NCBI GenBank assembly: GCA_028282685.1
Contig: JANQHK010000003.1
Coordinates: 1 to 32,462 of the forward strand
Length of the DNA stretch: 32,462 bases
Direction of reading: 5' to 3'
Source: Phycisphaeraceae bacterium
GTDB lineage: Bacteria; Planctomycetota; Phycisphaerae; Phycisphaerales; Zrk34
This document shows, piece by piece, positions 1 through 32,462 of the stretch. A program made the translations under genes and the position numbers. How positions within the stretch are numbered: position 1 is the stretch's first letter; each line of letters begins with the position of its first letter. Below the pieces are notes generated by a model. That model worked only from the letters and a program-made list of their open reading frames with translations, did not search any database and had not been told where the DNA came from.

Positions 1-192
1 TTTCTCTCTTCGGGAATCGATAGGATGTGTGGCGTCAGGTGACCGATGACATGCGGCCACAACAAAAACACCAACAAAAAAAGCGGAGAGGGCCGAACGG
101 CTCTCTCCGCTTTTTTTGTTGGTGTTTTTGTTGTGGCCGCATGTCATCGGTCACCTGACGCCACACATCCTATCGATTCCCGAAGAGAGAAA
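1..192. repeat. 192-nt near-perfect palindrome at the window edge
   Basis: Position n pairs with position 193-n along the whole stretch. I found a single mismatch (G91 against T102). The two 96-nt arms meet at a GCCG-AA-CGGC centre. The palindrome starts exactly at base 1, so it may continue beyond the window. The right arm runs into the leader of the subtilase gene. The length and identity are far beyond a normal terminator, and an assembly or amplification fold-back is a serious alternative (see findings). Confidence 0.97.
75..117. terminator. bidirectional Rho-independent terminator at the palindrome core
   Basis: The inner stem pairs 82-95 with 98-111 around an AA loop, with one G-T wobble at 91/102. 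It is followed by seven T residues on the plus strand (111-117) and mirrored by A residues at 76-82, so it could terminate in both directions. It is probably the natural hairpin from which the larger palindrome arose. Confidence 0.7.
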
Positions 193-295
193 TGAGCCCC
201 AGAGAGAGCAGCGGCATCGCCGGTGTGGCGCTGTCATGGACGGAGACTGTCTCTACGGGAGTTTCATCGTGAGAACATCGGAGAAGAGGTTAAAT

Positions 296-2050
296 GTGCG
301 CGCCTGTCATGCGCTTGCCTGGATTGCCTCGGCCCTGATGACCGTGGCGTGCTTTGCGACACCGTCGTTCGGACAGGACGAGGGGACGCTCCACCAGTAC
401 ATTACATTGAACGCCAACGCGGCCGACTCGACCAACGCCGATCAACTGAAGAGCGGCGGTGGGTTGGGCTTGAGTCTGACCGGCTCGGGTGTGGTGGCGG
501 GGGTCTGGGACGCCGGACTGGTGCTGAGCACGCACCAGGAGTTTCAGACCGGGTCCGGATCGCGGGTGATCCAGGTCGACGGGGGCAGCACCCATTCCCA
601 TGCCACGCACGTCGCCGGAACGATCGGCGCCAAGGGGGCCTATGCACCGGCCGAGGGCATGGCGACCGAGGTGACCATCCGCAGCCGAAACTGGACCAAC
701 GATGTGAACGAACTGAATGCCGATGCGAACCTGATCGACGTATCGAACCATTCATACAGTTTCGGTCGGGGCTGGAGCGGCCCGGCGTCCACCTCCGTCG
801 GCAATCGCGATCGGTGGCGCGGCGATCGGTCTTTGTCCGGCGTGGAGGATATCTACTTCGGCGCTTACACCTCAACCAGCCGCAATCTCGACACGGTGCT
901 TCACGATCATTCGCACGTGCTGAGCGTCTGGGCGGCCGGGAACGACCGCAACGATTCGTTTAACAACACCGGCGGCGTCAACCAGTACCTGGCTTATTTC
1001 TCCACCGCGCCCACGACCTTCGTCAGCAACGAGGGCGGCGGATGGTATGTCGTCAGCACCGCCGATTACGCCGCGCCGCCAAGCGATGGCGACGGGGGCA
1101 CGGGTTACGACAGTCTTTCCAACGGCGGGCAGACCGCGAAAAACACGCTGGTGGTCGGCGCCATGAACGATCACACCGTCGATCCGCACAACGGCGCGGC
1201 GATGTCGATCACCTCCTTCTCCAGCTACGGCGGCACGGACGACGGCCGACTGGGCGTGAACGTGGTGGGCAACGGGGCGGGCCTGATCTCCACGCACGAC
1301 AATGGCGACAACTTCTACGCAACCTCGTCGGGCACGTCCATGGCTTCCCCGAACGTCGCCGGCACCGCGGCTTTGCTCATCGAGCATTTCCGAAACGAAA
1401 AGAACGATGCGAACCTGAAGGTGCTCTCGGCCACGCAGAAGGGCTACCTGATGCATACCGCCACGGATGTCACGGCCGGTGCGGGGACGGTCGGACCGGA
1501 TTACGCCACGGGCTACGGCATGGTCAACGCCGCCGCGTCCGCCGAGTTCATCACCGAGGCCATCACCGAACCCACCGCCACCCGCGAAGACCATCTTTTT
1601 GAACTGACCAAGACCGACAACCTCGACATCGACATGACGTTCAAGGCCATCGGCGGCGAGGTCAAGGCCACACTCGTCTGGACCGATCCGCAGGGCACGG
1701 CCCAGTCCGGGCTGGATAACCGCACCGGCGTGCTGGTCAACGATCTGGATCTGTCGATCACGGTGGGAGGGACGACCTACCACCCGTGGACGCTGGACAT
1801 TCTCAATCCGACCAACGCGGCGGTGCGCACCACGGCCAACCACGTCGATAATGTCGAGCAGGTGTTAATCGATGCGCTGGCCATCGACACGCTGTTCACG
1901 CTGCACATCGGCGACACCGGCTCGCTGCTCGGCGGATCGCAGGACTTTTCCCTGTTGGTCAGCGGAGCCGTCGTTCCCGAACCGACGACGATCCTGCTCA
2001 TCGGCGGCGCCGTGATGTGTGTTCTGTCGCGCCGTCGCCGCGCGGCCTGA
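296..2050 (+). CDS. secreted subtilisin-like serine protease (S8) with PEP-CTERM tail
   Basis: This is a predicted extracytoplasmic endopeptidase of about 584 residues. A signal peptide (hydrophobic stretch ending near ATPSFGQ) is followed by an S8 domain. Its triad is Asp72 (VWDAG), His105 (HATHVAGT) and Ser348 (SSGTSMASPN), with the oxyanion Asn near 216 (AAGND). A C-terminal beta domain contains VKATLVWTDPQG and LVNDLDLSI, as in KP-43-type subtilases. The last ~27 residues form a PEP-CTERM anchor: VPEP, a hydrophobic helix, then RRRRAA. The start is chosen at GTG 296 because a GAAGAGG Shine-Dalgarno lies six bases upstream. GTG 269 and ATG 236 are in-frame alternatives. The frame stays open back to 116, but that part lies in the palindrome and leader and is unlikely to be translated. 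No exosortase gene is in the window. Confidence 0.93.
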   Translation: MRACHALAWIASALMTVACFATPSFGQDEGTLHQYITLNANAADSTNADQLKSGGGLGLSLTGSGVVAGVWDAGLVLSTHQEFQTGSGSRVIQVDGGSTHSHATHVAGTIGAKGAYAPAEGMATEVTIRSRNWTNDVNELNADANLIDVSNHSYSFGRGWSGPASTSVGNRDRWRGDRSLSGVEDIYFGAYTSTSRNLDTVLHDHSHVLSVWAAGNDRNDSFNNTGGVNQYLAYFSTAPTTFVSNEGGGWYVVSTADYAAPPSDGDGGTGYDSLSNGGQTAKNTLVVGAMNDHTVDPHNGAAMSITSFSSYGGTDDGRLGVNVVGNGAGLISTHDNGDNFYATSSGTSMASPNVAGTAALLIEHFRNEKNDANLKVLSATQKGYLMHTATDVTAGAGTVGPDYATGYGMVNAAASAEFITEAITEPTATREDHLFELTKTDNLDIDMTFKAIGGEVKATLVWTDPQGTAQSGLDNRTGVLVNDLDLSITVGGTTYHPWTLDILNPTNAAVRTTANHVDNVEQVLIDALAIDTLFTLHIGDTGSLLGGSQDFSLLVSGAVVPEPTTILLIGGAVMCVLSRRRRAA

Positions 2051-2110
2051 TCAACGGCAAGGGCCGTCAACATCATTCGGCGAACCCCCATCGTCCCCCA
2101 AACGGGGATT

Positions 2111-2908
2111 TCATTCATCGCTCTGCAACGTCAGGCCGTCGTAGGCCAGGAAAACATGCTCGGGCAGTTTCGGTTCGAGGTCGGCGTGTTTGATGTCGTG
2201 GGCGATGTGGGTCAGGTAGGCGCGGCGGGGACGGACCTGCTCGATCACTTCCAATGCCTGGTCGACCGACATGTGGGTCGGGTGATGCGTATAGCGCAGC
2301 CCGTCGATGACCAGCACGTCCAGATTTTCCAGCAGCGGCCAGGTTTGCGGCGGGATGCCGCTGCAATCGGTGCAGTAAGCGATGCCACCGATGCGATATC
2401 CGAATATGGGCAGTCGGCCGTGCATCAGGCGCAACGGCTGCCACGCCGTACCCCCCAGCTCGAACGGCTCGCCCTCGCCGATGGGGTGGGCAATAAGATT
2501 GGCCACGAAACTGGGGTTGATGTTGTCCGCCGAATCGAAAATGTAGCGAAACGTGGCTTGCAGGTATTCGATGACGCGCGGTTCGGCGTAGACGTCGATC
2601 GGTCGCCCCATCACCGCATTGAAACGGCGCAGGTCGTCGATGCCGAAGATGTGGTCGGCGTGGTTGTGGGTGTAGATCACGCCGTCGATCCGCATCACCG
2701 CATGGCGGATCATCTGGCGCCGCAGGTCGGGCGTGGTGTCGATCAGGTAGGTGCGCTGTTCGCCGCGGGAATCGGCGTAGCGGATCATGGCGCCGGGGCG
2801 ATCGCGCCGATCACGCGGATCGGACGAAGTGCAGACCGGACAGTCGCACCCGATCATCGGCACGCCGGCGCTGGTGCCGGTTCCCAGCAAGGTGATCTCG
2901 ATGGCCAT
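2111..2908 (-). CDS. MBL-fold phosphodiesterase, PhnP-like
   Basis: A 265-residue cytoplasmic metallo-beta-lactamase-fold hydrolase. It begins LLGTGTSAGVPMIGCDCPVC, the N-terminal signature of PhnP-type enzymes, in which the Cys cluster (C21, C23, C26) binds a structural zinc. The active-site motif is THNHADH (H81, H83, D85, H86). Further candidate ligands are His163, Asp181 and His234/His237. PhnP cleaves phosphoribosyl cyclic phosphate in phosphonate breakdown, but no phn genes are nearby, so a cyclic-nucleotide or other phosphodiester substrate is equally possible. The start is ATG 2908. An open frame extends upstream to 3076 but lacks the family fold and crosses the PilZ gene's stop. Together with the upstream PilZ protein it could belong to one minus-strand unit; the spacing is about 60 bases. 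Confidence 0.85.
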   Translation of the reverse strand: MAIEITLLGTGTSAGVPMIGCDCPVCTSSDPRDRRDRPGAMIRYADSRGEQRTYLIDTTPDLRRQMIRHAVMRIDGVIYTHNHADHIFGIDDLRRFNAVMGRPIDVYAEPRVIEYLQATFRYIFDSADNINPSFVANLIAHPIGEGEPFELGGTAWQPLRLMHGRLPIFGYRIGGIAYCTDCSGIPPQTWPLLENLDVLVIDGLRYTHHPTHMSVDQALEVIEQVRPRRAYLTHIAHDIKHADLEPKLPEHVFLAYDGLTLQSDE

Positions 2909-2938
2909 GGCGGTAGTGTATGTGACAGCAACCGGTCG

Positions 2939-2967
2939 AACCACAGCAGCGCGGAGGCGCAAAGACG
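2939..2967. repeat. ACCACAG-type dispersed repeat, copy 1
   Basis: The intergenic sequence AACCACAGCAGCGCGGAG followed by GCGCAAAGACG resembles the CCACAGAG repeats at 12385-12412 and 25611-25700. It lies between the PilZ gene and the MBL hydrolase gene and ends just before the PilZ stop codon. The similarity is short and was judged by eye. Confidence 0.4.
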
Positions 2968-2969
2968 GA

Positions 2970-3869
2970 TCACGATGTGTAGCGCAGGCGATTGCGCTGC
3001 AACTCGGCGACGAAGCGGCACAAATGCTTTTCGATGAAATGACGATGGGGGGGATCTTGATCGAAGGTAAAGGCAAGGCCGATCAGCAGTCGCCCGTCAA
3101 TCGGCTCCGGACACATCCGCGCCAGCCGTGCGGTCATGTAGAGCGACGCCGGTTGTTCGGGCAGTCGCAGGCGAAGCCAGAACAAGTCGCAGCCGTTGAA
3201 ATATTCCAACAGCCGGTAATCGAATTGCTGTAACACGCCGCCGCCGCTCACATCCAGCGTTTCGCCCTCCAGGGCCAGGCCCAGGTCGGGCTGGGGCAAT
3301 CGGTCCTCGTCGGTATTGGACTCGAGCCACAACTGGCGTGCGTAGGCCTGTGCGGGAACGGTGGAAGCCAGATCAAACAGGGGCCACAACCGCGCCGGCT
3401 CCATGTCGATGCCGTACGTGCAGATGCGATAGAAGTTCCGACGTTGCGCGTTGTGAATGTTGAACGGAACCTCAAAACGCAGGCAGTCGCTGGCCACCCC
3501 GTTGTTGAGTTCAAATTGGTCCGGCCCGATCAGTCGCATTGCGAATCCCCAGCGCGTCTGATCGATGTCGATCACACCATGAAACAGGCAATCCTTACTC
3601 AGGTACTGCGGGGGAACACGGTTTTTACCAGCGGGTTTATCGACGACCAGACGACCGTCTTCCAAGGCCAGAAGACGCACCTTCCATTGCAGGCCGGGCG
3701 CGTCGGGTTCCAGGGGATTGTTCGGATCGGCGATATAGAGTTCAATGACGCCGTTACGTTCCTCGATCACCCCGAGAGCGTTCTGCCACTGATTAGGTGA
3801 GATGGCGCGTGTGGTGCTCAACGTTTCGTTACCCCGGTTGCTCCGATCACGACAAACATACACAGCCAT
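2970..3869 (-). CDS. PilZ-domain protein, YcgR-like (probable c-di-GMP receptor)
   Basis: About 299 residues from ATG 3869. The layout matches YcgR-type proteins: an N-terminal beta-rich half (residues 20-135) followed by a PilZ domain. The PilZ c-di-GMP motifs are visible: QRRNFYR at 142-148 (RxxxR) and DVSGGG at 206-211 (DxSxxG). A later LLIGLAFTF strand is also typical. The inferred role is to sense c-di-GMP and pass the signal to a motility, adhesion or secretion target. No flagellar or cyclase gene lies near it. The start is uncertain: GTG 3899, ATG 3869 and TTG 3821 are all in frame and none has a strong Shine-Dalgarno. Conservation would begin near TRAISPNQWQ, so a later start is possible. 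Confidence 0.8.
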   Translation of the reverse strand: MAVYVCRDRSNRGNETLSTTRAISPNQWQNALGVIEERNGVIELYIADPNNPLEPDAPGLQWKVRLLALEDGRLVVDKPAGKNRVPPQYLSKDCLFHGVIDIDQTRWGFAMRLIGPDQFELNNGVASDCLRFEVPFNIHNAQRRNFYRICTYGIDMEPARLWPLFDLASTVPAQAYARQLWLESNTDEDRLPQPDLGLALEGETLDVSGGGVLQQFDYRLLEYFNGCDLFWLRLRLPEQPASLYMTARLARMCPEPIDGRLLIGLAFTFDQDPPHRHFIEKHLCRFVAELQRNRLRYTS

Positions 3870-4342
3870 GTGCACATATCGGCACGATCGCGGATGCACT
3901 AAACGTCAATCTCCGATTTATCGGCCCTGGTTCTCCGCTCTCTACCCTGCTGAGCTGAGTGCTGGGGCACATGTCAGGCGCGATACCCGCCAAACGCTTC
4001 ATCGCGGCGAAGTGATGTAATGTGACTTTTTGGCTGAAATGGCTCGCATATTGATTGTTTTTCTTTTCATTACACCTTGCCCTGGTGTATCGGATGCAAT
4101 GAGAGCGATAACGTGCAAAGCTCATCCAATGCATGGTTTTGTCGAATTTTTTCTTGTATTGTCTCATTTTTTTGTGTATATATTTATATTAGAAGGGTTC
4201 ATATTGCTCGTTACGGGCTACATGAACCGGGTCGGGTTTAAAAGAGGTGGTGAAGATGTGACGCCGCCTCATATGCAATCTTCCGGCGCCTCGACAGCGT
4301 TTAGCCCTCCTGCAATGAGAGGGGAAAGGATCGCACAGTAGC
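3870..4342. other. long divergent intergenic region, AT-rich on the right
   Basis: This 473-base gap separates the PilZ gene (minus) from the esterase gene (plus). Its left part has ordinary base composition. From about 4020 to 4200 it becomes clearly AT-rich, unlike the rest of the window, and carries the promoter at 4154-4182. The rest would be a ~150-nt leader for the esterase, with a possible hairpin pairing GGGTTCAT near 4195 with ATGAACC near 4221, and a CCCTC/GAGGGG hairpin just before the start codon. No convincing gene was seen. Confidence 0.6.
4154..4182 (+). promoter_or_regulatory. probable sigma-70-type promoter for the secreted esterase
   Basis: TTGTAT (4154-4159), a 17-base spacer and TATATA (4177-4182), inside an AT-rich stretch. 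Predicted transcription starts near 4189, giving a leader of about 155 nt before the ATG at 4343. Confidence 0.5.
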
Positions 4343-5512
4343 ATGTATTTCCAACACTCATTTCGTCGTTTTTTCCCCACCGCGTTTGTAGCCCTGTTCC
4401 TGACAGCTTCCTTCGCGAAGGCAGATAACAACACCTTGAAGGTCTACCTGATGGCGGGCCAGTCGAACATGACCGGCCAGGCGCCCTCATTTAAGTACGG
4501 CGATGATACGTGGGGTGTGAATGGAATGACATCGCTGGAATATCTGGTCCTTGATGATGATGGCTACCGCAGCGCTTTGGATACGAATGTGTTTTCGTCG
4601 ATGTCGCAGATTAACGCGTCCTGGCTTCAGCCGCGCAGCGATGTCTGGGCGGAGCATATCGATTCATCGAGCAATTGGCAGAAGCACCCCTTGCGATTTC
4701 AAGATGGCTATCAGTGGGAAGTGACGTCGATGCCCAGTCCGGCCTCCTTGCGGCCCGGTTTCGGTTTCGATCAGAAGATACGGATTACACAACCGGACGG
4801 GTCCAGGCCGTACTTCTACCTGTCGATGATTGGTCCTGAGATGGGGGCCGGGCATAACCTCGGAAATGCCATGCAGTCGCCGGTGTTTCTTTTCAAGTCG
4901 GATAAGGGGGGGACGAACCTTCCTACCAATTGGCGGCCGCCGAGCACGGTGGCACGCGATGGCGGCAGCGTCGGGGGCAACTACACCAATACGGTCAATC
5001 GCTTCAATGCATTCCTCGCTTCGCTGGATACGGACTTGGCCGACGACGGCCGGCTCAATGAGTACGGTAATGCCACCGGGTATGAAGTATGCGGCTTGGT
5101 CTGGATGCAGGGATGGAACGACCGCAACACCGATCAGGCCGTTTACCAGCAAGCCCTGATTGATCTGGTGCGCGATGTCCGCACGGACACCGGCCAGGCG
5201 GGGTTGCCGGCCATCATCGTCGAATCCGCTGATCGGGACACGGAATTGAATGCCGCTCGACAAGCCGCGGTGGACGCACTCAACACCGAGATGCCGGGCA
5301 GCGCCGTGTTCGTGGAAACCGGTGACATCGGAGCGATCACCCAGCACTACCACTTCGGTGGCCGGGCTGAAGCGTATGTCGAGATTGGTTGGCGGATCGG
5401 TGATGCGATTCTCGAGAACGGCTACACCGGCACCGAGATCGTCCCCGAACCGGCCACGCTGACGCTGCTTGGCCTGGGTGGCCTGATGTGGGTCCGTCGT
5501 CGTCGGGCGTGA
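4343..5512 (+). CDS. secreted SGNH/SASA-type carbohydrate esterase with PEP-CTERM tail
   Basis: A 389-residue predicted secreted esterase related to the sialate O-acetylesterase / CE6 acetylxylan esterase group. A signal peptide occupies about residues 1-27. The mature start has VYLMAGQSNMTGQ, with the nucleophile Ser41 in the GQSN block. A WMQGWND block follows in the middle. Near the end, QHYHFGGRAEAYVEIG is the expected place for the catalytic His. The tail VPEPATLTLLGLGG plus WVRRRRA is a PEP-CTERM anchor. It likely removes acetyl groups from polysaccharides at the cell surface or in secreted material. It has its own promoter and is closed by the terminator at 5577, so it is probably monocistronic. 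The exact substrate cannot be told from sequence. Confidence 0.85.
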   Translation: MYFQHSFRRFFPTAFVALFLTASFAKADNNTLKVYLMAGQSNMTGQAPSFKYGDDTWGVNGMTSLEYLVLDDDGYRSALDTNVFSSMSQINASWLQPRSDVWAEHIDSSSNWQKHPLRFQDGYQWEVTSMPSPASLRPGFGFDQKIRITQPDGSRPYFYLSMIGPEMGAGHNLGNAMQSPVFLFKSDKGGTNLPTNWRPPSTVARDGGSVGGNYTNTVNRFNAFLASLDTDLADDGRLNEYGNATGYEVCGLVWMQGWNDRNTDQAVYQQALIDLVRDVRTDTGQAGLPAIIVESADRDTELNAARQAAVDALNTEMPGSAVFVETGDIGAITQHYHFGGRAEAYVEIGWRIGDAILENGYTGTEIVPEPATLTLLGLGGLMWVRRRRA

Positions 5513-5576
5513 TTCATCGGTGTCTCTTCGAGACGCTGGATCCTGCCGCGTTTCGTATCATATGAGTCTTATCAGG

Positions 5577-5610
5577 GACTTGGCCCTTTCTGCGGGCCAA
5601 GTCTTTTTGT
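5577..5610 (+). terminator. Rho-independent terminator after the esterase gene
   Basis: A perfect 10-bp stem pairs GACTTGGCCC (5577-5586) with GGGCCAAGTC (5594-5603). The loop is 7 nt and TTTTTGTT follows. Confidence 0.93.
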
Positions 5611-5756
5611 TGCAAACAAGCGGTCTTCCCTGCGGAAACGGGGTGTTCTCGTCCCGGACTTGCATTCCCCCGGCCTTCCGCGCATGATATGGGCAACGTC
5701 GTGTCAATTCGGGCGTGGCTGGGAACTGGACGGTTTACTCTTATCAGGGAGGCAGC

Positions 5757-7265
5757 ATGCTCTACCGCACACTTACCGTGGCCATGATCGTTGTTATCGG
5801 ATCAACGGGCATGGCATGGGCCGAATCGGAAACCGCTGCGCTGAGAGATGAAGTGCAGCAACTGAAAGACCTGGTCCAGCGCCAGCAGGTACAGATCGCC
5901 GATCTGCAGTCGGCACAGAATCAAACGTGGATGACGGAAGCTCGCGCCGAGCAGGTCAAGACGCTGATCCGCGAAGTGCTGGCCGACGCCGAGATGCGCG
6001 CCTCGCTGTTGGACCAGGACCTGACCGCCGGATGGAACGAGAACTTCTTTCTGGCCAGCGCCGATGGCAAGTTCCTGCTCAAGTTGTCCGGTCTGATTCA
6101 GGTCCGTTACATCTACAACTACTTCGATGACGTGGATGAAGGCGACGACTACGACAACAGCGAGGGCGGTTTCCAGAACCGTCGCAGCCGGATTCGGTTG
6201 GAAGGTCACGTCGGCGCTCCGAATATCCGCTATGCGATCCAGCACAACTTCATTTTTGAAGAAAACAACAACGACGGCAACATCAACGGCCCGGGCACCG
6301 AAGACGACACTTCCGGTTTTGGTTTTCTGGAAGAGGCGTGGATCGCTTACGACTTCGACAACGGCTGGTCGCTTCAGGCCGGTCAATTCAAGGGCCCCTT
6401 TGCTCGCGAAGAGTTGGTCGACGCCGGCTACCAGTTGACCGTCGAGCGCAGCTACGTGACCGATTACTTCACGCTCGATTTCGTCCAGGGCGTTCAGCTT
6501 TTCTGGGCCGGCGAACTGGGAGAATATCCGACGCACTTCGCGGTGATGATCCATGACGGGTCGTACTCTTCCGCGATCAACTGGAACCAGGAATTGACGG
6601 ATATCGCAATCGCCGCCCGTGGCGAAATGTTGCTGATCGGCAACGACTGGGCCCAGACACGCGACTTCACCACGTTCAGCAACCAGAGCGAGTTGCTGCT
6701 GGTCGGAGCGGCCATTGACTGGCAGCTTTCCGAATCCGGCGAAGGCGCCAACGAACAAGACGATGCGGCGCACGTCAAGTTCACCCTGGACTTGTCCTAC
6801 GAGCGGCCCGATTGGCAGAACTTCAACTTCTTCGTGGCCTATTACGGACAATACATCTACGAAAACACCGATTTCGAGCACTTCGATTCCAGTTTAGACG
6901 ACAGTTATTACCAGCAGGGTGTGGTGGTGCAGGCCGGTGTCCACGTCGTCCCGGACAAGTGGGAAGTCTTCGCCCGTTACGAGTATTTCGATACCGATGG
7001 CGTGATCTACTACCAGAGTCCCGAAGACTCCGCCGACCGAACCTTTTTCACGCTCAGTGACGACGATGACCAGGAGTACAACATCGTCACTTTGGGTGTG
7101 AACTACTTCATTCAACGTCACCGGACCAAGGCCACGCTTGACTTCATGTACGTGCTCGACCAGGTCGCTGAGGCCAACACCGGGGCGGGCATTGAGGACT
7201 ACCAGAACGACGATGGCGATGCGAGCCAATTCGTCATCCGCGCCCAGCTTCAGTTGCTGTTCTGA
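5757..7265 (+). CDS. OprP/OprO-like outer-membrane porin with N-terminal coiled coil
   Basis: A 502-residue outer-membrane porin of the phosphate-selective porin O/P superfamily. Residues 1-22 are a signal peptide (ending GMAWA). Residues 24-50 form a heptad-like coiled coil (LRDEVQQLKDLVQRQQ) that may trimerise or touch the cell wall. From about residue 95 the protein alternates short aromatic beta strands, starting FLLKLSGLIQVRYIYNYF, to the terminal strand FVIRAQLQLLF, whose final Phe is the usual outer-membrane assembly signal. Acidic loops (DDVDEGDDYD, DDDDQEY) argue against assuming phosphate selectivity. Start ATG 5757 has GGGAGG five bases upstream. The gene is flanked by terminators and is probably a single-gene unit. 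Confidence 0.88.
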   Translation: MLYRTLTVAMIVVIGSTGMAWAESETAALRDEVQQLKDLVQRQQVQIADLQSAQNQTWMTEARAEQVKTLIREVLADAEMRASLLDQDLTAGWNENFFLASADGKFLLKLSGLIQVRYIYNYFDDVDEGDDYDNSEGGFQNRRSRIRLEGHVGAPNIRYAIQHNFIFEENNNDGNINGPGTEDDTSGFGFLEEAWIAYDFDNGWSLQAGQFKGPFAREELVDAGYQLTVERSYVTDYFTLDFVQGVQLFWAGELGEYPTHFAVMIHDGSYSSAINWNQELTDIAIAARGEMLLIGNDWAQTRDFTTFSNQSELLLVGAAIDWQLSESGEGANEQDDAAHVKFTLDLSYERPDWQNFNFFVAYYGQYIYENTDFEHFDSSLDDSYYQQGVVVQAGVHVVPDKWEVFARYEYFDTDGVIYYQSPEDSADRTFFTLSDDDDQEYNIVTLGVNYFIQRHRTKATLDFMYVLDQVAEANTGAGIEDYQNDDGDASQFVIRAQLQLLF

Positions 7266-7295
7266 TCGATTTCACCGTTGCCGCGAAACCGATTC

Positions 7296-7328
7296 ACCGG
7301 ATGGGCCGCACCGCCCGTCCGGTTTTTC
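7296..7328 (+). terminator. Rho-independent terminator after the porin gene
   Basis: ACCGGATGGGC (7296-7306) pairs with GCCCGTCCGGT (7313-7323), with one T-G wobble. A TTTTTC tract follows. Confidence 0.9.
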
Positions 7329-7347
7329 TTTGCGCGTGTGTGAGAAG

Positions 7348-7398
7348 TGAAAAAACGAGCCGCGACTGTGAAGGAGCGCCCGTCAGGAAGCGGCTCGT
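7348..7398 (-). terminator. minus-strand terminator built from a dispersed repeat
   Basis: ACGAGCCGC (7355-7363) and GCGGCTCGT (7390-7398) form a perfect 9-bp stem with a 26-nt loop. On the minus strand the stem is followed by a run of T (A run at 7349-7354), so it would end the exonuclease-family gene that stops at 7447. Its sequence is also a copy of the repeat found at 17821 and 18005. Confidence 0.65.
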
Positions 7399-7446
7399 AT
7401 AAGAACTCTTCTCGCACACTTTCTTAGGCGTGCGGGCGCTCGGCGG

Positions 7447-8247
7447 CTATTGCAGCGGCAGGGCGAGGTCCGCCCAGAGCGGATAATGGTCGGAACAGTA
7501 AGGGGTGAAGCCGCTCTGCTCGACGGCGGCGTCTTGCAATCGATCGGCCAACTCGCCATCGGTAAAGATGTAGTCCACGCGCTGCGCGGGGTAACCGGTC
7601 GACAGTGAATGGCGGGGATCGTCCGGTCGGCAGCGCCGGTGGGCGTCGATCCAGCCCAGTTCCTGAAGTGCGGGAATGACCAGGTAGGGGATCTCGCCGT
7701 GCTGTTCGGCGAGCTTGCGTTGGGTTTTTTCACGTGCGGCGGCGGGGTCCGTCGGATGGTAGGGGGCGTTGGAGTTCAGATCGCCCATGAGGATCGCCGG
7801 TCTGGGCTGAGACTCAATCCACTGCTGAAGGGCAGTCAGTTCCACCATGCGGCGCTGCTCGTGCTTGATGCGAATGCCGGCCTTGAGATGAAGCACCAGC
7901 ACACGCAGGCAAGCGTCGCCGGGGCCGACCTGAACGCGGGCTTCTATGGCGGTGCGATCCAGTTCTTCGCAGCTTGCCTTGAGGTTGATGGCCGCGCGGA
8001 TCGGGTAGCGCGAGAGCAGGGCGATGCTATGGCGGTCGTCCTCGGCCGTCGCGCTGTGGTATCCCAGCTTGTCCGCCCAGTAATCGACCAGGTCCGGATC
8101 GTCGGCTTCGGTCAGCCCGACGATATCGCCGTCCAGCCAGACGAGGGTTTCAAAGAGGGGGTCGGCTCGACCGATGCCGCCGTTGAGCACGTTATATGTC
8201 ACCAGACGCAGGGCGTTGTTCGTTTTGGGCAGGCGGGGATTGCTCAT
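7447..8247 (-). CDS. endonuclease/exonuclease/phosphatase-family protein
   Basis: A 266-residue member of the EEP superfamily (DNase I / exonuclease III / sphingomyelinase-like fold). The family's catalytic blocks are in order: TYNVLN (Asn19), VGLTEADD (Glu47, metal), LVLHLKAG (His120), MGDLNSN (Asp156, Asn158), RVDYIF (Asp225) and SDHYPL (Asp253, His254). It therefore hydrolyses a phosphodiester or phosphomonoester, but nuclease and phospholipase cannot be separated from sequence. No signal peptide is seen. It lies 34 bases downstream of the MFS gene and may be cotranscribed. A TACAAT on the minus strand at 8257-8262 could be a private -10 box. No good Shine-Dalgarno precedes the ATG. Confidence 0.85.
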   Translation of the reverse strand: MSNPRLPKTNNALRLVTYNVLNGGIGRADPLFETLVWLDGDIVGLTEADDPDLVDYWADKLGYHSATAEDDRHSIALLSRYPIRAAINLKASCEELDRTAIEARVQVGPGDACLRVLVLHLKAGIRIKHEQRRMVELTALQQWIESQPRPAILMGDLNSNAPYHPTDPAAAREKTQRKLAEQHGEIPYLVIPALQELGWIDAHRRCRPDDPRHSLSTGYPAQRVDYIFTDGELADRLQDAAVEQSGFTPYCSDHYPLWADLALPLQ

Positions 8248-8281
8248 GGTCGTGGGATTGTAACGTACGTTGGCCGGAGAA

Positions 8282-9619
8282 TCAGGCGTCGGACGGTGCC
8301 AGGCGAGTGACGGCGGAGTCTCGGGCGACCAAGAAGAAACCGACCGAGCCGATCACCGCCAGCGCCGCGGCGACGAAATACACACCGCTGCCGATTCCAT
8401 TCCATTGCGGCAACGTCATATTGAATGCAGGCAGAGTCAGCGCGGGCGTGCCTGCGTAGAGGACGATCCCCAGGTAGGGGGCGATCAGTCCGCGCACACC
8501 GGCCAGGGTCACGTGCACGCCCATGTAGGCCGAGACCATCCGCCGTGAGGCGAAATCATTGTGACCGAGGTTCCAGGCCAGCGCACCGCCGCCGAAGGCG
8601 ATGCTTCGCACCGCGATTCCAACCGCGACGAGAATCAGTGAATGCCGGTATCCGCCCAGTCCCATCAGCGCCATGCCCGCTGCCCAGAACCATCCCTGTC
8701 GCACGCGCACGCGCAGGACGTGCGATTTATCAAGCAGCTTCGCCCACATCGGCATCGTCAACAGGATCAGCATGTGAGGCAGGGCCGTCAGCACCGCCAC
8801 GCTCAGAAGGAAATCCTTGTTCCAATCGTCGCTTATCATCACCACCAGGACCGGCCCGAGCATCATGTTGGCCATGCCCACGATGAACTGGCAGATCATG
8901 TACCGGCGGTAGGCCCGGTCCTGCCGCAGGATCGCCCAGAATCCCGGGGCTGGCTCTTCGCTGAATTCGATTGGACGCCGCTCCTCGCGTAAATGCTCCG
9001 CCTGGCCGCGCAGGCGCACCCGGCTGTAAAACCACACGCCGAATAACGCCAGCGCCGCCCCCAGCGGATAGACCCAGACGTACCTGCCCGGCTCGTCTTT
9101 GAGCAAAGCCCCCGCGCCCAGCGACGAACCGACCAGCACACACGTCATCACCATCGACAGCCGACCGGTCACCCGTCCACGGGTATGGCGCGGGTAGTTC
9201 ATCCGCCAGACCACCGAGCGCAGCGTGATGATGCCGACCCCCAGGCAGGCGCAGGCGATCACGATGCCCGTCAGCATCCAGCTTCCCGCTTCGGTGCGCG
9301 GCAGGAAGGCGATCGAAGCCACCCCCGCCACGATGCCCAACTGAAGCATGTTGATGAAGCGGACCTTCGGCAGGCCCCGGCTCAGGCGCGCCCATGCCAG
9401 ACTGCTGAGCATGCAGAACAACGGCGCCGCGGTGATGGTCGCGATCACCAGCTTGCTGGCACCGAAGGCCTTGTCGGCCAGCACCTGCACGACGCTCTGG
9501 TGGGAGAACATCACGGCAATCGGAAACACCACCGCCGCCAGCAATTCGCACCGATAGCTCTGCCGGGTCATCAACGGCAGGCGTCGGGGATGGAAGAAAC
9601 CGAAGACGGAACGAAGCAT
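8282..9619 (-). CDS. major facilitator superfamily transporter
   Basis: An integral membrane protein of about 445 residues. Repeated hydrophobic helices span almost the whole length (for example VIATITAAPLFCMLSSLAWA, MLTGIVIACACLGVGIITL and the C-terminal LAVIGSVGFFLVA). A charged central loop near RLRGQAEHLREERR separates the two halves, as in MFS carriers. The substrate is unknown. Start ATG 9619 is preferred. A TTG at 9679 is also in frame but would lie beyond the terminator of the upstream lipoprotein gene. It is followed closely by the EEP-family gene. Confidence 0.8.
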   Translation of the reverse strand: MLRSVFGFFHPRRLPLMTRQSYRCELLAAVVFPIAVMFSHQSVVQVLADKAFGASKLVIATITAAPLFCMLSSLAWARLSRGLPKVRFINMLQLGIVAGVASIAFLPRTEAGSWMLTGIVIACACLGVGIITLRSVVWRMNYPRHTRGRVTGRLSMVMTCVLVGSSLGAGALLKDEPGRYVWVYPLGAALALFGVWFYSRVRLRGQAEHLREERRPIEFSEEPAPGFWAILRQDRAYRRYMICQFIVGMANMMLGPVLVVMISDDWNKDFLLSVAVLTALPHMLILLTMPMWAKLLDKSHVLRVRVRQGWFWAAGMALMGLGGYRHSLILVAVGIAVRSIAFGGGALAWNLGHNDFASRRMVSAYMGVHVTLAGVRGLIAPYLGIVLYAGTPALTLPAFNMTLPQWNGIGSGVYFVAAALAVIGSVGFFLVARDSAVTRLAPSDA

Positions 9620-9635
9620 GGTTGAGGGGCTTGAA

Positions 9636-9663
9636 ATAAAAAACCTCCCCGTGGCGAGGGAGG
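9636..9663 (-). terminator. Rho-independent terminator after the small lipoprotein gene
   Basis: On the minus strand CCTCCC (9663-9658) pairs with GGGAGG (9649-9644). A T tract opposite the A residues at 9638-9643 follows. It separates the lipoprotein gene from the MFS gene. Confidence 0.8.
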
Positions 9664-9693
9664 ATCGTGGTCGATTCAAATCCCGCGGACGGT

Positions 9694-9945
9694 TTACTGG
9701 AGCGGGTAGTAGGAGGAGCGGCTGGGGCGATCAAACATCCACAGCCGGATCCAATCCTCGTGCATGCTGCGCAGGTTGATGGTGGTCACGCGGTTGTGCC
9801 GGGACCAGAACTCGTCGTCGGTTTCACCGTGGGTCACCTGCGAACGCGCGATGGTCCGGTGGGCGTCTCCGGTGGTGAATTTCTGCTGGCAACCGGCGAA
9901 CAGGGCACCGCAGATCAGAGTCGCTGCAAGGAGTGTGAACTTCAT
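9694..9945 (-). CDS. small putative lipoprotein of unknown function
   Basis: 83 residues. The N-terminus MKFTLLAATLICGALFAGC is a lipoprotein signal with lipobox LFAGC, so the mature protein would be lipid-anchored at Cys19 and only about 65 residues long. The mature part is polar and contains HEDWIRLWMFDRPSRSSYY. I recognise no domain. Start ATG 9945 has a weak AGGCAGG upstream. The gene has a strong promoter (TTGACA, 9999-10004) and its own terminator, so it is an independent single-gene unit, which suggests substantial expression. Confidence 0.72.
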   Translation of the reverse strand: MKFTLLAATLICGALFAGCQQKFTTGDAHRTIARSQVTHGETDDEFWSRHNRVTTINLRSMHEDWIRLWMFDRPSRSSYYPLQ

Positions 9946-9975
9946 AAAGCACCTGCCTTTCTGGTTATTCAAAAT

Positions 9976-10004
9976 AAGCTAACATTGCCGTATCTGCCTG
10001 TCAA
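9976..10004 (-). promoter_or_regulatory. promoter for the small lipoprotein gene
   Basis: On the minus strand there is a perfect TTGACA (10004-9999), a 17-base spacer, then TAGCTT (9981-9976). The -10 box is a weak match; the -35 is consensus. Confidence 0.55.
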
Positions 10005-10053
10005 CACCCGGGATCGCTCATCGGATACCCGGTCTTCTTCACAAGAAAAAAAC

Positions 10054-10082
10054 CTGACCGGCCCGATAGAATGAGGTATAAT
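10054..10082 (+). promoter_or_regulatory. strong promoter driving the structured RNA
   Basis: CTGACC (10054-10059), exactly 17 bases, then a perfect TATAAT (10077-10082). Predicted start is near 10089. No start codon with a credible gene follows before the terminator at 10304. Confidence 0.8.
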
Positions 10083-10088
10083 GAGCGT

Positions 10089-10335
10089 GTCAAATGAAGA
10101 TTGCTTCCCGTCTGCGGGGTTCGAGCATTACGATGTCGCTTTTTGTTCGAACCTTTCAGAACCCCTAGGGAACGGTATCTTGGCTGCGACGGCCAAGCCG
10201 CCTGCGAGCGGAAGACCCGGACAGCCTTAACCGTGCCCACCTTCAATAGGGGTTCGAACAATCCCATCGGCACGGCCCAGGCGGATGGGAGGTAATTTAT
10301 AAAGCGGTCCGGGATTCGTCGCGGGCCGTTTTTTT
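10089..10335 (+). ncRNA. ssrS: structured non-coding RNA, possibly 6S RNA
   Basis: A ~245-nt transcript is bounded by a consensus promoter and a Rho-independent terminator and contains no plausible gene. Its ends close in a 16-bp stem, 10100-10115 with 10281-10296. All positions pair, several as G-U, so the pairing works as RNA rather than DNA. Inside are small hairpins (10179-10184/10192-10197; 10198-10201/10208-10211) and two helices that exclude each other: 10159-10167 with 10247-10255 (9 bp) and 10231-10237 with 10269-10275 (7 bp). The size, the long closing stem with an unpaired middle, and the segment AGCCTTAACCGTGCCCACC loosely resemble 6S RNA, which binds RNA polymerase holoenzyme. 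That identity is inference; another regulatory RNA is possible. cysE starts 75 bases after the terminator. Confidence 0.62.
10304..10335 (+). terminator. terminator of the structured RNA
   Basis: CGGTCCG (10305-10311) pairs with CGGGCCG (10322-10328) with one wobble. Seven T residues follow (10329-10335). Confidence 0.85.
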
Positions 10336-10409
10336 ACTTGCTGCGTTCGTGTTGCAGGACAGCCCGCACGGGTTTGGCGCAACCGCCGCTGCCGGCCTAC
10401 CATGTGGCG

Positions 10410-11363
10410 ATGAGCGAGCCGCCCGAACAGACCGCCCCGAGGACAGAACAGGTCGACGCCCTGATCGCCAGTTATCGTGCCGACGACCGCACCCACCACA
10501 TCAATGCGACCTTCCTGCCCAGCCGCGATCGCACGATCGACTTGTTCCAGACGATCCGCTCACTGATTTACCCGGGCTTTTTCGAGCATCGCCGACTCAC
10601 CGATGACAATCTCCACGAACACACCTCCCAGGCGCTTTCACGCTTGCGGACCGAGATGACGCAGCAGGTCGATTCGGCACTGCGGTACGCGGCCAACCTT
10701 GACGAGCAAGGCAAGGGCGACGCCTGCGAACATTGCCACGTCAAAGCTGCCGAAATCACCGATGCCTTCATCGACCGTCTGCCGGAGCTACGGCGCATGC
10801 TGGCCGATGACGTTCAAGCGGCCTTCGACGGCGACCCGGCGGCACAAAATACCGATGAGGCGATCTTCTGCTACCCCGGTGTCTGCGCCATCACGGCCCA
10901 CCGCGTCGCTCACGAGTTGCTCAAACTCGAGGTGCCGCTGCTGCCGCGCATCGTCAGCGAGTATGCCCATGCGCGGACGGGAATCGACATCCACCCCGGC
11001 GCCACCATCGGCCGCTCGTTCTTCATCGACCACGGGACCGGCGTGGTGATCGGGGAAACCGCCGTGATCGGCGATCGCGTCAAGCTCTACCAGGGCGTAA
11101 CCATCGGCGCGCTCTCGGCCGACCTGTCCGTCAAGGCGCGCGGCCGACGGCGTCACCCCACGATTGAGGAGAACGTGGTGATTTACGCCGGGGCGACGAT
11201 CCTCGGCGGCGAGACGATCATCGGGGCCGGTTCGATCATCGGCGGCGGCGTGTTCGTCACCAAGTCCGTCCCGCCCGGCCATTTCGTGGCCATGAAAAGC
11301 CCGGAACTGAAGTACCGCTCCGCCGATGTCATCCAGCAGCAGATCGACGCGAAACACAAGTGA
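10410..11363 (+). CDS. cysE: serine O-acetyltransferase
   Basis: 317 residues. It transfers acetyl from acetyl-CoA to L-serine, the first step of cysteine synthesis. Residues about 1-165 are the helical N-terminal region of the long SAT type. The rest is a left-handed beta helix of hexapeptide repeats, with the hallmark IDHGTGVVIGETAVIGD and YQGVTIGAL. An internal hexapeptide run, ATILGGETIIGAGSIIGGG, follows. The C-terminus is short. ATG 10410 is chosen because the upstream extension from 10338 overlaps the RNA terminator region and is not family-like. No cysK lies next to it. The 5' region is the structured RNA and its terminator, so cysE either has a weak promoter after 10335 or depends on read-through. 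Confidence 0.92.
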   Translation: MSEPPEQTAPRTEQVDALIASYRADDRTHHINATFLPSRDRTIDLFQTIRSLIYPGFFEHRRLTDDNLHEHTSQALSRLRTEMTQQVDSALRYAANLDEQGKGDACEHCHVKAAEITDAFIDRLPELRRMLADDVQAAFDGDPAAQNTDEAIFCYPGVCAITAHRVAHELLKLEVPLLPRIVSEYAHARTGIDIHPGATIGRSFFIDHGTGVVIGETAVIGDRVKLYQGVTIGALSADLSVKARGRRRHPTIEENVVIYAGATILGGETIIGAGSIIGGGVFVTKSVPPGHFVAMKSPELKYRSADVIQQQIDAKHK

Positions 11364-11370
11364 ACCATTC

Positions 11371-11496
11371 CATATAGCCGGTTCAGAATGAACCGGTACG
11401 GACGTCATCCCCGCGAAATACAATCGTATAGCCGATTTTGAAAAAAACCGGCCCATATCGTCATGCCCGCGCATTCGGGTATCCGGTCCGGATACC
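11371..11496. repeat. mosaic of intergenic palindromes between cysE and ispE
   Basis: Three parts are visible. First is a two-hairpin element (11371-11459): AGCCGGTTC-AGAAT-GAACCGGT, then an AGCCGATTTTG / AAAAACCGGCC arm. A relative lies at 14813-14874. Second, CGTCAT-N-CCCGCG occurs twice (11403-11415 and 11459-11471). Third is a perfect 9-bp palindrome GGTATCCGG-T-CCGGATACC (11478-11496) just past the ispE stop. The region lies between two converging genes and may serve as a terminator for both. Confidence 0.75.
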
Positions 11497-11498
11497 GG

Positions 11499-12380
11499 CT
11501 ATGTGAGCGTTCGCACCGCCACGGTCGCCAGGTCCAGTTGCGTGGCCAGTTGATCGGCCAGTTCGTTGGTGTGATCGGCACTGCCGCAGATGACAAACAT
11601 GCCCGAACCGCTGCCGGTGATGTGCACGGGGCGCCGGGCGATTGCTTCGGCCTGCTGACGGATGACCGCCAGGGCCGGCTCGACTGAACAAGCGGGTCCA
11701 GAGAGATCGTTGAACGGCGCATCGGGCGGCAGGGGGGTCAGTTGCGTCAGTTCCCGCACGCGCTCCAGATCCACATCTCCGCCGATCCGATCCAGCATCG
11801 TGTCGAACGTTTTGTAGACCGCGCCGGTGGGGCAGCCGAACGCCGGGACGGCCAGGGCCAGGTGAATTGGCTCGGACCGGGGTGCGGGTTCGATGCCTTC
11901 GCCCAGGCCGGTGATGATCGCCGAGGGTTCGCCGAGAAAGAACGCCAGATCGCTGCCGAGTTGCATGGCCAGATCGATTCGGGTCCGTTGAGGCAGATTC
12001 AGATCGAACAGTTCGTTGAGGGCGTGAAGCATCGCGGCCCCGTTGCTCGATCCTCCGGCAAGTCCGCCGCCGACGGGAATGCGTTTGCGCAGCGTGACGC
12101 GCACCGGCAGGGCCCGCCCCACATGCTGTTGCACCAGTTGATGCGCGCGGTATGCCAGGTCTTTCTCGATGGGCCAGTCGATGGGACTGGGTCGAAGGGC
12201 ATTGTCCGCCCAGGCGATGTCGAACGACGTCTCGCCTGCGATTTCAGCGGACAGATCGTCATGCAACGACACGGCCACCATCCACGAAGCGATGGGGTGG
12301 AATCCGTTGTCCAGCGGCGCGCCGACGCTCAACGCCAGGTTCACCTTCGCCGGGCAGAGATAGGTACGGGGAGATTCCAT
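11499..12380 (-). CDS. ispE: 4-diphosphocytidyl-2-C-methyl-D-erythritol kinase
   Basis: A 293-residue GHMP kinase of the non-mevalonate isoprenoid (MEP) pathway, phosphorylating CDP-methylerythritol at the 2-position. The N-terminal LCPAKVNLALSV carries the active-site Lys12. The ATP loop IPVGGGLAGGSSNGAAML is at 101-118. GSDLAFFLG holds the catalytic Asp144. The C-terminal TGSGSGMFVICG is the third GHMP motif. Length is normal. It lies 37 bases downstream of rmuC on the same strand; the gap contains a CCACAGAG repeat, so cotranscription is possible but not certain. No other MEP-pathway gene is in the window. Confidence 0.93.
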   Translation of the reverse strand: MESPRTYLCPAKVNLALSVGAPLDNGFHPIASWMVAVSLHDDLSAEIAGETSFDIAWADNALRPSPIDWPIEKDLAYRAHQLVQQHVGRALPVRVTLRKRIPVGGGLAGGSSNGAAMLHALNELFDLNLPQRTRIDLAMQLGSDLAFFLGEPSAIITGLGEGIEPAPRSEPIHLALAVPAFGCPTGAVYKTFDTMLDRIGGDVDLERVRELTQLTPLPPDAPFNDLSGPACSVEPALAVIRQQAEAIARRPVHITGSGSGMFVICGSADHTNELADQLATQLDLATVAVRTLT

Positions 12381-12384
12381 TCTT

Positions 12385-12412
12385 CACCACAGAGAACACA
12401 GAGAACCACAGA
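12385..12412. repeat. CCACAGAG-type dispersed repeat, copy 2
   Basis: The stretch is CACCACAGAGAACACAGAGA followed by ACCACAGA. It consists of three tandem near-copies of a CCACAGAGAA unit in the rmuC-ispE gap. It matches the repeats at 25611-25700. Confidence 0.7.
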
Positions 12413-12417
12413 AGCAA

Positions 12418-13689
12418 TCAGGAGGACTCGCTCGGACTTTTTTCCGCCGAGCCATCCAGCTTCCGCATGCCCGCCTCCGGTGCGGAGATTATTCTTGGAT
12501 TGATTTCAATGGTCTTGATTGTCTTTTCGTCGTCATGTCGAGCCAAATTGGAATCAAGACTTTCCATTCGTCTGGCCTGCGGCAGCACGCTACTTTCCAG
12601 CGAACCCACGAGTTTGTTGTAGTTGCTGTTGGAGGATTTGATACTATCGCCAAGTTTTCGCAGGTGCTCGAACAGCGGCCCCAGACGCCGGTACAGTTCC
12701 GCTCCGGTCTCGGCGATTTTTTCCGCATTTTCCGCCAGCGATTTCTCCCGCCAGCCCATGGCCACGGTCTTGAGCAGGGCGAGAACCAGCGTGGGCGTGG
12801 CGATGACGATGTTCTTACTCATCGCCCATTCAATCAGGTCCGGATCGTGCTGCACCGCGGCATAGAGCATCGCCTCGCCGGGGATGAACAACACCACAAA
12901 CTCCGGCGAGCCCGGCAACTGCTCCTGGTAGGCCTTGCCGGCCAGGTCCCTGGTCCGTTCCCGCACATGCCTGGCGTGGCGCTGCATGTGAGCGTCACGC
13001 TGATCGTCCTCGGTCGCATCGATCGCATCGAGGTAAGCATCGAGCGGCGTTTTGACATCGATCACGATCACGCGCTCGTTGGGCAGGTGCACGATGAAAT
13101 CCGGACGACCGCCTTCGATCGCCGCCTGCTCGTCGTAATCCACGCGCTCGCTCATGCCGGCCAACTCGAACAGACGCTGCATCTGCATTTCACCCCAGCG
13201 CCCGCGCCCTTCGGGCCGACGCAACGCCTTGACGAGGTTCGCCGTCTCGCTTTGCAGGCGGACCTGCTCGGCTTTGAGCGCTTCGATCTGCTCGGTGATC
13301 TTGCTGTATGCCCCGGCCCGCTTGCCCTCGATATCGCGCAACATTTCGCGGTACTGCTCCAGCAGCTTGTTGATCGGGGCGAGCTTCTGGTCGGCCTGCG
13401 TTAGAAACTGCTCCCGGGAGCTTTTCATCGCCTCGCCGGCCAGGGCTTTGAGATGGGTGTCGATCAGTTCCTTGAACTCCTCCAGCCGCTGCCTGTCGTT
13501 TTCAACCTGACTGCGCAGAACCTTCAGATCGGCGTCGAGCGCCGTGCTGGTCTGTCGTTCTCGCTCCAACCGTTCGGCCAATTCATTGCGCTGGCGGGCG
13601 ACCTCGCCGCGTTGCTTCCACAGCGCTGCGCAACAGGCCGCCGCCGCGACCAGCAGCACCAGCGATACAGTCAGGGCGATTTCAAGCAT
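12418..13689 (-). CDS. rmuC: RmuC-family protein
   Basis: 423 residues. RmuC proteins are nuclease-like factors that limit recombination between inverted repeats; the biochemical activity is poorly known. The protein has an N-terminal membrane helix (ALTVSLVLLVAAAACCAALW), a long coiled coil to about residue 150 (RNELAERLERERQ, QIEALKAEQVRLQ), then the RmuC domain with RWGEMQMQRLFELAGM, DFIVHLPNERVIVIDVKTPLDAY and VVLFIPGEAMLYAAV. Those are the family's PD-(D/E)xK-like blocks (PDFIV...VIDVK). ATG 13689 is preferred over TTG 13695. It may be cotranscribed with ispE. Confidence 0.92.
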   Translation of the reverse strand: MLEIALTVSLVLLVAAAACCAALWKQRGEVARQRNELAERLERERQTSTALDADLKVLRSQVENDRQRLEEFKELIDTHLKALAGEAMKSSREQFLTQADQKLAPINKLLEQYREMLRDIEGKRAGAYSKITEQIEALKAEQVRLQSETANLVKALRRPEGRGRWGEMQMQRLFELAGMSERVDYDEQAAIEGGRPDFIVHLPNERVIVIDVKTPLDAYLDAIDATEDDQRDAHMQRHARHVRERTRDLAGKAYQEQLPGSPEFVVLFIPGEAMLYAAVQHDPDLIEWAMSKNIVIATPTLVLALLKTVAMGWREKSLAENAEKIAETGAELYRRLGPLFEHLRKLGDSIKSSNSNYNKLVGSLESSVLPQARRMESLDSNLARHDDEKTIKTIEINPRIISAPEAGMRKLDGSAEKSPSESS

Positions 13690-13794
13690 GAGCAAATTGT
13701 ATCACAGATGAACCCGGCGATCCGCACCGATCGGAACCCGTGCCGAAAGCGTACGAATCGCTTCCGGGCGGAATTACTGCGAAAATGCCTTGCC

Positions 13795-13823
13795 TTGCGC
13801 GATCAGGTAGGGTACGCTTAAAT
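13795..13823 (+). promoter_or_regulatory. possible promoter for the pseudopilin gene
   Basis: TTGCGC (13795-13800), 17 bases, TTAAAT (13818-13823). A moderate match in the only non-coding stretch upstream of 13932. Confidence 0.3.
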
Positions 13824-13931
13824 AAGCCACGGACTTTCTGGCCGGTCCTCGGCGTGAATGGTCATGTACGCCTCTGGCGGCGATGAGGATTCGTAAAATC
13901 GACCGATTAACCCATTCGGTGGGTATTCACC

Positions 13932-14747
13932 ATGCACGCAAAAACCATCAAGCCGTTTTCACGAAGTGCCTTTTCGTTGGTCGAATTGCTTGTTGTCGTT
14001 GGGATCATTGCACTTCTGTTGGCGATTCTGGTCCCGTCGATGGGCACAACCCGCGAGACCGCCAATCGCACCAAGTGCCAGAGCCATCTGCGGCAATTGG
14101 GTGTCGTCAATCATGCCTATTCCGTAGATAACGGTTCGTTCATTTACATTGGCTTCAATGGCAATATAGAACTCAACGGCGTGCCGGCCGGTCAGGCCCG
14201 TTACTGGGCGGTGGATCGCAGGATTCTTGCCCGTCTGGGCATGCACGATGGAGAAATCGCCAACATTTACAAACCGGGCCAATCCAACTGGGGCGCCCAG
14301 TGGCCCAGCCGATTTCTCTGCCCGTCGTGGACGGATGCGCCCGATCCCTGGGACCATCATCTGTCCTACGGCTATAACTGTTATAAAGCATACCAACAAG
14401 ATAAGAACGCCCCCCGCGCCTGGCATCCGGCGCGCGTTGTCAAGCCGGCCAACAAGGTCGCCTACGCCGATGCGCAGGGATGGCACACTCCCTCTAAACA
14501 GGGGGATTACAAGCGTTACTGGGATATCTACGGGGAAGCGATTGTGTCCGGGGGGAAAGTTGTGTATACGCCCGGCGAAGTCCGCTATCGGCATGATGAG
14601 GGAACCAACGTCTGCTATTTCGACGGCAGCGCCGGTTGGCTGGCGAAGGAGGACGCTTGGCACTACAAGAATGATGGAACCAGCACCGACTGGGAAAGGG
14701 TCAGATCGATTTGGTGGCCCCACAAAGTATCTGGCCAGAGCTATTAG
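13932..14747 (+). CDS. type II secretion/pilin-like prepilin with H-X9-DG C-terminus
   Basis: 271 residues. The N-terminal FSLVELLVVVGIIALLLAIL is a class III prepilin signal. Cleavage would be before Phe14, with Glu18 at +5; residue -1 is Ala instead of the usual Gly. The C-terminal part has His221-X9-Asp231-Gly232 (RHDEGTNVCYFDGSAGWL), the H-X9-DG signature of the large planctomycete pseudopilin-like families (DUF1559-related). The role of these paralogues is not known; they are presumed minor pseudopilins or surface proteins. It stands alone between the divergent rmuC and the convergent tyrS, with no pilus assembly genes nearby. Confidence 0.85.
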   Translation: MHAKTIKPFSRSAFSLVELLVVVGIIALLLAILVPSMGTTRETANRTKCQSHLRQLGVVNHAYSVDNGSFIYIGFNGNIELNGVPAGQARYWAVDRRILARLGMHDGEIANIYKPGQSNWGAQWPSRFLCPSWTDAPDPWDHHLSYGYNCYKAYQQDKNAPRAWHPARVVKPANKVAYADAQGWHTPSKQGDYKRYWDIYGEAIVSGGKVVYTPGEVRYRHDEGTNVCYFDGSAGWLAKEDAWHYKNDGTSTDWERVRSIWWPHKVSGQSY

Positions 14748-14812
14748 GGCTTTGGGAAGCTAATGGTGGTTTGATCTGTCCGGACGAAGGGGACCAAAAA
14801 CACAGACAGAAT

Positions 14813-14874
14813 CATATGCCTGGCTCTGAATGAGCCGGTATCGGAAAGCCGGTTTTTGTAAAACCAGCCATGTG
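14813..14874. repeat. two-hairpin intergenic repeat, second copy
   Basis: CATATGCCTGGCTC-TGAAT-GAGCCGGTA is followed by AAGCCGGTTTTTG and AAAACCAGCC. It has the same order of hairpins and joining bases as 11371-11459, but lacks about 25 bases between them. It also lies between converging genes (pseudopilin and tyrS) and includes a T-rich run, so it may terminate transcription. Confidence 0.65.
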
Positions 14875-14875
14875 T

Positions 14876-16072
14876 TTATGAGCCCGCGATCACCTGGCAC
14901 ACACGCCGTTTGCCGACTTTCAGAACCACCGGCTCGGCGGGGATGTCGATCATCACCTGCGGGTCGTCCTGTTTTTGGTCACCGAGCGCAACAGCGCCCT
15001 GCTTGACCAGCCGACGGGCTTCGGAGTTGCTCGATGCGAAACCGACCTGCGCGATCAGCTTGGCCAGCATGATCGGGGATTCGGCGATGGTGTGCGTTTC
15101 GATGTCGCTGGGCAACCGGTTCTCGGCAAAGCGACGACGAAACTCGCTGCTGGCGTTGTTGGCGGCTTCGGTGCTGTGGTAAACCTCCACGATCGCCCGG
15201 GCCAGCGTGTCCTTGGCGTCACGCGGGTGGGTGGTGCTGGAATCGACCAGCGAATCGATGCGCTGCATCGGTAGGTCCGTCAGCAACTCGTAGTAGTTGC
15301 GCATCGGCGTATCGGGAATGCTCATCACCTTGCCGTACATGTCGTTCGGGTCGTCGGTCAGGCCGACGTAGTTGCCCTTCGATTTGCTCATCTTCTCGGC
15401 GCCGTCGAGGCCGACGAGGATCGGCAGCACCATCACGACCTGCGGCTCGAGGCCGTGGCGTCCCATGAGATCGCGGCCGCGCAGGTTATTAAACGTCTGG
15501 TCGGTCCCGCCGAGTTCCACGTCGGCCTTGACGACCACCGAGTCGTACGCCTGCATCAGCGGGTACATGAACTCGCTGACCATGATCTCCTTTTCCGCGG
15601 CCATGCGGTTGCGGAAGTTCTCCCGGTGCAACATCTGCTGAACGGTGAATTGCCCGGTCAGCTTGAGCACATCGGCAAAGGTCAGCTGGCTGAGCCATTC
15701 GCTGTTGTGGCGGATTTCCAGTTTGTCCGGCGCCGTGTCGATGATCAGCCCGGCCTGGTCGAGGTAGGTTTTCGCGTTGGCCTGAATGTCGGCATCGTCG
15801 AGGATGGGGCGGGTGGTATCGCGCCCGGTGGGATCGCCGATCTTCGCGGTGTAGTCGCCGATAATGAGCACGGCTGTGTGGCCGAGATCCTGAAACTGCC
15901 GCATCTTCCGCAGCACCACGGAATGGCCGAGGTGGATGTCCGGGGCGGTGGGGTCCAGGCCGAGCTTGATACGCAGGGTTCGGCCCGAAGCCAGTTTCTT
16001 TTTCAGGTCTTGCTCGCTGTAGAGCGCCTCGACGCCACGGCCCAGATGCTGGATGGTCTGATCGATATCCAT
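14876..16072 (-). CDS. tyrS: tyrosyl-tRNA synthetase
   Basis: A 398-residue class I aminoacyl-tRNA synthetase charging tRNA-Tyr. The Rossmann-fold signatures are HLGH (47-50, the HIGH motif) and KMSKS (227-231). The tyrosine and ATP pocket shows GLDPTAPDIHLGH and DVELGGTDQTFN. The C-terminus is an S4 RNA-binding domain (SNSEARRLVKQGAVALG). ATG 16072 matches the usual family start. The frame remains open upstream to 16591 across nuoA but is not synthetase-like. It is divergent from nuoA with a 99-base gap. Confidence 0.96.
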   Translation of the reverse strand: MDIDQTIQHLGRGVEALYSEQDLKKKLASGRTLRIKLGLDPTAPDIHLGHSVVLRKMRQFQDLGHTAVLIIGDYTAKIGDPTGRDTTRPILDDADIQANAKTYLDQAGLIIDTAPDKLEIRHNSEWLSQLTFADVLKLTGQFTVQQMLHRENFRNRMAAEKEIMVSEFMYPLMQAYDSVVVKADVELGGTDQTFNNLRGRDLMGRHGLEPQVVMVLPILVGLDGAEKMSKSKGNYVGLTDDPNDMYGKVMSIPDTPMRNYYELLTDLPMQRIDSLVDSSTTHPRDAKDTLARAIVEVYHSTEAANNASSEFRRRFAENRLPSDIETHTIAESPIMLAKLIAQVGFASSNSEARRLVKQGAVALGDQKQDDPQVMIDIPAEPVVLKVGKRRVCQVIAGS

Positions 16073-16171
16073 GATGCTGATGATACTTTCCGTGGCGGTG
16101 GTTGGCCACGGCTTGCCATGTCGCACGCCGCCGCTACCATGGTGCACGGTTAGCTTCAAAGGGAAACGACC

Positions 16172-16564
16172 GTGACGGCGATGCTTGGTGAAATCTCGAC
16201 CTACGGGCCGCTGCTGATGCTGGTGGCCATCGCGGTGGTGTTCGCGGTGTTTTCGCTGCTGTGCGCCCGATTCCTGGGTCCGCGTCGCACCGGGCCGATC
16301 AAGGGCTCGACGTACGAATCGGGCGTCAATCCCGTCGGCACCGCCCGAAAGAAGTTCAATGTCCGTTTCTACATCGTCGCGATGACCTTTCTGGTCTTCG
16401 ATGTGGAAATCGTCTTCCTCTTCCCCTGGGCGACGGTCCTGCCGAATCTCGAACCGGGCAGTGCACTGGCGGTGCAGTTCCTGGTGCGAATGCTCTTCTT
16501 CATCGGCACGTCGATCATCGCCTACCTGTATGCCTGGCGCAAGGGCGTGTTCCAGTACGATTGA
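16172..16564 (+). CDS. nuoA: NADH-quinone oxidoreductase subunit A
   Basis: A 130-residue membrane subunit of respiratory complex I with three membrane helices. The family signature is clear: GPIKGSTYESGVNPVG followed by FNVRFYIVAMTFLVFDVEIVF, which holds the conserved acidic residues of the membrane arm. GTG 16172 has AAAGGGA upstream; ATG 16181 is the in-frame alternative. Normally nuoA begins the nuoABCD operon. Here it is followed directly by a terminator and the opposing rpmB, so it is an isolated nuo gene. Confidence 0.94.
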   Translation: MTAMLGEISTYGPLLMLVAIAVVFAVFSLLCARFLGPRRTGPIKGSTYESGVNPVGTARKKFNVRFYIVAMTFLVFDVEIVFLFPWATVLPNLEPGSALAVQFLVRMLFFIGTSIIAYLYAWRKGVFQYD

Positions 16565-16589
16565 GGGCTTGGGCCCTGGAAAATAATCC

Positions 16590-16624
16590 ACACAAAAACC
16601 CCGGCGTGACCGGGGTGTTTTTTC
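16590..16624. terminator. bidirectional terminator between nuoA and rpmB
   Basis: ACCCCGG (16598-16604) and CCGGGGT (16610-16616) form a perfect 7-bp stem with a 5-nt loop. T runs follow on the plus strand, and A residues at 16594-16598 give T on the minus strand. Confidence 0.9.
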
Positions 16625-16638
16625 GATTCCGGGGCCGA

Positions 16639-16914
16639 TTATTCCACCGCTTCGGCCTGTTCGGGCTTGTAGGTGTACTTGCGCTTGGGGGGTTTGACGA
16701 CCAGGCCCATGCGGATGGCTTTGGCCGAGGCCTTGACGCGCTGGGGCTTGCCGTCGATCAGGGCGACGACATTCTGGATGTTCGGCCGGAAGGTCCGCTT
16801 GGTTTTTCCGGTGATTTTCTTACCGACGCCTCCGAGGTACTTGGCCTTACCGCGGTAGCGCAGTTTCCGCCCTGAGGAGGTGCGTTTCCCGGTGAAATGG
16901 CATTCGCGTGGCAT
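16639..16914 (-). CDS. rpmB: ribosomal protein bL28
   Basis: 91 residues, a basic protein of the large ribosomal subunit. It starts MPRECHFTGKRTSSGRKLRY, contains KTKRTFRPNIQNV typical of bL28, and has a longer C-terminal tail (YKPEQAEAVE). ATG 16914 has AAGGA eight bases upstream and fits the family start. It is transcribed from the TATAAT promoter at 16964. Here rpmB is apart from rpmG. Confidence 0.95.
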   Translation of the reverse strand: MPRECHFTGKRTSSGRKLRYRGKAKYLGGVGKKITGKTKRTFRPNIQNVVALIDGKPQRVKASAKAIRMGLVVKPPKRKYTYKPEQAEAVE

Positions 16915-16963
16915 GGCGGTCATCCTTGGCAGTAGGGGTCGGCTGGGCCGATGAAAGCGGGAT

Positions 16964-16991
16964 ATTATACGTTCCGCGGCAGTCAATGCAA
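16964..16991 (-). promoter_or_regulatory. promoter for rpmB
   Basis: On the minus strand: TTGCAT (16991-16986), 16 bases, perfect TATAAT (16969-16964). It lies about 50 bases upstream of the rpmB ATG. Confidence 0.65.
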
Positions 16992-17111
16992 GACGGCCGG
17001 GATTTTACTGGGCTGGACCTTGCATTTGAGGTTCCGATGTGCGAAGATTAAGGACTTGTGTAACCTGACTGACCGCGAACCGGATTCAACCCTTGGAGGC
17101 GTTCCCGACTT

Positions 17112-17303
17112 ATGGCGATCAAGATCAAAGCGCGTAGCGGTGAATCGGCCGAGCAGATGCTCCGCCGCTTCAAGAAGCTCTGTGAAAAGGAAGGGCTGAC
17201 CAAGGACGTCAAGAAGCACGCCTATTACGAGAAGCCCTCGGAGCGTCGCCGCCGCGCCATGCGCAAGAGCGCCAAGCGCGTTGTCGGTGGTCGGCCTCGC
17301 TAA
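17112..17303 (+). CDS. rpsU: ribosomal protein bS21
   Basis: A 63-residue, very basic small-subunit protein. MLRRFKKLCEKEGLTKDVKK followed by YYEKPSERRRR is the bS21 core. bS21 sits near the 3' end of 16S rRNA and helps initiation. A GGAGG lies at 17095-17099, 12 bases before the ATG, which is long spacing. It probably forms an operon with rsfS, 46 bases downstream. Confidence 0.95.
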   Translation: MAIKIKARSGESAEQMLRRFKKLCEKEGLTKDVKKHAYYEKPSERRRRAMRKSAKRVVGGRPR

Positions 17304-17349
17304 GCCGAAGTTTTCCCCGGCCGCCATCCGACCTGCAACTCGGGAACCC

Positions 17350-17790
17350 ATGTCGTCTCCTTCCTCCGATCACGATTCCGAACGTTACGATCAGTCGATC
17401 CGGACGTTCGCCAGCCACGCCGCCCGCCTGATTTCCGACAACAAGTTTGAGAACGTGATCGTGCTGGACTTGCGCGGCGTCAGCCAAGTGACGGATTTCT
17501 TCGTGATCGGTACCGGCGCCAGCGACCGCCAGAACGCTTCGGTGGCCGACGAGGTGAAACTGCTGGGCGAATTGGAGGGACAACCGCTGTTTCGCGCCAG
17601 CGGTTACGACAATCCGGAATGGATGCTGCTGGACTTCGTGGATACGGTGGTGCACCTGTTTTTGCCGCACCTGCGCGGCTATTACGACCTGGAATCGCTG
17701 TGGGGCGACGCTCCGCGGGTGGAGTGGGCGGCGCAGACGCGCCCGGGCCAGTTCGCGAAATTGTCGGCCTCGCGTCGTTCGGCTGGCTAG
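17350..17790 (+). CDS. rsfS: ribosome silencing factor RsfS (YbeB/Iojap family)
   Basis: 146 residues. RsfS binds uL14 and blocks subunit joining when nutrients are scarce. Family blocks are KFENVIVLDLRGVSQVTDFF, VIGTGASDRQNASVADEV and WMLLDFVDTVVHLFLP, then YYDLESLWGDAP. ATG 17350 is chosen; the frame opens at 17281 inside rpsU, but the extra residues are not family-like. The stop TAG (17788-17790) lies inside the left inverted repeat of the element at 17785-18065. If that element were absent, the frame would run nine more sense codons after the common SA codons to a TAA at 18100. The core fold ends before the junction, so the protein should still work. Confidence 0.94.
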   Translation: MSSPSSDHDSERYDQSIRTFASHAARLISDNKFENVIVLDLRGVSQVTDFFVIGTGASDRQNASVADEVKLLGELEGQPLFRASGYDNPEWMLLDFVDTVVHLFLPHLRGYYDLESLWGDAPRVEWAAQTRPGQFAKLSASRRSAG

Positions 17791-18065
17791 AGCATCTTGA
17801 GTCATTCATGCCGGGCTTGAACGAGCCGCGCCCGTGTGGAAGCGGTCCGCACAACGCCCGAACCCGGCGGGGCAGGTGCGGTCATTCGCCCGCGGGGCAC
17901 CCCATCTTCGCCCGAAGGGCAAGGTGGGTGGGTAGAAGATGCGACCCAGCCCACGTTGCGGAAGACCGCGAAAGTGGGGGCGCCCGGCGGATCAACGGCC
18001 CGACGACCGCTCCCTCACCGTCGCGGCTCGTTCGGATCGGACACAAACCATGCAAGACGCTCTAG
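17785..18065. mobile_element. MITE-like non-coding element inserted at the 3' end of rsfS
   Basis: About 281 bases without a credible gene. The ends are inverted: the 61-nt arms 17787-17847 and 18005-18065 match at 44 of 61 positions by hand alignment. The strongest parts are the outer 13 bases (12/13, CTAGAGC-TCTTG) and the inner 28 (24/28, ACGAGCCGCG...GAGCGGTC). The 7-bp direct repeat TTCGGCT flanks it at 17778-17784 and 18066-18072, a likely target-site duplication. The interior has further hairpins, such as CATCTTC/GAAGATG. It carries no transposase, so it would need one in trans. It could instead be a palindromic BIME-type repeat; the flanking duplication favours insertion. Confidence 0.65.
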
Positions 18066-18133
18066 TTCGGCTCGACCGACCGGCCCGGGAGCAGTAAAAT
18101 AACGCGAAAGACACCACTGCGGGGTTATTTGAA

Positions 18134-18532
18134 ATGATGCGCAAAGTCTTACTGAGCAAGATACATCAGGCCACGGTCACGCACTGCGACCTGGATTACG
18201 TCGGGTCGATCACGATCGACGCGGACCTGCTGCGCGCCACAGGCATGCGGCCAAGCGAATGCGTTCTGATCGCCGATATCAACAACGGCAACCGATTCGA
18301 GACGTACATTTTCGAAGGCGAGGCGGGCTCCGGCGTGATCGGCCTCAACGGCGCCGCGGCGCGCCTGGCGCAGGTGGGCGATCAACTGATCATCTGTTCG
18401 TTCGGCCTGATGGACGAGTCCGAGCTCGATAATCACCAACCGCGTGTGGTGGTCTGCGATAAACACAACGGCATCCAGCGCCGGTTGACCTACACGACAA
18501 CGCTGAGCGAACCGGCCGAACTGGGCCTGTAA
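18134..18532 (+). CDS. panD: aspartate 1-decarboxylase precursor
   Basis: 132 residues. It makes beta-alanine for pantothenate and CoA synthesis. The proenzyme self-cleaves at Gly24-Ser25 (YVGSITID), creating the pyruvoyl cofactor from Ser25. Other family blocks are KIHQATVT and GVIGLNGAAARLAQVGD. The start may be ATG 18134 or 18137. An AT-rich hairpin, AAATAAC (18097-18103) with GTTATTT (18124-18130), lies directly upstream of the start codon and partly covers the weak GGGG ribosome-binding site. No panB or panC is nearby. Confidence 0.94.
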   Translation: MMRKVLLSKIHQATVTHCDLDYVGSITIDADLLRATGMRPSECVLIADINNGNRFETYIFEGEAGSGVIGLNGAAARLAQVGDQLIICSFGLMDESELDNHQPRVVVCDKHNGIQRRLTYTTTLSEPAELGL

Positions 18533-18577
18533 TTCCGCAGCGTCTCCGCCGTCGCTCGCCGTCCGGAACCGCTTGTC

Positions 18578-20170
18578 ATGGCGCGACTGCAGATTTCCCT
18601 GGCCAACAAGTGCCAGATCATGTTCGGCGCCGCGGTGATCCTGATCATCACCGCTGCCCTGACGGTGCCGTGGCTGCGCATGACGGACCTGGTCACCGAC
18701 GGCCAGCGCGTCATCGCACGCGGACTGGCCGACAGTTGGCTGGCCGATCTGCTTCCCTACCGTGAACTGGATTCCACCCGTCTGCCGATGGGCGAATCCG
18801 ACCGCTCCGTGCGCCAGGTGCGCCTGATCACCCGGGAGGACCTGGCCGTCGTCCGCCGCAATGAGAGCGACATCGACCTGGCCATGCGCAGGATCGAAGC
18901 CGCCCCGGATATCCGGGATGTGTTGCTGCGCCGCCGGGATTCAGGAGAACGGTTGTACCTCTACGTCCGCGCGGTGCGTCAGAGCGATATCGACCGGGCC
19001 CGCGGCTCGTTCGATCCGTCGCTGGGGGCGTTGCTGCCGGCCGATCCGCTGCGCGGCGTGATGGTCATCGAGATGCGTGCCCACTGGGCCGATTCGCAGA
19101 TGCTGCTGAACCGCATCTGCATCATCGGGGCGGGGATTTTCGCCGGGCTGCTGGCGATCGCCGTGTTCTGGTACATCTCCACCCGGGTGATTCTCTCGCC
19201 GGTGCGCGTGTTACGGGATACGGCGGACAAGGTGGCCGCGGGCGACCTGAACATCCGGGCCGACATCGCCACCGGCGACGAGTACGAGCAACTGTCCGAT
19301 GCGTTCAACAGCATGCTGGCCAACCTCAAGCAATCGCAGGACAAGCTGACCGAACTCAACAAGCAACTCGACCTGAAACTCGGCGAACTGGCGCGCACCA
19401 ACGTTTCGTTGTTTGAAGCGAACAAGCTCAAGACCGACTTTTTAGCCAATGTCTCACACGAACTGCGTACGCCGCTGAACTCGATCATCGGGTTCGCCGA
19501 TGTCTTGCGCGAATCGCTGGGCGAGCAGGATGTCGAGCCGGACAAGCAGCGTCGCTACATCGAACACATCGCCAGCTCCTCCCAGGCGCTGCTCGACCTG
19601 ATCACCGATCTTCTGGACCTGGCGAAAATCGAAGCGGGGCGGATCGATGTGCACGTGGAGGCGATGGCCGTTTCGGACGTGTGTGAATCGCTGGTTAGTC
19701 TGATTCGTCCCCAGGCCGACGCCAAACAACTGGACATCGAATTGCAGCAGGAAGACGACCTGCCCGTCATTCAGACCGATCCGGGCAAGTTCCAGCAGAT
19801 TCTGTTCAACTTTTTGGCCAATGCCGTCAAGTTCACGCCGCAGGGCGGGCGCATCACCCTCGGGGCCGAGGTGGACGGCGATGCGAATGAGGTTTCGGGT
19901 GTGAAAGTCTGGGTGCGCGACACCGGCCCGGGCATTCCGCTGGAAGAGCACGAGGCGATCTTTGAAAAGTTCCGCCAGGTCGATGCTTCCCATACCAAGC
20001 GGCACGGCGGGACGGGGCTGGGCCTGGCCATCAGCCGCGAACTGGCCCGGTTGCTGCAAGGGCGGATCGAACTGGAATCCGACACCGGCCGCGGCGCCAC
20101 CTTTACACTCATCGTCCCCCTCGAAATGTCTGAAACCTCCGAGCCGCTCATGCCGGATTTGAACGATTGA
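18578..20170 (+). CDS. membrane sensor histidine kinase (HAMP-HisKA-HATPase_c)
   Basis: 530 residues. Domain order: membrane helix 1 (about 12-33); periplasmic sensor region of about 145 residues; membrane helix 2 (about 178-201); HAMP (202-255) with a coiled linker (LTELNKQLDLKLGEL); HisKA with phospho-acceptor His294 in SHELRTPLNSIIGF; HATPase_c with N box NFLANAVKFTP, G1 DTGPGI, F box FEKFRQ and G2 HGGTGLGLAIS. It should autophosphorylate in response to an extracytoplasmic signal. No receiver domain is attached and no response-regulator gene is in the window, so its partner is unknown. It follows panD by 45 bases on the same strand and could be cotranscribed. Confidence 0.93.
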   Translation: MARLQISLANKCQIMFGAAVILIITAALTVPWLRMTDLVTDGQRVIARGLADSWLADLLPYRELDSTRLPMGESDRSVRQVRLITREDLAVVRRNESDIDLAMRRIEAAPDIRDVLLRRRDSGERLYLYVRAVRQSDIDRARGSFDPSLGALLPADPLRGVMVIEMRAHWADSQMLLNRICIIGAGIFAGLLAIAVFWYISTRVILSPVRVLRDTADKVAAGDLNIRADIATGDEYEQLSDAFNSMLANLKQSQDKLTELNKQLDLKLGELARTNVSLFEANKLKTDFLANVSHELRTPLNSIIGFADVLRESLGEQDVEPDKQRRYIEHIASSSQALLDLITDLLDLAKIEAGRIDVHVEAMAVSDVCESLVSLIRPQADAKQLDIELQQEDDLPVIQTDPGKFQQILFNFLANAVKFTPQGGRITLGAEVDGDANEVSGVKVWVRDTGPGIPLEEHEAIFEKFRQVDASHTKRHGGTGLGLAISRELARLLQGRIELESDTGRGATFTLIVPLEMSETSEPLMPDLND

Positions 20171-20200
20171 TTTGATCTGTATCAACCCGCCGGTTCCGCG

Positions 20201-20485
20201 TCACAGCAACTTCGCCAACTCGCTGTCGACCTCGGGGAAGTAGCGGCGGATGATGGCGCAGTCGAATTCACCGAGGATCATGTCGGCCGGTTCGCGTTGC
20301 AGCAAAAACTCGAAAGCCGCCTGCACCACGCGCTCCGGCGCCACGCGCCCGTGCGACCAGTGGTCGTAATCGGACCAGCTCAACTTCACCGAGAAATCGT
20401 ACCGTTTGCCGTTGTCTTCCAGCGCGACGGTGAAGGTCCAGCCGCGCGGCGAGTCGGTTTCGGTCTGTACGTTGATGTCGGTCAT
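20201..20485 (-). CDS. small conserved-looking protein of unknown function
   Basis: 94 residues from ATG 20485 (MTDINVQTETDSPRGW). The sequence is compact and soluble with few low-complexity runs: KRYDFSVKLSWSDYDHWSHG, VVQAAFEFLLQ, FDCAIIRRYFPEVDSEL. The look is that of a real single-domain protein, but I cannot place the family. It is convergent with the histidine kinase and divergent from rsmB with only 32 bases between start codons, so the two promoters must overlap each other or the neighbouring gene. Confidence 0.7.
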   Translation of the reverse strand: MTDINVQTETDSPRGWTFTVALEDNGKRYDFSVKLSWSDYDHWSHGRVAPERVVQAAFEFLLQREPADMILGEFDCAIIRRYFPEVDSELAKLL

Positions 20486-20517
20486 ATCCGTCCATGCTAC
20501 AATCGACCGGACCGGCC

Positions 20518-21798
20518 ATGCAATGCGAACCACGCACAGCCCGCGATGCCGCCGTTGACGCCCTGGCCATCCAGGTCGCCGAACGTCCCATGCCGGTGAT
20601 CGAACCGCGTCTCGACGGATTGATCGAAATCGACCGTTCCCTGGCCGTGGCGATCCACCGCACGGCCCTGCAACGCCGGCTGACCCTGGAATACCTGCTG
20701 GATCGTTGCGGCCGCAAGCCGATGCGCAAACTCGAACCGCTGCTGCGCGCGATCCTGCTGGCCGCCGCGGCGCAGGTGGTCTTTCTCGATAAGGTTCCGG
20801 ACCACGCCGCCGTCGATCAGGCCGTGCGCCAGGCGCGACGACGGCTGCGACGTGGAGCGGGGGACCTGGCCAATGCCGTGTTGCGTAAGCTGGCGGGCAT
20901 CGTGGGGGAACGGACGCATGAGCCGTGGGGGGGCGATCGGAAATCCCTTCCTCTCAGCGACGGGGCGATTGTCCTCAAGCGCCCTCTCCTGCCCGATCCG
21001 TCCGATACGATGGAATACTGGTCGATCGCCACATCGCACCCGGTCTCTTTGGTGACCGCGTGGTTCGAGCATTTCGGCAACGAGCGGGCAGAGCAACTGC
21101 TCCTGCACGACCTGGTCAACCCACCGATTTTTCTGCAAACCACCAACGGCCCTGAACTCTGGTCGGGAAACCGCGAGGAACTGGCCGCTCACCTGGCCGA
21201 CCATTCCGATCGATGGATTCAGGATCCGACCAGCGCCGAGCCGGTGCGCGCCACGTCGGAACTGCAGCCGCAACGGATCCTCGATTATTGCGCCGGCCGC
21301 GGCACCAAAACGCGTCAACTGGTTGCGCTGCATCCGGATGCCCGTATCATCGCCACCGATGCCGACCCCGGGCGGCTGGAAGACCTGCGTTCGCTGCAGG
21401 CCCCGTCCTCCAGGGCGGGGTTACCACAGATCGAAATCCTCCCCATCGACCGACTCGATTGCCTGCACGGAGAAATTGACCTGCTCGTTCTCGATGTGCC
21501 GTGCTCCAACACCGGCGTTCTGGCGCGCCGCCTCGAAGCTCGTTACCGCTACAGCCCCAAGGGACTGGTCAAACTGGCCGACCTGCAACGCAGCATCATC
21601 AACCGCGCCCTTGCGTTACTGAAGCCCGGCGGCACGGTTCTCTACAGCACGTGCAGCATCGAAGAGATCGAAAACCAACCCCAGGCCCGGCGCATCGCCC
21701 AGTTAATCAACGGCAACGTGATGCAGGAACAACTCACCCTCCCCGGGGGAGAAAACAAAACTTATCGCGATGGCGGCTACTGGGCGTTAATCCGCTAA
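20518..21798 (+). CDS. rsmB: 16S rRNA (cytosine-C5) methyltransferase, RsmB-like
   Basis: About 426 residues. The N-terminal ~130 residues are a NusB-like RNA-binding domain (LEPLLRAILLAAAAQVVFLD, AVDQAVRQARR). The C-terminal part is a Fmu/NOP2-type methyltransferase. LDYCAGRGTKTRQL is the AdoMet loop, DVPCSNTGV is motif IV, and LYSTCSIEEIENQ is motif VI with the nucleophilic Cys. The RsmB group methylates C967 of 16S rRNA in E. coli; the NusB-like domain argues for this over other NOP2 relatives. ATG 20518 is chosen; ATG 20494 is in frame but only 8 bases from the divergent gene. A TACAAT at 20498-20503 could be a -10 box with a very short leader. Linkers are longer than in E. coli. Confidence 0.9.
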   Translation: MQCEPRTARDAAVDALAIQVAERPMPVIEPRLDGLIEIDRSLAVAIHRTALQRRLTLEYLLDRCGRKPMRKLEPLLRAILLAAAAQVVFLDKVPDHAAVDQAVRQARRRLRRGAGDLANAVLRKLAGIVGERTHEPWGGDRKSLPLSDGAIVLKRPLLPDPSDTMEYWSIATSHPVSLVTAWFEHFGNERAEQLLLHDLVNPPIFLQTTNGPELWSGNREELAAHLADHSDRWIQDPTSAEPVRATSELQPQRILDYCAGRGTKTRQLVALHPDARIIATDADPGRLEDLRSLQAPSSRAGLPQIEILPIDRLDCLHGEIDLLVLDVPCSNTGVLARRLEARYRYSPKGLVKLADLQRSIINRALALLKPGGTVLYSTCSIEEIENQPQARRIAQLINGNVMQEQLTLPGGENKTYRDGGYWALIR

Positions 21799-21898
21799 TC
21801 CCGTTCATGTTGATTCACAGCGTGATCTGTCCCCGGGCTGAAAAGGCCGATTCTCGTTCAATTCGGATCCGTGCGGATCGCCACGGGGCGCTGTCGTC

Positions 21899-23293
21899 TC
21901 AACGAAACCGCCTGCCTTTGGGCGTCTTCGGTTCGCCCTGCGGGCGCATCGGAATGCGTGCCGATTCGGCCAGCTTTGCCATCCGCTCGACGCGATCGGG
22001 GTGCTTATCTGCCAGGTCGTTTTGCTCAGCCCTGTCGTCGGACAAGTGATACAATCGCCAAGGATGATCGGAGCGATGCCGCAGTATCTTCCAGTTCCCG
22101 ATGCGCAGCGCCTGCATCAGCCCTCCCGATACCTTCTGCTGCGTGCGCCAATTCCAGCGCGCCCATTCCCAATAGTGATACCGGTGTACCCGATCGGGCT
22201 TGCGTCCTTCGAGCGTTGCGACGAACGACAGGCCGGTCACCTCGTCGGGCACGTGTTTCGTTGTGCCCGCGATTTGCGCCAGCGTCGGCAGAATATCCTG
22301 GTGGCTGATGACGAAGTCTGTCTTTGTGCCCGGCTTGGTGTGCCCGGGCCAACGAACAATGAACGGCGTGCGGATGCCGCCCTCATGCATCGATCGCTTA
22401 TGGCCTGTCAGACCGCCGCCGGAATTCAATGCCTGGATCACGTCCTTGTGCTCGCTGCCGCCGTTGTCGGATGAGAAGATCACTACGGTGTTGTCCGCCA
22501 TACCCAGTTCATCGAGCAGGTCGAGCAATTGGCCAAAGTGGCGGTCGATCATCGTAATCATCGCGGCCAGGTTTTTCGCCCTGTCGGACCATGGCTGGTC
22601 CTTGTAGAGCGCGACCGCCGGATCGTCCTTCGGCAGCAGGTACTCCCCATGCGGCGGACACCACGGGGCGTAGCAGAAGAACGGCTTGCCGTCGGCCGCG
22701 GCCTTGCGGATAAACGCCTTGGTTTCTTTGAAGGTTTGGTAATGTGAGTACCCGGTGGCCGTGCCTTTCTCGCGCGGCTCGTTTGGTTCCTTCTTCGAGT
22801 TACGGATCAGGTACTCCGGCCAATACGAGTGGGCGTGGACCTGATGGTAGTATCCGTGGAAAACATCGAAACCCTGCTTTTCCGGCGCGCCTTCGGTATG
22901 GATGTCACCAAGGCCCCATTTGCCGAATCCACCGGTCACGTAGCCCGCGTTTTTAAGCACCTCAGCGATGGTCACGTCGGAATCCAACAGCGGGACGCCG
23001 CCGGTATTCAGCCGTACGCTGGTGCGTCCCATATGGATGCCGGTCATTAGCACGCTCCGCGTCGGCGCGCAGACGGTGCACCCCGCGTAGGCCTGCCGGA
23101 ACATCAGCCCGGCCTTGGCGAATGAATCGAGCCGCGGGGTCTGCACGGCCTGCGACCCGTAACATCCTAGGTCAGCCGGCCCCAGATCATCAACCATGAC
23201 CAGCAGGATGTTCGGCGGCGCCGCTGCGGCCGACACCACGACCGGCCCCAGCCACACAAACGCGGCAACGAGTAGGAAAATCAAACGCATCAT
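21899..23293 (-). CDS. secreted sulfatase (arylsulfatase A family)
   Basis: 464 residues. A signal peptide (LIFLLVAAFVWLGPVVVSAAA) is followed by the alkaline-phosphatase-like sulfatase fold. PNILLVMVDDLGPADLG supplies metal ligands Asp35/Asp36. CAPTR (75-79) is the CxPxR sequence in which Cys75 must be converted to formylglycine by a sulfatase-maturing enzyme, not found here. IFSSDNGG and HKRSMHEGGIRTPFIVRW are the other conserved blocks. It removes sulfate esters, presumably from polysaccharide-derived sugars. It is the last gene of a minus-strand cassette, 54 bases after the oxidoreductase. No clear terminator follows. Confidence 0.93.
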   Translation of the reverse strand: MMRLIFLLVAAFVWLGPVVVSAAAAPPNILLVMVDDLGPADLGCYGSQAVQTPRLDSFAKAGLMFRQAYAGCTVCAPTRSVLMTGIHMGRTSVRLNTGGVPLLDSDVTIAEVLKNAGYVTGGFGKWGLGDIHTEGAPEKQGFDVFHGYYHQVHAHSYWPEYLIRNSKKEPNEPREKGTATGYSHYQTFKETKAFIRKAAADGKPFFCYAPWCPPHGEYLLPKDDPAVALYKDQPWSDRAKNLAAMITMIDRHFGQLLDLLDELGMADNTVVIFSSDNGGSEHKDVIQALNSGGGLTGHKRSMHEGGIRTPFIVRWPGHTKPGTKTDFVISHQDILPTLAQIAGTTKHVPDEVTGLSFVATLEGRKPDRVHRYHYWEWARWNWRTQQKVSGGLMQALRIGNWKILRHRSDHPWRLYHLSDDRAEQNDLADKHPDRVERMAKLAESARIPMRPQGEPKTPKGRRFR

Positions 23294-23347
23294 TGGTTTT
23301 TCATCGGGGCCGTGCCCGGCAAATCACCCGATCTTCGGGCATCAAGA

Positions 23348-24673
23348 TCACATCACCCAGGGCTTGCGCTGTCGGCGGTCGAGCATGGCCTTGCCTCGAG
23401 CGTTGTTGGTGATCGTTTCTTTCTTGGGATCCCAGTGGATTTCCGCGCCCGTACGAATGACGATGTCCGACAGGTGGCTGATCGTATCGCTGCGGATGGC
23501 CGACTCGAACGGATTGATCGTCTGCTTGCGGCTGCGGATGCAGTCGACGAAGTTGCCCAGGTGCGAGTTGCCGTTGTAGACGCGCTTGTCGCTCGGCTTG
23601 AACTCAAACTTGCTGACGTTCACCAACTCACCCTTCATGTTCAGGTAGCAGGCGTTGCGCGAGACACTCACCCAGCCCTCCTCGCCGTGGAACATCGTCC
23701 CGTCGCCCTTGACGACGCGCGGTTCGACGGCCTCGATAATCGGCTTGGCCTGTTTGGAGTTGAGGAAGCGGACGGGCGTGCCGTCTTCGTACTCCATGTG
23801 GATGTCCCACTCGTACGCCGTATCGGCCAGGCCGCCCGATGCGATCCGGCCCGTGCCGGCGTACTTGACCGGACAGGTGTGATCGGCCTGCATGCCCCAC
23901 TGGAGCAGATCGAGCGGGTGGGCGCCCCAGCCGGCGATGAAGCCGAGCGCATAGTCGTAAATGTACCAGGCGCCTTGCTTGCGGACACGGTCTTTGCAGA
24001 AGGGCTTTTCCGGAGCCGGGCCGAGCCAGCGGTCGTAATCGAAACCTTCGGGGATCGGCGCCTCTTTCTGCACACCCCACTTCGCCGGGCCCTGCGGCGC
24101 CCAGACATCGACGCGCTTGATCTTGCCGATGTAACCGTTGTAGATCAGGTCCATGGCGGTCTGGCTGGACTTCATCGAGCGCTGCTGCGTGCCGTACTGG
24201 AAGATGACCTTGTTCTTCTCGATCGCCTGGCGCAGTTTGGTCGCCCAGGCCATCGCGATACCCAGCGGCTTTTCAACGTACATGTCTTTCTTGGCCAACG
24301 CGGCATGGTAGGCGATGGGGACGTGCCAATGGTCCGGCGTGGAGACGACAATGCCGTCCACGGCGTCAAGCGCCAGTACCTCTTTGTAATCGACGTAGGG
24401 CTTGCAGACTTCCGAGCCGTAGTGATTGTTGCACTTCTTGGCGAAGCCCTCGCGGCGGTCCTGGAAGCAATCGCAGGCCGCGATAACGCGCACGTCATCT
24501 CGTCTTCGCGCCAGATTATGCCAGACATTCTGGTTGCAGCGGCTTCCGGTGCCGATGGCGGCGATGTTCACCTTGTCATTGGCTCCGAAAGCCGAACGGG
24601 GAATGAACATCGGGGCCGTGGCGGCGACGAGCGAGGCCTGGAGAAATCGACGACGAGAGGTTTTCTGATTCAT
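23348..24673 (-). CDS. Tat-exported Gfo/Idh/MocA-family oxidoreductase
   Basis: 441 residues. The N-terminus TSRRRFLQASLVAATA is a twin-arginine signal, so the folded protein with bound NAD(P) would be exported. The Rossmann loop is IAAIGTGSR (41-45 GTGSR). EKP (134-136, in MYVEKPLG) is the family catalytic and binding motif, and STPDHWHVP is typical of the large planctomycete group. It likely oxidises or reduces a sugar or sugar acid. AAGGA lies nine bases before the ATG. A TATAAT (minus strand, near 24703-24708) is a possible -10 box without a good -35. It sits between the isomerase and the sulfatase genes. Confidence 0.92.
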   Translation of the reverse strand: MNQKTSRRRFLQASLVAATAPMFIPRSAFGANDKVNIAAIGTGSRCNQNVWHNLARRRDDVRVIAACDCFQDRREGFAKKCNNHYGSEVCKPYVDYKEVLALDAVDGIVVSTPDHWHVPIAYHAALAKKDMYVEKPLGIAMAWATKLRQAIEKNKVIFQYGTQQRSMKSSQTAMDLIYNGYIGKIKRVDVWAPQGPAKWGVQKEAPIPEGFDYDRWLGPAPEKPFCKDRVRKQGAWYIYDYALGFIAGWGAHPLDLLQWGMQADHTCPVKYAGTGRIASGGLADTAYEWDIHMEYEDGTPVRFLNSKQAKPIIEAVEPRVVKGDGTMFHGEEGWVSVSRNACYLNMKGELVNVSKFEFKPSDKRVYNGNSHLGNFVDCIRSRKQTINPFESAIRSDTISHLSDIVIRTGAEIHWDPKKETITNNARGKAMLDRRQRKPWVM

Positions 24674-24748
24674 CTGTGTGGTCCTTAAATTCGGGTTTTT
24701 CTATTATAAGACGCCGGCCGTGGACCGCGCCTTTCATTTCCCTGTCAA

Positions 24749-25594
24749 TCAGGCGCCGCTCCACTGTTGCAGGCGTTCGGCGGAGGTTTTCACGGTTTCG
24801 GCCCCGGCCACTTCGAGTGTCGTGGGGCCGTCGAATCCCTGTTCGAGCAGGGCTTCGACGAGTTGCTGGATGCCCACAACGCCATCGCCGAGGGGAATCA
24901 GGCCCATGCCGCAGCCGAACATCTTGCCTCGCTGGGCCTGCATCTCGGCGGGCATGTCTTTCCAGTGAACGTGCTTGATCCGTTTGCCGAGGACTTTGAC
25001 GAATTCGTGCGGATCGCCGCCACCCAGCCAGCTGTTGCCCGTGTCGAGGTTGACGCCGACCGTTTCCTCGTGGCCGAGGGTATCGAGGATCGACTGCATG
25101 CCCTCGACGGTGTCGGTCAGGATGCCGTGCGGCTCGATCAGCAGCTCAATGCCCAGTTCCTCAGCCCATCGCACCGGCTCGTGAAGTTTGTCGGCGATCG
25201 CGAACAGCATCTGGTCACGCGTCAGCTTGTGACCGAAGTCCGTCTTGGGATCACCCTCGGTGGTGATTACCTGCTTGATGCCGAGCAAATGGGCCAGGCG
25301 GATTGCCTTGATGATTTCGTGGGTGCCGTAGCGGTCCGGGGCGGGGGGGTCGAGCAGGTTGGCATGGGCGCAGACGCTGGTGAGTGTGATGTTGAATTCG
25401 TCGACCATCGCGCGGATCGTGGCGGGGTGACTGTCCAGACTCATCGATGCCGCGAAGCCGTACTCCACACCCAGCATGCCGCCGTTGTGGTTGTCGGTCA
25501 GGTCGGCGTAATCGATACCCAGTTCACGGATCGCCTGGAACTGGCGACGCATCGGTGTGAACGGCTCCACCAGGGCGAAACATCCGATGATCAT
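24749..25594 (-). CDS. sugar phosphate isomerase/epimerase-family TIM-barrel protein
   Basis: 281 residues, cytoplasmic. It has the AP-endonuclease-2-like TIM barrel of xylose-isomerase-type epimerases. Candidate metal ligands are the Glu in LLIEPHG, the Asp and Asn of VGVNLDTGNSW, the His in KHVHWKD and the Glu in TTLEVAG. ATG 25594 has GGAGG seven bases upstream. It is the first gene of the cassette, followed after 75 bases by the oxidoreductase and then the sulfatase. Together these suggest desulfation outside the cytoplasm and isomerisation of the released sugar, although the exact sugar is unknown. Confidence 0.88.
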   Translation of the reverse strand: MIIGCFALVEPFTPMRRQFQAIRELGIDYADLTDNHNGGMLGVEYGFAASMSLDSHPATIRAMVDEFNITLTSVCAHANLLDPPAPDRYGTHEIIKAIRLAHLLGIKQVITTEGDPKTDFGHKLTRDQMLFAIADKLHEPVRWAEELGIELLIEPHGILTDTVEGMQSILDTLGHEETVGVNLDTGNSWLGGGDPHEFVKVLGKRIKHVHWKDMPAEMQAQRGKMFGCGMGLIPLGDGVVGIQQLVEALLEQGFDGPTTLEVAGAETVKTSAERLQQWSGA

Positions 25595-25610
25595 TGAATT
25601 GCCTCCGAAT

Positions 25611-25700
25611 TCATTAACCACAGAGGGCTGCGGAGAACCACAGAGAAGTCATTATAAAGAAGTTCACCTCTGTGGTCCTCTGTGATCTCTGTAGTGAATC
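25611..25700. repeat. CCACAGAG-type repeat arranged as an inverted pair, copy 3
   Basis: Left arm: AACCACAGAGGGCTGCGGAG plus AACCACAGAGAAG (25616-25648). Right arm: CACCTCTGTGGTCCTCTGTG followed by ATCTCTGTAGTG (25666-25697). The two are imperfect inverted copies around an AT-rich centre (CATTATAAAG). It lies between the divergent isomerase and argH genes, so it must overlap their promoters. It shares its unit with 12385-12412. Confidence 0.75.
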
Positions 25701-25764
25701 ATAATCGCTGGAGGCGATTTCGTCAGCCCCAGGGCCGTGGCCCGCAGACTATCGCCCTGATATC

Positions 25765-27210
25765 ATGGCCCCCATGAGCGGAAGCCAAAAACCCTGGGAG
25801 CACGTCAAATCCGGCGGAAGCGAGGCCGACCCGCTTGCCGCGCGGTTCGTTGAATCGCTCAGCTACGACACCCGGCTGTACAAGCACGATATTGCCGGGT
25901 CCATCGCCCATGCGCGCATGCTACAGCACGTCGGGCTGATCACCGAAGACGATCTGGCCGCCATTGAGAAAGGCCTTGGGGAGATTGAAGAAGAAATTGA
26001 GGCCGCCGGCGTCACCGGGTGGGGGGGATGGAAGATCGAATTGGAAGACGTGCACATGTGCATCGAAGCGGCGCTGATCGAGAAGATCGGTGAGCCGGGC
26101 AAAAAACTGCACACCGGCCGAAGTCGAAACGACCAGGTGGCAACGGACTTGGCGATGTGGTGCAAAGAGGCAGCCGGCGAAATGCTCTTGTCCGCCACAA
26201 CCCTGGCCGACACCTTCAGCGAACTGGCAAACCGACAGGGCCGTCTTGTCATGCCGTCGTACACACATCTTCAGCGGGCGCAGCCCATCGTGCTGGGAGG
26301 CGAACTGCAGGCATGGGCCGACGCTTTCACCGGATGCTTCGCTCGGTGCGGTGTTTTGATGGACCTGCATGGCCGCTGTCCACTGGGCAGCGGCGCCATT
26401 GCCGGCAGCAGTTTGGCGTTGGATCGCCACAAGAGCGCTGACGATTTGCAGTTGTTCTCCGGGCCGTCCAACAACGCAATCGAGGCAACCGCTTCGCGCG
26501 ATGTCGCCATCGATTTCGTCTACGCGCTGTCCATGACCGCCATGTGGCTTTCGCGCTGGGCCGAGCAGTGGATCATCTACATGACCAGCGAGTTCGGCTT
26601 CCTTTCCATTGGCGATGCGTACACCACCGGCTCGTCCATGATGCCGCAGAAGCGCAACCCCGACATGCTGGAACTGATCCGTGGACGGTGCGGAACCGTC
26701 TACGGCCACCTCGTCTCTCTGTTGACGATCTGCAAGGGGCTGACCGTCGGTTACAACCGCGATCTGCAGGAAGACAAGCGTCACGTTTTTTCTGCGTACG
26801 ATACGGTGAAGGACTGCCTTGAGATGGCGACGCAAATCGTGCGCTCGGCCAGGTTCAACGAAGATCGCATCAAGGCGTCACTGGACACCGGTTTCCTCGA
26901 TGCGACGTCTTTAGCTGAGTACCTCGTCACCAAGGGCGTGCCGTTCCGCACGGCGCACCAGATCGTCGGTGCGCTGGTGTGGCACTGTATCGATAACAAC
27001 ATGACCAAGCTGTCCGATTTGTCCGTCGAGCAGATGCGCCAGGGGGCTGCGGATCTTGCACCGCGCGACGCGATCGCTGAAGACGTATACGACTGGCTCG
27101 GCGCGGAAAATGTCGTCAAACGCTATCAAACCCACGGCAACGCCGGTCTCAGCGGTTTCAAACAGCAACTGGCCCAGTGGAAGCAACGGCTCGACAAATC
27201 TTCGCCGTAA
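25765..27210 (+). CDS. argH: argininosuccinate lyase
   Basis: 481 residues, last step of arginine synthesis, splitting argininosuccinate into arginine and fumarate. The superfamily signature GSSMMPQKRNPD (catalytic Ser loop) is intact. Other blocks are HTGRSRNDQVATDLAMW and SYTHLQRAQPI (catalytic His). The usual N-terminal KxWGGRF is altered to KPWEHVKSGGS...AARFVESL. ATG 25765 is used; ATG 25774 is equally possible. No argG or other arg gene is adjacent. About 210 non-coding bases follow, with no terminator that I can support. Confidence 0.94.
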   Translation: MAPMSGSQKPWEHVKSGGSEADPLAARFVESLSYDTRLYKHDIAGSIAHARMLQHVGLITEDDLAAIEKGLGEIEEEIEAAGVTGWGGWKIELEDVHMCIEAALIEKIGEPGKKLHTGRSRNDQVATDLAMWCKEAAGEMLLSATTLADTFSELANRQGRLVMPSYTHLQRAQPIVLGGELQAWADAFTGCFARCGVLMDLHGRCPLGSGAIAGSSLALDRHKSADDLQLFSGPSNNAIEATASRDVAIDFVYALSMTAMWLSRWAEQWIIYMTSEFGFLSIGDAYTTGSSMMPQKRNPDMLELIRGRCGTVYGHLVSLLTICKGLTVGYNRDLQEDKRHVFSAYDTVKDCLEMATQIVRSARFNEDRIKASLDTGFLDATSLAEYLVTKGVPFRTAHQIVGALVWHCIDNNMTKLSDLSVEQMRQGAADLAPRDAIAEDVYDWLGAENVVKRYQTHGNAGLSGFKQQLAQWKQRLDKSSP

Positions 27211-27423
27211 AACCGGTTGCGCCGCCTGCCCACAATTCCTTGTTGACGCGTGAAAGATGGCCGGTTCCATCGCCGTCTAAATCTGACGTACGGATTCCAC
27301 CCCCGCCGACGAACGTTGCGTGCACAATGGGGCCCACGCAATAAGTCACCGGACTGCCGCGTTCTGTGTATAACGCGCAGGATCGACCCCCGTTTGCGGG
27401 GCGAACCGATGAAGGAGCATGCC

Positions 27424-27840
27424 ATGATCGCGACGAACGCCAACATCCCGATGCTGGATCGGCCGGCCATTCGTTTTCTGATGTCGCGCAAAGATGGCCG
27501 CCTGGAAACCTATGAACTTGGTTCCACGCGCGTCCATGCCACGCACGTGGTTTATCAGAGCGAGCCGAACGGTACGTTCCGCGTGCGTTTGCCCCTCGAC
27601 GACGACCATGCCCGCGCCATCCGTGAGGGCGGATTCACCACGCTGACCGTCTACGATCCCTCGGGCCCGCATCCACGACTGCCGCTGCGCGATGCGGACG
27701 GCCTGCCCACGATCAACGCCATCGCCCACGTCAGCGTGCTGACCGAAACCCGGCACGAAGCCCACGGCGATGAACTGCTGGTCGCGCTGCGCATCTGCGA
27801 TTTGCAGGTCTACCTCCATGCGGAAAAAGCCACGGCCTGA
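27424..27840 (+). CDS. unrecognised 138-residue protein
   Basis: Start ATG 27424 has a good GAAGGAG six bases upstream; an in-frame ATG at 27409 lies within that site. The protein is soluble and mixed alpha/beta: PAIRFLMSRKDGRLETYELG, VRLPLDDDHARAIREGG, LLVALRICDLQVYLHAEKA. It has no signal peptide, no cysteine cluster and no motif I can assign. Codon use and base composition match its neighbours, and the strong ribosome-binding site supports translation. It lies between argH and thiL on the same strand, with 68 bases to thiL. Confidence 0.72.
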   Translation: MIATNANIPMLDRPAIRFLMSRKDGRLETYELGSTRVHATHVVYQSEPNGTFRVRLPLDDDHARAIREGGFTTLTVYDPSGPHPRLPLRDADGLPTINAIAHVSVLTETRHEAHGDELLVALRICDLQVYLHAEKATA

Positions 27841-27908
27841 TATCACCCGCCACCCCGAATCCGATTGCCCGGGCCACCCGCGCGGCGGTTTTGTACAATA
27901 CCGATGTG

Positions 27909-28835
27909 ATGCGTGAGTTCGAGTTGCTCCAGCACGTCTTCGGACGCAATGCCGATTTGCCGGAATCGGTGTCGATCCCGCCCGGCGACGACATGGGCGC
28001 GATCACTCTCGGCGGGCAGACCGTGCTGATGACCGTGGACCAGGTGATCGACGGCATCCACGTGAACACCGGTTCCTCGCCGCTCGATTTGATCGCCCGC
28101 AAGTCCATCGTGCGCAACCTTTCGGACGTGGCCGCAATGGCGGCGCTGCCCGTGGCCGCCGTGGTTGCCGCGTGTCTGCCGCGCGATTTCGGCGAAGATC
28201 GCACCCGGCAGTTGTTTGACGCCCTGGCCGAAACCGCGGAGCGTTACCGCTGCCCGTTGGTTGGGGGCGATATCAGCATTGCCGATCGGCCGCTGGCGCT
28301 GACCGTTACTGTGTTTGCCGATCCGGCGGGTGTCGAGCCGATCCGCCGCGGCGGGGCGAAGCCCGGCGATGCGGTGTTCGTCACTGGAAAACTCGGCGGG
28401 GCGTGGGACGAAAGCGGTGGGGGGGCTCACCTGACCGCCGAGCCGCGTCTTTTATTGGCCCGTCAACTTGCCGAAGCCCTCGCCGCCGACCTGCACAGCA
28501 TGATCGACCTGTCCGACGGCCTGGCGCGCGATCTGCTGCACATCTGCGAGCACTCCTGTGTCGACGCCGTGATCGAAACCGCATCCATCCCGGTCCGTGA
28601 CCAGCTTCCCGAGCCGCGTTGGAAACGCGCGCTGGGCGACGGGGAGGATTACGAGTTGTGTTTCACCGTTTCGGATTCCGCCGTCGCGCGCGTCCCCAAA
28701 CGGATCGGTGGCGTGCCCATCACCCGTATCGGCCGAACCGAACCGCTGCATGATGTCAGGCCGTGCATCACGCTTCATCACGCCGATGGTTCCGTCGAGC
28801 CGTGCCCGCAAGTCGGCTGGGAGCACCAATCATGA
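27909..28835 (+). CDS. thiL: thiamine-monophosphate kinase
   Basis: 308 residues, phosphorylates thiamine monophosphate to the diphosphate cofactor. It belongs to the PurM/ThiL ATP-binding fold: GDDMGA (26-31), MTVDQVIDGIHV, ARKSIVRNLSDVAAMAALP, LVGGDIS, and IDLSDGLARDL in the second half, then GDGEDYELCF. All metal-binding acidic blocks are present. ATG 27909 is preferred; GTG 27906 is in frame. A TACAAT at 27893-27898 is a possible -10 box. The stop overlaps the tsaE-yacG start (ATGA), so the two are translationally coupled. Confidence 0.94.
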   Translation: MREFELLQHVFGRNADLPESVSIPPGDDMGAITLGGQTVLMTVDQVIDGIHVNTGSSPLDLIARKSIVRNLSDVAAMAALPVAAVVAACLPRDFGEDRTRQLFDALAETAERYRCPLVGGDISIADRPLALTVTVFADPAGVEPIRRGGAKPGDAVFVTGKLGGAWDESGGGAHLTAEPRLLLARQLAEALAADLHSMIDLSDGLARDLLHICEHSCVDAVIETASIPVRDQLPEPRWKRALGDGEDYELCFTVSDSAVARVPKRIGGVPITRIGRTEPLHDVRPCITLHHADGSVEPCPQVGWEHQS

Positions 28836-29470
28836 GCGATGCGCCCCATGCCATCGCGTGGACCAGCGGTTCACTCGAGCAAACGCTCGAGCTGGGCCGG
28901 ACGTTGGGAAGCATCGTCAAACCGGGCGACGTGATCGGGCTGGTCGGGTCGCCCGGGGCCGGTAAGACGCAACTGGTGCGCGGACTTGCCGAGGGAATCG
29001 ACGCCGATCCGCGTCTGGTGTCCAGCCCGACCTTTGTGCTCGCTTGCGAATACGAAGGCCGCCACACACTGATCCATATCGACGCCTACCGCATTGAGAG
29101 TCTGTCCGACCTGGAATCGATCGGCTGGGAGTCGCAACGCTTTGTGGATGTGGTAACGGTGATCGAATGGGCCGATCGCATTGCCGATCACTTGCCCGGC
29201 GATTGCCTGATGATTGAACTGGAACACCTTGACGAAGCGCGCCGCCGCATAACGATGTGCGCAAGCGGTTCCTGGGCCGAGCGAATCGTTCCCATTCGGC
29301 AACAGTTCACGGGCGATGCACGCTGTCCGATCTGCGAGAAACCGGTTTTGGGCGACAGTCCGTTTTTTCCGTTTTGCTGCGAACGTTGCCGCATGGTCGA
29401 CCTGAACCGCTGGTTCAATGGTGATTACAGCATCGGTCGGCCGTACGATCCCCTGGCCGATGACGTATGA
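28832..29470 (+). CDS. tsaE: TsaE-YacG fusion protein
   Basis: 212 residues. Residues 1-150 are TsaE, the ATPase needed for t6A37 tRNA modification: Walker A GSPGAGKT (39-46), SSPTF (64-68), HIDAYR (82-87) and EWADR (112-116). Residues 160-210 form a second domain, CPICEKPV...PFCCERCRMVDLNRWFNGDY. Cys165, Cys168, Cys182 and Cys186 give the CX2C...CX3C zinc finger of YacG, and the downstream Asp-Leu-x-Arg-Trp is also YacG-like. In E. coli YacG is a separate ~65-residue DNA gyrase inhibitor. No frameshift or stop separates the two parts. The ATG overlaps the thiL stop. A weak GC-rich hairpin without a T run follows. Confidence 0.88.
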   Translation: MSDAPHAIAWTSGSLEQTLELGRTLGSIVKPGDVIGLVGSPGAGKTQLVRGLAEGIDADPRLVSSPTFVLACEYEGRHTLIHIDAYRIESLSDLESIGWESQRFVDVVTVIEWADRIADHLPGDCLMIELEHLDEARRRITMCASGSWAERIVPIRQQFTGDARCPICEKPVLGDSPFFPFCCERCRMVDLNRWFNGDYSIGRPYDPLADDV

Positions 29471-29505
29471 AGTTACGTGTAGCCGCCGCGTCACATGCGG
29501 CGCGC

Positions 29506-31533
29506 TTACTCGACGGCTTTAGGTAACGGGGCGGTGGAACAGCGCAGATACTTATCGAACCATGCCAGATCCCATTGCATCCGCTGCACAAGATGCTCGT
29601 ATCGATTCAAGTGGTGGCCTTCACCGGGAAAGACCATCAGTTGCGTATCCACGTTTCGGTAATGTTTCAAAGCGCGATGTAATGAGTAGGCGTTGGCGGG
29701 AGGGCAGCGCGGATCGCGTTCACCAACCTGGATGAGCGTGGCTGCGGTCACACGGTTCAGTCGGTGGAGGGGAGAAGCGTTGCGATAGCGGTTCGGTTTC
29801 TCCCAAGGCAATCCGCCCATGAAGTTAATCACCCAGCCGGGCGTATCCATCAGTCCCCATTGCATGTTCATGTCCACGATGCTCGCCCCGGTGATCGCCG
29901 CTTTGAAGCGATCGCTGTGCGTAATCAAGCAGTTGGTCAGGTATCCGCCGTAGCTCCAGCCCTTCACGCCGATCTTGTTCGGATCCGCAATGCCGCGATC
30001 GACCATCGTCTCGATTCCCGACAGGACGTCTTTGACTTCGATGCCGTTGTTGTTGCCGATCAGCTCCTCAATGAACCGGTCGCCGTATCCTGTCGAGCCC
30101 CGGTAATTCGGACAGAACACCGCATATCCCTGTGCAGCAAGCAGGACGCGCCCCCGAAAGAATCGCATGCGCATCAGGTTTGAAGACGTCGGCCCGCCAT
30201 GCAGATACACGATCATGGGCAGGGGGGTGTCGCCCCGGTAGTCGGGCGGCAGTTCCAGTACGCCCTCGATCGTCTTGCCATCTGCTCCTTTCCATTGCAC
30301 CAAAGACATCTGGGGCACTTTCCATGAATCGATCTGCGGATTGATGTTCGTCAAACGCGCCGGCTTGCGATCCGATCGATACAAGTAGATGTCATTCGGC
30401 CGGGTGGGGGAGCTTTGAACCACGGCTGCGGCACCGTCCGCCGCAACGCTGTAGCTTCCAATCACCACATTCCCCGGCGTGATGGTCCGCAACGGACCCG
30501 ATTGACCGCCCCGAACTCCAGGCACGCAGTACAACCGTTGATAACCTTTCTCCTGCGCCAGAAAGTAGAGATCGCGGCTGCCGGCCCGGCTATGCAGCGA
30601 AGAGTCTCGCGGAGACAACGTGGCGGGGCGATTCAGTTTCGCCAGCGTGGTCTGTCCATCCTTGATTTCGGCGGAGTAGAAGAGAGGCGGATAACCGTCG
30701 TAACCGACAGCGAAGGCCAACGCTTCGCCGTCCCCCAGCCAGTTCAGGTTGGTCAACCAACCGTATGGCGAGCGATGTCCATCCCGCCAGCCGGGCGGAG
30801 TGATGCAGTGGGTGGTTCCCGCGGCCGTCTCGTACAGATGCAGTTCGGACCAACCTTCGTGGCTGAACAGCGTCTCGTCCGGAGTCGTGATGATCGCGAT
30901 ATACCGCCGACTTGGTGATACGGCCAGTTCCCGCGCCACCGAATCGATGACGAACGAAGTCGCATCCACATCGCTATTCAAGACATCGTGATAAATGCGC
31001 GATTGTGAACCGGGGCCATTGCCCTCATGGCATACGTAATACAGATGGATAATACCCGCATCGTCGACAGCAACGTCAAAGGACTTCACGGCCGTCTGCG
31101 CATGTGAAATCCTTACCGGATCAATTGCCCCATCCTGCATGGAGACGCGCCAGACCTGCTGCTTGTGGAGAAAATAGATGGAGCGGCTGTCGGGATTCCA
31201 CTTCATTTGAGAAACGGAACCGGACAGTTCAACATGCCGGACGGTATCCAACCGCGGCACGCCGGATGATGTCCCGGTGATGCGCCCCAGGCAAAGCCGA
31301 TGCTTTCGTACACGTTCGTCGGTATCCCAGGACCGCTGGACATACGCGATCCGCTGCCCATCCGGTGACAAAGCGATTGCCGTCAGGGCCCGAATCGAAA
31401 AGTAGTCCGATATCTGTATGTCATGCACGCGTTTTTTCTGCTGCGGGTGCTCCGCACTGACAGAAGCTGCAAGACATGCCGCAACGCAACCGCAAACAGA
31501 CCATACATATAAACGACCGGTGAACAAGTGCAT
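29506..31533 (-). CDS. secreted S9-family prolyl oligopeptidase-like peptidase
   Basis: 675 residues. A signal peptide (YVWSVCGCVAACLAASVSA) is followed by a beta-propeller region of about 400 residues with repeated blades (IALSPDGQRIAYVQRSW, MKWNPDSRSIYFL). Then comes an alpha/beta hydrolase domain with Ser about 527 (KGWSYGGYL), Asp about 607 (GERDPRCPP) and His about 640 (GEGHH). This is the acylaminoacyl-peptidase / dipeptidyl-peptidase IV layout, and it should trim peptides outside the cytoplasm. ATG 31533 has AAAGGG upstream; an in-frame ATC or earlier start at 31563 is unlikely. It has its own promoter (31573-31602) despite lying 79 bases after the Fur-family gene. Confidence 0.92.
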   Translation of the reverse strand: MHLFTGRLYVWSVCGCVAACLAASVSAEHPQQKKRVHDIQISDYFSIRALTAIALSPDGQRIAYVQRSWDTDERVRKHRLCLGRITGTSSGVPRLDTVRHVELSGSVSQMKWNPDSRSIYFLHKQQVWRVSMQDGAIDPVRISHAQTAVKSFDVAVDDAGIIHLYYVCHEGNGPGSQSRIYHDVLNSDVDATSFVIDSVARELAVSPSRRYIAIITTPDETLFSHEGWSELHLYETAAGTTHCITPPGWRDGHRSPYGWLTNLNWLGDGEALAFAVGYDGYPPLFYSAEIKDGQTTLAKLNRPATLSPRDSSLHSRAGSRDLYFLAQEKGYQRLYCVPGVRGGQSGPLRTITPGNVVIGSYSVAADGAAAVVQSSPTRPNDIYLYRSDRKPARLTNINPQIDSWKVPQMSLVQWKGADGKTIEGVLELPPDYRGDTPLPMIVYLHGGPTSSNLMRMRFFRGRVLLAAQGYAVFCPNYRGSTGYGDRFIEELIGNNNGIEVKDVLSGIETMVDRGIADPNKIGVKGWSYGGYLTNCLITHSDRFKAAITGASIVDMNMQWGLMDTPGWVINFMGGLPWEKPNRYRNASPLHRLNRVTAATLIQVGERDPRCPPANAYSLHRALKHYRNVDTQLMVFPGEGHHLNRYEHLVQRMQWDLAWFDKYLRCSTAPLPKAVE

Positions 31534-31572
31534 AGACACCCTTTGCAGGCAGTCGGTGATCAATCACTCGTT

Positions 31573-31602
31573 GTATTATTGGGAGCAGGGCTCAGCGGTC
31601 AA
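31573..31602 (-). promoter_or_regulatory. promoter for the S9 peptidase
   Basis: On the minus strand: TTGACC (31602-31597), 18 bases, TAATAC (31578-31573). Confidence 0.6.
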
Positions 31603-31612
31603 TCGAAAACTG

Positions 31613-32089
31613 TTATCCGTTGACGTCATCGCCGGCATCTTTGCTGACACCGTAGATCAGGAACCGGTGGCCGATGGCGTCGAATCCGTGGTCTTTTGCG
31701 ATGCGGCTGCGAATCTTATCCAGGGCGTCATCGTTGAACTCGATGATTTTGCCTGTCTCAATACAGACCAGGTGATCCATGGGACGCCGGCCGAAGATGA
31801 GCTGATAATGGGCCTGGCGGGAATCCAGCAGGACCTCCTGAATGATCTCGGCCTCAATCAGGTGCTTGATCGTGCGGTAGATGGTGGCCTTGGAGACGCG
31901 CTGGCCGGCCTGGTGCATCTCGAACAGCAGTTCGTCGACCTCGAACACGCCATTTTTGCTGAGCACGGCATCGAGGATCGTGGCCCGTTCGGCCGTAAAC
32001 TTCAGACCCTTGGATTTCAAGAACCGCCGAAAAACCGCACAAAGCGGCTGGATGATGTCAGAATCGTTCGTTTTGGCGTTTGCTGGCAT
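31613..32089 (-). CDS. Fur-family metal- or peroxide-responsive regulator
   Basis: 158 residues. An N-terminal winged helix (LKFTAERATILDAVL, KATIYRTIKHLIEAEII) is followed by the Fur dimerisation and metal region: HYQLIFGRRPMDHLVCIETG, then KIIEFNDDALDKI. The His and Asp of the regulatory metal site (PMDHLVC) are visible. The C-terminal CxxC pairs of the structural zinc site are absent, leaving only the Cys in HLVC. Fur, Zur and PerR cannot be told apart from sequence alone. Its upstream region carries two GAAATYGCAACTC repeats that look like operators, suggesting autoregulation. Confidence 0.9.
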   Translation of the reverse strand: MPANAKTNDSDIIQPLCAVFRRFLKSKGLKFTAERATILDAVLSKNGVFEVDELLFEMHQAGQRVSKATIYRTIKHLIEAEIIQEVLLDSRQAHYQLIFGRRPMDHLVCIETGKIIEFNDDALDKIRSRIAKDHGFDAIGHRFLIYGVSKDAGDDVNG

Positions 32090-32109
32090 TCGAGACCCTC
32101 AAGATAATT

Positions 32110-32175
32110 GAAATTGCAACTCGCAAATAATACCGGAATGTCTTATTCTACTGTGTTTATACGAAATCGCAACTC
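32110..32175. promoter_or_regulatory. pair of GAAATYGCAACTC direct repeats, candidate Fur-family operators
   Basis: GAAATTGCAACTC (32110-32122) and GAAATCGCAACTC (32163-32175) are 53 bases apart, about five helical turns. The right copy overlaps the presumed fur -35 box and abuts the -35 of the CYTH gene. The left copy lies between the fur transcription start and its ATG. That binding occurs here is inference. Confidence 0.5.
32145..32172 (-). promoter_or_regulatory. promoter for the Fur-family gene
   Basis: On the minus strand: TTGCGA (32172-32167), 16 bases, TAGAAT (32150-32145). It leaves a leader of about 50 nt. Confidence 0.45.
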
Positions 32176-32204
32176 TGGAAGCAAAATACATATAGTCCTA
32201 TAAT
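32176..32204 (+). promoter_or_regulatory. promoter for the CYTH-domain gene
   Basis: TGGAAG (32176-32181), 17 bases, perfect TATAAT (32199-32204). The region is AT-rich and directly follows the right GCAACTC repeat. Confidence 0.5.
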
Positions 32205-32254
32205 GGATATTATGTAATATCGCGTCATTTCGCGGATTCTGATACGTTCGCTGC

Positions 32255-32462
32255 ATGGGACTGGAAATCGAAGCGAAAATGCCGCTTTCGGCCGAGGTGG
32301 ACATCGAGCCGCGCCTGCGTGAGCTTGGAGCTGAACCAGTCTACTGTGTCATCGAGCGGGATGCCTTCTTCGATGATTCGGCCGGATCGCTTCGGGCCGG
32401 GGATCGGGGATTACGCATACGTACCCGCCGCGATATTGATGGCTATAAGCAGCCCACGATCT
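32255..32462 (+). CDS. CYTH-domain protein, 5' part only
   Basis: 69 codons are present before the window ends. The N-terminus MGLEIEAK carries the ExExK signature (Glu4, Glu6, Lys8) of the CYTH superfamily, which includes class IV adenylate cyclases, thiamine triphosphatase and inorganic triphosphatases. LRAGDRGLRIRTRR supplies the basic residues expected to hold the triphosphate. Product and length cannot be settled from this fragment. It is divergent from the Fur-family gene and may share its control region. Confidence 0.8.
   Translation, partial: MGLEIEAKMPLSAEVDIEPRLRELGAEPVYCVIERDAFFDDSAGSLRAGDRGLRIRTRRDIDGYKQPTI

Follow-up and report, generated by a model that had tools for sequence, protein, structure and literature searches.

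Between rsfS and panD, in the 32,462-nucleotide stretch of Phycisphaeraceae bacterium DNA analysed here (the window), lies a repeat with inverted arms that has the heptamer TTCGGCT on both sides (Table 1). The locus raises the question of where this element begins and ends, and of whether its arrival has altered the end of the upstream protein. A preliminary description regarded it as a MITE-like insertion of 281 bp which had duplicated TTCGGCT and rewritten the end of rsfS. The best explanation, held here with high confidence, is an IS630/Tc1-type MITE inserted in trans at a CTAG target on the rsfS stop codon and carrying a REPIN-like core. The observations behind it are the copy number, the ends, the TA-only junctions and an autonomous partner in a related genome.

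Table 1. Coordinates of the features at the rsfS-panD locus and of a second element in the window
Feature	Positions	Strand	Basis
Second, smaller element: type B (IS5-like) ends around one fused REP palindrome, 98 bp	7329..7426	.	
rsfS, ribosomal silencing factor, PF02410; stop TAG at the element's left boundary	17350..17790	+	
TTCGGCT, left copy; flanking sequence, not TSD	17778..17784	+	
Putative non-autonomous IS630-type element (MITE), 277 bp, TA to TA	17788..18064	+	common boundaries of copies
Left TA target copy; with 17790 forms the rsfS stop TAG	17788..17789	.	TA-only junctions in other copies
Left end cap, type A: TIR TAGAGCATCTTG and subterminal sequence	17788..17821	+	alignment of copies
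Left REP-like palindrome CGAGCCGCGCCCGTGTGGAAGCGGTC	17822..17847	+	alignment of copies
Spacer between both REPs, long variant; short variant in other copies	17848..18004	.	copy comparison
Right REP-like palindrome CGAGCCGCGACGGTGAGGGAGCGGTC, inverted	18005..18030	-	alignment of copies
Right end cap, type A: TIR TAGAGCGTCTTG and subterminal sequence	18031..18064	-	alignment of copies
Right TA target copy, target context CTAG	18063..18064	.	TA-only junctions in other copies
TTCGGCT, right copy; flanking sequence, not TSD	18066..18072	+	
panD, aspartate decarboxylase, PF02261	18134..18532	+	

The search for further copies, proposed in the preliminary description, yielded 54 matching stretches by BLAST in the same genome (2.94 Mb, 157 contigs), many of them cut by contig ends, as is usual for repeats in a draft. 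Homology between these copies starts and ends with TAGAGC, which places the element at 17788-18064 (277 bp) and not at 17785-18065 (281 bp); the GGC before the left TAGAGC and the G after the right end belong to the flanks. The base preceding the TAGAGC ends is mostly C or T. The 15-base TIR pattern TAGAGCRTCTTGCRT occurs 64 times in this genome at two or fewer mismatches (40 of them exact), against 17 occurrences for the reversed control. The imperfect 61-nt inverted arms described earlier are indeed present (17787-17847 and 18005-18065, 72% complementary). The element is thus multicopy and bounded by TIRs, and it has neither coding capacity nor a transposase gene. An exact pattern scan of the genome contigs for the long end of the element gave no match. 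A 277-nt transcript is predicted to fold as a single long hairpin (-144.3 kcal/mol, z = -5.3); such a structure might influence the rsfS-panD message. The sole match in a search of the element for structured RNA families was CrfA, sub-threshold and taken as chance. As side observations, two type A copies on different contigs (L012 and L046) both have the left flank GCGGTTGATCCTGATGGGC, meaning that the flank itself is repeated, and type A ends at L049 and L184 stand directly behind the terminator-like hairpins of the upstream gene.

The complete chromosome G006, from the same family, contains an autonomous relative. It holds four copies of 1014/1015 bp (L083:1537-2551, L084, L085 and L087) with the same TIR, whose ends read TAGAGC.TCTTGCG and are flanked by TA only. 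Each element contains two overlapping ORFs; ORF1 matches HTH_Tnp_IS630 (PF01710), and ORF2 matches DDE_3 (PF13358, 5e-36) as well as the NCBIfam IS630 model NF033545 above its cut-off. A run of seven A (A7) lies at the overlap, where a frameshift is likely to fuse both ORFs. Enrichment of the type A TIR extends to G003, G048, G090, G087 and G097. Since the autonomous copies combine the same ends, TA-only flanks and an IS630 transposase, the element at rsfS is very likely an IS630-type MITE. A cognate transposase in the same genome is typical of a MITE, and is not required. In the 157-contig draft of the host genome, no IS630/DDE_3 transposase was found; the cognate gene may have been lost, or may be missing from this assembly.

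The copies also define the target. In the other two-ended type A copies of the same genome, the flanks share TA alone, mostly in a Y-TA-R context, so that the two-ended copies and the four autonomous ones are consistent with a TA target and a TA-only duplication. No congeneric empty site was seen among the relatives or at 80 RsfS loci, and a second genome of the genus was not found. An IS5-type 4-bp YTAR duplication was considered for type A and rejected, as the outer bases at both ends of a copy disagree. The flanks of a 95-bp copy in C35 mirror each other, and this copy is probably an artefact of the contig end.

The heptamer favours a 281-bp element with a 7-bp duplication, whose own stop replaced the last rsfS codons. 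TTCGGCT does stand on both sides, an exact repeat near both ends that reaches 8 bp when a leading G is included, and the reading frame stays open after excision. Moreover, such a flanking repeat is unusual by chance at any one site and counts against the TA model: points 277 bp apart have a common 7-mer (8-mer) within 12 nt at 0.45% (0.10%) of window positions, and adjacent flanks at random positions in the window share a 7-mer in 0.7% and an 8-mer in 0.24% of cases. These figures apply to a repeat that was picked because it is conspicuous, and the two-ended copies number about ten. Against a 7-bp duplication, the heptamers lie at unequal distances from the element (3 nt at the left, 1 nt at the right), and the ends it implies, GGC at the left and G at the right, are not common to other copies. 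The comparison of copies gave no 7-bp duplication adjoining the conserved ends in any other copy, and the suggested search for TTCGGCT-like flank duplications turned up none in any other two-ended copy compared. Because those copies and the autonomous ones have TA-only junctions, TTCGGCT is best read as a repeat already present or as a chance repeat, and the 281-bp reading appears highly improbable.

The choice of boundary decides what happened to rsfS. The arithmetic given earlier is correct: excision with one heptamer joins rsfS in frame to a TAA at 18100-18102, and today's TAG lies at the left end. Under TA insertion, the predicted empty site reads ...TTCGGCTGG-CTAG-TTCGGCT..., and the sequence there at the end of rsfS would be ...TTCGGCTGGCTAGTTCGGCT...; this site already holds a TAG stop. 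As TAG exists in CTAG both before and after TA duplication, RsfS was very probably left unchanged by the insertion. Two indirect tests from sequence comparison, the length of the RsfS tail and the spacing to panD, agree with the TA model. After the conserved PGQF, RsfS has 11 residues now and 3-13 in six family relatives with the motif, whereas the longer ancestor of the preliminary description would have 19. The predicted empty site leaves 68 nt from the stop to panD under the TA model and 31 nt under the 7-bp alternative; family relatives with panD downstream have gaps of 62, 69, 83, 122 and 140 nt, the 69 nt being that of the closest relative (about 59% RsfS identity). The comparison of C-termini and spacers that had been recommended therefore favours the TA model, and with it the view that the end of rsfS was not rewritten. 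The empty site with a single TTCGGCT also appears wrong by these indirect tests and by copy comparison; a CTAG between two TTCGGCT would be expected.

The position on a stop codon recurs elsewhere. The 64 element ends examined, from this and related genomes, include several that fall on the stop of a long ORF. At least four copies have their boundary exactly at the stop codon of an identifiable gene. Three of these genes belong to the host genome: rsfS, one for an aldo/keto reductase (PF00248, 6e-52) and one for a STAS protein (PF01740, 2e-15). The fourth is in the relative G005, where an IS5-capped copy coincides with the TAA of an ORF that resembles an aldo/keto reductase but scores below the Pfam cut-off (PF00248, E 4e-4). 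Further long ORFs ending at an element boundary have no Pfam match or fall outside the Pfam scan. These coincidences are raw counts with no statistical background. They are probably survivors of TA/TNA targeting, neutral for the upstream gene, which persist because such targets overlap stop codons.

Inside the type A ends lies a second module. Two inverted palindromes, CGAGCCGCG(C/A)C(C/G)GTGAGG(A/G)AGCGGTC, are situated just inside the ends, so that the core has the composition of a REPIN/BIME: two similar, inverted REP palindromes with a spacer. Similar palindromes are present in many genomes of the order, singly, as inverted pairs or in tandem arrays (for example, with a period of about 84 bp in G035, L276 and L277, and of 39 bp in G020, L290), and they adjoin Y1_Tnp (RAYT-like) genes in G005, G008, G020 and G042. 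On account of these repeats across the order and the adjacent genes, the palindromes are considered REP-like and the pair REPIN-like. With regard to a tetranucleotide guide at the foot, REPs usually follow AA (TA in many left arms), and their first bases are CGAG; no GTAG guide was seen at the foot of REPs in the aligned copies and related genomes. The host genome has a RAYT-like gene of its own in C150 (L296; NF047646, 58.6 bits, below the cut-off of 80), and a truncated type A copy starts about 25 nt after its stop.

These associations would also suit a REPIN placed by a RAYT as the true moving unit, with the TAGAGC arms merely hitch-hiking as flanks; REPs adjoin RAYTs in several relatives, and several genomes have REP pairs or arrays with no type A ends. 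Nevertheless, TAGAGC next to TA is the exact limit of homology between type A copies, and these ends also enclose an IS630 transposase gene. Furthermore, REP-less type A miniature elements exist, of 66 bp in the host genome (C146) and of 98-128 bp in G048, G087 and G090; the 66-bp copy may be either a progenitor or the result of a deletion. A RAYT-placed unit is therefore very unlikely, and the IS630-type element remains the preferred moving unit.

The core is not confined to type A ends. In the host genome it occurs with three kinds of ends, all joined at the same point, CGAGCCGCG: type A as at rsfS, type B (TNAGARNGTGTGTGAGAAG) and type C (TAGAGCATTCYYRATCCAA). An 855-bp element in G006 (L306:303-1157) has type B ends and a TAA/TAA duplication; it encodes an IS5-family transposase in two overlapping ORFs, one of which exceeds the NF033580 cut-off. 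Type B ends also enclose REP pairs, as 140-bp elements in G005 (matching TNA in 5 of 6) and as one element in G007 (TGA/TGA), and IS5-capped REP pairs are present in two related genera. Altogether, 8 of 11 two-ended type B copies have matching TNA and share their ends with the transposase-bearing element, which is the composition of IS5-type MITEs; only one of three clear cases in the host genome matches, and this counts against the best explanation. The 98-bp type B element of the window lies in the gap between two genes that converge on it, with ends at 7265 (+) and 7447 (-).

A few possible hybrids combine ends, A/C in C29 and C10 and A/B in C26 and C57 (L046, L185, L186 and L049); the joint in L049 is a single REP palindrome. 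The hybrids could be assembly errors, and the same doubt may be extended to all three end types, which would then be chimeras formed through the common core in a short-read draft, where many contigs terminate inside the core. Such a wholesale artefact is unlikely: A/A, B/B and C/C elements are embedded within contigs, between unique flanks, and type B ends around a REP pair recur in the independent genomes G005 and G007 with matching TNA duplications. An artefact could account for the hybrids alone.

Taken together, the preferred history of the locus would begin with an IS630-family transposase acting in trans and inserting the element at the TA of a CTAG target. That target would have overlapped the TAG stop of rsfS, and TA duplication would have kept the stop and hence the RsfS sequence. 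As cargo, the caps enclose two RAYT-type REP palindromes in an inverted, REPIN-like arrangement. This core also occurs with IS5-type ends and a third type of end, and is accordingly taken as a passenger that more than one transposon family has packaged. The broader proposal is about evenly balanced between true and false: one RAYT-type REPIN core packaged by at least two unrelated DDE families (IS630/TA and IS5/TNA) plus a third end type, with ends swapped via the core and REPs spread by several transposases rather than by RAYT alone.

The rsfS case illustrates that a tempting flanking repeat can mislead, and that the boundary must come from copy comparison. Transposons with TA or TNA targets can occupy stop codons with no change of the protein, which would explain their persistence at gene ends. 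If the common core holds in long-read assemblies, REPINs and MITEs, usually treated apart, become linked; if true, the core offers REPs a route to spread without their RAYT. The insertion itself is ordinary in kind, and the modular core is the more unusual part. The literature searched, with partial coverage, described neither a REP pair enclosed by MITE ends nor one REP core packaged by two transposase families.

The Correia/NEMIS elements of Neisseria, which we take to be unrelated in sequence, offer one comparison. Like the rsfS element, they have TA termini, TIRs and long and short variants differing by an internal block, but they are without a REP core (PMC2229807). IS630 MITEs such as RUP, and REPINs, are already known (PMC2229807, PMC3116915). 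RUP of Streptococcus pneumoniae, a MITE of IS630-Spn1, is likewise short, non-autonomous, intergenic and present in many copies, with an IS630-like TIR and a TA target; unlike the rsfS element, whose interior is a REP pair common to IS5-type elements and whose cognate IS630 was not found in its own assembly, RUP measures 107 bp and has no reported functional motif (PMC2229807). The mosaic TIMEs of Pseudomonas are also mosaic and non-autonomous, but they are derived from Tn3, and their abstract mentions no REP core (PMC4133298). REPINs and BIMEs with RAYT share the two inverted REP palindromes with a spacer, the Y1 (RAYT) genes adjoining REPs in relatives and the location downstream of genes (PMC3116915, PMC6006769, PMC3733652); they differ in that the pair is enclosed here by DDE transposon ends with TA or TNA junctions.
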